From positions 372,001 through 436,000 of the forward strand of contig NZ_JACYOT010000004.1 in assembly GCF_014858005.1 (NCBI RefSeq): DNA of 64,000 nt. Reading direction: 5' to 3'. Below are positions 1 through 64,000 of the stretch, one piece after another (the stretch's first letter is position 1; each line of letters opens with the position of its first letter). The translations under genes and the position numbers were made by a program. The DNA comes from Propioniciclava soli (GTDB lineage Bacteria > Actinomycetota > Actinomycetes > Propionibacteriales > Propionibacteriaceae). The notes beneath the pieces were generated by a model. The model was not told the origin of the DNA, did no database searches, and saw only the letters and a list, made by a program, of their open reading frames with translations.

Positions 1-3547
<3,547 letters not shown>

Positions 3548-3562
3548 GGGTGGGACGACGCG

Positions 3563-3568
3563 TAGGCT
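3563..3568 (+). promoter_or_regulatory. -10 box of the small membrane protein gene
   Basis: TAGGCT ends 7 bases before the GTG at 3576, the same leaderless geometry as at other genes in this window. Confidence 0.5.
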
Positions 3569-3575
3569 GGGCGCC

Positions 3576-3782
3576 GTGGAGGGCCTGAATAGCAACCTGA
3601 ACCTCAACGGCCGCGTCTCCCCGCGGGCGATGCCACGGATCGGCGACTGGGGTCCGGCCGACGTCCCCACGACGCGGCAGAAGAAGCGGCAGCGTTGGTG
3701 GGCGATCCTCGTCGCGGTGCTGGTGCTGGCCGCCGTCGTCGCGTTCGGGTACTACGCCTACCTCCAGCTGCGCGGCTTCTGA
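3576..3782 (+). CDS. small single-pass membrane protein, unknown function
   Basis: 68 residues from GTG. The N-terminal half is polar (SPRAMPRIGDWGPADVPTT), then a basic stretch RQKKRQRWW leads into one hydrophobic helix (about residues 41-63) and a short tail ending LQLRGF. The positive-inside rule places the N-terminus in the cytoplasm. No domain is recognised. It follows ligA by 28 bases but has its own likely -10 box. The gene is convergent with the DUF2231 gene, and a long hairpin sits between them. It is credible because of the promoter, the clear topology and the absence of a better competing frame. Confidence 0.65.
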   Translation: MEGLNSNLNLNGRVSPRAMPRIGDWGPADVPTTRQKKRQRWWAILVAVLVLAAVVAFGYYAYLQLRGF

Positions 3783-3807
3783 GCGCTGCGGCGCCGGGGA
3801 GAAGCGC

Positions 3808-3873
3808 GACACGCACACTTCGGCCCCAAACTCCGGCTTGGGAGCCGGAGTTTGGGGCCGAAGTGTGCGTGTC
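3808..3873. terminator. perfect 31 bp hairpin (family 1), likely bidirectional terminator
   Basis: Arms 3808-3838 and 3843-3873 are exact reverse complements around a TGGG loop. The hairpin lies between the ends of two convergent genes, so it could end transcription from both sides. There is no obvious T-run, and the stem is much longer than an ordinary terminator. The inner 11 bases of each arm (AAACTCCGGCT and its complement) recur in the hairpin at 4899-4966. The outer arm differs there, with matching changes on the partner arm. Confidence 0.7.
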
Positions 3874-3903
3874 AGCCCGGGGCCGGCGCTGCGGCGCGTC
3901 GGC

Positions 3904-4431
3904 TCAGGCCCCGGGAGCCGTCTGCTCTCGGGCATGCACGAGGTGGCCGCCCAGGAACCCGCCGGCGAGGTAGGCGCCCACGCTGCCGGCGATCAGCAAT
4001 GTGGGGATGGGGCGTCGTGTTGCCCCGCCGGTGGCAACAGCGGCGAGAGCCAACGTGGTGCCCGCCGCGTTGAGCAGGGCATGGGCCGCGCCGACGCGTC
4101 TCGCACCCGCGCCGTACGCCGAGGCGTAGTCGGCGAGCCCTGTCCACGCCGCCGGTACGGCGGACGCGACAGTCAACCCCGCCAGGAGGCGCGCCGACGA
4201 CGCCTGTGTCTCACCGCCCACGAGTTCCACGACCAGCGCGCTGATCGCGGCGCCGATCGGCAAGTGCACCAGGGCGGGGTGCAGGGGGCTGCCCACGGCG
4301 CGTCCGGTGAGTACGTCGAGCAGGGGGCGGGGCAGCTTGGGGGCCACATCTCTCAGGATGGTTGCCGGGGCGTCCAGGCCCTCGGCGTCCTCGACGGCGG
4401 CTGCGGCCCGGCCCAACAGGGTGTCATTCAT
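3904..4431 (-). CDS. DUF2231 family membrane protein
   Basis: 175 residues. After about 35 soluble residues comes LTGRAVGSPLHPALVHLPIG, the characteristic entry into the DUF2231 domain, followed by four hydrophobic segments. Family members are predicted inner-membrane proteins of unknown function, sometimes linked to haem or redox proteins. ATG at 4431 is chosen because GAGGAGG precedes it at good spacing; an ATG 30 bases further upstream lacks a better ribosome site. Convergent with the small membrane protein gene across a long hairpin. The His in HPALVH is conserved in the family. Confidence 0.82.
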   Translation of the reverse strand: MNDTLLGRAAAAVEDAEGLDAPATILRDVAPKLPRPLLDVLTGRAVGSPLHPALVHLPIGAAISALVVELVGGETQASSARLLAGLTVASAVPAAWTGLADYASAYGAGARRVGAAHALLNAAGTTLALAAVATGGATRRPIPTLLIAGSVGAYLAGGFLGGHLVHAREQTAPGA

Positions 4432-4629
4432 TGCATTCCTCCTCGGGGCAGCCTTGCCCAAGCCGGACCTTGAGACAACCCCCCTTGGGGTGTCCTGTGG
4501 GGAGTCAGGTTCCTCCGGGGATCAATCACCCCGACGGCGGTGACATGCACACATGTGGCTCACACTGCGGTTTCGGAACGCTCTACTGCGAGGGTTGGTG
4601 AATCGACCGACCCGCGGAGGTGGTCCAGG

Positions 4630-4800
4630 GCCACGTGGCGCACGCCGGGATCACGTGGCGCAGCGCGGCTCACCTGGAGGGCCGTGCACACCCCGCCACG
4701 TGAGCTGCGCTGCGCCAGGTGGAGCGAAGGCGAGCCACGTGATGCCATGGGCGGCCACGTGCCTCCAGGCTGCGTCAGGAGGCACCAGAGTGCGCACGTG
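4630..4800. repeat. CACSTG repeat cluster, copy 1
   Basis: Contains CACGTGGCGCA-type units at the left in one orientation and CCACGTG or CCAGGTG units at the right in the other. The 58 bp core at 4667-4724 aligns without gaps to 34090-34147, with 49 of 58 positions identical by eye. No coding function is seen. Confidence 0.7.
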
Positions 4801-4898
4801 ACCTGAGCTGTCCTGAGGCGCCGAGGACCCTCGGCGTCTGGGAAGATGCCCGGTCGGGGTCCGCGTCCCTGGCAGCACACCGGCCGTGGAACCCGGCA

Positions 4899-4966
4899 CG
4901 ACACGCTCACTCGTGGCTCAAACTCCGGCTCCCAAGCCGGAGTTTGAGCCACAAGTGAGCGTGTCG
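4899..4966. terminator. 32 bp hairpin with one mismatch (family 1)
   Basis: Arms 4899-4930 and 4935-4966 pair at 31 of 32 positions around CCCA. The loop is the reverse complement of the TGGG loop at 3839-3842, so this copy is inverted relative to the first. It lies just beyond the 3' end of the ACT-domain gene, as a terminator would. The outer arm differs from the first copy at about six positions, all but one compensated on the partner arm. Confidence 0.65.
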
Positions 4967-4994
4967 GCGCCCACCCCCCGGCCACCCCCCCGGG

Positions 4995-5630
4995 TCAGGG
5001 GGCGGGCAGCCGCAGGTCGGAGAGCATCGCGAGGTGACGCAGCCGGACCAGCTCGGACTGCCGGAACTCCGGCCCGGGGCGTCCGAGCAGGATGGAGTGC
5101 TCACTGCCTCTAAACGGGGTGACCGCCACCGTGTGCTCCCCCCAGTTCGGGATCCACGCGGTGGGCAGGGTGGCGACGTGCGGCGTCCGCAGGTCGCCGA
5201 GGTGCGCGTGGTCGAACACCGCCTCGGGCGGGGCCAGCGCAGTGGCCTCCACCACGGCCCCCGAGCGCTCCACCAGCACCGCCCACGTGGCATGGAACAC
5301 CACGGGTGCCGCGTGCAGCAGGACGTGCTCGGCGCGGTCCGGCTCGGCCACCATGTCCTCCAGGACGTCGGTGTCGGCCGTGAGTCCCCAGTTGTCGGGG
5401 TAGGAGGAGACCCACATCACCTCGACATCGGCCAGCCCCGCGCATGCGGTGATCAGCGCCTCCGGGCGCGCATCGGGAGGCAGCGTCAGCATGAAGTCGT
5501 CGATGACGTGGCCGGCGCCCTTCTCGATGATCTCGACGGCGTTGATGTCGGCGTGCGCCTCGCCGAGCGCGGTGGCGACCGCCCCCAGCGAACCGGGGCG
5601 GTCGGGCAGCATCACGCGGAGCAGGAACAC
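4995..5630 (-). CDS. ACT-domain amino-acid-binding regulatory protein
   Basis: 211 residues. The N-terminus (FLLRVMLPDRPGSLGAVATA) is a clear ACT domain, the ligand-binding fold that senses amino acids in regulatory proteins; a segment about residues 40-75 (GHVIDDFMLTLPPDARPEAL) completes it. The remaining two thirds match no family that I recognise and contain no DNA-binding motif or catalytic signature. GTG at 5630 is chosen because the ACT domain starts directly there; a TTG start at 5657 would add nine residues. It is divergent from the glycoside hydrolase gene and followed by a long hairpin. Target and ligand are unknown. Confidence 0.75.
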   Translation of the reverse strand: MFLLRVMLPDRPGSLGAVATALGEAHADINAVEIIEKGAGHVIDDFMLTLPPDARPEALITACAGLADVEVMWVSSYPDNWGLTADTDVLEDMVAEPDRAEHVLLHAAPVVFHATWAVLVERSGAVVEATALAPPEAVFDHAHLGDLRTPHVATLPTAWIPNWGEHTVAVTPFRGSEHSILLGRPGPEFRQSELVRLRHLAMLSDLRLPAP

Positions 5631-5754
5631 CCCGCCAGTGTGGCCGATGAATCCCAACGCCGCCCGCGGCCCGGCGTGCCGGCGAGCACCTGTAGCGCGA
5701 TTGGAACACGGCGGTGCGTGTCGCCGGACACCTCACGACAGCGGCTCTCGCACC

Positions 5755-5760
5755 TAGAAT
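5755..5760 (+). promoter_or_regulatory. -10 box of the glycoside hydrolase gene
   Basis: TAGAAT lies 40 bases before the ATG at 5801. A transcript from here would have a leader of about 33 bases with a GGAG ribosome site. No convincing -35 is seen. Confidence 0.45.
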
Positions 5761-5800
5761 CGGGTGGTCCGCACCGTCGCCGATCCTCCTTGGAGCAACC

Positions 5801-8269
5801 ATGGCTGACCCCGTCTCCCGCGTCCCGCTCAACGACGGCTGGCGAGTCACGACGCCGGCCGGGCCATTCGCCCGCTTCACCGGCGAGCAACCCGAGGTGC
5901 GGGACGTGCGCCTGCCGCACGATGCCATGCGCGACGCCGACCGCACCCCGGACGCCCCCTCCGGCGGGTCATCCGGCTATTACCCGGGTGGGGTGTGGCG
6001 GTACCTGCGCAGCCTGGACGTGCCCGGTGACTGGGCCGATCGCTTCATCAACGTCACCTTCGACGGCGCCTACGCGGGGGCCCGCGTCTACCTCGACGAC
6101 GTCCAGCTGGCCCACCGGCCGAGCGGCTACGCGCGCTTCCACGTCGATCTGACGCCGCACCTGCGCCCGGGCCACACCCAGGAACTCCGCGTCGACGTCC
6201 GGACCCATCTCGACAGCCGGTGGTACAGCGGGGCCGGGTTGTTCCGCCAGGTGCACCTGACCGTGGCCGGCGGCGTCCACCTCGCCCCGGACGGGGTCAC
6301 CGTGACCACCCCCGAGGTGGACGACGACCTGGCCGCGGTGGAGGTCGTCGCGCGCGTGGTGAACGACACCCGCTCCGTCCGCGAGGTGCGGCTGCACACC
6401 GAGCTGCGGGGCCCCGACGGTGCGGTTCTGGTCGAAGTCACCGAGCCCGTCACGGTCGCTCCCGGCACCCCCGCCGTCGTGCGCCGGCGCCAGTGGATCC
6501 GCGATCCGCACCGCTGGTCCCTCGACGACCCGGCCCTGCACACCGCGATCGTCCGCGTCCTCGACGACGAACTCGAGGAGCAGGCCGCCGTTTCCGACGA
6601 ACTCGCCGTGCGGTTCGGCGTTCGCACGGTGTCGGTGGACCCCTACCGCGGCTTCCGCCTCAACGGGGAGGCGCTCAAGCTGCACGGCACCTGCCTGCAC
6701 CACGACAACGGGCTGCTCGGCGCAGCGTCCCACCCCGCGGCCGAGCGGCGCCGCGTCCGGCTGCTGAAGGAGGCGGGGTTCAACGCGATCCGCAGCGCGC
6801 ACAACCCGGCGTCCCAGGTGCTGCTGGACGCCTGCGACGAGGTCGGCATGCTGGTCATGAACGAGGCGTTCGACATGTGGGCGGTGGAGAAGACGCCGTT
6901 CGACGCCAGCCGCGACTTCGCGACGTGGTGGGAGCGTGATCTGGCATCGATGGTCGAGGGCTCGGTCAACCACCCCAGCGTGGTGATGTACTCGATCGGC
7001 AACGAGATCCTCGAGCTCGGACGCCGCGACGGCCGCCTGCTCGGCCGCGCCCTGGCCGAGCGGACGCGCGCGCTCGACCCGACGCGGCCCGTCACCAACG
7101 GCATCCAGATGCTGTTCCTCGTCGACGTCGCCGATCTCATCGCCAAGGCGGGCGGGCTGAACGAGTTCATGGGCGGGCTCACCGACCGCACGGGGGAGGA
7201 CGGCCAGAACTTCGCCGCCGGCCAGAACGCCGCGGCCACGACGCCGGACGCTGACGCGGCCGTCCACGAGGCGGCGGCCGTGCTCGACGTGATGGGCTAC
7301 AACTACGCCGAGGACCGCTACGCCTACGATGCCGAACACCACCCGCAGCGGGTGAGCGTCGGCTCGGAGACCTTCCCGACCCGGATCGCCCACAACTGGG
7401 ACCAGGTGATGGCCCACGACCAGGTGATCGGCGATTTCACCTGGACCGGCTGGGACTACCTGGGCGAGGCCGGCATTGGTGGGCACGCCTACGCCGAGGA
7501 CGGCGCCGTCGCCCCCTACGGGCTGGGCTACCCGAACCTGCTGGCCGGGTGCGGCGACATCGACATCACGGGGTACCGCAAGACCGTGTCGCACTACCGC
7601 GAGATCGCGTTCGGCCTGGCCGACGGCCCGTTCCTGGCGGTGCAGCGCCCGGAGCGCTACCACCACACGCGGCCCCAGCCCAACGCCTGGCAGTGGAGCG
7701 ACACGGTGGCGAGCTGGTCGTGGCCGGGGTTCGAGGACGCGCCCGTCCGCGTCGAGGTGTACGCGCGGGCCGACGAGGTGGAGCTGCTGCTCGACGGTGA
7801 ATCGCTCGGCCGCGCGGCCGTGGGGGAGAAGCGGGCCCTGGTGGCGTCCTTCGACACCGTGTGGCGGCCCGGGGAGCTGACGGCGGTGGCTCACACCGAC
7901 GGCCAGGAGGTGGGGCGCACGACCCTGCGCTCGGCCGGGCCGGTGGCGGAGGTCCGTGCGGACGCCGAACGCGCGGAGCTCCACGGGACCGATGACCTCG
8001 GTTACGTCGCCGTCGCGCTCACCGATGCGCAGGGCGAGGTGGTCGTGACCGATCGGCGTCCCGTGTCGGTCGCCGTGGAGGGGCCGGCCGAGCTGGCCGG
8101 GTTCGGCACCGGTGCCTGGCGCACCGAGGAACGGTTCGACGCCACGACGTGCACGCCGCACGACGGCCGGGCCCAGGCGATCGTGCGCACCACCGGGCCG
8201 GGGACGGTGCGCGTCCGCATCACCGCCGAGGGCCTTCCGGACGCCGTCGCGGAGTTCACCGTGCGCTGA
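5801..8269 (+). CDS. glycoside hydrolase family 2 protein (beta-galactosidase-like)
   Basis: 822 residues. Order: N-terminal sugar-binding jelly roll, Ig-like domain from about residue 180, TIM barrel from about 275, then C-terminal beta domains of the DUF4982 kind. The barrel carries FNAIRSAHNP. The acid/base glutamate is E402 in SIGNEI and the likely nucleophile is E523 in VGSETFP. Family 2 enzymes hydrolyse terminal beta-galactosides, mannosides or glucuronides; the exact specificity cannot be read here. No signal peptide is present, so it probably acts on imported oligosaccharides. ATG at 5801 has GGAG six bases upstream. Downstream lies a secreted SLH protein with its own ribosome site. 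Confidence 0.9.
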   Translation: MADPVSRVPLNDGWRVTTPAGPFARFTGEQPEVRDVRLPHDAMRDADRTPDAPSGGSSGYYPGGVWRYLRSLDVPGDWADRFINVTFDGAYAGARVYLDDVQLAHRPSGYARFHVDLTPHLRPGHTQELRVDVRTHLDSRWYSGAGLFRQVHLTVAGGVHLAPDGVTVTTPEVDDDLAAVEVVARVVNDTRSVREVRLHTELRGPDGAVLVEVTEPVTVAPGTPAVVRRRQWIRDPHRWSLDDPALHTAIVRVLDDELEEQAAVSDELAVRFGVRTVSVDPYRGFRLNGEALKLHGTCLHHDNGLLGAASHPAAERRRVRLLKEAGFNAIRSAHNPASQVLLDACDEVGMLVMNEAFDMWAVEKTPFDASRDFATWWERDLASMVEGSVNHPSVVMYSIGNEILELGRRDGRLLGRALAERTRALDPTRPVTNGIQMLFLVDVADLIAKAGGLNEFMGGLTDRTGEDGQNFAAGQNAAATTPDADAAVHEAAAVLDVMGYNYAEDRYAYDAEHHPQRVSVGSETFPTRIAHNWDQVMAHDQVIGDFTWTGWDYLGEAGIGGHAYAEDGAVAPYGLGYPNLLAGCGDIDITGYRKTVSHYREIAFGLADGPFLAVQRPERYHHTRPQPNAWQWSDTVASWSWPGFEDAPVRVEVYARADEVELLLDGESLGRAAVGEKRALVASFDTVWRPGELTAVAHTDGQEVGRTTLRSAGPVAEVRADAERAELHGTDDLGYVAVALTDAQGEVVVTDRRPVSVAVEGPAELAGFGTGAWRTEERFDATTCTPHDGRAQAIVRTTGPGTVRVRITAEGLPDAVAEFTVR

Positions 8270-8354
8270 CGCCCGCGTATCAGGCCGGCGGCAACCGGAC
8301 TCCTTGCACCGATGCGTCCCGTGGCAGAGCGGGACCTCGGCAGGGGGTGCTCCC

Positions 8355-11300
8355 ATGGCTCGTCCGCTCCGTTGGTTGGTCACGCTGGTTCTCGCGTGGG
8401 CGCTCGTGTTCGGCCTCGGTCCCGCGGCCCGCGCCGAGGTGGGGGACCCGGCCGTCGCCCCGGCCACGCCGACGCCCACCGTCACCGCCACGCCCGAGGC
8501 GCCACCCGCCGCGACGCCGGAACGGTCGCCCGACCCCACGCCCGAACCCACTCCCCTCTTGCGGCCGGAGCCGTCCGCCGACCCCTCACCCACCCCCGTC
8601 CCGCCGGCGGAACCGGCACCCGACCCGGCACCTGAGGTCGCGCCGGAGCCTGCCCCGGAGAATGCCGCGAACCCGGCTGGCCCGGTGGCAGAATCCCCGG
8701 ACGCCGGGGCCCCGAACGCGCTTCCCGAGACCGACGCCTGCATCGCGATGCCGCTGGCGGCATGGGCAGCGCCCCTGCCGGTGGCGGCAGTGCGGACCGG
8801 ACTCCCGGAATGCTTCACGTTCACCACGCGCACCACCGGCCCGCACCAGGTGCGCTACGGCCGGCCGGGTGCAGGCATGCCCACCGAACTGTCCGTCTAC
8901 GATCCGGCCGGCACGCTCGTGCGTCGGTTCGACTCATGGAACCGCGGCGCGGTCGCCCCGCTCACCGCGGCGGTGACCTACCGGCTCATCGTCGGCGGGG
9001 GCGCCGTGGCCCCCGACCCGGCCTACACCGTCGGGGTGTTCGACCTCCTCGGCACCGCCTGTCGCTCCATCTCGACCGCCTGGGACGCCCCGGACGAAAC
9101 CATCACGTCCACCGCCCGCGGCCAGCTCGACTGCCGCCAGCTCACCGCAGCCGGCCCGGACACCCTGTGGCTGAGCGCCACCGGTCACCCGGTCGACGCG
9201 CTGGTCTACGACGCCTTCGGCGCGCAGCAGTGCTACGCCAGCATCACCGGCTTCGCGTGCCGTCTCGCCGCCGCGGGGCGCCATGTCGTCATCCTGCAGC
9301 CCGCGTCGGACGACCACGCGACGAGCACCATCAGCGTGCGGTCGCTGTCCGACGATCGCGGCTGCGTCACGGCGCCGCTCGGCTCCTGGCGCTCGCCGCT
9401 GCCGGCCGCCACCACGCGCACGCGGCTGGCCGAGTGCCGCCTCGTCACGACCACCTCGACCGGGCCCTACGTCATGCGTCTGCAGCCGGGCGCCCGGCGG
9501 CTGCAGACGTATGTCTTCGACACGGCGCGCACCCTCGTGGGTGAGCACGACACCAGCGACCTCGGCCCCGACGCGTACGCGGTGCTCCGTCTCCAGGGCG
9601 GGACCACCCACACGGTGGTGACCGTCGGCCCCGTGGATGCAACCCCCCAGACCTACCAGATCGGGCTCCTCGACATCATGGGCACCCCGGGGTGTGAGAG
9701 CGGCCTGGGCCGATGGGACGCCCCCGCCCGGCCGTTCGTCGCCGCGACCGGTGCCGAGGTCGACTGCCTGCAGCCCACGGCCGAGCGTGCCGGCCCTCTC
9801 CTGGTGTCCCTCGGCGCGCTCGGTTTCGTGGCGCTGGGTTTCGGCCCGGACGGTGGGCAGATCTGCGAGGTGACGACGAACGAGCCCATGACCTGCGGCG
9901 CAGCCGACCTCGGGCCGCGTCGGCTCCTGCTCATGCGTGGCACCCCGGCGGCGGGTGAGACCACCGTGTGGATCGGCGACCTGGCCGCACCGACCGGATG
10001 TGCGCCGCTCGGCACCGCCGCGTGGCGGACCCCCCTGCCCACCTCCGCGGTGCGCACCGGACCGCCGGAGTGCTTCGTGTACACGCCCACGGCGAGCGGA
10101 GCGCACGCGCTGCGGATCCATCGCACCACCGGGGCGGCACGGTTGTCCGTCACCGTGCACGATTCGCGGGGAGCGCGGGTGGCGGCCTTCGCCACGGACG
10201 GCGTCGACGAACCTTCGGCGGTGGTCGGGCTCGCGGTCAACGCTTCCCATCTGGTCGTCGTCACCAGCCCCGCCGCAGCGGCCGACACCACCTATCGGGT
10301 GGGGGTGGTTCCGGTCATGGAATCAACCGGTTGCCCGGTGCTGGACTCCGACCGGTGGGACACCGCGCCGTGGACCGCCGCCCTCGATCCGGGCGATCTC
10401 TGGGACTGTCGAGAACTCACCTCACCGGCCGGGAGCACGCTGTGGTGGTCCCACCTGGACCTGACCGGCAGCCCCGTCTTCACGGTGGTGGACGCTGTGG
10501 GTAGCCAGGTCTGCAGGACCCGGACGCGCTTCTCGGTGGGGTCCTTCCGCACGGGCGCGTGCCGGCTCACCGGCGTTGCGCCCTTCCGCGTCCTTGCCCA
10601 GTCGGCGAACGAGCAGCAGGCGCGGGGCACGACCTCCTGGGCGTCAATGGCGTCCAGGCAGGCCTGCGCGGACGCGTCCCGCACCATGTCATTCGCCGAA
10701 CCCGCGGCCAGCTTCCCCGCCCCGGCGACCGCCGGCGTCCGCTGCCTCACCCTGGGCCTGAGCACGGGCGACACGGCCCTGTTCTCCCTGGCGGGGGCCG
10801 ATGTCGCGGCGCTGGCGGGCTACATCGTGGACGCCGCAGGCGAGGAGCAGTGCAGCACCGCGGCCAACGCGAGTGTGTGTCGCCTCCGGGGGCGGGCACC
10901 CTTCCGCGCCGTGGTCACGGCCAGCCGACCCGGCGCGGTCGGGTCGTGGCAGGTGGCGGTGCGCCGCATCAACGCGCCGGTCGGCTGCGAACGCCTGGAC
11001 TCGCTGGTCACCGGTGCCAGCTGGGCCACCCGCCTGGATGCCGTGGACGCCGCCCGCTGCGTCCGCTTCGTGGCGGGCGCGGGGGACCAGCTGGATGCCA
11101 CGGCGTCCAACCCGGACGCGCCGGCCACTCTCCCGTACGGCATCTTCCAGGCGGACGGAACCGATGCCTGCAAACACCGCACGGACAGGACGGACCCCAA
11201 CTGCGCGGTGAGGGCCGGCGGCGACCTCACCGCCGTCCTCTGGGCGCGCAGCACCGTGCCGCTGGGGCGCGTGACGTTCGGGCTCGCCTGCTGGAACCCG

Positions 11301-14018
11301 GTGTGCGGTCCGGCAGCCTTCTCCTTGGCGCGCGTGACGCCAGCCGTGGTCGGCGCGGGAGCCACGACCAGCGTCGAGGTGAGCGGAAGGGTGCTCCTGC
11401 CCGGGACGACCGTGTCGCTCGTGCGTGGTGGTACCACCGTGCCGGGCACCGTGACCTCGTGGTCCGCCGACGCGCGCTCGGCCACCGTGCGGTTCGACCT
11501 TGCGTCCGCAGCGCTGGGATCCTACGACGTGGTGGCGCACTCTGCGACTGAGGGAACGGCCCGCCTCTTGGCCGGGCTGACGGTCCAGGCGCCCGAACAG
11601 CCGATCGTCAACGCCCGGCTCCTGACGCGGGGGGCCTTCCGCTGGGGCCGCTCCACCAGGTTCACGGTTGAGGTGACCAACCACGGCAATGTCGACGCGG
11701 GGGGCGTGCTGCTGATGGTCACCGGTCTGCCCGCGGCCAGCAACGTCAGCCCGCGGTTCAGTCTGGTCGATCCCAGGCTCCCCGTCACCGGGCGATCGGA
11801 CTGGTCGCAGGAGCGTGACACGTTCGTGCGTGACGGCGTCCGCGGCATCCCGCTCTACCTCAGCAGTCTGCCCGCCGGGAGCACCCGCTCCTACGAGTTC
11901 AACCTGGAGGTGCCGCAGCCGGCCCCGTTCACGCTCAGCGTGTCGGCTGGGCGTTGCCTCGTCACCGAGCCGCCCGGTGGCCCCGGGGCCGGCGTTGCCG
12001 AATCGGGCCGCTCTGCCGGGAGCGCCCAGCCGGACGCCTGGGGCTGGTTCGGGGCCGGTGGGTGCGGTGACGCGCTGCTCGACCTGTTCAAGCAGATCGT
12101 GATGGACGCCGTGCCGGGCGGTGCGTGCGCCGGTCTGGCCGCGGACGCTGCCGCCGCGATCGCCCGGAACGTCGCCAACGAAGCGCCGCCGTTCAGCGCC
12201 GCCTCGGCGTCGGACCTGTTCTGGTCCGGCCTGGGCTCGGTGGCCTGCGTGTCCTCCGTGATCCCGGGAGGGCAGGGACTGGCGGCCGTCCTCGGCGCGC
12301 TGGGGGAGGCCAACACCATGTTCACGGCCCTCGAGAAATGCTGGCCCGAGCAGGATTCGGCGACGATGGTGCCGGTCGCCTCGTTCGATCCGAACGAGTT
12401 GGTCGGGCCCCGCGGCGGCGGAACGGCGCACGCGCTGACGCCCGGTGGACGCCACCGGTTCTGCATCTACTTCGAGAACCTCGCCACCGCGACGGCCCCC
12501 GCCCAGGAGGTGCGGATCACCCACCACATCGACCCGGCCCACTACGACCTGGGCGACGTCCGGTTCTCCGACGTGCAGTTCGGCGCCACCCACTGGACAC
12601 CCGTCTCACCGAGCGGCCAGGTCGACGAGCGCCTCACGATCCCCGACGCGCTGGTGGTGGACGTGGATGCCACCGTGGACGCGGCGGCCGGCACGATCAC
12701 CTGGTCGCTCATCACCATCGACCCCCTCACCGGCGAGCTGCCCGAGGATCCACTGCGCGGCTTCCTGCCGCCCAACACCGACGGGACGCGCGGCCAGGGC
12801 GTCGTGTGGTTCGACGTGCCGCTCCGCGACGTCGCGAGCGGGACGGCGACCTCGAGCATCTCCGACATCGTGTTCGACCTCAACCCGGCCATCCGCACGA
12901 ACACGTGGAGCAACCTGATCGACGGGGTCGCGCCGCAGGCGGGGCTCGCGCCGCTGCCGCCAAACTCCCCGAATCCGACCTTCCCGGTGTCCTGGCAGGC
13001 CAGCGACGCCCACGCCGGCGTCCGGCAGGTGGAGCTGTTCGTGACCGTCGACGGTGGCGCGCCGACGCCGTGGGCCACGGTCACCGACGCGACCGGTTCG
13101 CGCCCGTTCACTGGCGCCCCGGGGCACGCCTACGGGTTCTACGCGATCGCCACGGACGCCGCCGGGCTCCGCTCGGCGACGCCCACCGCGCCGCAGGCCA
13201 CCACCCGGGTGGGGTCCGGAACCACGGCCGTCACCGCGGTGCCGCCGGTGTTCGCCGAACGCTGCGGCACCGGGTCCGACACCGTGACCATCCCGGCGAC
13301 GCCCGGCGTCGGCTACCTCATCGGTGGCCAAACCGCCGCGGCCGGCGTCCACCCCGCGCGGGGGCAGGTCATCGTGGAGGCGCGGGCCCTGCCCGGGTAC
13401 GTGCTCACGGGCACGACCCGCTGGGCCGCCAGCTTCGCGGCCGGCAGCGTGTTCGACGACGTGCCCGTGGGCACCGAGCACCTGGAGTCGATCTGCTGGA
13501 TGTACGTCCGTGGCCTCACCACGGGCTACGGGACGCCGCCGCGGCTGACCTACCAGCCCGTGTCGCCGGTGAACCGCGACGCCATGGCGGCCTTCCTCTA
13601 CCGGTACGCCGGCAGCCCCGCCTACACCCCGCCCGCGATCTCGCCGTTTGCCGACGTGCCGACGACGGCGCAGTTCTACAAGGAGATCGCGTGGCTCGCC
13701 GAACAGGGCATCACGACCGGCTGGGAGACCGGGGGCCGCCGCTACTACCGTCCGCTGACGCCCGTGAACCGGGACGCGATGGCGGCCTTCCTCTACCGGT
13801 TTGCCGGCTCCCCGGTGTGGACGCCACCCGCGGCGTCCCCGTTCGCCGACCTGACCCCGAGCACGGCGTTCTATTCCGAGATCACCTGGCTGGCCCACCA
13901 CGGCATCACCACCGGCTGGGTGGACGGCCCGCGCCGACAGTTCCGCCCGGTGAACCCGGTGAACCGCGACGCCATGGCCGCGTTCCTGCAGCGCTACGAC
14001 GCCGCCGAGCTGCGGTGA
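8355..14018 (+). CDS. giant secreted multi-domain protein with C-terminal SLH-like repeats
   Basis: 1,887 residues, exported. A signal peptide (residues 1-28, ending ARA) precedes a Pro/Thr/Glu/Ala-rich linker to about residue 120. Eight modules of about 105-110 residues follow (starting near 127, 235, 335, 442, 548, 657, 766 and 875), each opening with a Cys and carrying a second Cys about 25-30 residues later. Next come a TIG/IPT-like domain (about 985-1085), a CARDB/DUF11-like beta domain (about 1085-1200), and a region beginning FDPNELVGP (about 1343-1520) that resembles the DUF7619-type domain. Three SLH-like repeats (about 1700-1887), each with NRDAMAAFL, end the protein. SLH repeats usually attach proteins to cell-wall glycans. 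Ligand unknown. Confidence 0.88.
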   Translation: MARPLRWLVTLVLAWALVFGLGPAARAEVGDPAVAPATPTPTVTATPEAPPAATPERSPDPTPEPTPLLRPEPSADPSPTPVPPAEPAPDPAPEVAPEPAPENAANPAGPVAESPDAGAPNALPETDACIAMPLAAWAAPLPVAAVRTGLPECFTFTTRTTGPHQVRYGRPGAGMPTELSVYDPAGTLVRRFDSWNRGAVAPLTAAVTYRLIVGGGAVAPDPAYTVGVFDLLGTACRSISTAWDAPDETITSTARGQLDCRQLTAAGPDTLWLSATGHPVDALVYDAFGAQQCYASITGFACRLAAAGRHVVILQPASDDHATSTISVRSLSDDRGCVTAPLGSWRSPLPAATTRTRLAECRLVTTTSTGPYVMRLQPGARRLQTYVFDTARTLVGEHDTSDLGPDAYAVLRLQGGTTHTVVTVGPVDATPQTYQIGLLDIMGTPGCESGLGRWDAPARPFVAATGAEVDCLQPTAERAGPLLVSLGALGFVALGFGPDGGQICEVTTNEPMTCGAADLGPRRLLLMRGTPAAGETTVWIGDLAAPTGCAPLGTAAWRTPLPTSAVRTGPPECFVYTPTASGAHALRIHRTTGAARLSVTVHDSRGARVAAFATDGVDEPSAVVGLAVNASHLVVVTSPAAAADTTYRVGVVPVMESTGCPVLDSDRWDTAPWTAALDPGDLWDCRELTSPAGSTLWWSHLDLTGSPVFTVVDAVGSQVCRTRTRFSVGSFRTGACRLTGVAPFRVLAQSANEQQARGTTSWASMASRQACADASRTMSFAEPAASFPAPATAGVRCLTLGLSTGDTALFSLAGADVAALAGYIVDAAGEEQCSTAANASVCRLRGRAPFRAVVTASRPGAVGSWQVAVRRINAPVGCERLDSLVTGASWATRLDAVDAARCVRFVAGAGDQLDATASNPDAPATLPYGIFQADGTDACKHRTDRTDPNCAVRAGGDLTAVLWARSTVPLGRVTFGLACWNPVCGPAAFSLARVTPAVVGAGATTSVEVSGRVLLPGTTVSLVRGGTTVPGTVTSWSADARSATVRFDLASAALGSYDVVAHSATEGTARLLAGLTVQAPEQPIVNARLLTRGAFRWGRSTRFTVEVTNHGNVDAGGVLLMVTGLPAASNVSPRFSLVDPRLPVTGRSDWSQERDTFVRDGVRGIPLYLSSLPAGSTRSYEFNLEVPQPAPFTLSVSAGRCLVTEPPGGPGAGVAESGRSAGSAQPDAWGWFGAGGCGDALLDLFKQIVMDAVPGGACAGLAADAAAAIARNVANEAPPFSAASASDLFWSGLGSVACVSSVIPGGQGLAAVLGALGEANTMFTALEKCWPEQDSATMVPVASFDPNELVGPRGGGTAHALTPGGRHRFCIYFENLATATAPAQEVRITHHIDPAHYDLGDVRFSDVQFGATHWTPVSPSGQVDERLTIPDALVVDVDATVDAAAGTITWSLITIDPLTGELPEDPLRGFLPPNTDGTRGQGVVWFDVPLRDVASGTATSSISDIVFDLNPAIRTNTWSNLIDGVAPQAGLAPLPPNSPNPTFPVSWQASDAHAGVRQVELFVTVDGGAPTPWATVTDATGSRPFTGAPGHAYGFYAIATDAAGLRSATPTAPQATTRVGSGTTAVTAVPPVFAERCGTGSDTVTIPATPGVGYLIGGQTAAAGVHPARGQVIVEARALPGYVLTGTTRWAASFAAGSVFDDVPVGTEHLESICWMYVRGLTTGYGTPPRLTYQPVSPVNRDAMAAFLYRYAGSPAYTPPAISPFADVPTTAQFYKEIAWLAEQGITTGWETGGRRYYRPLTPVNRDAMAAFLYRFAGSPVWTPPAASPFADLTPSTAFYSEITWLAHHGITTGWVDGPRRQFRPVNPVNRDAMAAFLQRYDAAELR

Positions 14019-14144
14019 GTGTGCCGCGGGCCAACGCTGCGGCGAGGGCCCGGGCGGGGAGGGGGTTGGCTGGCGCCCGGGCGTGGGCAAGGATGGGAGG
14101 CGGTGCGCCGGCGTCCGAAGCCGGCGCGGAACCGAGGAGGATTC

Positions 14145-14573
14145 ATGGCAACCACGAGCACCGCGAAGACGCACTGGGAAGGCAGCCTGACCGAGGGTTC
14201 GGGCACGACCGAGCTGGTCACCTCCGGCGTCACCAGCTTCGACGTGTCGTGGGGCAAGCGGGCCGAGTCGGGCGAGGGCACGACCAACCCCGAGGAGCTC
14301 ATCGCGGCGGCGCTCGCGACGTGCTACTCGATGGCGCTCTCCCACGCGCTCGCCGGCAACGACACCCCGCCGGAGCGCATCGACACCGAGGTCGGCATCG
14401 ACTTCGTGCCCGGCACCGGCATCACCGGCGCCGCGATCGCGGTCTCCGCGACGGTGCCCGGCCTGTCGGAGGAGGAGTTCCGCCGCTTCGCCGAGGACAC
14501 GAAAGCCAACTGCCCTGTGAGCGCCGCACTGTCGGCGGTCGACAAGACCCTCACCATCCAGTTCCAGGGCTGA
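14145..14573 (+). CDS. osmC: OsmC family peroxiredoxin
   Basis: 142 residues. It reduces organic hydroperoxides in the cytoplasm with a pair of redox cysteines, seen here as C60 (ATCYSMAL) and C123 (NCPVS). The N-terminal HWEGSLTEGSGT and the GTTNPEELIAAALA helix match OsmC rather than Ohr. ATG at 14145 is preceded by GAGGAGG at ideal spacing; the frame is open upstream without support. It stands alone between the SLH protein and the gatCAB operon. Confidence 0.92.
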   Translation: MATTSTAKTHWEGSLTEGSGTTELVTSGVTSFDVSWGKRAESGEGTTNPEELIAAALATCYSMALSHALAGNDTPPERIDTEVGIDFVPGTGITGAAIAVSATVPGLSEEEFRRFAEDTKANCPVSAALSAVDKTLTIQFQG

Positions 14574-14635
14574 GGCCACCAACCGGCCGAGACACCCGGC
14601 CGAGACACCGGCACGGACCCGCCCGTCCCCACCCG

Positions 14636-14641
14636 TAGGAT
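14636..14641 (+). promoter_or_regulatory. -10 box of the gatCAB operon
   Basis: TAGGAT lies 40 bases before the GTG of gatC, leaving a leader of about 33 bases that contains an AGGAG ribosome site. Confidence 0.45.
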
Positions 14642-14681
14642 GGGCGGGTCCGTGACCGTCCGACACCAGGAGCTCCCGATC

Positions 14682-14978
14682 GTGGCGTTGACCACCGCCG
14701 ATGTGGCCCGGCTCGCCGAGCTGGCCCGCATCGCTCTCACACCCGAGGAGCTGGAGCGCCTGGCGCCGCAGCTCGACGTCATCCTGGACGCCGTCGCGTC
14801 CGTCTCTGAGGTGGCCACCGCCGACACCGAGCCGATGTCGCACGCGCTGCCGCTGACGAACGTGTTCCGCGACGACGTGGTGACGCCCAGTCTGCCCGCC
14901 GCAGCGGTGCTCGCGGGTGCCCCCTCGGTGGAGGACGGCCGCTTCCGCGTGCCGCGCATCCTGGGGGAGGGCGCGTGA
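14682..14978 (+). CDS. gatC: Asp/Glu-tRNA amidotransferase subunit GatC
   Basis: 98 residues. GatC clamps GatA to GatB in the enzyme that converts Glu-tRNA(Gln) or Asp-tRNA(Asn) to the amide form. The text [18 protein letters not shown] and the [16 protein letters not shown] segment are characteristic. GTG at 14682 gives the usual length and has AGGAG upstream; an ATG at 14640 would overlap the -10 box. It overlaps gatA by four bases, which suggests translational coupling. Confidence 0.93.
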
Positions 14979-16531
14979 GCGCGGCGATCCTGACAGCGAC
15001 AGCGTCCGACCTGGGGCGCCGCATCGCCGCGCGCGAGCTGACGTCGGTCGAGGTCACGCGGGTGTTCCTCGGCCAGATCAAACGGGTGGACGCCGACGTC
15101 CACGCGTTCCTGCACGTGGACGCCGAGGGTGCGCTCGCGCAGGCCGCGGCGGTGGACGCCCGGCTGGACGCGGGGGAGGAGCTGGGGCCGCTCGCCGGCG
15201 TCCCCCTCGCGCTGAAGGACCTGTTCTGCCAGGAGGGCGTCCCGACGACGGCGGGCTCGCAGATCTTGGCCGGGTGGCGGCCGCCGTACTCGGCCACCGT
15301 GACCCAGCGGTTGCTGGACGCGGGCATCGTCATCCTCGGCAAGACCAACCTCGACGAGTTCGCGATGGGCTCCTCAACGGAGAACTCCGCGTTCGGCGCC
15401 ACGCACAACCCCTGGGACCTCGACCGGATCCCCGGCGGTTCGGGGGGCGGTTCGTCGGCGGCGCTGGCCGCGTTCGAGGCGCCGCTGGCAATCGGCACCG
15501 ACACCGGCGGCTCGATCCGCCAGCCCGCATCGGTGACCGGCACCGTCGGCGTCAAGCCCACCTACGGCGGCACGTCGCGCTACGGCGTCATCGCGATGGC
15601 GTCCTCGCTCGACCAGCCCGGCCCGTGCGCGCGCACGGTGCTGGACGCCGCCCTCCTCCACGCGGTGATCGCCGGCCACGACCCGATGGACTCGACCTCG
15701 ATCGACGCCCCGGTGCCGCCGGTGGTGGACGCCGCCCGCTCCGGCGACGTCCGAGGCCTGCGGGTCGGCGTGGTCCGCGAGCTCTCCGGCGAGGGGTATG
15801 CCCCCGGGGTCGAGCAGCGCTTCGGCGAGGCGGTGGCGTTGCTGGCGCAGGCCGGCGCCGAGATCGTCGAGGTGAGCTGCCCGCACTTCGGGTACGCGCT
15901 GGGCGCCTACTACCTGATCATGCCGTCGGAGGTGTCCAGCAACCTCGCCCGCTACGACGCGATGCGCTACGGGCTGCGCGCCGGCGACGACGGCACCCGC
16001 TCGGCCGAGGAGGTCATGAACCTGACGCGCGGCGAGGGCTTCGGCGACGAGGTGAAGCGCCGCGTCATCATCGGCACGTACGCGCTGAGCTCGGGCTACT
16101 ACGACGCCTACTACGGCTCGGCGCAGAAGGTGCGGCGGCTCATCGCGTCCGACTTCGACGCGGCCTTCGAGCAGGTCGACGTACTGGTGAGCCCCTCGAC
16201 GCCGACGACCGCCTTCCGCCTGGGGGAGCGCACCGCCGATCCGCTGGCGATGTATGCCTCCGACCTGTGCACCATTCCGTCCAACATGGCGGGCAACGCG
16301 TCGGGGTCGTTCCCGTGCGGTCTCGCCCCCGAGGACGGCCTGCCCGTCGGGTTCCAGGTGATGGCCCCGCCGCTGGCCGACGACCGCGTGTATCGCGTCG
16401 GGGCCGCGCTGGAGCGCGCACTGGGCGGCGGCGTCCTGACCGATCGGATCGCCGAGCGGTGGACGGCGGGCGCGGCGCCCGACGGCTCCGCACCGGACGA
16501 CACCGCGCGTGACCGCGCCGAGGAGGCCTGA
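14975..16531 (+). CDS. gatA: Asp/Glu-tRNA amidotransferase subunit GatA
   Basis: 518 residues. This is the amidase subunit that frees ammonia from glutamine. The catalytic triad of the amidase signature family is visible: K81 (LALKD), S156 (GGSGGGSS) and S180 (TGGSIRQ). The GTG start overlaps the gatC stop and has GGGGGAGG upstream. Length and motifs are complete. It is followed by gatB after one base. Confidence 0.97.
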
Positions 16532-16532
16532 G

Positions 16533-18026
16533 ATGGACGACCTGCTGACCTACGACGCCGTCCTCGCGCGGTTCGACCCGGTGCTCGGGCTCGAGGTGCA
16601 CGTGGAGCTGAACACCGCGTCCAAGATGTTCTGCGGCTGCGACAACACCCCCGGGGGTGAGCCGAACACGACGACCTGCCCGGTGTGCCTCGGCCTGCCG
16701 GGGTCATTGCCCGTGGTGAACGCCCACGCGGTGGAGTCGGCGATCCGGATCGGGCTGGCGCTGAACTGCCAGGTGGCGCCGTGGTGCCGCTTCGCGCGCA
16801 AGAACTACTTCTACCCCGACATGACCAAGGACTTCCAGACCTCGCAGTACGACGAGCCGATCTGTTTCGATGGCTGGGTCGACGTCGAGGTGGAGGGGGA
16901 GACCTTCCGCATCGAGATCGAGCGCGTCCACATGGAGGAGGACGCCGGCAAGCTCAGCCACGTCGGCGGGGGCACGGGCCGGATCGTGGGAGCGGAGTAC
17001 TCGCTGGTGGACTACAACCGGGCCGGCACGCCGCTCATGGAGATCGTGACCCGCCCGGTGCGCGGGCTCGGCGCGAAGGCCCCGGCCGTGGGGCGGGCGT
17101 ACATGGCGATGCTGCGCGACCTGATGCGGGCCCTCGGGGTGTCCGATGCGCGCATGGAGGCCGGCAACATGCGCTGCGACGCGAACGTGTCGCTGATGCC
17201 CACCGGCACCGCGGAGCTCGGCACCCGGACCGAGACGAAGAACGTCAACTCGCTGCGCTCGGTGGAGGCGGCCTTGACCTACGAGATGCGCAGGCAGGGG
17301 GCGATCCTGGCCGAGGGGGGCCGCGTGGTGCAGGAGACCCGGCACTGGCACGAGGATGGGGAGTACACCTCCCCGGGCCGCAACAAGGAGCAGGCCGAGG
17401 ACTACCGGTACTTCCCCGAGCCCGATCTCGTGCCGATCGCGCCCGACCCGGCCTGGGTGGAGGAGCTGCGGGCCTCGCTGCCGGAGCTGCCCGCCCGGCG
17501 TCGGGCCCGGCTGCAGGAGGCGTGGGGCTTCTCCGACCTGGAGATGCGCGACGTGCTCGGCAACGAGGGCTCGCTGGACCTGATCGAGGCCACCGTGGCC
17601 GCCGGTGCGCCGCCGGCCGCGGCGCGCAAGTGGTGGCTGGGCGAGCTGGCGCGGCGCGCGAACGAGGCCGGCGTCGAGCTCGGCGCCGTCGGCGTCACGC
17701 CGGAGCAGGTGGCCCAAGTGCAGGGGCTCGTCGACGCGGGGACGGTGAACGACAAGCTGGCCCGCTCCGTGTTCGACGGCGTGCTGGCCGGTGAGGGATC
17801 GCCGGAGGAGGTCGTGGCGTCCCGGGGCCTCGCGGTGGTCTCCGACGACGGGGCGCTGGGCGAGGCCGTGGATGCGGCCATCGCGGCGAACCCCGACGTG
17901 GCCGACAAGATCCGCGCCGGCAAGGTGCAGGCCGCCGGGGCACTCATCGGGGCCGTGATGAAGCAGATGAAGGGCAAGGCCGACGCGGCCCGTGTGCGCG
18001 AGCTGCTGCTGGAGCGCCTGTCGTGA
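16533..18026 (+). CDS. gatB: Asp/Glu-tRNA amidotransferase subunit GatB
   Basis: 497 residues. GatB binds the mischarged tRNA, activates the acyl group with ATP and carries the transamidase site. The N-terminal [10 protein letters not shown], the cysteine cluster ([10 protein letters not shown] then CPVCLGLPG) that binds zinc, and EEDAGKLSH are typical, and the last 150 residues form the YqeY-like tRNA-binding tail. ATG at 16533 is preceded by GAGGAGG; an in-frame start 24 bases upstream lies inside gatA and is less likely. The last four bases overlap the next gene. Confidence 0.97.
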
Positions 18027-18406
18027 GCTGGCGCTGGGCGGTCGCGGTGCTGGCCGTGGTCGCCCAGACGCTGGCGCTCTACTGGCCCGATCCGGTGGAG
18101 GCGCCCGACGGTCTGGCCCTTCCGCACGCCGACAAGGTGGTGCACGTCGGGATCTTCCTCCTCGCGACGTGGGCGCTGCTGCGCGTGCTGCCCGCATGGG
18201 GCGCGCTCGGGTTGATGGCCGTGCAGGTGGTGGCGAGCGAACTCGTGCAGGGCGCGCTGCTGCCGCACCGCTCCGCCGATGTGTGGGACGCCGTGGCCGA
18301 CCTGGTCGGCATCGCGCTGGGCTGGGCGCTGTGGCGCTGGACTCAACGTCGCGCCATCGACGAAGCGGTGGCTGTGGCGCGTGGAGTGATGGAAAAGCGA
18401 CTGTGA
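18023..18406 (+). CDS. VanZ-like membrane protein
   Basis: 127 residues with three or four hydrophobic segments. VanZ features are [17 protein letters not shown] near residue 37 and the ASELVQ...[18 protein letters not shown] block near 73-100. The family is poorly understood; some members alter teicoplanin sensitivity, and most function is unknown. The GTG start overlaps the gatB stop, so it is co-transcribed with gatCAB. Its last codons (EKRL) lie inside the left end of the repeat at 18392-18474, so its C-terminus may have been altered by that element. Confidence 0.75.
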
Positions 18407-18474
18407 GTGTGCACTCATTCGCGCGTTGAGCGTGCTTGCGCGCCCGTTTGTGAATCGAGTGTCGTGTTTTCGTC
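18392..18474. repeat. direct repeat copy A (about 83 bp) flanking the broken gene
   Basis: Runs from GAAAAGCGAC to TTTTCGTC and matches 19549-19635 in the same orientation along its whole length, at roughly 85% identity by eye. The ends are inverted (GACGAAAA and TTTTCGTC in the intact copy); here the left terminus merges into the VanZ-like gene. Confidence 0.75.
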
Positions 18475-18497
18475 GGCGAGGCGAGTTGCCCCCACGA

Positions 18498-19379
18498 TCA
18501 GCTCGTGCGCCGGGTGGCGCGCCGTACCCGTCCGGTGACCGGGCGCGTGCCGCGGAGCAGAGCAGCCCGCGCGGTGATGGCCGCCCACATCAGTTCGGTG
18601 ACCGTGTCGTCGGGGGCCAGCACCGAGACCGCGGCGAACCGGATGCGCTGCCATGACAGGGCTGCAGCGGCGGCATCGCTGAGCCTGTCCGCGACAAACG
18701 GGATGCGTCCGCCGTATTAGGTGTAGCCGTCAGCCTCGAAACCGAGCAACAGATCCGGGAGGGCGAGGTCGAAGTAGCGCACGCTGCCGTCAGGCAGCAC
18801 GACGCGGTGGTTCGTGCGGTGGGCATAGCCGCAGTCGAGTGAGCGGAACCGCCGTTGCAGCTCCCGCTCGGCTTCGGACCATGGTTCGTCGCGTGAATCC
18901 ACCAGCAGCCGTCGCCGTTCGGCATCGCCGCGGCGCGCAGGGAGTCCGGCGAAGACGGCGTTCACCTGTTCCAGCCGGACCGCCCCACGGCGCAGGGCCT
19001 CGTCGATGACTGTGCCGCCCAGCTCGGAGAGAAGGTCCAGCACCGTCAGCGGGGGGCTGGTGACCCGGATTCCCTTGCGCTCCCACACCAGTTCCGCTGG
19101 GACTTCCCGCCGCTCCCAGCGCAGGACGCCCGCGTCGGTGCGGTGCTTGGCGCAGGCGATGTGGACCAGAGGTGCCGGCAGCTCCGGCCACCACGTCAGC
19201 GCGGCCGCCGCCCGCCCCGTGATGACGGCAGTCGGTGCCAGGTGCGCCACCGCGCGACCCAGCAGTGCAGTGCTGATCTCGCCTGGGGGCGCGTAGATGC
19301 CTGAGGCGACCCGCTGTAGGGTGCCGGCGTGCAGCGCTCGGTCGATCTGGCTGGCGAGCCGCGGATGATCGCGCCTCAC
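18498..19379 (-). pseudogene. AbiEi/DUF559-like gene interrupted by an in-frame TAA
   Basis: Reads leftward from GTG at 19379. The first 220 residues resemble the large actinobacterial family with an AbiEi-like winged helix at the front and an endonuclease-like DUF559 domain at the back. The frame stops at TAA (18717-18719) directly after LLLGFEADGYT. In the same frame it then continues for 72 codons with matching text (YGGRIPFVADRLSDAAAAAL then SWQRIRFA) to TGA at 18498-18500. With the stop read as an amino acid, the protein would be 293 residues, the usual family length. Codons upstream of 19379 also read like the helix-turn-helix (LTLALHAGHGLI) but have no ATG or GTG, so the 5' end may be damaged too. 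A sequencing error remains possible. Confidence 0.75.
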
Positions 19380-19548
19380 GATCAGGCCGTGCCCGGCATG
19401 CAGGGCCAGGGTCAGTGCTTCTTCACACTCTCTTCACATTAGGCCGGGCCTGTCATGCGGCCCTCGCTTGGGCCGCCACGAGGCATGCCCGCCCGGCCAC
19501 GCAGGGGGCTGCTCCCAGGCCAAGCAGCGAGTTGCCGGCGCTAGACCG

Positions 19549-19635
19549 ACGAAAAGGCGACAGTGAGTGCGCGCTCATTCGCGCGCTGAGCGTGCATGCA
19601 CCGCCGGTGTGAAATCGAGTGTCGTGTTTTCGTCG
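19549..19635. repeat. direct repeat copy B (about 87 bp) flanking the broken gene
   Basis: GACGAAAA at the left end and TTTTCGTC at the right end are inverted termini. The interior (GTGAGTG, CTCATTCGCGCG, TGAGCGTGC, AATCGAGTGTCGTG) matches copy A at 18392-18474. No target duplication or transposase is visible. Confidence 0.75.
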
Positions 19636-19735
19636 CGGTGCTCCGGAGAGGAGCTCGTGAGGGCCGCCGGGAGGACCCTGCCCAAGCTCCGTGGCACCCG
19701 ACGGCAACTCCCGGCGCGGCCACCTCGACCACCCC

Positions 19736-19741
19736 TAGGAT
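19736..19741 (+). promoter_or_regulatory. -10 box of the sugar kinase gene
   Basis: TAGGAT lies 39 bases before the ATG at 19781; the leader of about 32 bases carries a GGAGAAG ribosome site. The rest of the spacer from 19380 contains only repeat copy B. Confidence 0.45.
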
Positions 19742-19780
19742 GGTAAGCGCCATCCGTCCCCGATCCCTGGAGAAGAAGCC

Positions 19781-20854
19781 ATGGAACTCCGCAACGACGC
19801 ACAGTGGTCCCTGGTCGTGCCCACGTCGATGGGTGTCCGCATCACCCCCGAGAACCGGGCGGGCGTGCACAGCGCCGACCGGTTCTTCCTGCAGGCCACG
19901 AGTGCCGAGACCAACGTGGCGAGCGTCGTCTCCTACCTGGGGGAGCCCGCCAAGGTGCTCACGGCCTTCGTCGAGGGGTCGCCCATCGCGGCGCTGATCA
20001 AGGCCGACCTGCGCAAGCGGGGGATGGCGTACGAGGGTCCGGAGATCCCGCAGGGCGACGCCTGGGGCTACCGCCACCAGTTCAACATCGCGGACTCGGG
20101 CTTCGGCGGCCGCGCCCCGCGCGTGTGGAACGACCGCGCCGGTGAGGTGGGCCGCGAGCTCAGCGTCGACCAGTTCGACCTCGACCGCCTGTTCGGCGAC
20201 GAGGGGGTCAAGATCCTGCACCTGTCGGGTCTCATCGCCGCGCTCAGCCCGTCGACCTCGCAGTTCTGCGTCGAACTGGCCAAGGCGGCCAAGGCTCACG
20301 GCACGGTCGTGGCCATGGACCTCAACTACCGCGCCACCTTCTGGAAGGGTCGCGAGGAGGAGCTGTCCGCGGCGTTCCACACCATCGCCGAGAACTGCGA
20401 CATCCTCTACGGCAACGAGGAGGACTTCCAGCTCTGCCTCGGCATCGAAGGTCCGCAGGCCGGCGGTGAGTCGATCGACTCCGAGATCGACGAGTTCAAG
20501 GCGATGATCGGGCGCATCCAGGAGAAGTACCCGAACGCCCACTGGATCGGCACGTCCCTGCGCGAGGTCGTCTCCGCCAACCGCCACACGTGGGGCATCC
20601 TGCTGTGGAACGACGGCGAGTTCTACCTGGCGCCGCTGCGCGACATCGATGTGCTGGACCGCATCGGGGGCGGCGACGGCTCGGTGGGCGGCGTGCTCTA
20701 CGGAATCCTGCAGGGCTGGGACGTCGAGAAGTGCGCCCAGTTCGGCTGGGCCACCGGGGCGCTGGCCGCCACCTCGCTCTACGACTACGGCCAGCCGGCC
20801 GACGAGAAGCAGGTCTGGGATTTGTGGAAGGGGAACGCGCGCGTCCAGCGCTGA
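19781..20854 (+). CDS. PfkB family sugar kinase (2-keto-3-deoxygluconate kinase-like)
   Basis: 357 residues. The fold is ribokinase-like: an N-terminal substrate region (FFLQATSAETNVAS in place of the usual GGAxxNVA), a central FHLSGL-type strand (ILHLSGLIAALSP), MDLNYRATFW, and a C-terminal anion hole DRIGGGDGSVGG with the catalytic aspartate in GGGD. This arrangement fits KdgK-type enzymes that phosphorylate 2-keto-3-deoxygluconate with ATP, but the substrate is inferred. ATG at 19781 has GGAGAAG upstream. The next gene downstream encodes an Nramp-like carrier with its own promoter. Confidence 0.85.
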   Translation: MELRNDAQWSLVVPTSMGVRITPENRAGVHSADRFFLQATSAETNVASVVSYLGEPAKVLTAFVEGSPIAALIKADLRKRGMAYEGPEIPQGDAWGYRHQFNIADSGFGGRAPRVWNDRAGEVGRELSVDQFDLDRLFGDEGVKILHLSGLIAALSPSTSQFCVELAKAAKAHGTVVAMDLNYRATFWKGREEELSAAFHTIAENCDILYGNEEDFQLCLGIEGPQAGGESIDSEIDEFKAMIGRIQEKYPNAHWIGTSLREVVSANRHTWGILLWNDGEFYLAPLRDIDVLDRIGGGDGSVGGVLYGILQGWDVEKCAQFGWATGALAATSLYDYGQPADEKQVWDLWKGNARVQR

Positions 20855-20950
20855 CCTAGACGCGCCCTCGGGGGCCAGCCGTGTCCCCGGAGGGGTGATC
20901 CGGCATGCGGACGCCGGCGTCCCGGTTCGCGGGACGCCCGGCGGCCGTCC

Positions 20951-20956
20951 TAGCCT
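20951..20956 (+). promoter_or_regulatory. -10 box of the Nramp-like carrier gene
   Basis: TAGCCT ends 7 bases before ATG 20964, a leaderless arrangement. It supports ATG 20964 over earlier in-frame codons. Confidence 0.55.
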
Positions 20957-20963
20957 GAGGACC

Positions 20964-22256
20964 ATGCCCACCCAGCGACGCAGCTCCGGCGCGGCCGACA
21001 CCGCTCCCAACGCCTCCACCACGCCACCGCCCGCCCGGCACCGCCTTGCGACCCTCGGTCCCGGCATCCTCATGGCCTCGGCCGCGATCGGTGGCTCGCA
21101 CCTGGTGTCGTCGACGCAGGCCGGCGCGAACTTCGGCTGGCAGCTCTTTGGGCTGGTCATCATCGCCAACGTGATGAAGTACCCGTTCTTTCGGTTCGGA
21201 CCGCAGTACACGGCCGAGACCGGCAAGAGCCTCGTGGAGGGCTACGCCGACAAAGGCCGCGCCTATCTGTGGGTGTTCTTTGCGCTGTGCGCCGTGTCGT
21301 CGGTCGTGTCCACCGCCGGCGTGGCGCTGCTGGCCGCGTCCATCCTCGCCTTCGCCGTGCCGGCGAGCTGGGGCCTGGGCGTGCCGGTCCTCGCCGTCGT
21401 CGTCATCGGCTCGACGCTCGTGCTGCTCCTCACCGGCCGCTACCGCGCGCTCGACTGGATCAGCAAGCTGATCGTGACCGTCCTGGCGCTGGTGACGGTC
21501 GTGGCGGTCGTCTTCGCCGCCATGGCCGGTTCGCAGATGCAACCCGGCTTCGTCGAGCCGTCACCGTGGAACTTCGCCACGCTGGGCTTCCTCATCGCCC
21601 TGATGGGGTGGATGCCGGCGCCCATCGAGGTGTCTGCCCTCAACTCCTTGTGGATCAAGGCCAAGGTCCGCGACCGGGACGCCAACCCCAAGGACATCCT
21701 GTTCGACTTCAACGTCGGCTTCGTGACCTCCGCCGTTCTCGCGCTGTTCTTCGTCGCGCTCGGCGCGCTCGTCCAGTACGGCCGCGGCACCGAGATCTCG
21801 ACCGCCAGCGGCGCCTACATCGCCCAGCTCATCGCCATGTACGCCGCCACCATCGGGCCCTGGGCTGCCCCCATGATGACGCTGCTCGCCTTCTTCGTCA
21901 TGTACGGCACCACCATCACCGTCGTCGACGGCTACGCCCGCGCCAACGCCGAAGCGGTGCGCCTGCTGCGCGGGCGCCCGGCCATGTCGCGCGGCGAACT
22001 CAGCGCCTGGACGGTCGGCATCGCCCTGGTCGGCCTGGTCATCGTGCTCTTCATGGCGTCCTCGCTCGCGGCCATGCTGAACTTCGCGATGATCAGCGCG
22101 TTCGTCACCGCCCCGGTGTTTGCGTGGCTCAACTTCTCCCTGGTGCGCCGCGGTCGGCTCTCCGTGGCCATGCGCGTCCTGGCCTGGGCCGGGCTGGCGT
22201 TCCTCATCGGCTTCACCCTGCTCTTTGGCGCCAATCTTCTCGGGCTGGTGGGCTGA
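20964..22256 (+). CDS. Nramp-like transporter lacking canonical metal ligands
   Basis: 430 residues with about 11 hydrophobic segments. The N-terminal GPGILMASA and STQAGANFGW align with Nramp transmembrane helix 1. However, the metal-binding Asp-Pro-Gly-Asn is replaced by Gly-Gly-Ser-His (residues 43-46). In helix 6 the usual Met-Pro-His reads Met-Pro-Ala (M217 onward). True Nramp proteins carry Mn or Fe with protons. A protein missing the aspartate and asparagine ligands probably moves something else, or binds metal differently. The neighbouring kinase makes a sugar-acid link conceivable, but this is unproven. The start is set by the leaderless -10 box. It is convergent with the TPR protein gene, only two bases apart. 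Confidence 0.85.
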   Translation: MPTQRRSSGAADTAPNASTTPPPARHRLATLGPGILMASAAIGGSHLVSSTQAGANFGWQLFGLVIIANVMKYPFFRFGPQYTAETGKSLVEGYADKGRAYLWVFFALCAVSSVVSTAGVALLAASILAFAVPASWGLGVPVLAVVVIGSTLVLLLTGRYRALDWISKLIVTVLALVTVVAVVFAAMAGSQMQPGFVEPSPWNFATLGFLIALMGWMPAPIEVSALNSLWIKAKVRDRDANPKDILFDFNVGFVTSAVLALFFVALGALVQYGRGTEISTASGAYIAQLIAMYAATIGPWAAPMMTLLAFFVMYGTTITVVDGYARANAEAVRLLRGRPAMSRGELSAWTVGIALVGLVIVLFMASSLAAMLNFAMISAFVTAPVFAWLNFSLVRRGRLSVAMRVLAWAGLAFLIGFTLLFGANLLGLVG

Positions 22257-22258
22257 GG

Positions 22259-23386
22259 TCACTCCAAGAACTGCTGCCGCCGGAGCCGCCGCTTCACCAG
22301 GGGGACGCGGACCCAGCTGACGACCACGGCCGCGAACAGGAGGAGGAACCCCGCCGTCACGGCCACGAGACTCGGCGGTGTGCCCGAGCCCGACAGCCCT
22401 CCGACGGCCAGGATCACGCTCATCACCAGCCCGACACCCAGGCCGATCCACACGAGCAGCAACAGCGCGGCCCACGCGGCACCCAGCGGGTCGCGCCGCG
22501 CGTATTGGCGCAGGTAGCGCTCGCCCTGGTGGGGGAACTGCTGCCGGATGGGGCGCAGCCGCTTCCGCAGGATCGAGACCGCCCACGCGAGCAGGGCCGC
22601 GAACGCCACCGCCAGCAGCACCACCGCCAGCCATGGCGAGCCAGCGTCGCGCAGGAACAGCGATGACACGGCACCGAGCACCCACAGCGCGCCGAACGTC
22701 AACAGGTGGACGCGTTGGACCGCCGTGGTCAGCGCCTGGTCGAGCACGGTCAGGGGGAGCCGTGCCTGCGGGGCGCCGGCCAGGACGTTCGCCATGCCGC
22801 GCACCCCCTCGTCCCAGTTCCCCCGCTGCAACGACAGTGACGACAGGTTGTTCAGCGCCTCGATGTGCTGCGGATCGAGCTCCAACGCCGCGCGGTAGGC
22901 CTCGGCCGCCGCCGCCGGATTCTGCTCGTGGAGCACGTACCCGTATGAGAAGTGCGCATCGGGGTCGTCGGGGGCCAGGTTGAGACCCTGCTGCGCCGCC
23001 GCCAAGGCCTCCTTGCCCCGGCGGAGATCGATGAGGCTCTGGGCCCGCTGCTGGTGCGGGTCGCTCCACGCAGGGTCGGCCTCCGCCGCCGCCTCGAGGT
23101 AGGGCAGGGCCTCGCGGCCGCGGCCGGCCTCGCGCAGCGTCGAGCCGAGCATGAACAGCGCGGCCGGCCAGGCAGGCTCCTCCTGCACGGCCGACCGCGC
23201 GGCCTCGATCGCCTCCTGGCGGCGTCCGGCACTGGCGTGCGCCGAGGCGAGCAGCAGGTGGACGGGCGCGGCGGCGTCCGGGTGTTCGCCGAGCAGCCGG
23301 ATGAGCAGTTCCATCGCCTGGGCGTCGCGCTTCAGCGCGATCAGTTCTTGGGCCTTCTCGAGATCCCGCTCGTAGGTGTCGCTCAC
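22259..23386 (-). CDS. TPR protein with C-terminal membrane domain
   Basis: 375 residues. The first about 190 residues are helical TPR units (for example AYRAALELDPQHIEALNNL), and about 200-375 carry four hydrophobic segments with basic loops (RKRLRPIRQQF, VKRRLRRQQF). This gives a cytoplasmic repeat platform tied to the membrane. No enzyme motif is seen. The GTG start overlaps the stop of the AAA+ gene upstream (GTGA), so the two are translated together. The AAA+ protein also has a TPR-like N-terminus, so the pair probably forms a membrane-linked ATPase complex. Function unknown. Confidence 0.82.
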   Translation of the reverse strand: MSDTYERDLEKAQELIALKRDAQAMELLIRLLGEHPDAAAPVHLLLASAHASAGRRQEAIEAARSAVQEEPAWPAALFMLGSTLREAGRGREALPYLEAAAEADPAWSDPHQQRAQSLIDLRRGKEALAAAQQGLNLAPDDPDAHFSYGYVLHEQNPAAAAEAYRAALELDPQHIEALNNLSSLSLQRGNWDEGVRGMANVLAGAPQARLPLTVLDQALTTAVQRVHLLTFGALWVLGAVSSLFLRDAGSPWLAVVLLAVAFAALLAWAVSILRKRLRPIRQQFPHQGERYLRQYARRDPLGAAWAALLLLVWIGLGVGLVMSVILAVGGLSGSGTPPSLVAVTAGFLLLFAAVVVSWVRVPLVKRRLRRQQFLE

Positions 23387-24771
23387 AGCAGCCGGTTCTT
23401 CTTCATGTAGGCGCGCAGGTCGTCGTACTCGCCGCTGCGGTCGGAATACTCGACGACGTTGCGGGCGATGTCGAACCACGGGCCGGAGGACGGCCGCACC
23501 TGCTTGCGCGCGGCCTCCAGGTCGCGCATCGTGATGGGCCGCGCCGTGCCCCGGCGCACGCTGTCCATCATCACCGTCTCCGCGGCGCTCTCGCACAGGT
23601 GGGCGAGATCGGCGCCCGTGAAGCCCTCGGTGAGCCGGGCGAGCTTGCGGGCGTCGATGTTCTCGATCGGGCGCTTCGCGAGCAGGTTGGTCAGGATCGC
23701 CATCCGGGCCGGTTCGTCCGGGGGCAACACCAACAGCGTGCGATCGAGGCGTCCGGGACGCCGCAGCGCCGGGTCCACATCCCACGGGGTGTTGGTGGCG
23801 GCCAACACGTACAGGCCCTCGTTGTCGCTGCCGATACCGTCCATCTCCTGCAGCAACTGGTTCACCACACCCCGCGTCGCGGTGTTGCGCGTGAGGCTGC
23901 GCTTGGCGCCGATCGCGTCCAGCTCATCGAGGAACACCACGCAGGGCGTCCGCAACCGGGCCGCCTCGAAGAGCCCGTGCAGGTTGCCCTCGGAGTTTCC
24001 GACGTACATGTCGAGCACGTCGGTGAGCGTCACGTTCAGGAAGCGCGCACGCATCTCACCGGCGATCGCGCGCGCGATGAACGTCTTGCCGCACCCCGGC
24101 GGCCCGTACAGCAGCATGCCGCCGCGCAGGCTCTTGCCGTAGAGCGCGCGCATCTCCGGGTTGCGCATCGGCGCGAGGAACGACACCTGCAGGCGTTCCT
24201 TCACGTCGGTCAGGCCACCCACGTCGTCCAGCGTCACCCCAGGGTTCTCGATCTCCCAGAGGTCGGACGCCTCGGGCTCGCCCTCGTCGGTGAGGATGGG
24301 GTCGTCGTCGTCCTCGTCGCTGTCGATGAAGCCCGGCGGCGTGGGCCGCCGGAACTGTTCCTCGGCCTGCGACCAGTCGAAGCCGGACGCCGGGGCCGGC
24401 TCGTCGTCAGGCTGCGACGAGTCCGCCGATTCGGCCCCGGCCGGGGGCACCGGCGCACCCGGCGGCGTCGTGGGGGCCGTGGGCAAACCCGACGGGGTTG
24501 AGGGCTGCGGCTGAGCATCCGATGGCGGAGTGCTGGAGGTGTCGGGGGACGGGTGGGGGGCAGGCCCCGGCTGGGCGCCCAGGGCCCGTCCCATGAGGGC
24601 GCGGGCCTGCTCGTTGCCCGGGTCGGCCTGCAGCGCCACGGCGCAGTGGCTGACCGCCTCGCCGCCACGGCCGTCCATCACGAGCAGCTCAGCCACATGC
24701 AGCCGGAGGGGTAGATCGTCCGGGGCTGCGGCCAGCGCGCGCAGGAGCGATTCGATCAGCGGGTTCGTCAC
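23383..24771 (-). CDS. AAA+ ATPase with N-terminal TPR-like region
   Basis: 462 residues. About 1-65 form a TPR-like helical pair ([20 protein letters not shown]), 66-170 are a Pro/Ser/Asp-rich linker, and 175-440 form an AAA domain of the FtsH/Cdc48/proteasomal class. Motifs: Walker A GPPGCGKT (K near 229), Walker [10 protein letters not shown], pore-like [11 protein letters not shown], and sensor and arginine-finger region [18 protein letters not shown]. No protease domain follows, so it probably remodels or unfolds partners rather than degrading them. GTG 24771 follows a -10 box by six bases. It overlaps the TPR membrane protein gene by four bases. Substrate unknown. Confidence 0.88.
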
Positions 24772-24777
24772 GCGAGC

Positions 24778-24783
24778 ATACTA
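24778..24783 (-). promoter_or_regulatory. -10 box of the AAA+ ATPase gene
   Basis: TAGTAT on the minus strand ends 6 bases before the GTG at 24771, predicting a leaderless transcript. Confidence 0.55.
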
Positions 24784-24847
24784 GGGGGACGCTCTGACAT
24801 CGTCAGCGGTCCGCCCCGCACCAAGGCCGCCGCCTTCCTCCCGGGCC

Positions 24848-24933
24848 GTCGAGAACGCGGGGTTGTGCATGGGTTGTCGACGCCGACGGGCCGTTCTGCG
24901 TCGAGAAGGGCTTCGTGTGCATGGGTTGTCGAC
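24848..24933. repeat. 52 bp repeat family, copy at 24.9 kb (1.6 units)
   Basis: Two units spaced exactly 52 bases apart, each running from GTCGAGAA to TGCATGGGTTGTCGAC. Related to the units at 62404-62548 and 44403-44436. It fills most of the spacer between the AAA+ gene promoter and the end of the TIGR03085-type gene. Confidence 0.65.
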
Positions 24934-24966
24934 GACGGCGCGTGGCGCCGCGCTGGCCCGTCCGGC

Positions 24967-25599
24967 TCAGAAGCCCTGGTGCGTCGAGGTCAGCTTGGCG
25001 ACCGTCGCGGGTTCGCCGATGAGCTCGACGTCGGCGTCCGCCATGCGCCCGAAGGCGAACAGCAGCAGCTCCGACGGCTTGCCGGCCACGGTGACGGTGC
25101 TGGAACCGGGCTTCACGCGCAGGGTCTCCGGCACATCGGTGCGCTCGAAGACGATGCCGCAGGTGGCGTCCCGCATCAGGGGCTTGGCCATCTTCTCCAG
25201 GGAGGCGGCGACGTACCCCTCGAACTCCGACCCCAGGTCGCGCGGGGGCAGCCCGGCGGGTCGGCGGACGTCCTCGGTGTGCACGAAGAACTCCCCGGTG
25301 TTCGCCAGCTCGTCCAGCCCCGGAATCGCGAACACCGACGCCAGCCCCGGGCCGCGGCGGATGCGCTCGACGAGTTCGGCGAACGTCCAGCGCGAGCGGA
25401 CGGCGTCGCTGCGCGCCTCGGTCACCCCCGCGAGCGGCTTGATGAACGCGCCGGAGACGGCCAGGGGGTCGTTCTCGCGGATCCACACGTGCACCGCCAG
25501 GTCGTGGGCGTCCCAGCCTTCGCACAGGGTGGGCGATTCCGGCCCCGCCTCGAGCAGCGCGTCACACAGTGCCTTGCGTTCGTCCTTGGCGAATCCCAT
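24967..25599 (-). CDS. TIGR03085-type DinB/maleylpyruvate isomerase-like protein
   Basis: 210 residues. The front half ([20 protein letters not shown] then [19 protein letters not shown]) matches the four-helix metal-binding DinB-like domain of the actinobacterial TIGR03085 family. EGW..HDL..H and the later [12 protein letters not shown] supply histidine and acidic ligands. Relatives use mycothiol or other thiols as cofactor, but no reaction is established for this subgroup. ATG 25599 follows a -10 box by six bases. Divergent from the hisI-trp operon. Confidence 0.85.
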
Positions 25600-25605
25600 G
25601 ACGGC

Positions 25606-25611
25606 AGCCTA
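25606..25611 (-). promoter_or_regulatory. -10 box of the TIGR03085-type gene
   Basis: TAGGCT on the minus strand ends 6 bases before ATG 25599. Confidence 0.55.
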
Positions 25612-25637
25612 GTCGCAGCCGTGTCAGTGCGGCGTGG

Positions 25638-25643
25638 AACAAT
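25638..25643 (+). promoter_or_regulatory. candidate -10 box of the hisI-trp operon
   Basis: AACAAT ends 7 bases before ATG 25651. It is weaker than its neighbours' boxes but has the same spacing. The two divergent -10 boxes are about 26 bases apart. Confidence 0.35.
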
Positions 25644-25650
25644 GCAGACC

Positions 25651-26004
25651 ATGCCCATGACCCTCGCCCCCGCCATCGCTGGGCGCCTCAAGCGCAACGG
25701 CGACGGGCTCGTCGCCGCGGTCGTTCAGGACGCCGGCAGCGGCGCCGTCCTGATGCAGGCCTGGATGGACGACGAGGCGCTGGCCCGCACCCTGGCCACG
25801 CGCGAGGCGACCTACTGGTCGCGCTCGCGGCAGGAGCTGTGGGTGAAGGGCGCCACCAGCGGCCACACCCAGCACGTGCGCAGCGTCCGGCTCGACTGCG
25901 ACGGCGACACCGTGCTGCTCGTCGTCGACCAGCTCGGCGGCGCGTGCCACACCGGTGACGCCACCTGTTTCGACGCCGACCTGCTCCTGGGAGACGACGC
26001 ATGA
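25651..26004 (+). CDS. hisI: phosphoribosyl-AMP cyclohydrolase HisI
   Basis: 117 residues. Opens the adenine ring of phosphoribosyl-AMP in histidine synthesis; zinc- and magnesium-dependent. Motifs: [41 protein letters not shown], and the zinc-binding [11 protein letters not shown]. There is no HisE fusion. Three nearby ATGs are possible (25642, 25651, 25657); 25651 is preferred from spacing to the -10 box. It overlaps trpE by four bases, joining the histidine and tryptophan pathways in one transcript, an order common in Actinobacteria. Confidence 0.95.
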
Positions 26005-27524
26005 CCACCACGCCCGAGCTCGCGATCACCCCGGACGCCGCCGGCTTCGCGGCCGCGGCGGCCCAGGAAGGTCGGCGCGTCGTCAGCGTCTGGGCCAAGC
26101 TGCTCGCCGACGACATCACCCCCGTCGGCCTCTACCACCACCTGTGCGGCACGCGGACCAACACCTTCTTGTTCGAGTCGGCCGAGGCCGGCGTGTGGGC
26201 GCGCTGGTCGATCGTCGGGGTCAACGCGACCTCGGTGCTCTCCGAGCGGGACGGGCGCGCCCACTGGGACGGCCGCGCGCTCGCCCACTTGCCCGCGGGC
26301 GGCGACCCGCTGGAGGCCTTGGCCGCGACCCTGGCGCACCTCCACACCCCCCGCGACGAGGCCCTGCCGCCGATCGCGTCCGGCATGGTGGGCTACCTCG
26401 GCTACGACGTCGTCCGCCGCCTGGAGAAGCTGCCGGACGCCAACCCCGACGACCTCGGCATCCCTGAGATGGTGATGATGCTGGCGGCCGACGTGGCGGT
26501 GCTCGACCACCACACCGGCGAGGTGTGGCTCATCGCCAACGCGGTCAACTACGACGACACCGGCGAGCGCATCGACGAGGCCTATGCGGACGCCGTCGCG
26601 CGCGTCGAGGCGATGGCGGCCCGGCTCGCCGAGCCGATGGCGACCCTGGCATCGCTGCCGGCGCCGGAGGCGTCCGGGCACGCCGTCGAACGGCAACGCA
26701 CCCAGCCCGAGTTCGAGGCGGCCGTGCGCGCGGCGGTGGAGGACATCAAGGCCGGCGAGGCGTTCCAGATCGTCGTGAGCCAGCGCTTCGAGGCGCCCTG
26801 CGACGCCGACCCGCTCGACGTCTACCGCGTCCTGCGCGTCACCAACCCCAGCCCCTACCTGTATCTCCTGCGCCTGGACGCCCTCGCGATCGTCGGCTCC
26901 AGCCCCGAGGCCCTCGTCACGGTCTCGGACGCCCACGTCCTCACCCATCCCATCGCCGGCAGCCAGCCCCGCGGAGCCACGCCTGAGAAGGACGCCGCGC
27001 TGGAGGCCCACCTGCTCGCCGACCCCAAGGAGCGCGCCGAGCACCTCATGCTCGTCGACCTCGGCCGCAACGACCTCGGCCGGGTCTGCGTGCCGGGCAC
27101 GGTCACGGTGGTGGAGTTCATGAAGGTGCGCAAGTACAGCCACATCCAGCACCTCGAGTCGACCGTCGTGGGCACCCTGGCCCCCGAGCGGACGGCGCTG
27201 GACGCCACCCTCGCCTGCTTCCCGGCCGGCACGCTCTCCGGGGCGCCGAAGGTGCGCGCCATGGAGATCATCGACCGGCTGGAGGTCTCCCGGCGGGGGC
27301 TCTACGGCGGCGTCGTCGGCTACTTCGACTTCGCGGGCAACTCCGATGTCGCGATCGCGATCCGCACCGCCGTGCTCAAGGACGGGCGGGCCTACGTCCA
27401 GGCGGGCGGCGGCATCGTGGCCGACTCGGTGCCGGCGTCCGAAGATCTCGAGTCCCGCAACAAGGCCGCCGCCGCGCTCCGGGCCGTCACGGTGGCGTCC
27501 GGCCTGCGGCGGCTGGCGCGGTGA
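26001..27524 (+). CDS. trpE: anthranilate synthase component I TrpE
   Basis: 507 residues. Converts chorismate to anthranilate, using ammonia from a TrpG partner that is not in this window. The N-terminal domain carries FLFESAEAG, the position of the Trp-sensing LLES motif. The C-terminal chorismate-binding domain has [27 protein letters not shown] and [18 protein letters not shown]. Complete and full length. The ATG overlaps the hisI stop. Confidence 0.96.
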
Positions 27525-27528
27525 CGCG

Positions 27529-28086
27529 ATGAGGTTTACGCCGCGTCCGGCCCTGGCGCTCTGCCTGGTGGCCGCGTTCGGCGTCGCGCTCGCCCCGTGG
27601 TGGACCCTGGAGTGGCAGGGGGCCGTCGGCTCGGGGACGGCCGCCATCGACGGGGCGACCGGCACCGGCGGCCTGGCCCAGGTGCTCGTCGTCGCGGCGG
27701 CCGGCGGCCTGTTGCTCACGCTCACGCTGCGCCAGGCCGGTCGCCGCGTGGTCGGCGTCCTGCTCGGGCTGTTGTGCGCCGGGATCGCCGCGGTCGGGAT
27801 CGCGGCGTTCAGCCCGGACGCCGCCCGCTTGGCCGCGACCCAACCGGCCGCGACCCTGGCCACCGACGTCACCGCCACGGCCACCGTCTGGCCGGGAGTC
27901 GCCGCCGCCCTCGGGGTGTTCGGCGTGGTGGCGGCGGGGTGGCTCGTCGCCCGCCCGATGGCCGCGCGGCGGCGTCCGGATCACGAAGCGCCGTCGCTGG
28001 AGGTGGCGGATTCGCAGGCTTCTTGGAAAGCTATGGACTCAGGGATCGACCCGACCCAGGATGGACCCGGACAGGAGCACTCATGA
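27529..28086 (+). CDS. Trp operon-associated membrane protein (TIGR02234 type)
   Basis: 185 residues with four hydrophobic segments. The N-terminal LALCLVAAFGVALAPWWTLEW and the position directly after trpE fit the actinobacterial tryptophan-biosynthesis-associated membrane protein family. Its role is unknown; transport or regulation has been supposed from context. ATG 27529 lies four bases after the trpE stop. The stop overlaps the start of the next gene. Confidence 0.85.
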   Translation: MRFTPRPALALCLVAAFGVALAPWWTLEWQGAVGSGTAAIDGATGTGGLAQVLVVAAAGGLLLTLTLRQAGRRVVGVLLGLLCAGIAAVGIAAFSPDAARLAATQPAATLATDVTATATVWPGVAAALGVFGVVAAGWLVARPMAARRRPDHEAPSLEVADSQASWKAMDSGIDPTQDGPGQEHS

Positions 28087-28349
28087 GCGACACCGACCAG
28101 AAGGCCGCCGACCGTCGCCAGGCCGCGAACGGGGACCTGGACGAGCGGGTCGAGTACGGCCACCACGGCAAGACGCCTGCGGCGTGGACCGGCTCGGCGA
28201 TCGCCGCCGTCGGTGCCATCGTGGCTGCCGTGGGATTCGTGCTGCCCGGCATCAACTGGTGGGTCATCGGCGCCGGACTCGCCCTCATGCTGGTCGCGCC
28301 CATCGTCGGCGCGATCCTGCGCTCGATGGGCTACGGGCAGCGCATCTGA
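28083..28349 (+). CDS. HGxxPAAW-motif membrane protein
   Basis: 88 residues. The naming motif is HGKTPAAW at about residues 29-36, followed by two hydrophobic segments. This small protein is found in actinobacterial trp operons and its function is unknown. The ATG overlaps the stop of the preceding membrane protein gene, so the two are probably coupled. Confidence 0.9.
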
Positions 28350-28398
28350 CGCGTCGCGCGCCGCCACGGCGCGCGCGGGGGTAGGAGAGACAGAACAC

Positions 28399-29196
28399 AT
28401 GGGTGTCCTCGACGACATCGTGGTGGGCGTGCGCGAGGACCTTGCCGCACGGCAGGCCGTGCGTCCGCTCGGCGAGTTGACCGACGTGGTGGCGGCGCTG
28501 CCGCCGACGCAGCCGGTGCTGCCGGTGTTCCGCGCGCCCGGGCTCGGCGTCATCGCCGAGGTGAAGCGCAGCTCGCCGTCCAAGGGGGCGCTGGCCGACA
28601 TTCCCGATCCCGCTGCCCTGGCCCGCGCCTACGCGGCCGGGGGAGCCAGCGCGATCAGCGTGCTCACGGAGCGGCGTCGCTTCGGTGGCTCGCTGGAGGA
28701 TCTCGTCGCCGTCCGTGCCGCGGTGCCCACCCCGCTGCTGCGCAAGGACTTCATCGTGACCCCCTACCAGCTCTGGGAGGCCCGGGCCGCCGGCGCCGAC
28801 CTGGTGCTGCTCATCGTTGCCGCGCTGACCGACGCCGAGCTGGCCGAGCTGTCGGCGCTGGCGTCCGAGCTGGGCCTGACCACCCTGGTGGAGGTGCACA
28901 CCGAGGAGGAGACGCGCCGCGCCGTCGCGTCCGGCGCCCCGCTGATCGGTGTCAACAACCGCAACCTGCAGACGCTGGACGTCGACCTCGCGCAGTTCGA
29001 GCGGCTCGCCGGCCTCATCCCCGACGACCGCGTGAAGGTGGCCGAATCCGGCATCGGCAACGTCGCGGACGTCGAGCGCGTGGCCGCCGCGGGTGCCGAC
29101 GTGATTCTCGTCGGCGAGGCCCTGGTGCGCCACGGCGACCCGGCGGCATCGGTTGCCGACTTCATCGCGGCGGGCACCGCCGCGCAACCGCGGTGA
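28399..29196 (+). CDS. trpC: indole-3-glycerol-phosphate synthase TrpC
   Basis: 265 residues, monofunctional. Closes the indole ring from the carboxyphenylamino-deoxyribulose phosphate intermediate. Motifs: [45 protein letters not shown] and VAESGIG, all in a TIM barrel. The ATG has AGGAGA upstream. Part of the hisI-trp transcript; no trpD or trpF is adjacent. Confidence 0.96.
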
Positions 29197-29225
29197 CGCA
29201 CGTCACCGCCCGAGGAAGGACACGC

Positions 29226-30589
<1,364 letters not shown>

Positions 30590-30590
<1 letters not shown>

Positions 30591-31429
30591 TGTCGGACGT
30601 CCGCGCCCGCAACGCCGGCCGCTCCGGGCAGGTGTACCTGCGCGCCAAGGCCGAGGGCCGCGCCGCGCTGGTGGGTTACTTACCGGTCGGCTACCCCGAC
30701 GTGCCCACGTCCCTGGACGCCCTGCGCGCCTTGTGCGGCGACGGCGACCACCCGGGCGTCGACCTGGTCGAGGTGGGCCTGCCCTACTCCGACCCGATGA
30801 TGGACGGCCCGGTGATCCAGCGCGCGGGCACCACGGCGCTGGCCCGCGGCGTCCGCACCCGCGACGTGTTCGCGGCGGTCGAGGCCGTGGCGTCTGCCGG
30901 GGGGACTGCGGTGGCGATGACCTACTGGGCGCTCGTCGACCGCTACGGGGTGGACGCCTTCGCCCGCGACTTCGCCAACGCCGGGGGCGCCGGGCTGATC
31001 ACGCCCGACCTGACGCCCGACGAGGCCGAGGAGTGGTTCGTCGCCTCGGAGGAGCACGACCTCGACCGGATCTTCCTCGTCGCGCCCAGCTCGACCGACG
31101 AACGGATCATCGCCACCACCGCGGCGTGCCGCGGCTGGGTGTACGCCACGGCGGTCATGGGCGTGACCGGCGCGCGGCAGCAGACGTCCTCGGCCGCGCC
31201 CGCGCTGGTGGAGCGGCTGCGTCGGTTGGCGCCGGACACGCTGGTGGGCGTCGGCCTCGGCGTGAGCGACGGTGAGCAGGCGCGCGAGGTGGGCACGTTC
31301 GCGGACGGGGTGATCGTGGGATCTGCGTTGGTCAAGACGCTCCTGGCCGCCGAGGACGCCGGGAACCCGGCCGATCTGGCGGGGCTGCGGAGCGTGGTGG
31401 CCGATCTCGCCGCCGGGGTCCGCTCCTAG
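30590..31429 (+). CDS. trpA: tryptophan synthase alpha subunit TrpA
   Basis: 279 residues. Cleaves indole-glycerol phosphate and channels indole to TrpB. The catalytic glutamate is in VEVGLPYSDPMMDGPVIQ and the aspartate is in ITPDLTPDEAEEW. The ATG overlaps the trpB stop (TGATG), so translation is coupled. Its TAG stop shares the CCTAGG palindrome with the stop of the convergent MFS gene, leaving no space for a terminator. Confidence 0.96.
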
Positions 31430-32655
31430 GCTCCGGGGTGGCGGGACGCCGCGGCGGGCCCACGTGAGAGGCGGCGTCCCAGCACGAGCACTGCCGCGAG
31501 CATGACGACGGGGAACACGGTGCCGACCGCGATGCCGTCGGCCAAGGACCCCGTCAGCTCGGCGACCTGACCCACCACCGCCGGCCCCAGCGCGGCGCCG
31601 GCGTCCCCACCGAGCGCCAGGAGGGCGAACAGCACCGTCCCACCGCGCCGGAACACCGACGAGCCCAGCGTGAACGTGCCCGGCCACAGGATGCCGACGC
31701 TGAAGCCGCAGGCGATCACCCCGGCCAACCCGAGCCACGGCCACGGCCCGTAGGCCGCCACCAGGTAGGACGCGATGCACAGCACGAGGCAGCCGGTGAT
31801 GATGTGGCGCACGTTCTTGACGCTGACCCGCGCGCCGAACAGCACCCGGGCCAGGCCCATCGTGATGGCGAACGCCATGGGGCCCATGAGGTCGCCGGTG
31901 GTCTTGTCGAGCCCCAGCCCGGCCTGGGCGTAGGCCGACGCCCACTGGCTCATCGACAACTCGGACGCCCCCGCCGCGGCCATGAGCAGCACGAGCAGCC
32001 AGAACACGGGCTCGCGCAGCAGGTGGCGGTACCCCATGGCAGCCCCCTCCTCGACGAGCCGGTGGTAGGGCACGAACCACAGCAGCACCGCGTTGAGCGC
32101 CGGCACGGCGGCCCAGGCGAAGCACAGCAACGGCCAGCGATCCTCGCCGAGGGTGAGGAAGCCCACCGTGGAGAGGGCAACGACGGCCACGAGGCCCCAG
32201 CAGTAGAACGAGTGCAGCAGGCTCATGTGCAAGGCCTTGTTCTGCGTGGGGAGCGCCTCGACGACGGGGCTCACCAGCACCTCCAGCAGGCCGCCGCCCA
32301 CCGCGCTGATCACCATCGCCAGCACCAGCCCGAGGTAGGGGCTGGGCAGCAGGAAGGGCAGCGTGCCCAGCGCGACGAGCCCGGCCGCGGCCACCACGTG
32401 CGCGGCCACCATCGCCGCCCGATAGCCCACCTTGTCGATCAGCGGGGGAGAGACGGCGTCGGTGAGCAGTTGCACCCCGAAGTTCACGCTCACGATCAGC
32501 CCGATCGCGCCGAAGCCGATGCCGAACGCGTCGTGCCAGATGATGAAGAGCAGCGGGCCCAGGTTGTTCACGATCGCCTGGGTGACGAAGCCGACGTACG
32601 ACCCGGCGAGGGTGGCGCGGTGGTCGAGGCGCAGCAGGGGTGTCCGGGAGCTCAC
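31426..32655 (-). CDS. MFS transporter
   Basis: 409 residues with 12 hydrophobic segments. The gene interrupts the usual trpA-lgt order and faces the other way. No substrate-specific motif is evident; the DKVGYRAAMVAAHVV loop matches the MFS loop 2-3 pattern. GTG 32655 follows a -10 box by six bases. Its end overlaps the trpA end. The substrate is unknown. Confidence 0.88.
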   Translation of the reverse strand: MSSRTPLLRLDHRATLAGSYVGFVTQAIVNNLGPLLFIIWHDAFGIGFGAIGLIVSVNFGVQLLTDAVSPPLIDKVGYRAAMVAAHVVAAAGLVALGTLPFLLPSPYLGLVLAMVISAVGGGLLEVLVSPVVEALPTQNKALHMSLLHSFYCWGLVAVVALSTVGFLTLGEDRWPLLCFAWAAVPALNAVLLWFVPYHRLVEEGAAMGYRHLLREPVFWLLVLLMAAAGASELSMSQWASAYAQAGLGLDKTTGDLMGPMAFAITMGLARVLFGARVSVKNVRHIITGCLVLCIASYLVAAYGPWPWLGLAGVIACGFSVGILWPGTFTLGSSVFRRGGTVLFALLALGGDAGAALGPAVVGQVAELTGSLADGIAVGTVFPVVMLAAVLVLGRRLSRGPAAASRHPGA

Positions 32656-32661
32656 CGCCCG

Positions 32662-32667
32662 AGGGTA
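32662..32667 (-). promoter_or_regulatory. -10 box of the MFS gene
   Basis: TACCCT on the minus strand, six bases before GTG 32655. Confidence 0.5.
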
Positions 32668-32793
32668 TCGCCGTTCGCGATCACCGTCCCTTGACGCTGG
32701 CGCCGCTCGCCGCCTGCTGCCCGCCGCCTACCGCTCGTCGCCCGCCCCGTGTCCACGCCCATCAACGTGGGGCGCGTGCGAACCGGTATGGGG

Positions 32794-32799
32794 CAAGAT
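32794..32799 (+). promoter_or_regulatory. candidate -10 box of lgt
   Basis: CAAGAT ends 6 bases before GTG 32806. It departs from the consensus at the first base but has the same spacing as neighbouring genes. Confidence 0.35.
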
Positions 32800-32805
32800 G
32801 GCGGC

Positions 32806-33750
32806 GTGCTGCTGTCCATCCCGAGCCCCGACATCCGGTCCTTCTCCCTCGGGCCGCTGACCATCCACATCTACGCGCTGTGTCTCATGGCCGGCATGGC
32901 CGCGGCGTGGTGGATCGGCTCGCGCCGCTGGGTCGCGCGCGGGGGGCGTCCGGAGACGTTCGAGACCATCGCGCTGTGGTCGATCCTGATCGGCATCGTC
33001 TTCGCCCGGATCTACCACGTGCTGACCCATTGGGGCGACTACTTCGGCCCCGGCCGCAACCCGTGGAGCGCGCTCTACATCTGGGAGGGCGGCATCGCCA
33101 TCTTCGGCTCACTGATCGGCGGGGCGCTGGCCGCGTTCCTCGTGTGCCGCCACCTCGGGGCGCGCTACGGCGCCTTCGCGGACGCCCTCGCCCCCGGCCT
33201 GATCATCGCCCAGGGCATCGGACGCCTCGGCAACTGGTTCAACCAAGAGCTGTTCGGCGGGCCGGACGACGGACCGCTGGGCCTGGAGATCGACCCGCAG
33301 TACCGTCCCGCGGAGTACGCCGACGTCGCCACGTTCCAACCGACGTTCCTCTACGAGATGACGTGGAACATCAGCGGTGGCCTGCTGCTGCTGTGGCTCG
33401 ATCGGCGCTTCAAGCTGGGCTGGGGCAAGGTGTTCGCGCTGTACATGGTGATCTACGGCACGGGGCGGTTCTTCATCGAAGGGCTGCGGACCGACGTCAG
33501 CTACCAGCTCGGCCCGCTGCGCACCAACCAGGTGACGGCCCTGCTGGTGCTGCTGGGTGGCGCGCTGCTGTTCGTGACCCTCACCCGGTTGCGCCCCGGA
33601 CGCGAACCGTGGGTGGAGCGCCGCGGCATCGGCGGCCCGGATGCGGAGGCCGATGCCGATCCGGATGTCGACGCCGACGCCGATTCCGGCGTTGATGCCG
33701 ATGCCGATGCCGACACTGGCACCGGTGGGGGCGCGACCGCCGCCTCCTGA
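32806..33750 (+). CDS. lgt: prolipoprotein diacylglyceryl transferase Lgt
   Basis: 314 residues, seven hydrophobic segments. Attaches diacylglycerol to the lipobox cysteine of lipoproteins at the membrane. The signature GRLGNWFNQELFGG and the RTDVSYQLGPLRTNQ region are present. GTG 32806 gives LLSIPSPDIRSF, the usual N-terminus; ATG codons at 32749 and 32788 are alternatives. The last about 40 residues are a low-complexity acidic tail of Asp-Ala pairs from 6 bp repeats, likely variable in length. It follows the trp operon, as in many Actinobacteria. Confidence 0.94.
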   Translation: MLLSIPSPDIRSFSLGPLTIHIYALCLMAGMAAAWWIGSRRWVARGGRPETFETIALWSILIGIVFARIYHVLTHWGDYFGPGRNPWSALYIWEGGIAIFGSLIGGALAAFLVCRHLGARYGAFADALAPGLIIAQGIGRLGNWFNQELFGGPDDGPLGLEIDPQYRPAEYADVATFQPTFLYEMTWNISGGLLLLWLDRRFKLGWGKVFALYMVIYGTGRFFIEGLRTDVSYQLGPLRTNQVTALLVLLGGALLFVTLTRLRPGREPWVERRGIGGPDAEADADPDVDADADSGVDADADADTGTGGGATAAS

Positions 33751-33902
33751 GCAGGACCTCCGGCGACTGTTACGGTCGGCCGGACGCCCCCGGGGGACGC
33801 CCTCGGGACCCGGCCTCGGGACCCGGTCGACGCGGCGCTGGTTCTCGCTCAACGACTTCTGGGCACGCCGAGGAGCACTCGGTGCAGCGTCGTGGCCGGT
33901 GC

Positions 33903-34260
33903 GATGCTCACCTGGCGCACCCTCGGACACGTGGCGCACCTTGACGTCACGTGGCGCGGTGGGGGTCCCGGTGGCGATGTTCACCTGGCGCAATCTGGGC
34001 ACACGTGGCGCGGTGGCGGTCCCGTGGCGATGTTCACCTGGCGCACTCTGGGCCCACGTGGCGGACCTTGGTGTCACGTGGCGCAGTGGGGCTCACGTGG
34101 AGGCCCGTGCAAGGCCCGCCAGGTGGGCTGCGCTGCGCCACGTGCAGTTCTGCTGCGCCTCGTGGAGAGAAGCTGCGCCACGTGGAGTCGGGGTGCGCAA
34201 CGTGGAGTCGGGGTGCGCAACGTGGAGTCAAGGTGCGCCCCGTCGGGCTGCGCAAGGCCG
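33903..34260. repeat. CACSTG repeat array, copy 2 (head-to-head)
   Basis: CACSTGG units begin at 33909, 33928, 33948, 33982, 34002, 34035, 34055, 34075 and 34094, mostly 19-20 bases apart. After a centre near 34100-34135 the units invert, and CNCGTG-type units recur at 20-base steps near 34139, 34159, 34179, 34199 and 34219. The core 34090-34147 matches 4667-4724. Confidence 0.8.
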
Positions 34261-34369
34261 CATGGGAGCGGCGCAGGGAGCACCATCGCCGACCGGTGGC
34301 CCGCAGAGGGGCCGCTGATCGCGTCCACCACAGCCAACGGTCCCGCCAGCAGCAGCCGGCGCCGGCCCG

Positions 34370-34840
34370 CCTCCCTGTCCTTGGCGTCGCCTCCCTGCCG
34401 CTGGAGCCGCCCCCCTGTCCGGCGCCGTCCCCCCTGCCGTTGCAACGGCAGGGAGGTGTGCTCTTGGCAGGGCGGCGGTCGTTGGGGTAGCGAGGCGACG
34501 GTACCGGCAGGGTCGCGGCGGCAAGGGCAGGGTCATGGCGGACGCAACAGGGGCGCGGCGGACGCAACAGGGTCGCGGCGGCAAGGGCAGGGTCATGGCG
34601 GACGCAACAGGGGCGCGGCGGACGCAACAGGGTCGCGGCGGCAAGGGCAGGGTCATGGCGGACGCAACAGGGGCGCGGCGGACGCAACAGGGTCGCGGCG
34701 GCAAGGGCAGGGTCATGGCGGACGCCACAGGGCGCGGCGGACGCGACAGGGGCGCGGCGGAGGCAACAAGGTTGCGGCGGCCAGGGCGGGGAAGCTGCGG
34801 CCAGGGCGGGGCGCGGCGGCACCGGGTGGGCTGAACGCGG
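34370..34840. repeat. 20 bp CCCTG repeat array with palindromic centre
   Basis: Left units carry CCTCCCTG or CCCCCTG every 20 bases. A 22 bp perfect palindrome at 34432-34453 forms the centre. Right units carry CAGGG on the same strand every 20 bases. Within the right side, 34511-34690 is three perfect copies of a 60 bp block made of three 20 bp units, plus a partial fourth. Homologous in design to 61933-62273. Confidence 0.8.
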
Positions 34841-34991
34841 TAGGTCGGCATGGGCGGGGCGCTGCGGCACCGGGCGGGCTGAGCACGGCAGGGTGGCGAT
34901 CCGTGAATGGGGTGGCGGTGGACGCGGACGGCGCGGGCGTCCGGATGGCGGACCGGCGCGGCGATGGTCGCCCGCGTGGGGGACCCGTCGC

Positions 34992-34997
34992 TAGGCT
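34992..34997 (+). promoter_or_regulatory. -10 box of the gltBD operon
   Basis: TAGGCT lies 81 bases before GTG 35078, giving a leader of about 73 bases. Confidence 0.4.
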
Positions 34998-35077
34998 GCC
35001 ACTGCGCACCATGCGGTGTGGCCAGGAAGGTTGTCCGTTGGATGGCTGCCACAGAGCCCGTTGGAGCAGGAGAACAA

Positions 35078-38000
35078 GTGAACGCACGCACCCACCGGCC
35101 CGATGAGGGCCTGTACCGCCATGACTTCGAGCACGACGCCTGCGGTGTCGCCTTTGTCGCCCGACTGAGCGGCGAGGCGTCCCACGACATCATTGCGCAG
35201 GGACTGCTCGCCCTGGAGAACCTCGACCACCGCGGCGCCACCGGTGCCGACGAGGCGGCCGGCGACGGGGCGGGCATGCTGCTGCAGATCCCCGACCGGC
35301 TGTTCCGCGACACCGTCGACTTCGACCTCCCCCCGGCGGGCAGCTATGCCGTGGGCATGGCGTTCCTGCCGCAGGATGCGGTGGAGCGCGCCACGGCGAA
35401 GCGCTCGATCGAGTACATCGCGATCGAGGAGGGTCTGCGCGTCCTCGGCTGGCGCGAGGTGCCGATGAGTTCCGACACGCTCAGCCCGATCACGCTGGCC
35501 GTCATGCCGCACATGGAGCAGCTCTTCGTCACCGGACGCGGTGCCGCCGGCATCGACCTCGACCGGCTCGTCTACCCGCTGCGCAAGCGGGTGCGCAACG
35601 AGGCGTCGGTGTACTTCGCGTCGCTCAGCGCCCGCACCACGGTCTACAAGGGGATGCTCACCACCCAGCAGCTTGCCGAGACGTTCCCCGACCTGCTCGA
35701 CGAGCGCACCGAGTCCGCCCTGTCGCTGGTGCACAGCCGGTTCTCGACCAACACGTTCCCGAGCTGGCAGCTCGCCCACCCCTTCGGCTTCATCGCCCAC
35801 AACGGCGAGATCAACACGGTCAAGGGCAACCGCAACTGGATGCGGGCCCGCGAGGCGCTGCTCCAGAGCGACCTGATCCCCGGCGACCTGGATCGGCTCT
35901 TCCCGATCTGCTCGGCGGAATTCTCCGACTCGGCGTCCTTCGACGAGGTGCTCGAGCTGCTCCACCTTGGCGGACGCTCGCTGCCGCATGCCGTGCTCAT
36001 GATGATTCCCGAAGCCTGGCAGAACCACACCGAGATGGACGCCGCACGCCGCGCGTTCTACTCCTTCCACAGCTCCGTGATGGAGCCCTGGGATGGCCCC
36101 GCCGCGGTCTGCTTCACCGACGGTGCCCTCATCGGCGCCACGCTCGACCGCAACGGCTTGCGTCCGGGGCGTTACTGGGTGACCGACGACGGGCTGGTGG
36201 TGTTCGCGTCCGAGGCGGGCGTGCTGCCCATCGAGCCCGAGCGCGTGGTCGAGAAGGGACGCCTCCAGCCCGGCCGCATGCTGCTGGTCGACCTCGAGGA
36301 GCACCGCCTCATCAACGACGACGAGATCAAGGCCGGCCTCGCCGCCGAGCACCCGTACGCGGAGTGGCTGGAGCAGCGCGTCGATCTGGAGGATCTCCCC
36401 GAGCGCCAGCACGTCGTCCACAGCCACGCGTCGGTGGTCCGGCGGCAGCAGGTGTTCGGCTTCACGCATGAGGAGCTCAAGCAGATCGTCGCGCCCATGG
36501 CGCAGACGGGTGCCGAGCCCATCGGCTCGATGGGCTCCGACACGCCGGTGGCCGTGTTGTCGGACCGCCCGCGGTTGCTCTTCGACTACTTCAGCCAGCT
36601 GTTCGCCCAGGTCACGAACCCGCCGCTGGACGCGATCCGCGAGGAGCTCGTCACCTCGTTGGCGTCCTCGCTCGGCCCGGAGGCGAACCTCCTGGAGGCC
36701 GGCCCGCAGTCGTGCCAGCAGGTCGTGGTGGGGTACCCGGTGCTCGACTCCGACGAGCTGGCCAAGCTGGTGCGGATCAACCGGGACGGCTCGATGCCGC
36801 AGCTGGACGCCCACGTGGTCCGCGGGTTGTACCGACTGCTCGGCGGGCCCGATGAGCTGGCGCGCCGGCTCGAGGAGATCTGCGCCGAGGTGAGCGGGGC
36901 CATCGAGCGGGGCGCGCACATCATCATCTTGTCCGACCGGCACAGCAACATCGACTACGCGCCGATCCCCTCGTTGCTGCTCACCGCGGCGGTCCACCAC
37001 CACCTCGTGCGGGAGAAGACGCGCACCCAGGTGGGGCTCGTGGTCGAGGCCGGTGACGTGCGCGAGGTGCACCACGTCGCGCTGCTCATCGGGTACGGCG
37101 CCGCGGCCGTGAACCCGTACCTGGTGTTCGAGTCGGCGGAGGATCTGGCGCGCCGCGAGGTGCTCGTCACCGTCGACCCCGAGAAGGCCGTCAAGAACGT
37201 CCGCAAGGCGCTCGGCAAGGGCGTCCTGAAGGTCATGAGCAAGATGGGCGTCTCGACCATCGCCTCCTACACCGGGGCCCAGATCTACGAGGCGCTCGGC
37301 CTGAACAGCACATTCGTCGAGCGCTACTTCACCGGCACCACCAGCCGCATCGAGGGCATCGGCCTGCCGGAGATCGCCAGGGAGATCCAGGCGCGCCACG
37401 ACGTCGGCTACCCCGTCGACCGGCGGACGCTGCCGCACCGCACCATCGACGTGGGTGGGGAGTACAAGTGGCGCCGCGAGGGCCCGCCGCACCTGTTCGA
37501 CCCCGAGACGGTGTTTCGCCTGCAGCACGCCACCCGCGAGAAGCGCTACGACATTTTCAAGCAGTACACGAGCCGGGTGGACGACCAGGCCAAGCGGCTG
37601 ATGACGCTGCGCGGCCTGTTGGAGTTCGACACGGACGCCCGCGAGCCGATCAGCATCGACGAGGTCGAGCCGGTCAGCGAGATCGTCAAGCGGTTCTCCA
37701 CCGGCGCGATGAGCTACGGCTCGATCTCCCAAGAGGCGCACGAGACCCTCGCGATCGCCATGAACCGGCTCGGCGGCAAGTCGAACACCGGCGAGGGCGG
37801 GGAGGACCACGAGCGGCTCCACGACCCGCGGCGTCGCTCGGCGATCAAGCAGGTGGCGTCCGGCCGGTTCGGCGTGACGAGTGACTACCTGACGAACGCC
37901 GACGACCTCCAGATCAAGATGGCCCAGGGCGCCAAGCCCGGCGAGGGCGGCCAGCTGCCCGGCCAGAAGGTCTACCCGTGGGTGGCCAAGACGCGGCACT

Positions 38001-39595
38001 CGACGCCGGGCGTGGGGTTGATCAGCCCGCCGCCGCACCACGACATCTACTCGATCGAGGATCTCAAGCAGCTCATCCACGACCTGAAGTGCGCGAACCC
38101 GGTGGCCCGGGTGCACGTCAAGCTGGTCGCCGAGGTGGGCGTGGGCACGGTCGCGGCCGGCGTCTCGAAGGCGAAGGCCGACGTCGTGCTGATCTCCGGC
38201 CACGACGGCGGCACCGGTGCGGCTCCGCTGACGTCGCTCAAGCACGCCGGCGGCCCGTGGGAGCTCGGCCTCGCCGAGACCCAGCAGACGCTGCTCCTCA
38301 ACGGCCTGCGCGACCGGATCGTCGTGCAGGTGGACGGCCAGCTCAAGACCGGCCGCGACGTCGTGATCGGCGCCCTGCTCGGTGCCGAGGAGTTCGGCTT
38401 CGCGACCGCGCCGCTGGTCGTCAGCGGCTGCATCATGATGCGCGTGTGTCACCTGGACACTTGCCCGGTCGGCGTCGCGACGCAGAACCCGGAGCTGCGG
38501 GCCAAGTACTCGGGCCACGCCGACTTCGTCGTGACCTTCTTCGAGTACATCGCCGAGGAGGTGCGCGAGCATTTGGCCGCGCTGGGCTTCCGGTCGATCG
38601 AGGAGGCCGTCGGCCACGTCGAGGTGCTGCGCACCAAGGCGGCCGTTGACCACTGGAAGGCCCAGGGTCTGGACCTCGCGCCGGTGCTGCACCAGGTGGC
38701 CGTCGACGGCCCGCTGCACCGCGTCACGACGCAGGATCACGGGCTGGAGGCGAAGCTGGACGTCGAGCTGATCGAGCGCTCGCGTCCGGCGCTGGAGCGC
38801 GGCGAGAAGGTGCGCTTCGCGGTCGACGTCCGCAACGTGGACCGCACGGTGGGCACCATGCTCGGCCACGAGGTGACCAAGGTCAGCGGCGGCGAGGGCT
38901 TCAACGACGACACCATCGAGATCACGTTCACCGGCACGGGCGGGCAGAGCTTCGGGGCGTTCGTGCCCCGGGGCGTCACGCTGAAGCTCATCGGCGACAC
39001 GAACGACTACTTCGGCAAGGGGCTGTCGGGCGGACGCCTGTCCGTGCGGCCGCACCCCGAGGCGTCCTTCGCGGCCGAGGAGCAGATCGTGGCGGGCAAC
39101 GTCATCGGCTACGGCGCCACCTCGGGTGAGCTCTACATCCGCGGCCGGGTCGGCGAGCGCTTCTGCGTGCGCAACTCCGGCGCCACCGCGGTGGTCGAGG
39201 GCGTCGGGGACCACGGGTGTGAGTACATGACCGGCGGTGAGGCGTTGGTGCTCGGCGCGACGGGCCGCAACTTCGCGGCCGGCATGTCCGGCGGCGTCGC
39301 GTGGGTGCTCGGCCTGGACGAGGGCCGGCTCAACACCGAGATGGTGGACGCCTGGGAGCTGGACGACGACGACGTGGCGCGCATCACCGAACTGCTGGGG
39401 CGTCACGCCGCCGAGACCGACTCGGCCGTGGCCCGCGGGCTGCTCGACGAGGGTCCGGAGGCATGGCGGGGCCGGTTCACCAAGGTGGTGCCGCGTGATT
39501 ACGCCCGGGTGCTGGCCGCCCGTGCCTCGGCCGAGGCCGAGGGGCTCAGTGAGGAAGAGACCGTGACGAAGATGATGGAGGCTGCTCATGGCTGA
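35078..39595 (+). CDS. gltB: glutamate synthase large subunit GltB
   Basis: 1,505 residues. With GltD it makes two glutamates from glutamine and 2-oxoglutarate using NADPH. The N-terminal type 2 amidotransferase domain begins after cleavage before C22 (HDACGVAF). The central and FMN-binding synthase domains follow, with GDTPV-like [10 protein letters not shown] and [11 protein letters not shown]. The 3Fe-4S cluster cysteines are C1118, C1124 and C1129. The C-terminal beta-helix ([20 protein letters not shown]) completes the protein. GTG 35078 has AGGAG at good spacing and gives a normal propeptide; ATG 35042 is possible. Overlaps gltD by eight bases. Confidence 0.96.
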
Positions 39596-41054
39596 TCCCA
39601 AGGGCTTCATGAAGGTCGAGCGCCAGGTCGCCGAGCGGCGGCCGGCGTCCGAGCGCGTCCACGACTGGGACGAGGTTTACCCCGGCAGCCCCGGACGCGC
39701 CGTGCTGCCGATCATCCGGCAGCAGGCGAGCCGCTGCATGGACTGCGGCATCCCGTTCTGCCACCAGGGGTGCCCGCTGGGCAACCTCATCCCCGAGTGG
39801 AACGATCTCATCTACCACGACCTGTGGCGCTCGGCGACCGACCGGCTGCACGCGACCAACAACTTCCCCGAGTTCACCGGACGCCTCTGCCCGGCTCCCT
39901 GCGAGACGGCCTGCGTCGTGGGCATCAACCGCGAGCCGGTGACCATCAAGAACATTGAGGTCGCCATCGCCGACAAGGCGTGGGACGACCGGCGCGTCGT
40001 CCCGGTCGTGCCCGAGTGGCACACCGGAAAGACGGTCGCGGTCGTGGGCTCCGGCCCGGCGGGTTTGGCCACCGCGCAGCAGCTGACGCGCGCGGGGCAC
40101 ACCGTGGTGGTGTACGAGCGCGCCGACGACATCGGCGGCCTGCTGCGCTTCGGCATCCCCGAGTTCAAGATGGAGAAGAAGGTCCTCAACCGGCGGCTGA
40201 AGCAGATGCGCCAGGAGGGCACGGTCTTCAAGCCGAGCACGAACATCGGTGTGGACATCACGGGCGAGGAACTGCTGGACCGCTTCGACGCCGTGGTGCT
40301 CACCATCGGGTCCACGCTGCCGCGCGAGCTGCCCATTCCGGGCCGGGAGCTGGACGGTGTCCACCAGGCCATGGAGTTCCTGCCGCAGGCCAACCGCGTC
40401 GCGGTGGGCCAGCAGGTGGACGGCCAGATCACCGCCACGGGCAAGCACGTCGTGGTGATCGGCGGCGGCGACACGGGCAGCGACTGCATCGGCACGAGCC
40501 TGCGGCAGGAGGCCGCCTCGGTCACCCAGCTCGAGATCATGCCGACCCCGACGTCGGATCGCCCGGGCAACCAGCCCTGGCCGACGTACCCGATGCTGTT
40601 CCGCGTCAGCACCTCCCACGAGGAGGGCGACGTGGCGCGCGAGTACGCCGTGTCCACCTCGGAGTTCGTCGGCACCGACGGGCGCATCACGTCGCTGAGG
40701 TTGTCGGAGGTCACCTTCGACGCCGGCAGGTTCGTGCCGGTGGAGGGCACCGAGCGGGAGATCCCGGCCGATCTGGTGCTGCTCGCCATGGGCTTCACCG
40801 GCCCGCAGCAGACCGGCCTGGTCGAGGAGCTGGGGCTCGAGCTGGACGCCCGCGGCAACATCGCGCGCGACGACTCCTACGCCACCAACGTGCCCGGCGT
40901 GTTCGTGGCCGGGGACGCGGGGCGCGGCCAGTCGCTGATCGTGTGGGCCATCGCCGAGGGCCGGTCCGCCGCCCAGGGAGTGGACGCCTACCTGCAGGGG
41001 AGCTCCGCGCTGCCGCGTCCGATCAACCCGACCGAGCGTCCGCTGGTGGTCTGA
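39588..41054 (+). CDS. gltD: glutamate synthase small subunit GltD
   Basis: 488 residues. Passes electrons from NADPH through FAD and iron-sulfur clusters to GltB. N-terminal cysteine clusters ([17 protein letters not shown] and CPAPCETAC), the FAD-binding [13 protein letters not shown] and the NADPH-binding GGGDTGSDC are present; the C-terminal [18 protein letters not shown] binds FAD. The start lies inside the end of gltB, so the subunits are translationally coupled. Convergent with small membrane protein genes. Confidence 0.96.
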
Positions 41055-41073
41055 GCCGCACCTCCAGGTGCAC

Positions 41074-41352
41074 CTACGGGAGGAGAGCGAGCCCCCCGAG
41101 ACCAGCGATCAGGGCGAGGGCAAAGACGGCGATCGACGGCCAGGCCGACGGTGTCCGGGGGCCTGCCCTGGTACGTGCCGCCTGCGTCAGCACGGCCACG
41201 GCTGCTGCACACAGGGGGACACCGCCCAGCAGCGCGCTCCTGAGGTCCCGGGCGACCATCAGACCGACGAGCGTGACGAGCAATCCGCAGCAGAGGTAGA
41301 CCGCCGACGCGAGAGCGAACTGTTTGGGTGTGCTCGTGTCGTTGTCGGTCAT
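41074..41352 (-). CDS. small membrane protein, unknown
   Basis: 92 residues with three hydrophobic segments (about 14-35, 43-58 and 70-90) and an N-terminal TDNDTSTPK. No family is recognised. It follows another three-helix protein gene by 13 bases in the same direction, so the two probably form one operon and may act together. Its ATG lies after ATCTG with little ribosome site. Confidence 0.55.
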   Translation of the reverse strand: MTDNDTSTPKQFALASAVYLCCGLLVTLVGLMVARDLRSALLGGVPLCAAAVAVLTQAARTRAGPRTPSAWPSIAVFALALIAGLGGLALLP

Positions 41353-41365
41353 CAGATGGCGGCCG

Positions 41366-41710
41366 TCACGCGTCCGCGTCGAGGCCCCGCAGCCGGGGAT
41401 TCCGGAGGAGCACAGCGACGCGCTGGCGCAGCGACGCAGAGCTGAGCGCCGGATGGTCGCCGAGCAGATGCGCACCCGCCAGCAGGTAGGCACCCATGAG
41501 CGTCGCGAAGGCGGGCAGCCCCACCCAGGACGGCCGAGCGACGAGGGTGAAGGCCGCCCAGACGAGCAGTGCATTGCCCGCGATCGCGGCCGCGTAAAGG
41601 ATGGGGCGCACGCGCGGAAGCGCCGCGTGGGCGTAGAGGACACCCACCGGGATGCACAGGGCCAGGATGGCCACAGCAGGCCAGAGGTCGGACATCCGGA
41701 GGTCTGTCAT
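41366..41710 (-). CDS. small membrane protein, unknown
   Basis: 114 residues; three hydrophobic segments (about 8-30, 36-58 and 62-82) followed by a basic, Leu- and Arg-rich tail. No family is recognised. First gene of a two-gene unit. ATG 41710 has GAGGAA about ten bases upstream; ATG 41695 is an alternative. Confidence 0.55.
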   Translation of the reverse strand: MTDLRMSDLWPAVAILALCIPVGVLYAHAALPRVRPILYAAAIAGNALLVWAAFTLVARPSWVGLPAFATLMGAYLLAGAHLLGDHPALSSASLRQRVAVLLRNPRLRGLDADA

Positions 41711-42597
41711 GGGGTGTCGTCCATTCCTCGAGGGGTGTCTCGACGGTGCCCGACCCGCGTCGAGCTGTCAAGGGGAGCCAAGGTTCTACGTCCGTCCTCG
41801 TCCCCGCGGGGCCGCCCGGAGTTCGTGGCCTGGTACTGCGGCCATCCGGACGCCTCCCGCTCACTGATGTCCGGCGGGATTCGGACGCACCTCAGGAGAG
41901 GGAAGCCGAGTTGGGGAGGGGCCAACCACCAGCAGGCCTTCGGTCGTGAGTGCGAGCGTGTGGGCGCAGCCACACGCGGCCACCCACAGTTCAGACCCCG
42001 ACTGCACCGTGGATTGTGATGTGCTTACAAACCAATACAAGCTGCCCGTTTCGAGCGAAACCGAACTCGCCCCCACCCCACGCAACTCCGACCTGGAAAG
42101 CGCCAAACGTGCGTTGGGACCTGGCGTACCACCGGGGTCTACTTCCTGCCCTTCTCACTTCCGCTGTCGCGTAGGCGACCCGAGTGGCCCCTTACCGACA
42201 GGTCGGCCAGGACGGTGGTGACTCTACCCTGCTCTCAGCAGGGCTTGCCAGGCACGCACGGTACGGCATCGATTCGGCACAGACAGGTCCACCGGATAGT
42301 GGCAGTCCCCGCCCTGCCGTGCACTTAGGCTTGGGGCCCATTGGGGTCAGGATGCGCACATTCATTCAAGATTTGGAACTCCGAGCGCTTGGCACTCAGC
42401 GGTCACGCTCGGGGGAAGCAGACAGCGATGTGCTTGCCCATCGTGGCAAGCCTTGACGCCTTGCACGTGGCGACCCCTCGCAAGTGAGCGCCTTCACAGG
42501 ATCGTCCATGCTCTCAGCCTCTCGACTGGAGGCTCAGAGGGCCTCCTCGCCGTGGGCTTGTCTCTGTGCGCGCCGCATGTCGGCAGACCCGCCATGC
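41711..42597. other. about 890 bp spacer with a duplicated fprA fragment and low-GC tract
   Basis: Contains a 37 bp exact copy of fprA coding sequence (41818-41854). From about 41990 to 42520 the base composition is visibly richer in A and T than the rest of the window. Frames on both strands are short and unrecognisable. No tRNA fold or transposase remnant was found by eye. It may be the debris of a deleted or transferred segment. Confidence 0.5.
41818..41854 (+). repeat. 37 bp direct repeat of fprA coding sequence (outside copy)
   Basis: Identical to 42976-43012 within fprA. In the fprA frame it encodes EFVAWYCGHPDA. Homology ends abruptly on both sides. Confidence 0.9.
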
Positions 42598-42603
42598 GAA
42601 GAT
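42598..42603 (+). promoter_or_regulatory. candidate -10 box of fprA
   Basis: GAAGAT ends 7 bases before ATG 42611. It is weak at the first base but has the common leaderless spacing. Confidence 0.35.
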
Positions 42604-42610
42604 GCCACCC

Positions 42611-44032
42611 ATGACGCACACGCCGCACGTCGCCATCGTCGGTGCCGGGCCGTCCGGGCTGTTCGCCGCGCAGGCGCTGCTCCGGGCTCACGAGAGCGTC
42701 CGCATCGACATCCTCGACCGGCTACCGGCGCCCTTCGGGCTGCTGCGCTACGGGGTGGCCCCCGACCATGCCAGCATGCAGGGCATCCAGCGTGCGTTGG
42801 TGGCACCGTTCACGTCCGAGCGCGTCCGCTTCTTCGGGCTGGTCGAGCTGGGCCGCAGCATCACCCGCGACGAGCTGGTGGCCGGCTACGACGCGGTGAT
42901 CTATGCGGCTGGTGCGTCGGAGGATCGCCGGCTCCACGTCCCCGGCGAGGAACTGCCGGGTAGCCGCTCCGCGCGGGAGTTCGTGGCCTGGTACTGCGGC
43001 CATCCGGACGCCGAGGCGCAGCAGCTCGCCGGCGTCGAGGCGGCGGTCACGTTCGGCGTCGGCAACGTGGCCGTGGACGTCGCTCGCGTGCTGGCCGCCT
43101 CGCCCGCCCGGTTGGCGGGCACCGACATGCCCGGGGACGTGCTCGCCGAACTGCGCCGGGCGTCGGTCCGCGACGTGTGGGTGGTCGGACGCCGCGGGCC
43201 GCAGCACGCGAGCTTCACCACCCCGGAGCTGCGCGAGCTGCTGGGGCTCGACGGCGTCCAGCCCGTGATTGACCCCACAGACGTGGCGGGTATCGACGAG
43301 ACCGACCTCGACCGGCGCGTGCGGGGCAATCTCGCCGCGCTGCGGGAGGCGGCGGGCCGCTCGGTGCCGGACGCCCACGCGCGCCTCCACCTGCGGTTCT
43401 GGCGGCGCCCGGTCTCCGTCATGGGCGAGGACGCCGTGAGCGGCGTCGTCCTCGAACGCACGCTGCCCGCCGGCGGGACGTCCGTGGTGGGGACGGGGGA
43501 GCGGGAGACCATCGCATGCCAGTTGGTGCTGCGCGCCATCGGGTACCGGGGGCGTCCGCTGGCCGGAGTGGCCTTCGACGACGAGGCCGGCGTGATCCCG
43601 AACCGGGGTGGCCGTGTGGTGCGTCCCGACGGCACGCCGAGCCCGGGGGAGTACGTGGTGGGGTGGATCAAGCGCGGCCCGGTCGGCGTCATCGGCACCA
43701 ACAAGTCCGACGCCGCCGAGACGGTGGCCCTGCTGCTGGACGACCTCGCCGCTGAGACTGGCGTCAAAGACGCGGCGCGGGGGCCGGAGGTGGACGCCCT
43801 GCTGGCCTCCCACGGGTTGGAGGCGTCCAGCTTCGCGGATTGGGAGGCCATCGACGCCGAGGAACGGGCGCGGGGTGAGGCGTCCGGCCGGTCGCGGGTG
43901 AAGGTGGCGTCCTGGAGCCAGCTCACTGACCTCGTCCGGCACGGCCGCGGCGGCGGCCCGCTGGAGCGGGAGCACGAGGGGGAGGCGGCTCCGGCTGCTG
44001 AGGCGGGGCTCGCCGGTGACGATCTTTCCTGA
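42611..44032 (+). CDS. fprA: ferredoxin/flavodoxin-NADP+ reductase FprA
   Basis: 473 residues, adrenodoxin-reductase type. Transfers electrons between NADPH and ferredoxin through FAD. The FAD motif GAGPSGLFAAQALL (residues 9-22), the NADP region GVGNVAVDVARVL, VVGRRGPQHASFTTPELREL and the C-terminal GWIKRGPVGVIGTNKSDAAET are typical. ATG 42611 gives the normal N-terminus. Codons 122-134 are duplicated as a 37 bp fragment upstream of the gene. The C-terminal 40 residues are low complexity. Confidence 0.93.
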   Translation: MTHTPHVAIVGAGPSGLFAAQALLRAHESVRIDILDRLPAPFGLLRYGVAPDHASMQGIQRALVAPFTSERVRFFGLVELGRSITRDELVAGYDAVIYAAGASEDRRLHVPGEELPGSRSAREFVAWYCGHPDAEAQQLAGVEAAVTFGVGNVAVDVARVLAASPARLAGTDMPGDVLAELRRASVRDVWVVGRRGPQHASFTTPELRELLGLDGVQPVIDPTDVAGIDETDLDRRVRGNLAALREAAGRSVPDAHARLHLRFWRRPVSVMGEDAVSGVVLERTLPAGGTSVVGTGERETIACQLVLRAIGYRGRPLAGVAFDDEAGVIPNRGGRVVRPDGTPSPGEYVVGWIKRGPVGVIGTNKSDAAETVALLLDDLAAETGVKDAARGPEVDALLASHGLEASSFADWEAIDAEERARGEASGRSRVKVASWSQLTDLVRHGRGGGPLEREHEGEAAPAAEAGLAGDDLS

Positions 44033-44091
44033 GATCGGCCCGGTGTCGGGAAGACTGGTTCCCACAATGTCGTCGTCAGGCAGGAGAGGTC

Positions 44092-44319
44092 ATGGAGTCG
44101 GTCGAGGTGCGGGGCACGATTCGTCTGGGTCAGTTCCTCCAGGTCGCGGGCCTGGTGGACACCGGCGCGGACGCCCGGGAGGTGATCCTGACCGGTGAGG
44201 TGCGGGTCGACGGCGAGCCGGAGACCCGCCGCGGGCGTCAGCTCCACGGTGGCGAGGTCGTCGAACTGAACGGACGCAGCGTCCGCGTCGGCGTCGAGGA
44301 GGATGCGTCGGACCGGTGA
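44092..44319 (+). CDS. RNA-binding S4 domain protein (YbcJ/YaaA-like)
   Basis: 75 residues, a single S4 domain: IRLGQFLQVAGLVDTGADAR then EVILTGEVRVDGEPETRRG is the conserved RNA-binding core. Small S4 proteins bind ribosomal RNA or ribosome fragments; the exact role is not known. The ATG is preceded by AGGAGAGGTC. Starts 59 bases after fprA. Confidence 0.88.
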   Translation: MESVEVRGTIRLGQFLQVAGLVDTGADAREVILTGEVRVDGEPETRRGRQLHGGEVVELNGRSVRVGVEEDASDR

Positions 44320-44402
44320 ACTTTCATCTCAGTCGCGCCGAGTGGCTGGGCAGCACCGGTTCGTGATCACCCAGCTCACCTCCGAGGCGCACCAAGAGGC
44401 GG

Positions 44403-44436
44403 GTCGACGAGGCGCGCATGCGCATGGGTTCTCGAC
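44403..44436. repeat. 52 bp repeat family, single core at 44.4 kb
   Basis: GTCGACGAGG...GGGTTCTCGAC is one 34-base core of the family, matching the reverse complement of the cores at 62404 onward. Confidence 0.65.
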
Positions 44437-44457
44437 GCGGCTCCTCACGGGACAATC

Positions 44458-44502
44458 CAGACGGGTGCATCCCAGACGGGTGCATCCCAGACGGGTGCGT
44501 CC
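44458..44502. repeat. 15 bp tandem repeat, three copies
   Basis: CAGACGGGTGCATCC repeated three times, the last with one change, ending just before the stop codon of the arginase gene. Probably a variable-number repeat. Confidence 0.85.
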
Positions 44503-44506
44503 CAGA

Positions 44507-45442
44507 TCAGCCCAGCGGTGGGTTGGCCAGATCGGTCACGCGCAGCAGGGTCGACTTGCCGAAGAGGCTCTCCACGAGGTCGACGGCCAGCTCGGCGGTG
44601 GTGTTGCGGACGTCGAGGGCCGGGTTCACCTCCACGAGGTCGAGCGAGCCGAGGCGTCCGGTGTCGGCGATCATCTCCATGCAGAGCTGCGCCTCGCGGT
44701 ACGTCGGCCCGCCGACGACGGGCGTGCCCACTCCGGGTGCCACCGCCGGGTCGACGAAGTCGAGGTCGAGGGAGAGGTGGAGGTGGGTGTCGGCGTCCAC
44801 GCTTGCGAGCACCCGGCGCATCGCGCGCCGCATGCCGGCCTCGTCGAGGTAGCGCATGTCGTACACGCTGATCCCCAGCTCAGCCAGGAATCGCTTCTCG
44901 CCGGCGTCCACGCTGCGCAGGCCCACTTGGTGGATCTGGTCGTGCGTGATCGCCGGCCGCTGGTCCGACAGGCCGGTGAGTTCGTCGGGACCGTGGCCCA
45001 GCAGGCAGGCGACCGGCATGCCGTGGATGTTGCCGGTGGGCGTCATGGCGGAGGTGTTGATGTCGGCGTGGGCGTCCACCCAGATGATGAGGAGCTTCTT
45101 GCCCACCGCGCGGCAGTGGGCGGCGACGGCGCTGATCGAGCCGATCGCGAGGCTGTGGTCGCCGCCCAGCACGACGGGCAGGCGTCCGGACGCCAGCTCG
45201 GCGGCGACGGCGTCGCGCAGCGCGACGTTCCAGGCGATGACCTCGGGCAGGTGCCGGTAGCCGTCGACGGGGGGCGTCATGGGGTTGGGCGGGCCGTCGA
45301 TGTCGCCGGTGTCGACCACGTCGCGGCCCAGGCCGCGCAGGCCGCGTCCGATACCGGCCACGCGGAGGGCGCCCGGGCCGAGCCGGCATCCGGCGACGCC
45401 GGCACCGATGTCGGTGGGTGCACCGATCAGGGACAGCTCCAT
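44507..45442 (-). CDS. rocF: arginase
   Basis: 311 residues. Splits arginine into ornithine and urea with a dinuclear manganese centre. The ligands are in GGDHSLAIG, WVDAHADINT and SLDLDFVDPAVAPG, and the GNIHGMPVA histidine is present. ATG 45442 is chosen because GAGGAGGAA lies directly upstream; an ATG 21 bases earlier is less likely. Stands alone, divergent from dnaE, with a long hairpin in the spacer. A different ureohydrolase such as agmatinase is less likely from the motif spacing. Confidence 0.9.
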   Translation of the reverse strand: MELSLIGAPTDIGAGVAGCRLGPGALRVAGIGRGLRGLGRDVVDTGDIDGPPNPMTPPVDGYRHLPEVIAWNVALRDAVAAELASGRLPVVLGGDHSLAIGSISAVAAHCRAVGKKLLIIWVDAHADINTSAMTPTGNIHGMPVACLLGHGPDELTGLSDQRPAITHDQIHQVGLRSVDAGEKRFLAELGISVYDMRYLDEAGMRRAMRRVLASVDADTHLHLSLDLDFVDPAVAPGVGTPVVGGPTYREAQLCMEMIADTGRLGSLDLVEVNPALDVRNTTAELAVDLVESLFGKSTLLRVTDLANPPLG

Positions 45443-45520
45443 GGGTTCCTCCTCGTCGACCACGTTCGATGATCAGTGTCGCCATGCGGCGAGCTGGGTG
45501 CAAATCCTGCCGTGGCAGCT

Positions 45521-45572
45521 CATTTGGACCCGAGATTGTGGCGCCATGGCAGCACAATCTCGGGTCCAAATG
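45521..45572. repeat. perfect 20 bp hairpin (family 2) in a divergent spacer
   Basis: Arms 45521-45540 and 45553-45572 are exact reverse complements; the 12-base loop contains GCCATGGC. Outer arm (CATTTGGACCCGAG) and loop recur at 51221-51276, while the inner six pairs differ in both arms together. It lies upstream of both arginase and dnaE, where a terminator has no gene to end. Confidence 0.75.
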
Positions 45573-45613
45573 CCGACCCGGCGGGGCGACGCAGCACTGT
45601 CGGGGGCAGCGAC

Positions 45614-45619
45614 TAGGGT
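45614..45619 (+). promoter_or_regulatory. -10 box of dnaE
   Basis: TAGGGT lies 34 bases before ATG 45648 and about 40 bases after the hairpin. Confidence 0.45.
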
Positions 45620-45647
45620 GGTGCCTCCGGGAGGTTGACCACCACTG

Positions 45648-48600
45648 ATGAGCGACGCATTCGTACACCTGCACTGCCACTCCGAGTACTCGATGCTCGA
45701 CGGCGCGGCGCGCCTGAAAGATCTCGTGACCGGCTGCGAACAGATGGGCATGCCGGCCCTCGCGGTGACCGACCACGGCAACGTGTTCGGCGCCTACGAG
45801 TGGTACAAGACGGCCCAGGGCAGCCCGGTGAAGCCGATCATCGGCCTCGAGGCGTACCTGACCCCCAAGACCCACCGCAGCGAGCGCAAGCGGGTCCAGT
45901 TCGGCGACGGCACGGGTGACGACGTGGCGTCCAAGGGCGCCTACACGCACATGACGATGTGGGCGTCCACCACCGAGGGCATGCACAACCTGTTCCGCCT
46001 GGCCTCGCTCAGCTCCATCGAGGGCTTCTTCTACAAGCCGCGGGCCGACCGGGAGTTGCTCCAGCGCTACGCCCCCGGCCTGATCGCAACGACGGGGTGT
46101 CCCTCCGGTGAGGTGCAGACGTACCTGCGGCTGGGCCAGTTCGACGAGGCCGTTCGCTCGGCCGCGGAGTTCCGCGACCTGTTCGGCGAGGGCAACTTCT
46201 TCGTCGAGCTGATGGACCACGGCCTCGACATCGAGACCCGGGTGCGCGACGACCTGCTGCGCCTGGCCAAGAAACTCAACCTCCCGCTGGTGGCGACCAA
46301 CGACCTCCACTACGCGCGCGCCGAGGACGCCGAGGCGCACGACACGCTGCTGTGCGTGTCCGCGGGCTCCAACAAGGACACCCCGGGCCGCTTCAAGTTC
46401 GACGGCAACGGCTACTACCTCAAGAGCCCCGCCGAGATGCGGCAGCTGTTCTCGAACCTGCCGGACGCCTGCGACAACACCCTCGCGATCGCCGAGCGCT
46501 GCGAGGTCGACTTCCACGAGGGCACCGGCACGTACATGCCGCGCTTCGACGTGCCGGCCGGGCACACGGAGGAGAGCTGGTTCGTCGCCGAGGTGCGCCG
46601 CGGGCTGGAGGACCGGTTCGACGGCGCGGTGCCCGACTATGCGACCAAGCAGGCCGACTACGAGGCCGAGATCATCATCAACAAGGGCTACGCGGGGTAC
46701 TTCCTCGTGGTTGCCGACTTCATCACGTGGTCGAAGGCGAACGGCATCCGCGTCGGCCCCGGGCGTGGCTCGGGCGCCGGCTCGATGTGCGCCTACGCCA
46801 TGCGCATCACCGATCTCGACCCGGTGCCCCACGGCCTGTTCTTCGAGCGGTTCCTGAACCCCGAACGCCCGTCGATGCCCGACTTCGACGTGGACTTCGA
46901 CGAGCGCCGCCGTGGTGAGGTCATCAAGTACGTCACCGACAAGTACGGCGACGACCGGGTCTGCCAGATCGTCACCTACGGCACGATCAAGGCCAAGCAG
47001 GCGATCAAGGACGCCGGCCGCGTCCTCGGCAAGCCGTTCGGCCTGGGCGAGAAGCTGACCAAGGCCTACACCCCCGACGTGCAGGGCAAGGGCGTCACAC
47101 TCAAGCAGGTCTTCGACCCCGGTCACGATCGCTACGGCGAGGGCACCGAGTTCCGCCAGCTCTATGAAGAGGACCCCGAGGTCCAGCAGGTCGTCGACAC
47201 CGCGCGCGGCATCGAGGGACTCAAGCGCCAGTGGGGCGTCCACGCGGCCGGCGTCATCATGAGCAGCGAGCCGCTGCTCGACGTCATCCCCGTCATGAAG
47301 CGGGAGCAGGACGGCCAGATCATCACGCAGTTCGACTACCCGAGCTGTGAGAACCTCGGCCTGGTCAAGATGGACTTCCTCGGCCTGCGCAACCTGACGA
47401 TCCTCGACGACGCCGTGAAGAACGTGCAGATCAACCGCGAGCTGGAACTCGACCTGGACGCCTTGGCCAAGGACACCACGGACGCCGCGACCTACGACCT
47501 GCTGGCCCGCGGCGACACGCTCGGGGTGTTCCAGTTCGACGGCTCGGGCTACCGCTCGCTGTGCCGCCTGATGCGACCCGACCAGTTCGCCGACATCACG
47601 GCGCTCGGCGCGCTGTACCGCCCCGGCCCGATGGGGACGAACACCCACGTCAACTACGCGATGCGCAAGAACGGGCAGCAGCCGGTCACGCACATCCACC
47701 CCGAACTGGCCGAGGTGCTCGACCAGATTCTCGGCGAGACCTACGGCCTGCTGGTGTACCAGGAGCAGGTCATGCAGATCGCCCAGCAGCTCGCCGGCTA
47801 CACCCTCGGCGCGGCCGATCTGCTGCGCCGGGCGATGGGCAAGAAGAAGAAAGAGGTGCTGGAGGCCGAGTTCGTCAACTTCGAGGCGGGCATGAAGGCC
47901 CAGGGCTACTCCGACGCCGCGATCGCCGCGCTGTGGGAGACGATGGTGCCGTTCTCGGCGTACGGCTTCAACAAGTCCCACGCCGCGGCGTACGGTCTGG
48001 TGTCGTACTGGACGGCCTACCTGAAGGCCCACTACCCGGCCGAGTACATGGCGGCGCTGCTGGAGTCGGTGCGCGACGACAAGGACAAGATGGCGATCTA
48101 CCTGTCGGAGTGCCGCCGCATGGGCATCCAGGTGCTGCCGCCGGACGTCAACACCTCCCAGGGCCGGTTCACGCCGGTGGGGGACCACATCCGCTTCGGG
48201 CTCGGCGCGATCCGCAACGTCGGCGACAACGTCGTGAACGGCATCATCGCCGCCCGCACTGAGCACGGGTCGGCGTCCGACTTCAACGCGTTCCTCGACC
48301 AGGTGCCGGCGGTGGTGTGCAACAAGCGCGTCATCGAGTCGCTGATCAAGGCGGGCGCGTTCGACTCCATGGGTCACACCCGGCGCGGGCTGATGGAGTG
48401 CTTCGAGACCAAGATCGACGAGGTGGTGGATCTCAAGCGCAACCAGGCCAATGGCCAGGACGACCTGTTCGCCGACTTCTTCGGCGGGGCGGACGCCGAC
48501 GCCGGCGGTTCGCTCGTGGCCAGCCCGGTGCCGGAGCTGCCCGAGTGGGAGAAGATGACGCGGCTGGCGTTCGAGCGCGAGATGCTCGGCCTCTACGTCA

Positions 48601-49181
48601 GCGACCACCCGCTGCAGGGGTTGGAGCACGTGCTGGCCGCCAACCGCGACCTGAGCATCGCCGCGCTGGCGGGTGACGAGCGTCCCCGCGAGGGCATGGT
48701 GACGATCTGCGGCATGATCACCGGCATCCAACGCAAGCAGACCAAGGACGGGAAGGCCTGGGCGATCCTGACGGTGGAGGACCTGGAGGCGTCCATCGAG
48801 GTGCTCGTCTTCAACAAGGCCTACATGCCGGTGGCGCTCTCGCTCGGCACCGACGTGGTGGTGCGCATCCGCGGCCGTCTGCGCGAGAAGGACGACGGCG
48901 TCGAGATCACGGCACAGGACGTGGCGTTCCCCGACGTGACGCAGCGTGAGGACGGCCCGGTGACGATCTCCCTGCCCACCACGCGGTGTACGCCCGAAGT
49001 GGTGGACCAGCTGAAGTTCACGCTGCGGCAGCACCCCGGGTTGGCGGAGGTCCGCGTCCGGCTCATCAGCCCGCAGCGCGCCACGGTGTGGCGGTTGGAC
49101 GACCAGCTGCGCGTCCGGCCGTCCAACTCGCTGGTCGCCGATCTCAAGGCACTGTTGGGGCCGTCCTGTGTCAGCGCCTAG
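45648..49181 (+). CDS. dnaE: DNA polymerase III subunit alpha DnaE
   Basis: 1,177 residues, the replicative polymerase. An N-terminal PHP domain (FVHLHCHSEYSMLDGAARL, DHGNVFGAYEWY) is followed by the palm with GPGRGSGAGSMCAYAM and the catalytic aspartates in MPDFDVDFDERRRG (D414 and D416). The fingers, the helix-hairpin-helix region and an OB domain (MVTICGMITGIQRKQTKDGK) complete it. Full length, DnaE1 type. The stop overlaps the -10 box of the next gene. Confidence 0.97.
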   Translation: MSDAFVHLHCHSEYSMLDGAARLKDLVTGCEQMGMPALAVTDHGNVFGAYEWYKTAQGSPVKPIIGLEAYLTPKTHRSERKRVQFGDGTGDDVASKGAYTHMTMWASTTEGMHNLFRLASLSSIEGFFYKPRADRELLQRYAPGLIATTGCPSGEVQTYLRLGQFDEAVRSAAEFRDLFGEGNFFVELMDHGLDIETRVRDDLLRLAKKLNLPLVATNDLHYARAEDAEAHDTLLCVSAGSNKDTPGRFKFDGNGYYLKSPAEMRQLFSNLPDACDNTLAIAERCEVDFHEGTGTYMPRFDVPAGHTEESWFVAEVRRGLEDRFDGAVPDYATKQADYEAEIIINKGYAGYFLVVADFITWSKANGIRVGPGRGSGAGSMCAYAMRITDLDPVPHGLFFERFLNPERPSMPDFDVDFDERRRGEVIKYVTDKYGDDRVCQIVTYGTIKAKQAIKDAGRVLGKPFGLGEKLTKAYTPDVQGKGVTLKQVFDPGHDRYGEGTEFRQLYEEDPEVQQVVDTARGIEGLKRQWGVHAAGVIMSSEPLLDVIPVMKREQDGQIITQFDYPSCENLGLVKMDFLGLRNLTILDDAVKNVQINRELELDLDALAKDTTDAATYDLLARGDTLGVFQFDGSGYRSLCRLMRPDQFADITALGALYRPGPMGTNTHVNYAMRKNGQQPVTHIHPELAEVLDQILGETYGLLVYQEQVMQIAQQLAGYTLGAADLLRRAMGKKKKEVLEAEFVNFEAGMKAQGYSDAAIAALWETMVPFSAYGFNKSHAAAYGLVSYWTAYLKAHYPAEYMAALLESVRDDKDKMAIYLSECRRMGIQVLPPDVNTSQGRFTPVGDHIRFGLGAIRNVGDNVVNGIIAARTEHGSASDFNAFLDQVPAVVCNKRVIESLIKAGAFDSMGHTRRGLMECFETKIDEVVDLKRNQANGQDDLFADFFGGADADAGGSLVASPVPELPEWEKMTRLAFEREMLGLYVSDHPLQGLEHVLAANRDLSIAALAGDERPREGMVTICGMITGIQRKQTKDGKAWAILTVEDLEASIEVLVFNKAYMPVALSLGTDVVVRIRGRLREKDDGVEITAQDVAFPDVTQREDGPVTISLPTTRCTPEVVDQLKFTLRQHPGLAEVRVRLISPQRATVWRLDDQLRVRPSNSLVADLKALLGPSCVSA

Positions 49182-49184
49182 CAT
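49179..49184 (+). promoter_or_regulatory. -10 box of the membrane protein gene after dnaE
   Basis: TAGCAT, beginning with the dnaE stop codon, ends 7 bases before GTG 49192. Confidence 0.5.
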
Positions 49185-49191
49185 CAACCCC

Positions 49192-49746
49192 GTGGGTGGA
49201 CGCCAACTCGTGAACCGCGTCGGCCTCGTGGTGGCCGTGGCGTTGCTCGTCGGCGCCCTGGCCGCGCTTCTCTGGGTGGCGCTCACGCAGCTGCCGGCGT
49301 TCGTGGTGGGGGCCGACGGCCAGGCCACGATCGCCGAGCGTGCCATGGCGCAGGTTGCCTCGGCTGACTGGTGGTTTTCCGTGCTCGCGGTGGTGGGCGG
49401 GCTGGGCCTGGGGGTCGGGGTATGGGCCAGCCTGCGGCAGTGGGGCTGGCCCGTGGCGTTCGTCGCCGTGGGTGCCGCCGCCATCGCGGCCGTGACCTGT
49501 TGGCTGGTGGGGGAGACCCTCGGCCCCACCCCGTTCGCGGCGCGGATGGCCGCCGCCACCGCCGGCGAGGCGGTGCCCGTCGCCCTGCGGTTGCACGCCC
49601 TCTCCGCCCTCGCCCTGTGGCCGTTCTCCGCCGTGGCTGTCTGCCTGTTCGCCTCCGCCCTGGGGCCGGAGGTCGGCGAGCGGACGCGGCGGCGTCGCCA
49701 GGCGGTCGAGGCGGGGGCGTCCGAGCCGGTGGTCGAGGAGGCGTGA
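49192..49746 (+). CDS. four-helix membrane protein, possibly DUF2567-like
   Basis: 184 residues with four hydrophobic segments (about 9-30, 58-77, 84-105 and 135-160), a larger loop between the first two, and a charged C-terminus. Topology and position resemble actinobacterial DUF2567 proteins, but this is a guess. GTG 49192 is preferred from its -10 box; GTG 49168, inside dnaE, is in the same frame. Its stop overlaps the CYTH-CHAD start (GTGATGG). Confidence 0.6.
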   Translation: MGGRQLVNRVGLVVAVALLVGALAALLWVALTQLPAFVVGADGQATIAERAMAQVASADWWFSVLAVVGGLGLGVGVWASLRQWGWPVAFVAVGAAAIAAVTCWLVGETLGPTPFAARMAAATAGEAVPVALRLHALSALALWPFSAVAVCLFASALGPEVGERTRRRRQAVEAGASEPVVEEA

Positions 49747-51173
49747 TGGAGCGCGAGGCCGAGATCGAGCAGAAGTTCGAGATTGACCCCGGCTTCACCC
49801 CCTCGCTGGCCACGGTGGGCACCTGGGGCGAGCCGCGCACGTTCACGCTGACGGCGACCTACCTCGACACGCCCGAGCATGCCCTCGCCGCCGCCGGCTG
49901 GTCGCTGCGCCGGCGCGAGGGCGGGTCGGACGAGGGGTGGCACCTCAAGCGACCCCGCGGGTCCGAGCCGGGACGCCTCGAGCTGCGCCTCCCGCTGGCC
50001 GATGAGCTGCCCGCCGCGCTGCGCGCGGAGGCGTCCCCGATCATCGGCGCGGCGCCGCTGGTGCCGCTGGCCACCGTGCGTACGGAGCGCACCGAGACGC
50101 CGCTGGTGGTCGACGGGGTGCCGCGGGCGCTGGTGGCCCTCGACCGGGTGACCGCCCGCGCCGGTGCCCGCACCGAGACGTGGCGCGAGCTCGAGGTGGA
50201 GCTCGTGACGGGCGCGGATCCGGCCCTGCTGAGTGAGGTGACGGCGGCGATGCTGGCCGAGGGGGCCCGGCCGGCGGCGCACGCGTCCAAGGCGAGCCGC
50301 ATCCTCGCGACCCGGCCGACCCCCACCGAGGGGAGCGCGGCGGCCGCGCTGCTCGACTATGCGGGCCGGCAGGTGGGCATGCTGCAGGCGATGGACGCCG
50401 GCGTCCGGGTCGACGCCCCCGACGCGGTGCACAAGGCGCGCGTCGCGACGCGGCGGCTGCGCAGCTTGCTGACCACGTTCGCCCCGTTCTGGGACGCCGA
50501 ACGCACCGAGCCGCTGCGCGAGGAACTGCGCTGGCTCGCCGCGTTGCTGGGTGAGCCCCGGGACGCCGAGGTGCTGGCCGAGGAGTTCGGCGACCTGTTC
50601 GCCGAACTGGGCCCTGGCACGGTGGCGGACGGGGTGCGGAGCGCGGTGCTGGGGCACCTTGCCGATCGTCACCGCTGGGGCCACGCCGCGCTGGTCGCGG
50701 CCTGGGACACGCGGCGGGCTCGCGCGCTGCGGGCCGCCCTGGCGCTCCTGCTGGCGGAGCCGCCGCTGGACGCGCGGGCGGCGGGGCCGGCGTCCGACCT
50801 GCTCGCCGGCCTCGAGGCGGCCGAGGCACGCACCGAGCGGCTGGCACAGAAGGCCCGGCGCAGACCAGGGGAGCTCGAGCGGTGGCACCGGGTGCGCAAG
50901 GCGGCCAAGGCCGTGCGCTATTGCACCGAGGCGCTGGCTGAGGTGTTGGGGTCGGACGGCTCCGCGCGGGCCGCGCGGTGGGAGGCCGTCACCGAGGCGT
51001 TCGGCACGTTGCAGGACGCCGTGGTGGCCGCGGAACTGATCGAGGAACTGGCCGACGCCACCGACGCCACCGAAGACTGGGCGGTGCTGGCCGACATCCA
51101 GACCGACCGGCGCACGGCCGCTCTCGCCGAGGGCCGGGCAGCGCTGGACGCAGCGCTCACCCCCACCCGCTGA
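49746..51173 (+). CDS. CYTH and CHAD domain protein
   Basis: 475 residues. Residues 1-190 are a CYTH domain with the EAEIEQKFEI metal- and phosphate-binding signature; about 200-470 are a CHAD domain rich in His, Lys and Arg (VHKARVATRRLRSLL, HRVRKAAKAVRYCTEAL). CYTH enzymes hydrolyse tripolyphosphate or related substrates, and CHAD domains bind polyphosphate, so the protein probably acts on or docks to polyphosphate. Convergent with the antiporter gene across a long hairpin. Confidence 0.93.
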   Translation: MEREAEIEQKFEIDPGFTPSLATVGTWGEPRTFTLTATYLDTPEHALAAAGWSLRRREGGSDEGWHLKRPRGSEPGRLELRLPLADELPAALRAEASPIIGAAPLVPLATVRTERTETPLVVDGVPRALVALDRVTARAGARTETWRELEVELVTGADPALLSEVTAAMLAEGARPAAHASKASRILATRPTPTEGSAAAALLDYAGRQVGMLQAMDAGVRVDAPDAVHKARVATRRLRSLLTTFAPFWDAERTEPLREELRWLAALLGEPRDAEVLAEEFGDLFAELGPGTVADGVRSAVLGHLADRHRWGHAALVAAWDTRRARALRAALALLLAEPPLDARAAGPASDLLAGLEAAEARTERLAQKARRRPGELERWHRVRKAAKAVRYCTEALAEVLGSDGSARAARWEAVTEAFGTLQDAVVAAELIEELADATDATEDWAVLADIQTDRRTAALAEGRAALDAALTPTR

Positions 51174-51220
51174 GGGCCCCCGCTTTCGCAACTTCGCTGG
51201 GTCGCTCTGCCCCCCCTGTT

Positions 51221-51276
51221 GGCATTTGGACCCGAGGAAATGGCGCCATGGCACCATTTCCTCGGGTCCAAATGCC
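51221..51276. terminator. perfect 23 bp hairpin (family 2), likely bidirectional terminator
   Basis: Arms 51221-51243 and 51254-51276 pair exactly around CGCCATGGCA. It lies between convergent genes. Same outer stem and loop as 45521-45572, with different but compensated inner pairs. Confidence 0.75.
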
Positions 51277-51300
51277 GACTCGGGGGCCGCGCGGAGGGGC

Positions 51301-52497
51301 TCACCCCGGGGGTGCCCCGGGCCGGCTTCTGTCATGGTGGGCCTCGGGGGGTGACGGGGCGGGGTGGCGGCGGTCCCAGAGATCCAGCAGGACGTGGCCC
51401 GCCAGGAGGATGCCGAACATCGGCAGCACGTAGGCCACCATCGTGATGGTGAAGCCGCGCAGGGCGTCGTGGTCGGTGGCCAGCAGCAGGACGTACACGG
51501 TGTACGCCACGTAGAACCCGGCGAACAGAAACCCCTCGGAGCGGTGGATCAGCGAACCCGTGAACGCCACCGGCAGCAACAACAGGGCCACGGCCACCAT
51601 CACCGGAATGTCGAACGCCACGGCGCTCTCGGGGACGCCGATGCCGCCGCTCAGCAGCGAGGGCAGGCCGAGCACCAGGCCGATGTTGGCGATGTTGGAG
51701 CCGACGACGTTGCCGAACGCGATGTCGCGTTCGCCGCGACGCACCGCGATGACGGACGCCGCCAGCTCCGGCAGCGAGGTGCCGACCGCGACCACCGTGA
51801 GGCCGATGACGAGCTGGCTGACCCCGAAGGCCGTGGCGATGGCGGTCGCGCCGTCCACCAAGAAGTTGGCGCCGAGCACGAGCAGCCCCACCCCGGCCGC
51901 CACGAGGAGCGCCGCGACCAGGGCGGACGGGCGGGGGCCCGAGGTGTCCGGATCGGGAGCGTCTTGAGCTGCCCCGTCCTGAGCTGCCCCGTCCTGAGCT
52001 GCCCCGTCCTGAGCTGCCCCGTTGAGGTCCGCTCCGTCGTGGCCTGCCCGCCGGCCGCGCCACACCGACCACGCCATGTGGCCCACGAACAGCACGAGCA
52101 GCAAGGTGCCTTCGACGGGGCCGACCCGGCCGTCCACGCTGAAGACCAGGACGAGGATGCTGAGCCCGGCGAGGAACGGTAGGTCGAAGCGAAGCATGTC
52201 GCGCTTGACGAGCACCGACCCGACGGCCGCGGTGATTCCCAGCACCAGCAGTACGTTGGCGATGTTGCTGCCCACCACGTTGCCGACCGCGATCTCCGGC
52301 TCTCCCCGGAGCACGGCGCCCAGGGTGACCGCCAGCTCGGGGGCGGACGTGGCCACGGAGACGACCGTCAGGCCGACCACGAGGGGAGACAGCCCGAGAC
52401 GGGTGGCCAGCGCGGACGCGCCACGCACGAGGGCCTCACCGCCGCCCACGAGCAACACCAGACCACCGATGACGCGCACGATGTCGAGGACGTTCAC
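51301..52497 (-). CDS. sodium/calcium antiporter (CaCA family)
   Basis: 398 residues with ten hydrophobic segments in two halves. Both alpha repeats are clear: [20 protein letters not shown] with [10 protein letters not shown], and [20 protein letters not shown] with [10 protein letters not shown]. The conserved acidic residues of the exchange site are present. The middle loop carries four copies of Gly-Ala-Ala-Gln-Asp encoded by a perfect 15 bp tandem repeat (51966-52025), likely variable. GTG 52497 follows a -10 box by six bases. Confidence 0.92.
51966..52025 (-). repeat. 15 bp in-frame tandem repeat in the antiporter gene
   Basis: Four copies of GAGCTGCCCCGTCCT on the plus strand (the last incomplete), adding a five-residue unit each without breaking the frame. 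Confidence 0.9.
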
Positions 52498-52503
52498 CCG
52501 CGC

Positions 52504-52509
52504 AGCTTA
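52504..52509 (-). promoter_or_regulatory. -10 box of the antiporter gene
   Basis: TAAGCT on the minus strand, six bases before GTG 52497. Confidence 0.5.
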
Positions 52510-52605
52510 GGGCCGGGGCCGCGGCGCGTCCCCCGACGCACCGGTGATGGCTCAGTGTGCGGTGTTCAGTGCGTGGTGGTCAGTGCGAGGTGGCGTGAGC
52601 GGGCG

Positions 52606-53115
52606 TCAGCGCGCGATGGGGGCGAAGGTGGCCCCGGTGACGGCGGCGAGATCGTCCGGCGCCAGTTCGACCTGCAGCCCGCGCTTGCCGCCGGAGACGA
52701 GCACGGTGTCGAAGAGCTGGGCGGTCTCGTCGATCACGGTGGGCAGGGGCGTCCGCTGGCCGAGGGGGGAGACGCCGCCTACCACGTAGCCGGAACTCCG
52801 CTCGGCCGCCGCGGGCGGGGCCAGCTCCACCTTCTTCACCCCGAGCGCCGACGCGAGGGCCTTCAGGTCGAGGCGTCCCGACACCGGGACCACACCCACG
52901 GCCAGGCTGCGCGGCCCGGTGGCGACGACGAGGGTCTTGAACACCTGCTCGGGGTCGCGGCCGGTCTCGCGGATCACCTCGGCCCCGAAGTCGGTGGCGT
53001 CGTCGTGGTGGGTGTAGGCCACCGCGGTGAACGCGACCCCGGCAGCCGTCAGGGCCTCGGTGGCGGGTGTACCGCCGGTTGGCGGGGTGTGCGAAGAGGG
53101 GCTGGTGCGGCTCAC
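52606..53115 (-). CDS. ybaK: YbaK-type Cys-tRNA(Pro) deacylase
   Basis: 169 residues. Hydrolyses Cys-tRNA(Pro) made in error by prolyl-tRNA synthetase. Features: EVFKTLVV-like [12 protein letters not shown], the [15 protein letters not shown] lysine region and [14 protein letters not shown], all diagnostic of the YbaK/EbsC fold. The lysine in VFKTL is the catalytic residue of the family. GTG 53115 is preceded by a -10 box at seven bases. Confidence 0.93.
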
Positions 53116-53122
53116 GCGTTCG

Positions 53123-53128
53123 ACCCTA
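53123..53128 (-). promoter_or_regulatory. -10 box of ybaK
   Basis: TAGGGT on the minus strand, seven bases before GTG 53115. Confidence 0.5.
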
Positions 53129-53154
53129 GCCGCGCGCGGGGCGTCCGCCCAGGT

Positions 53155-53886
53155 TCAGAGTGCGGCCACGAGGGCGACCAGCAGCGGGGCGAACACGAGC
53201 GCGGGGAGCAGGTCTCCGACGGGGATCTGCCGGATGCGGAGCAGCCGCAGCCCGAGCCCGAGGAGGATCACGCCGCCCGTCGCGGTGAGCGCGTCGATCT
53301 GACCGGCGGTGAACAGGTCGCCGAACCAGAAGCCCGCCAGGGTCAGCGCGCCCTGAATGACGCCAACCGCCACTGCCGAGAGCAGGACGCCCCAGCCCAG
53401 CGTGGTCGCCAACGCGATCGCGGCGAAGCCGTCCAGCACGGCCTTGACGAGCAACTGGTCGGCCCCGCGGCCGAGACCGTCCGACAGCGATCCCAGGATG
53501 GTCAGGGGCCCGACGCAGAACAGCAGCGTCGGCGTGACCACGGCGGCAACGAAGGTGCCGGCGTCCTCCTCGGCGGCGAAGCGGGTGCGCAACCGGTCGG
53601 CCACCGCCTCCAGCCGGTCCTCAATGCGCAGGGTCGAGCCGGTCAGGGCGCCCAGCAGCAGAGATCCCAGCACGATCAGGACGCCGGCGGACCCGACCTC
53701 GGCGGCCAGCGCCGGGGAGGCGACCGTGAGGGCCGACTGGACGCCGAGCACGATCGTCACGAGCCCGAGCACGTCGGTGACCGTGGTCCGGGTGCGCTCG
53801 GGGATGCGGTGCCCCACCACCAGCCCCAGCAGGGCGCCGACGGCGACCGTGACCACGTTCGCGACCGTGCCGAAGCCGATGAACAT
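53155..53886 (-). CDS. DUF554 family membrane protein
   Basis: 243 residues with six or seven hydrophobic segments. The N-terminal [18 protein letters not shown] and the [17 protein letters not shown] block with the repeated [22 protein letters not shown] half are hallmarks of DUF554. Function is unknown, and a transport role is likely. ATG 53886 is preferred because it follows the minus-strand -10 box by seven bases; ATG 53895 overlaps that box. Divergent from hisD. Confidence 0.88.
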
Positions 53887-53893
53887 GGCGCCC

Positions 53894-53900
53894 ATACAAT
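53894..53900. promoter_or_regulatory. shared bidirectional -10 element for hisD and DUF554
   Basis: TACAAT (53895-53900) on the plus strand and TTGTAT (53899-53894) on the minus strand overlap by five bases. Each ends seven bases before its start codon (GTG 53908 and ATG 53886), so both genes should give leaderless transcripts from one symmetric box. Confidence 0.6.
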
Positions 53901-53907
53901 CACGTTC

Positions 53908-55227
53908 GTGGAACTGCGCATGATCGACGTCCGAGGCACGTCCCCCGACTACCGCACCGTGGTGCCCCGCGGTGCCGTCGACGTCGAGCACGCCGTCGCC
54001 GTCGTCCGGCCCATCTGTGACGCCGTCGCCGAGCGCGGTGCGGACGCCCTCGCCGAGTTCTCCGAGCGGTTCGACCGCGTGACGCCGCCCTCGTTCCGTG
54101 TGCCGGCCGACGTGCTGGAACGGTGCGCCGACGAGCTGGACGCCGACGTCCGAGCCGCGTTCGTCGAGTCGATCCGCCGCCGCCGGGCCGTCGCCGAGAC
54201 CGAGGGCGCCGCGCCGCTGACCTCGGCCAAGGTCGCCCCCGGGGCCGTGGTGGAGACCAAGACGGTCCCGGTCGCGCGCGTCGGGTTGTACGTGCCCGGC
54301 GGGCTCGCGCCGTTGGCGTCCAGCGTGTTGATGAATGTGGTGCCGGCCCAGGTGGCCGGCGTCGAGAGCCTGGCCGTGGCGTCCCCGCCGAGCGCCGAGC
54401 ACGGCGGCTGGCCGCACCCGTCGATCCTCGGGCTGTGCCACCTGCTCGGCGTCGAGGAGGTGTACGCCGTCGGTGGCGCGCAGGCGATCGCCCTGTTCGC
54501 CCACGGCGTGGACGGGCTGTGCGCGCCGGTCGACCTGGTGACCGGCCCCGGGAACATCTACGTCGTCGCCGCGAAGCGGCTGCTGCGCGGGGTGGTGGGC
54601 ATCGACTCCGAGGCCGGCCCCACCGAGATCGCCGTGCTGGCCGACGATTCGGCCGACCCGGCGTTCGTCGCCGCCGACCTCATCAGCCAGGCCGAGCACG
54701 ACCCCCTGGCCGGATCGGTCCTCGTCACGGACTCACCCGAGCTGGCGGCGTCGGTGAACGCGCTGCTCGCCGGGCAGGTCAGGGCGCTGGCCAACACCGA
54801 ACGCATCGAGACCGCGCTCACCGGCCCGCAGTCAGCCATCGTGCTGACCGACGACCTCGAGCAGGGATTGGCGGTGGTGGACGCCTACGCCGCCGAGCAC
54901 CTCGAGATCCACACCCGGGACGCCTACGCCGTGGCCCACCGCGTCCGCAACGCGGGGGCGATCTTCGTGGGGCCGTGGTCGCCGGTGCCGCTCGGGGACT
55001 ACTCCGCCGGCTCCACCCACGTGTTGCCGACCGCGGGCGCGGCACGCCACAGCTCGGGCCTGACGGTGCGTTCGTTCACGAAGACCGTGCACCTCATCCA
55101 CTACGACGAGGCGGCGCTGCGCGAGGTGGGGCCCACGGTGGCGGCCTTCGCCACGGCCGAGCACCTTCCCGGCCACCGCGCGGCCATCACGATCCGCACC
55201 GAGGAGCCGCGGGGGGACCGGTGGTGA
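53908..55227 (+). CDS. hisD: histidinol dehydrogenase HisD
   Basis: 439 residues. Oxidises histidinol to histidine with two NAD+ and zinc. Motifs: [74 protein letters not shown] and [11 protein letters not shown], with the catalytic Glu-His in AEHLE. GTG 53908 follows the -10 box; the ATG four codons later is an alternative. The stop overlaps the hisC start. Confidence 0.96.
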
Positions 55228-56342
55228 ATCTCGCTCGGGCCGATCTCACCCAACCCGTCCTCACCCTGGCCGACCTGCCGCTGCGCCCGGAGCTGGTGGG
55301 GGAGGAGCCCTACGGCGCGCCGCAGCTCGACGTCCCCGTCTGCCTCAACGTCAACGAGAACCCCTATCCGCCCTCGCCGGCCGTGGCCGCGGAGATGGCC
55401 GAGGCCGTGGTGGCGGCGTCCTTCAACCGCTACCCCGACCGGGAGTTTCGCGGCCTGCGCGCCCAGCTCGCGGCCTACCTCGGCCACGGCCTGACGCCGG
55501 ACCACGTCTGGGCGGCCAACGGCTCCAACGAGGTGATGACACACGTGCTCGGCGCGTTCGGCGGCCCCGGACGCCGCCTGCTCACGTTCACGCCGACCTA
55601 CTCGATGTACCCCGAGTACGCCCGCAACACCCACACCGACTACGTCACGGTGCCGCGCCGGGCCGATTTCTCCCTCGACGCGGCCACCGTGTTGGACGCC
55701 GTCGCCGCGCACGCGCCCACCGTCGTGCTCATCACCACGCCGAACAACCCGACCGGCACCTCGACCCCGCTGGCGGTGATCGAGGAGGTGCTCGCCGGCA
55801 CCGACGCGCTGGTGGTGATCGACGAGGCCTACCAGGAGTTCAGCTCAACACCGGAGGCCACCGCGCTGACGCTGTTGGCCGAGCACGGCAACCTCATCGT
55901 CAGCCGCACGATGAGCAAGGCGTTCGCGTTCGCCGGCGGACGCCTCGGCTACCTCGCCGCGCACCCCGCGGTGGTGGACGCCTGCCGCATCATTCGCTTG
56001 CCCTACCATCTCTCGGCCCAGACCCAGGCGGTGGCGTCCGTGGCCCTGCGGCACGCCGACGAGATGCTCGCGCGCGTCGCCGACCTGCGTGACGAGCGCG
56101 ACGCGCTGCTGCGGACGCTGCCGGAGCTGGGCTACGAGGTGGTGGAGTCCGACGCGAACTTCGTACTCGTCGGACGGTGGGCCGACCGCCATCTCGCGTG
56201 GCAGCAGTTGCTCGACGCAGGCGTCCTCGTGCGGGAGACTGGCCCGGCCGGGTTCCTGCGCGTGAGCGCCGGGACGCCGGAGGAGATGGCAGCCTTCCAC
56301 GCCGCGTTGGCCCGGGTCGACGCGCCGAGAACGGAGCAGTGA
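55224..56342 (+). CDS. hisC: histidinol-phosphate aminotransferase HisC
   Basis: 372 residues, PLP-dependent class I/II aminotransferase. [43 protein letters not shown] and the PLP-lysine segment [17 protein letters not shown] identify it. GTG 55224 overlaps the hisD stop (GTGA), and its own stop overlaps hisB, so the four genes form a tight operon. Confidence 0.95.
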
Positions 56343-56953
56343 TGGGGCGCACCGCGCGCATCGAGCGATCCACCAGCGAATCCACGATCACCGTCGAGCT
56401 GGACCTCGACGGGACGGGGGCGTCGACGATCAGCACCGGTGTGGGGTTCTACGACCACATGCTGACGGCGCTGGCGAAGCACTCGCTGATCGACCTGACG
56501 GTGGACGCCGTCGGCGATGTCCACATCGACGGGCACCACGTGGTGGAGGACACGGCCATCGTGATCGGCCAGGCGCTGCGCGAGGCGCTGGGGGACAAGA
56601 AGGGCATCCGCCGCTTCGCCGATGCGCTGGTGCCGCTGGACGAGGCGCTCGCCCGCTGCGTCGTGGACGTGGCGGGGCGTCCGTACGTCGTGTGCACCGG
56701 TGAGCCGGAGGGGCAGGTGTACGCGCTGATCGGCGGCTCGGGCGTCCCGTACGCGGGGTCGATGACCCGGCACGTCGTGGAGTCCCTGGCGTTGAACGCG
56801 GGGCTGTGCGTGCACCTGGAGCTGGTGTGCGGACGCGACCCCCACCACATCGTCGAGGCGCAGTTCAAGGCCCTGGCCCGAGCGCTGCGGTTCGCGATCG
56901 AGCCCGACCCACGCATCGAGGGTGTCGTGCCCTCCACGAAGGGCGCCCTGTGA
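56342..56953 (+). CDS. hisB: imidazoleglycerol-phosphate dehydratase HisB
   Basis: 203 residues, monofunctional. Manganese-binding histidine pairs occur as [11 protein letters not shown] and [30 protein letters not shown] and [14 protein letters not shown] are conserved. The ATG overlaps the hisC stop, and the stop overlaps the hisH GTG. Confidence 0.96.
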
Positions 56954-57570
56954 GGGTGGCGGTGCTCGACTACGGGTCGGGCAACCTGCACTCGGCGACG
57001 CGGGCGCTGACGGCGGCGGGTGCCGACGTGGTGCTGACGGCGGACGCCGACGTCTGCCGGGACGCCGACGGGCTCGTCGTGCCCGGGGTCGGGGCGTTCG
57101 CCGCATGCGTGGCGGGCCTGCGGGCGGTGGACGGCCCCCGCGTCATTCGCGAGCGGTTGGCGTCCGGACGCCCCGTGCTGGGCATCTGCGTGGGGCACCA
57201 GGTGATGTTCGCGCGCGGGGTCGAACACGGGGTGGAGGCCGACGGCGTCGGCGTCCTGCCCGGCGTCGTGGAGGCGCTGGCGTCCACCCGGTTGCCGCAC
57301 ATGGGCTGGAACACGGTGTCGCCCCCCGGCGGGTCGGCGTTGTTCGCCGGGATCGCGGCGGAGCGGTTCTACTTCGTGCACAGCTACGGCGTGCGTGCCG
57401 CGTCCGTGTCGGGCTGGCCAGACGATGTCGCGGTGACCTGGGCCGAGCACGGCGGAGACCGGTTCGTCGCGGCGGTGGAGCACGGCGCACTGAGCTCCAC
57501 CCAGTTCCACCCGGAGAAGTCGGGTGCCGCCGGGGCCGCCCTGCTGCGCAACTGGCTCGCGACGCTCTGA
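56950..57570 (+). CDS. hisH: imidazole glycerol phosphate synthase subunit HisH
   Basis: 206 residues. Glutaminase subunit feeding ammonia to HisF (not in this window). The catalytic cysteine is in [11 protein letters not shown], and the His-Glu pair is in TQFHPEKSG. The residue two after the cysteine is usually Met and here is His. PHMGWNTV and YFVHSYG are typical. Last gene of the hisDCBH run; the next his gene, hisA, lies about 3.6 kb further on. Confidence 0.94.
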
Positions 57571-57986
57571 GTCACGTCCTGGCCCCCGGCGTTCCGCTGC
57601 CCGCCCAAGGGGCCTCCACACCTTTCCCGAGAAGACCTGCGGTAGGCACCGAGGGATGAGAAGAGGATCCAGACTTTCGAAGGGCGCGGGACTTTCCTCA
57701 GAGGGCGTAGCATTCGATCCGCCTTGCCCCCCAACGTTCACTTCGCGCACGATGCACAGGAGACACCATGTCCGGACTCCGCCCAGCCCGTCCGGCCGGC
57801 GTCCTCACACTGGCCCCCAGTTCCCTTGCCTCATTCCCTGCTCCTACCGCGGCTTTCGTTGTCCGGACCGGACCCAGTGCGGGGCGCATCCCTGCGAACA
57901 GGCCTTGGATTCCGCGACTCACGAGTCCATGCGGCGTCTGGAACAGGACGAACGTCTCAGACCACCGATGCAACGGGAACTGACGA
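57571..57986. other. 416 bp spacer with a possible small gene
   Basis: Holds a TAGCAT box (57707-57712) and, 55 bases later, AGGAG followed by an ATG at 57768 that opens a 71-codon frame to 57983. The product has no recognisable features, and two other frames over the same stretch look equally protein-like. A real small protein or a frameshifted remnant are both possible. Confidence 0.3.
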
Positions 57987-58454
57987 GTGGGCCGATACGT
58001 GTCTGAGGAGCAGCTGGGTCAGCATCCGAAGCGGCGTTGGGTGTTGCCCCTCGCCCTGGTGGCGGTCATCATGGTGGGCGGATTCGGCATCGTCCGGTTG
58101 TCCTCCGCGCTGGTGACGTGGTCGGACGCCTCGAATCGGGGCAAGCTCGACCTAGTGGCAGAGTTCGTGAACAGCGAGCCCAACCCCGATTGGCCGTACC
58201 TCGACACCGAGGATCGCACCGCGCAGGTCTGTGCCGCACCAGTCGACTGCGTTCAGGCGGTGGGCAACGAGTACCTCACCCTGCTGAAGTTCGACGACGT
58301 GGACCAAGCACGCCGGTACGCCGACTCACTCGGACCTGACGGGCACCGGATCGATCCTCTGGTGCTGCACTTCGATGGGACGCCCGTGACGGCTCAGGCG
58401 CGCGAGGAGGTCATCGCGACCGTGAGCGGGATCAACGCCAGCAGCCCGGACTGA
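57987..58454 (+). CDS. membrane-anchored protein, unknown
   Basis: 155 residues: a short basic cytoplasmic head (KRRW), one hydrophobic helix (about 19-38), then an outside domain of about 115 residues with a cysteine pair (VCAAPVDC). No family is recognised. GTG 57987 has a weak GGGAA upstream; GTG 57999 is equally possible. It lies between hisH and katE without an evident promoter of its own. Confidence 0.6.
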   Translation: MGRYVSEEQLGQHPKRRWVLPLALVAVIMVGGFGIVRLSSALVTWSDASNRGKLDLVAEFVNSEPNPDWPYLDTEDRTAQVCAAPVDCVQAVGNEYLTLLKFDDVDQARRYADSLGPDGHRIDPLVLHFDGTPVTAQAREEVIATVSGINASSPD

Positions 58455-58787
58455 GACCGTCCCAGCTCCAGCACGTCGGGGTGGGACGCGAAGTCGTTCA
58501 CCTCGATGTCGGTGGCCTCCTGCGCGCTCAGCGCCGCGACCGTGGCGCCGGTCCGCTCGCTTCCGGCGCTTCGGGCGCTTCCGGCCAGGCGGCCACCTTC
58601 CCTGTGACGCTCAAGATCATGCAGGCCGGCGAGCTGCACTGCGCCACGTGTCATCGAGGTGCGCCACCTGTCAGCAGGGTGCGCCACGGCACCGCGCAGC
58701 GCGTCCGGCGGTGGGGGCGGCGGCGTCTGAAGGCACCCTTTGGGGTACGACTGCGGCGGACGCCTGTTGGACGGCCTGCCGGGCGCG
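58455..58787. other. spacer before katE with CACSTG units
   Basis: No credible gene. The notable content is three 20-base units of the CACSTG family at 58637-58696; the rest is unremarkable high-GC sequence up to the katE promoter. Confidence 0.55.
58637..58696. repeat. CACSTG repeat units, copy 3
   Basis: TGCGCCAC begins three successive 20-base units; the first two have CACGTG and CACCTG. They match the right half of the array at 34139-34240 in motif and period. Confidence 0.65.
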
Positions 58788-58793
58788 TAGCGT
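58788..58793 (+). promoter_or_regulatory. -10 box of katE
   Basis: TAGCGT, with TTGGAC 15 bases upstream (58767-58772) as a possible -35. The leader of about 57 bases contains the 16 bp tandem repeat. Confidence 0.4.
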
Positions 58794-58803
58794 CATGACC
58801 AAC

Positions 58804-58846
58804 CGACAGCGGCACCATCCGACAGCGGCACCATCCGACAGCGAGA
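58804..58846. repeat. 16 bp tandem repeat in the katE leader
   Basis: CGACAGCGGCACCATC twice in perfect tandem, then a partial third copy, between the -10 box and the ATG. Confidence 0.85.
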
Positions 58847-58856
58847 GGGTTTCACC

Positions 58857-60941
58857 ATGGCAGAGCAGCAGCAGCAGCACGACGACGCCGGCGCGGCCGG
58901 CACCCGTGGCACCGGGGGCGAACTCCACCAAGAGGTGCGGGGCGAAGTTGCGCTGACCACGGCCCAGGGCATTCCGGTCTCCGACAACCAGAACTCGTTG
59001 CGCGCGGGCCGCCGCGGTCCGACGCTGCTCGAGGACATGGCGATGCGGGAGAAGATCTTCCACTTCGACCACGAGCGCATCCCGGAGCGCGTCGTCCACG
59101 CCCGGGGCTACGGCGCCCACGGCACGTTCACGACCACCGAGAGCCTCGCGGACGTGACGACGGCCGACATCTTCGCGGAGGTCGGGCGCGAAACCGAGGC
59201 GTTCGTGCGGTTCTCCACCGTGGCCGGTGCCAAGGGATCGTTCGACCTGGCGCGCGACGTCCGCGGTTTCGCTGTGAAGCTCTACACCCGGCAGGGCAAC
59301 TGGGACATCGTCGGCAACAACATCCCGGTCTTCTTCATCCAGGACGCCATCAAGTTCCCCGACCTCGTCCACGCGGTCAAGGAGGCACCCGACCGCGCGT
59401 TCCCGCAGGCGCAGTCGGCCCACGACAACTTCTGGGACTTCGTCTCCTGGATGCCCGAGGCCATTCACATGACGCTGTGGCAGATGTCGGATCGCGCCAT
59501 CCCGCGGTCGTTCCGGTTCATGGAGGGCTTCGGCGTCCACACGTTCCGCTTCCTGGATGCCAGCGGCAAGGCGACGTTCGTGAAGTTCCACTGGAAGCCC
59601 GTCCAGGGTCTGCAGTCGGTGGTCTGGAACGAGGCCGTGAAGATCAACGGCGCCGACCCGGACTTCCACCGCCGCGACCTCTGGGACGCCATCACCTCCG
59701 GTGACTTCCCCAGCTGGGATCTTGGTGTCCAGCTGTTCGACGAGGAGTTCGCCGACAGCTTCGAGTTCGACGTGCTCGACGCGACGAAGCTCATCCCCGA
59801 GGAGCAGGTGCCGGTGCGCATCGTCGGACGCCTCACGCTCGACCGGGTCGTCGACAACGACTTCGCCGAGACCGAGCAGGTGGCCTTCCACACCGGCAAC
59901 GTGCCGCCCGGCATCGACTTCAGCGAGGATCCGCTGCTGCAGGGCCGCAACTTCTCCTACCTCGACACGCAGCTCTCGCGGCTGGGGAGCACGAACTTCA
60001 CCCAGCTCCCGGTGAACGCGCCGCGGTGCCCGGTCGCGCACTTCCAGCGCGACGGTCACATGCAGGGCCATGTGCCGGTCGGTCGGGCCAACTACGAGCC
60101 CAACGGCTGGTCCGGGGCCGAGCGCGGCCCCCGTGCGGACGCGGCGTCCGGCTTCACCTCGCACGCGACCCCGCTCGAGGGGGCCACGGTGCGCGAGCGC
60201 TCGGAGACCTTCGCCGACCACTACAGCCAGGCTCGGCAGTTCTGGATCTCCCAGACCGACGTCGAGCAGGAGCACATCGTCAACGCCTACACCTTCGAGC
60301 TCAGCAAGTGCGACGAGGAGTCGGTGCGCGAGCGCATCGTCGCCCACCTGCGCAACGTGCACCCCGATCTGGCCCAGGGTGTGGCCGACGGTCTGGGCAT
60401 GGAGCTGCCCGAGCCGGCCGACGCCGCGCTGGAGCCCCGCACCGACCTGCCGGCCTCGGACGCGCTGAGCATCCTGAAGAACGGTCCGGAGTCGTTCGCG
60501 GGCCGCAAGCTCGGCATCCTGCTGACCAAGGGCGCCGACGGGGCCGTGGTCGCCGCGGTGCGGGACGCCTTCACCGCGGCGGGCGCCACCGTGGAGCTCA
60601 TCGCCCCCACGCGTGGCCCGATCACGCTGAGTGACGGCACCCCCGTGACGGCCGACCACGCCGTCGACGGCGGCCCGTCGGTGCTGTTCGACGCGGTGGC
60701 GCTCCTGCCCAGCGCCGACGGCGCCACGCAGCTGGTCGGCCGTTCCACGGCCCGGGACTTCGTCGCGGACGCCTTCGCCCACCGCAAGTTCATCGGCCTG
60801 GGGGCGGACGCCGGCCCGCTGCTGGTGGCCGCGGGTGTGGACCCGGACGACGGCGTCCTGCCGCTGGACGCCGGCGCCGCCGAGACGTTCCTCACCCGCT
60901 GCGGCGAGCTGCGGTTCTGGGATCGCGACGTCAAGCCCTGA
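58857..60941 (+). CDS. katE: large-subunit catalase (HPII type)
   Basis: 694 residues. Breaks down hydrogen peroxide with haem. The distal histidine is H81 ([11 protein letters not shown]), the haem-binding tyrosine is near Y368 ([14 protein letters not shown]), and [17 protein letters not shown] is conserved. About residues 505-690 form the extra C-terminal DJ-1/PfpI-like domain ([13 protein letters not shown]) of clade 2 catalases, without an evident catalytic role. ATG 58857 is the first codon after the leader. The gene separates hisH from hisA. Confidence 0.95.
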
Positions 60942-60990
60942 CGGTGGTTCTCCTCTCCGCTGACCGCGGGGTGGGAGAGTGCGCATCGGT

Positions 60991-61030
60991 CGCTGGCGAA
61001 CTGATCCGTTCGCGGATCAGTTCGCCAGCG
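60991..61030. terminator. perfect 18 bp hairpin with TTCG loop after katE
   Basis: Arms 60991-61008 and 61013-61030 pair exactly around TTCG, a very stable tetraloop in RNA. It lies 50 bases after the katE stop and before the hisA repeats. There is no T-run, as is common in Actinobacteria. Confidence 0.7.
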
Positions 61031-61040
61031 CGTCCGGTGA

Positions 61041-61096
61041 CTCTGTTTGCCGAGCTGGTGATTCTGTTTGCCGAGAGCGCTGCTCTGTCTGCCGAG
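61041..61096. promoter_or_regulatory. three 14 bp direct repeats upstream of hisA
   Basis: CTCTGTTTGCCGAG and close variants start at 61041, 61062 and 61083. The exact 21-base step is two helical turns, placing the copies on one face of the DNA. The last ends 46 bases before the hisA -10 box. Possible operator. Confidence 0.5.
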
Positions 61097-61141
61097 TCGG
61101 CGGCGAGGCGGGCGGTCCGGCCGGAAACCGGGGCCAGCCGG

Positions 61142-61147
61142 TAACCT
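61142..61147 (+). promoter_or_regulatory. -10 box of hisA
   Basis: TAACCT ends seven bases before GTG 61155, so hisA appears to have its own leaderless promoter. Confidence 0.55.
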
Positions 61148-61154
61148 GCCTCAG

Positions 61155-61880
61155 GTGAAGTCGCTCACCTTGCTGCCCGCCGTCGACGTCCAGTCCGGCC
61201 AGGCCGTCCAGCTCACCCAGGGCATCGCCGGGTCGGAGAAGACCTTCGGGGATCCGCTGGCCGCCGCCCGCCGCTGGCAGGACGCCGGCGCCGAGTGGCT
61301 GCACCTCGTCGACCTGGACGCGGCCTTCGGACGCGGCTCGAATGCGGACGTCATCGCCGAGATCACCGCCGCGATGGAGCTGAACGTGGAGCTGTCGGGT
61401 GGCATTCGTGACGACGCCTCCCTCGAGCGTACGTTGGCCACCGGCTGCCGCCGGGTCAACATCGGCACCGCGGCGCTGGAGAACCCGGAGTGGTGCGCCA
61501 AGATCATCGGCGAGCACGGCGACCGGATCGGCATTGCGATCGACGTGAAGGGCACCAAGCTGGCGGCGCGCGGCTGGGTGCGTGAGGGGGGAGACTGGGC
61601 GCAGGCCGTGGACGAGCTGACGGCCGCCGGCTGTTCCACCTTCGTGGTGACCGACGTGGCCTCGGACGGCATGCTCACCGGCCCGAACATCGATCTCCTG
61701 CAGCAGGTCGCGGCTCGCACCGGCGCCGAGGTCATCGCGTCGGGCGGCATCGCCCAGCTCGATGACCTCCGGGCACTCCGGGAGCTGGTGCCGCTTGGCA
61801 TCACCGGTGCGATCATCGGCACGGCGCTCTACGTCGGCAACTTCACCCTCACCGACGCCCTGGTTGTCGCCGGCGACTGA
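61155..61880 (+). CDS. priA: phosphoribosyl isomerase HisA, probably bifunctional PriA
   Basis: 241 residues. Isomerises ProFAR in histidine synthesis; actinobacterial PriA also performs the TrpF step. [15 protein letters not shown] holds the first catalytic aspartate and [14 protein letters not shown] the second. The ARGW stretch in the middle matches the Arg and Trp that let PriA accept the tryptophan substrate. No trpF is seen in the trp operon here, which fits dual use. GTG 61155 is supported by its -10 box. No hisF follows. Confidence 0.93.
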
Positions 61881-61932
61881 GGTCCTGACTCCTCGCTGCC
61901 ATCCGGGAGTGGTCTCCCGCTGGGGTGCCCCG

Positions 61933-62273
61933 CGTCGCCCCTCTGGCGCTGGCGTCGCCTGCCTGCCCCCGGGGGGCGCCTCCCTTCCGCTGGTGTCGCG
62001 TCCCTGTCGGACGCGTCGCCTCCCTGTCGCACGCGTCGCCTCCCTGTCGCACGCCTCGCCTCCCTGTCGGACGCGTCGCGTCCCTGTCGGACGCGTCGCC
62101 GCCCCATCCCAAACCCACGACCCTGCCGCTGCAACGCTGGGGAGGTGGGTTGCGGGCAGGGTCGCGACGGTGGTGGTAGGGAGGCGACGGTACCGGTAGG
62201 GAGGCGCGGGCGGCGGCAGGGGAGCGGGGCTACCGGCAGGGTGGCGGGGCTACCGGCAGGGTGGCGGGGATGG
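61933..62273. repeat. 20 bp CCCTG repeat array, second locus
   Basis: Five units of TCCCTGTCGSACGCGTCGCC type run at exact 20-base steps from about 62001 to 62100. The centre near 62119-62147 (CCCTGCCGCTGCAACG then GGGGAGGTG) matches the centre at 34432-34458. On the right the units appear as GTAGGGAGGCG and CAGGGTGGCGGGG in the opposite sense. GAGGCGACGGTACCGG occurs in both loci. Confidence 0.8.
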
Positions 62274-62403
62274 GGGTGACCCATCGGTGGACCCGGCTTG
62301 ATCGCAGGAATGGGCGCCGTCGGAGCGGCTCCCACGGCCGGCACCCGTGGACGCCATCCGCCGGGAGGCACCTGCGTCCTGTCGACGCCGGACGGTCGGT
62401 GGT

Positions 62404-62548
62404 GTCGAGAACCCATGCACATGCACGCCTTGTCGACGCCTGACGGACCGCGCACGTCGAGAATCCATGCACATGCACGCCTTGTCGACGCTGGACGGCC
62501 CGCGCACGTCGAGAACCCATGCACATGCACGCCTCGTCGACGCCGGGG
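62404..62548. repeat. 52 bp tandem repeat, about 2.8 units
   Basis: Units start at 62404, 62456 and 62508, each opening GTCGAGAA and carrying CCATGCACATGCACGCC then GTCGACGC. A partial unit precedes them near 62389. Cores recur at 24848-24933 and 44403-44436. Confidence 0.85.
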
Positions 62549-62618
62549 CGTCAGCAACCGAGACCCTACGGCGCCCGCGCGCCGGACGCCCGCGCGCAGC
62601 GGAACGCGCCGAGCGCAC

Positions 62619-62624
62619 TAGAAT
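62619..62624 (+). promoter_or_regulatory. -10 box of yebC
   Basis: TAGAAT lies 42 bases before ATG 62661; the leader includes GGGAGAA as ribosome site. Confidence 0.5.
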
Positions 62625-62660
62625 CGGGAAAGTTGAGAACCCAGAACCAACGGGAGAAGC

Positions 62661-63425
62661 ATGAGCGGTCACTCCAAGTGGGCCACCACGAAGCACAAGA
62701 AGGCGGCGATCGACGCCAAGCGCGGCAAGCTGTTCGCGAACCTCATCAAGAAGATCGAGGTCGCGGCGCGCACCGGTGGTGGTGACCCCGGGGGCAACCC
62801 GACGCTGTACGACGCCATCCAGAAGGCGAAGAAGAACTCCGTTCCCAACGACAACATCGATCGCGCCGTCAAGCGCGGTTCGGGCGTCGGCGGCGAGGCG
62901 GTCGACTACGTCGAGATCATGTACGAGGCGTACGGCCCCGGGGGCGTCGCGATCCTCATCGAGTGCCTCACCGACAATCGCAACCGCTCGGCGTCCGATG
63001 TGAAGGTCGCGATCACGCGCAACGGCGGCACGCAGGCCGACGTCGGCTCGGTGAGCCGCATCTACGACCGCAAGGGCGTCGTCACGGTCGCCAAGCAGCA
63101 GGCGAAGCCCGTCAGCGAGGATGACCTGCTCGAGGCCACCCTCGAGGCCGAGCCGGAGGACATCGTCGACGGCGGCGAGTCCTTCCAGATCGTCTGCGAC
63201 CCGACCAACCTGGTCGAGGTGCGCAAGGCCGTCCAGGACGCGGGGCTCGACTACGACGCCGCCGAGGTGGAGTTCCGCCCCCAGTACGACCAGGCGGTGT
63301 CGGACGCCGACGGCGCGGCCAAGCTGTTCAAGCTGCTGGACGCCATCGAGGACGTCGACGACGTGCAGAACGTCTACTCCAATGAGGACGTGCCGGAGGA
63401 AATCCTCGAATCCCTCGACGCCTGA
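62661..63425 (+). CDS. yebC: YebC/PmpR family protein
   Basis: 254 residues. The N-terminal [20 protein letters not shown] is diagnostic. Members have been described as transcriptional regulators and, more recently, as translation factors that help ribosomes at proline stretches. The length is normal and the protein complete. It precedes ruvC, as in many bacteria. Confidence 0.95.
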
Positions 63426-63515
63426 GCCTAGGATCCGAACAGACGTTCGGCAGCAGACGGACGGTCGTGCCCCCGGGAGCATCCCGGTGGGTGTGACCTT
63501 CGGCGAAGGGGATTC

Positions 63516-64000
63516 ATGCGCGTTCTGGGGATCGACCCCGGCCTCACCCGGTGCGGCATCGGGGTGATCGAGGGCCAGCCCGGGCGCAAGCCTGCGCTGC
63601 TCCTGGCCGACGTGATCCGCACCCCGGCCGCCATGGAGACCGGTCAGCGGCTCGCCGCCGTCGAACGCTCGCTCGTGCGGTACGTGGCGGAGTACCGCCC
63701 GGACGCCCTCGCCGTCGAGCGGGTCTTCGCGCGCCGGGACGTGAGCTCGATCATCGGGACGGCGCAGGCGTCCGGCGTCGTGCTCCTCGTGGGCACGCGG
63801 GCCGGGCTGGCTGTCGCCCAGCACACGCCGACCGAGGTGAAGGCCGCCATCACCGGCAATGGCCGCGCCGACAAGGCGCAGGTGGGGCAGATGGTCATGC
63901 GGATCCTCGCCCTCGACGCACCCCCCAAGCCGGCAGACGCCGCGGACGCCGTCGCGCTGGCCGTCTGCCACCTGTGGCGCGCGCCCGCCATCGCCCGCAT
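63516..64000 (+). CDS. ruvC: Holliday junction endonuclease RuvC, 3' end beyond the window
   Basis: 161 codons are visible and open at the right edge. Resolves four-way DNA junctions with RuvAB. The four catalytic acids are in place: D7 (GIDPGLT), E68 (AVERVF), D141 and D144 (DAADAVALA). ATG 63516 has AAGGGG upstream. It lies 90 bases after yebC. Confidence 0.95.
   Translation, partial: MRVLGIDPGLTRCGIGVIEGQPGRKPALLLADVIRTPAAMETGQRLAAVERSLVRYVAEYRPDALAVERVFARRDVSSIIGTAQASGVVLLVGTRAGLAVAQHTPTEVKAAITGNGRADKAQVGQMVMRILALDAPPKPADAADAVALAVCHLWRAPAIAR

Follow-up and report, generated by a model that had tools for sequence, protein, structure and literature searches.

Inverted arrays of 20-bp units in Propioniciclava soli and a congener share one spacing across unrelated sequences

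Why should two arrays of unrelated sequence, lying side by side in one intergenic gap, be built to the same plan? The question arises from a 64,000-nucleotide stretch of Propioniciclava soli DNA (here called the window), in which the 1.33-kb gap between lgt (ending at 33750) and gltB (starting at 35078), both on the + strand, contains two arrays of inverted units, referred to as family A and family B. The features of the locus are as follows.

32749-33750, + strand: lgt, prolipoprotein diacylglyceryl transferase (PF01790), upstream of the arrays
33909-34243, no strand: family B array, likewise between lgt and gltB, with CACGTG/CACCTG units and its center at 34094-34125
34367-34436, - strand: left arm of the family A array, with four CCCTG units and steps of 20, 20, and 19 (from core positions and TRF)
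34432-34453, no strand: family A center, perfect 22-bp palindrome CCCTGCCGTTGCAACGGCAGGG with a core-to-core step of 17; the same center geometry occurs at other loci
34449-34811, + strand: right arm of the family A array, with CAGGG units, a first step of 19, and steps of 20 thereafter
34511-34690, + strand: three identical 60-bp copies of three units each
35078-39595, + strand: gltB, glutamate synthase large chain, downstream of the arrays

A first-pass annotation had described the family A array as 20-bp units with CCCTG to the left and CAGGG to the right of a palindromic center, and the core positions were confirmed from 34373 to 34802. Cores of the left arm start at 34373, 34393, 34413, and 34432, and those of the right arm at 34449, 34468, 34508, 34528 and onward to 34728, 34747, 34782, and 34802, with a degenerate unit, TAGCG, at 34488. 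The palindrome was exact on inspection. The unit length of 20 bp held for the outer steps but not for the units adjoining the center, which measured 19 bp (34432 to 34413 and 34449 to 34468). The identity at lag 20 across 34367-34800 was 0.604, vs 0.329 ± 0.021 in shuffles; it exceeded all 1,000 shuffles (maximum, 0.411), and the periodicity of the array is therefore not due to chance. Periods of 20 and of 60 were both detected by TRF. Positions 34511-34570, 34571-34630, and 34631-34690 were identical in the draft assembly of 65 contigs, and the following 60-bp copy was imperfect; as had been proposed, the three copies, as assembled, indicate a recent expansion in the right arm, which decays beyond about 34760. 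Directly upstream of gltB, a leader at about 35010-35062 (CATGCGGTGTGGCCAGGAAG...GGCTGCCACAGAGCCCGTTGG) was conserved in congeners, had no Rfam match, and is a possible regulatory RNA.

Both families were dispersed through the genome to which the window belongs (G000, a draft assembly of 3.8 Mb in 65 contigs). Searches of this genome with the family A array of the lgt-gltB gap and with the neighboring CACSTG array identified at least about 32 distinct loci of family A and at least about 40 loci of family B, respectively; these totals are lower bounds, with 40 candidates scored of 112 for family A and of 95 for family B. Several contig ends (the ends of C54, C64, C8, and C65 and the start of C63) coincided with an A or B array or lay close to one. 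The assembly may therefore have broken at arrays and may undercount them. In the fetched loci, with no period assumed, the core-to-core steps were 20, 20, 19, 17, 19, and 20 in family A and 20, 20, 19, 26, 19, and 20 in family B, the center step thus differing by family (17 vs 26). When aligned about the axis, the arms of family A read CAACGGCAGGGnGGTGggntncgG followed by repeated CAGGGnGGCG, and those of family B read CAcGGgCCgCCACGTGAGCtgCaCTGCGC followed by repeated CACGTG. In about 9 of 28 family A loci, as in the lgt-gltB gap, a complete or fragmentary family B array lay no more than roughly 700 bp away. Additional members of these families, and an element of a third family, E, were located elsewhere in the window.

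4631-4764, no strand: the window's second family B array, center about 4671-4702
4899-4966, no strand: family E element, a palindrome of about 68 bp and strong hairpin, with sites 19 bp apart at axis+6 and +25
58637-58688, no strand: short family B fragment of two to three units
61977-62269, no strand: the window's second family A array, center 62121-62142, between hisF (ending at 61880) and yebC (starting at 62661)

Family E had at least 40 loci in this genome, and its palindromes of about 68 bp (CGACACGC...GGAGTTTGAG...GCGTGTCG) had the same 19-bp step between sites. A second element of this family was present in the window at 3806-3881, with further copies in loci L184-L213.

Other repeats were observed in the window. 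Family D is a 56-bp near-perfect palindrome (GGCATTTGGACCCGAGGAAATGGCGCC|...), found at 51221-51276 and in L058 (3246), L072 (3494), L077 (753), and L051 (4335); the genome contained at least 40 copies, 88-100% identical, and the 12 congeners contained none. The copies at 51221 and in L077 were flanked by convergent genes, and the family looks either recently spread or strongly held. Family F comprises 52-bp direct repeats (TGTCGACGCC...CACATGCACGCCT) at 62380-62546, in L029 (about 3298), and in L031 (about 2979), and these repeats also occurred near other arrays. A 195-bp tandem repeat at 13564-13987, within a long open reading frame (8112-14018), probably encodes repeated protein domains.

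The distribution of the arrays was narrow. Searches of 12 congeners gave no match to family A or B, apart from one of 31 bp, and none to family E. In 197 other genomes of the taxonomic family, family A gave a single weak 50-bp match, and family B had only one 27-bp match beyond its own genome; a pattern scan for family B in 85,000 genomes, with its own genome left out, returned three isolated single matches in unrelated taxa. The lgt-gltB gap of the congeners contained no array and measured about 160-600 bp, vs 1.33 kb here. A period-20 repeat scan showed that one congener, G005, which is assembled as a single contig, possessed a separate family, C (GGGGGCGTCTCGTCGCAAGC), which gave 180 matches in that genome, none in G000, and one weak match in G007. 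Its steps, with no period assumed, were 19, 14, 19, 20, and 20, and usually one arm was kept at two sites and the other was long. Family C elements of G005 occurred in clusters of three to five tandem copies (L097 1-1137, L183 7920-9107, and L140), with two sites in the short arm and 4-16 in the long arm. The number of 9-mers repeated at lag 20 per 100 kb was 195 in the window and 104-415 in G005, and it was 0-7 in 14 other genomes (14-200 kb sampled in each). Since arrays of the same plan were present in a single-contig genome, the architecture is not an assembly artifact.

The proposal that unrelated sequences share one architecture was strongly supported, and in two species: the 20-bp step, the inverted halves, and the special center recurred in families A, B, and C, and what family E shared was the 19-bp inner step. 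A common homology of these four families was rejected, as their consensus arms aligned no better than shuffles, the exception being the pair C and E (P = 0.013, six tests). Two other candidates for a common denominator were also rejected: a TGCA axis, which held for most A and B copies, failed for most C copies, and a G-quadruplex or R-loop did not fit family B, which has no G-runs.

Arrays were intergenic and avoided divergent promoters, a placement like that of REPs, which lie between genes and mostly between convergent or co-directional ones (PMC3733652). Placement was scored with a simple gene finder. Of the 54 A and B arrays that could be placed, 21 were in convergent gaps and 7 in divergent gaps; of 88 gaps with no array, 9 were convergent (P = 9e-5) and 31 were divergent (P = 0.0035). 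In 21 of 28 co-directional gaps, the center of the array was closer to the 3' end of the upstream gene. A regulon was rejected as an explanation: the genes beside the five divergent A arrays encode enzymes and transporters that are unrelated to one another, and none encodes a DNA-binding regulator.

Across the loci of families A and B, nearly all of the information was located in the sites, and the spacer columns were close to background. The outer spacing was 20 in 66 of 69 family A steps, which had 65 distinct spacers, and in 24 of 25 family B steps, so that the fixed unit length held at other loci across the genome; the centers used for these counts, as for the arm alignments and arm matching of both families, were chosen by score assuming 19/20 offsets. 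Most family A arms stopped just past a complete site. Such a pattern, with near-random spacers, is what selection on the sites and their phase, or a copying process acting on them, would leave. These features sit poorly with an origin by neutral slippage and gene conversion with no dedicated protein, in which the arrays would be junk satellites keeping 20 bp by mutual copying. The perfect 60-bp copies do indicate recent slippage, and neighboring family A units were more alike than distant ones (0.59 vs 0.54), but conserved sites at a held spacing between near-random spacers, together with a 19/20 ruler common to families of unrelated sequence, make this origin decidedly improbable. The arrays might also be nucleoid or supercoiling sites that are useful to the host. 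Binding of gyrase or a nucleoid protein has been proposed for BIMEs, and the arrays would be comparable platforms, placed where transcription units end and positive supercoils accumulate. This role would agree with the enrichment in convergent gaps, the depletion at divergent promoters, the constant spacing of two helical turns, and the use of several sequences in one geometry. However, the families of this genome were absent from the 12 congeners with the same core genes, and the sampled stretches of most of these congeners had no arrays, so the arrays are not needed in general; a requirement for fixed cores such as CAGGG or CACGTG is not known for gyrase. We consider this role rather unlikely.

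Mirrored arms might also exist in order to pair, as RNA or single-stranded DNA hairpins that act as bidirectional terminators or mRNA stabilizers. The location of arrays at gene 3' ends is in line with such a function, as are the inverted arms, whose predicted RNA reached -95 kcal/mol (z of -6.5 for family A and -4.7 for family B); given this stability, a hairpin role may exist for family A. Nevertheless, family A arms folded no better with their own partners than in chimeric pairs with arms from other loci (-90.6 vs -91.2 kcal/mol; P = 0.63-0.69), and real family B pairs were less stable than chimeras (-95.6 vs -100.3 kcal/mol; P = 0.9996). In the same test, real family E hairpins were more stable than chimeras (P = 0.003), which favors pairing in that family and indicates that the test has power. 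For the inner unit of family A, identity was 0.458 between left and right arms and 0.463 ± 0.024 between loci; no mirror covariation between arms was detected in family A, and the arms of the family B center were anti-matched (identity of 0.325 vs 0.525 ± 0.046 expected). No GC-rich hairpin with a T-tract terminator was found in 33700-35120. Families A and B are thus not kept as hairpins, though family A RNA would fold well; with arms that do not covary and chimeras that fold as well (A) or better (B), recognition at the DNA level fits better than an RNA hairpin, and pairing as the reason for the arrays is improbable. Family B centers shared one asymmetric sequence, CACGGGCCG on one arm and CAAGGCCCT on the other, which suggests either one copy that spread or two unlike half-sites.

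The observed anatomy, genome-wide copies, species restriction, gene-end location, and conservation of sites and spacing would be explained, with about an even chance in our estimation, by a species-restricted REP-like repeat whose sites are read side by side by a putative protein acting in trans, with held spacing and slippage. The nucleus would be a palindrome of about 70 bp in which each arm has two recognition sites at a distance of 19 bp, and the arms would have been lengthened outward by further sites in 20-bp steps, or about two helical turns. A putative sequence-specific protein, encoded in trans, would bind the sites as double-stranded DNA, with adjacent copies lined up along one face from the central inverted pair outward. 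This recognition, whether it serves to copy or move the element or has a structural role, would preserve sites and spacing, and slippage would add and remove units, the 60-bp triplet being an example. The element presumably spread within the species, and different species would have different site sequences on the same kind of lattice.

A bolder and less probable reading is that of a new nucleoprotein system, in which a fast-evolving putative protein would form a polar lattice with two helical turns per subunit, growing outward from a four-site palindromic nucleus, and would spread or maintain its own sites between genes. In such a system, the ruler of 19 and then 20 bp would be fixed, and the recognized sequence would be replaced between species and between coexisting families. 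A common machinery that generates or binds the families, as the first-pass annotation had suggested, is plausible; its binding half is favored by conserved sites and a spacing of 20 despite saturated spacers, whereas the classical generator, RAYT, is absent. The usual explanation of interspersed repeats in bacteria is the action of RAYT transposases on hairpins. In the present genome, REP-like placement was found without RAYT, with two main families that are not kept as hairpins and with one ruler for unrelated sequences in two species. The prediction is a sequence-specific protein with a lattice spacing of about 20 bp, and the arrays would offer a case of rapid coevolution between a DNA-binding protein and its genomic sites.

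No described match to inverted arrays of 20-bp units was found in the literature, and comparison with known systems is therefore by parts. Plasmid iterons, to which an initiator binds, are direct repeats spaced by about two helical turns; unlike them, the present arrays are chromosomal, occupy dozens of loci, and have inverted halves, with no rep gene seen nearby. The RAYT domain (Y1_Tnp, PF01797) was detected in 0 of 13 genomes of the genus, positive controls being detected, and neither a GTAG nor a CGTC tag was present in the arm consensus of family A or B. Serine recombinases were encoded in G000, in G005, and equally in congeners that lack arrays, and they were rejected as trackers of the arrays. 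The Rfam search gave no matches across the window. With no Y1 transposase, tag, or pairing, the arrays are not a RAYT-REP system as defined, and they are neither a T-tract terminator nor an Rfam family.

The arrays resemble REPs, BIMEs, and REPINs in being short palindromic repeats in tens of intergenic copies, in forming inverted pairs and clusters, and in being patchy between species (PMC3733652, PMC3116915, PMC2817692). They differ in their fixed 19/20-bp ladder with many sites per arm and, for families A and B, in the lack of RAYT and of a GTAG tag and in arms that do not covary as hairpins. At the ends of IS607-family elements (IS1535), short direct motifs follow one another at helical spacing and are cooperatively bound by multiple serine-transposase dimers; as in the arrays, end sequences are unrelated between elements, and in one case a motif lies one bp closer than the rest (PMC6188088). 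Those units, however, are of about 10 bp and belong to a coding transposon, whereas the arrays have 20-bp units, a palindromic center, and no coding sequence. BldC, from an actinobacterium, binds a variable number of direct repeats in a polar, cooperative manner, and its head-to-tail multimers provide a precedent for a cooperative array (PMC5859096), although its repeats are 9 bp long, AT-rich, located in promoters, and without an inverted center. The parallels with BldC and with IS607-family TnpA are analogies only. In their placement the arrays are like a REP-type dispersed repeat, and in their anatomy they are like a cooperative binding array.
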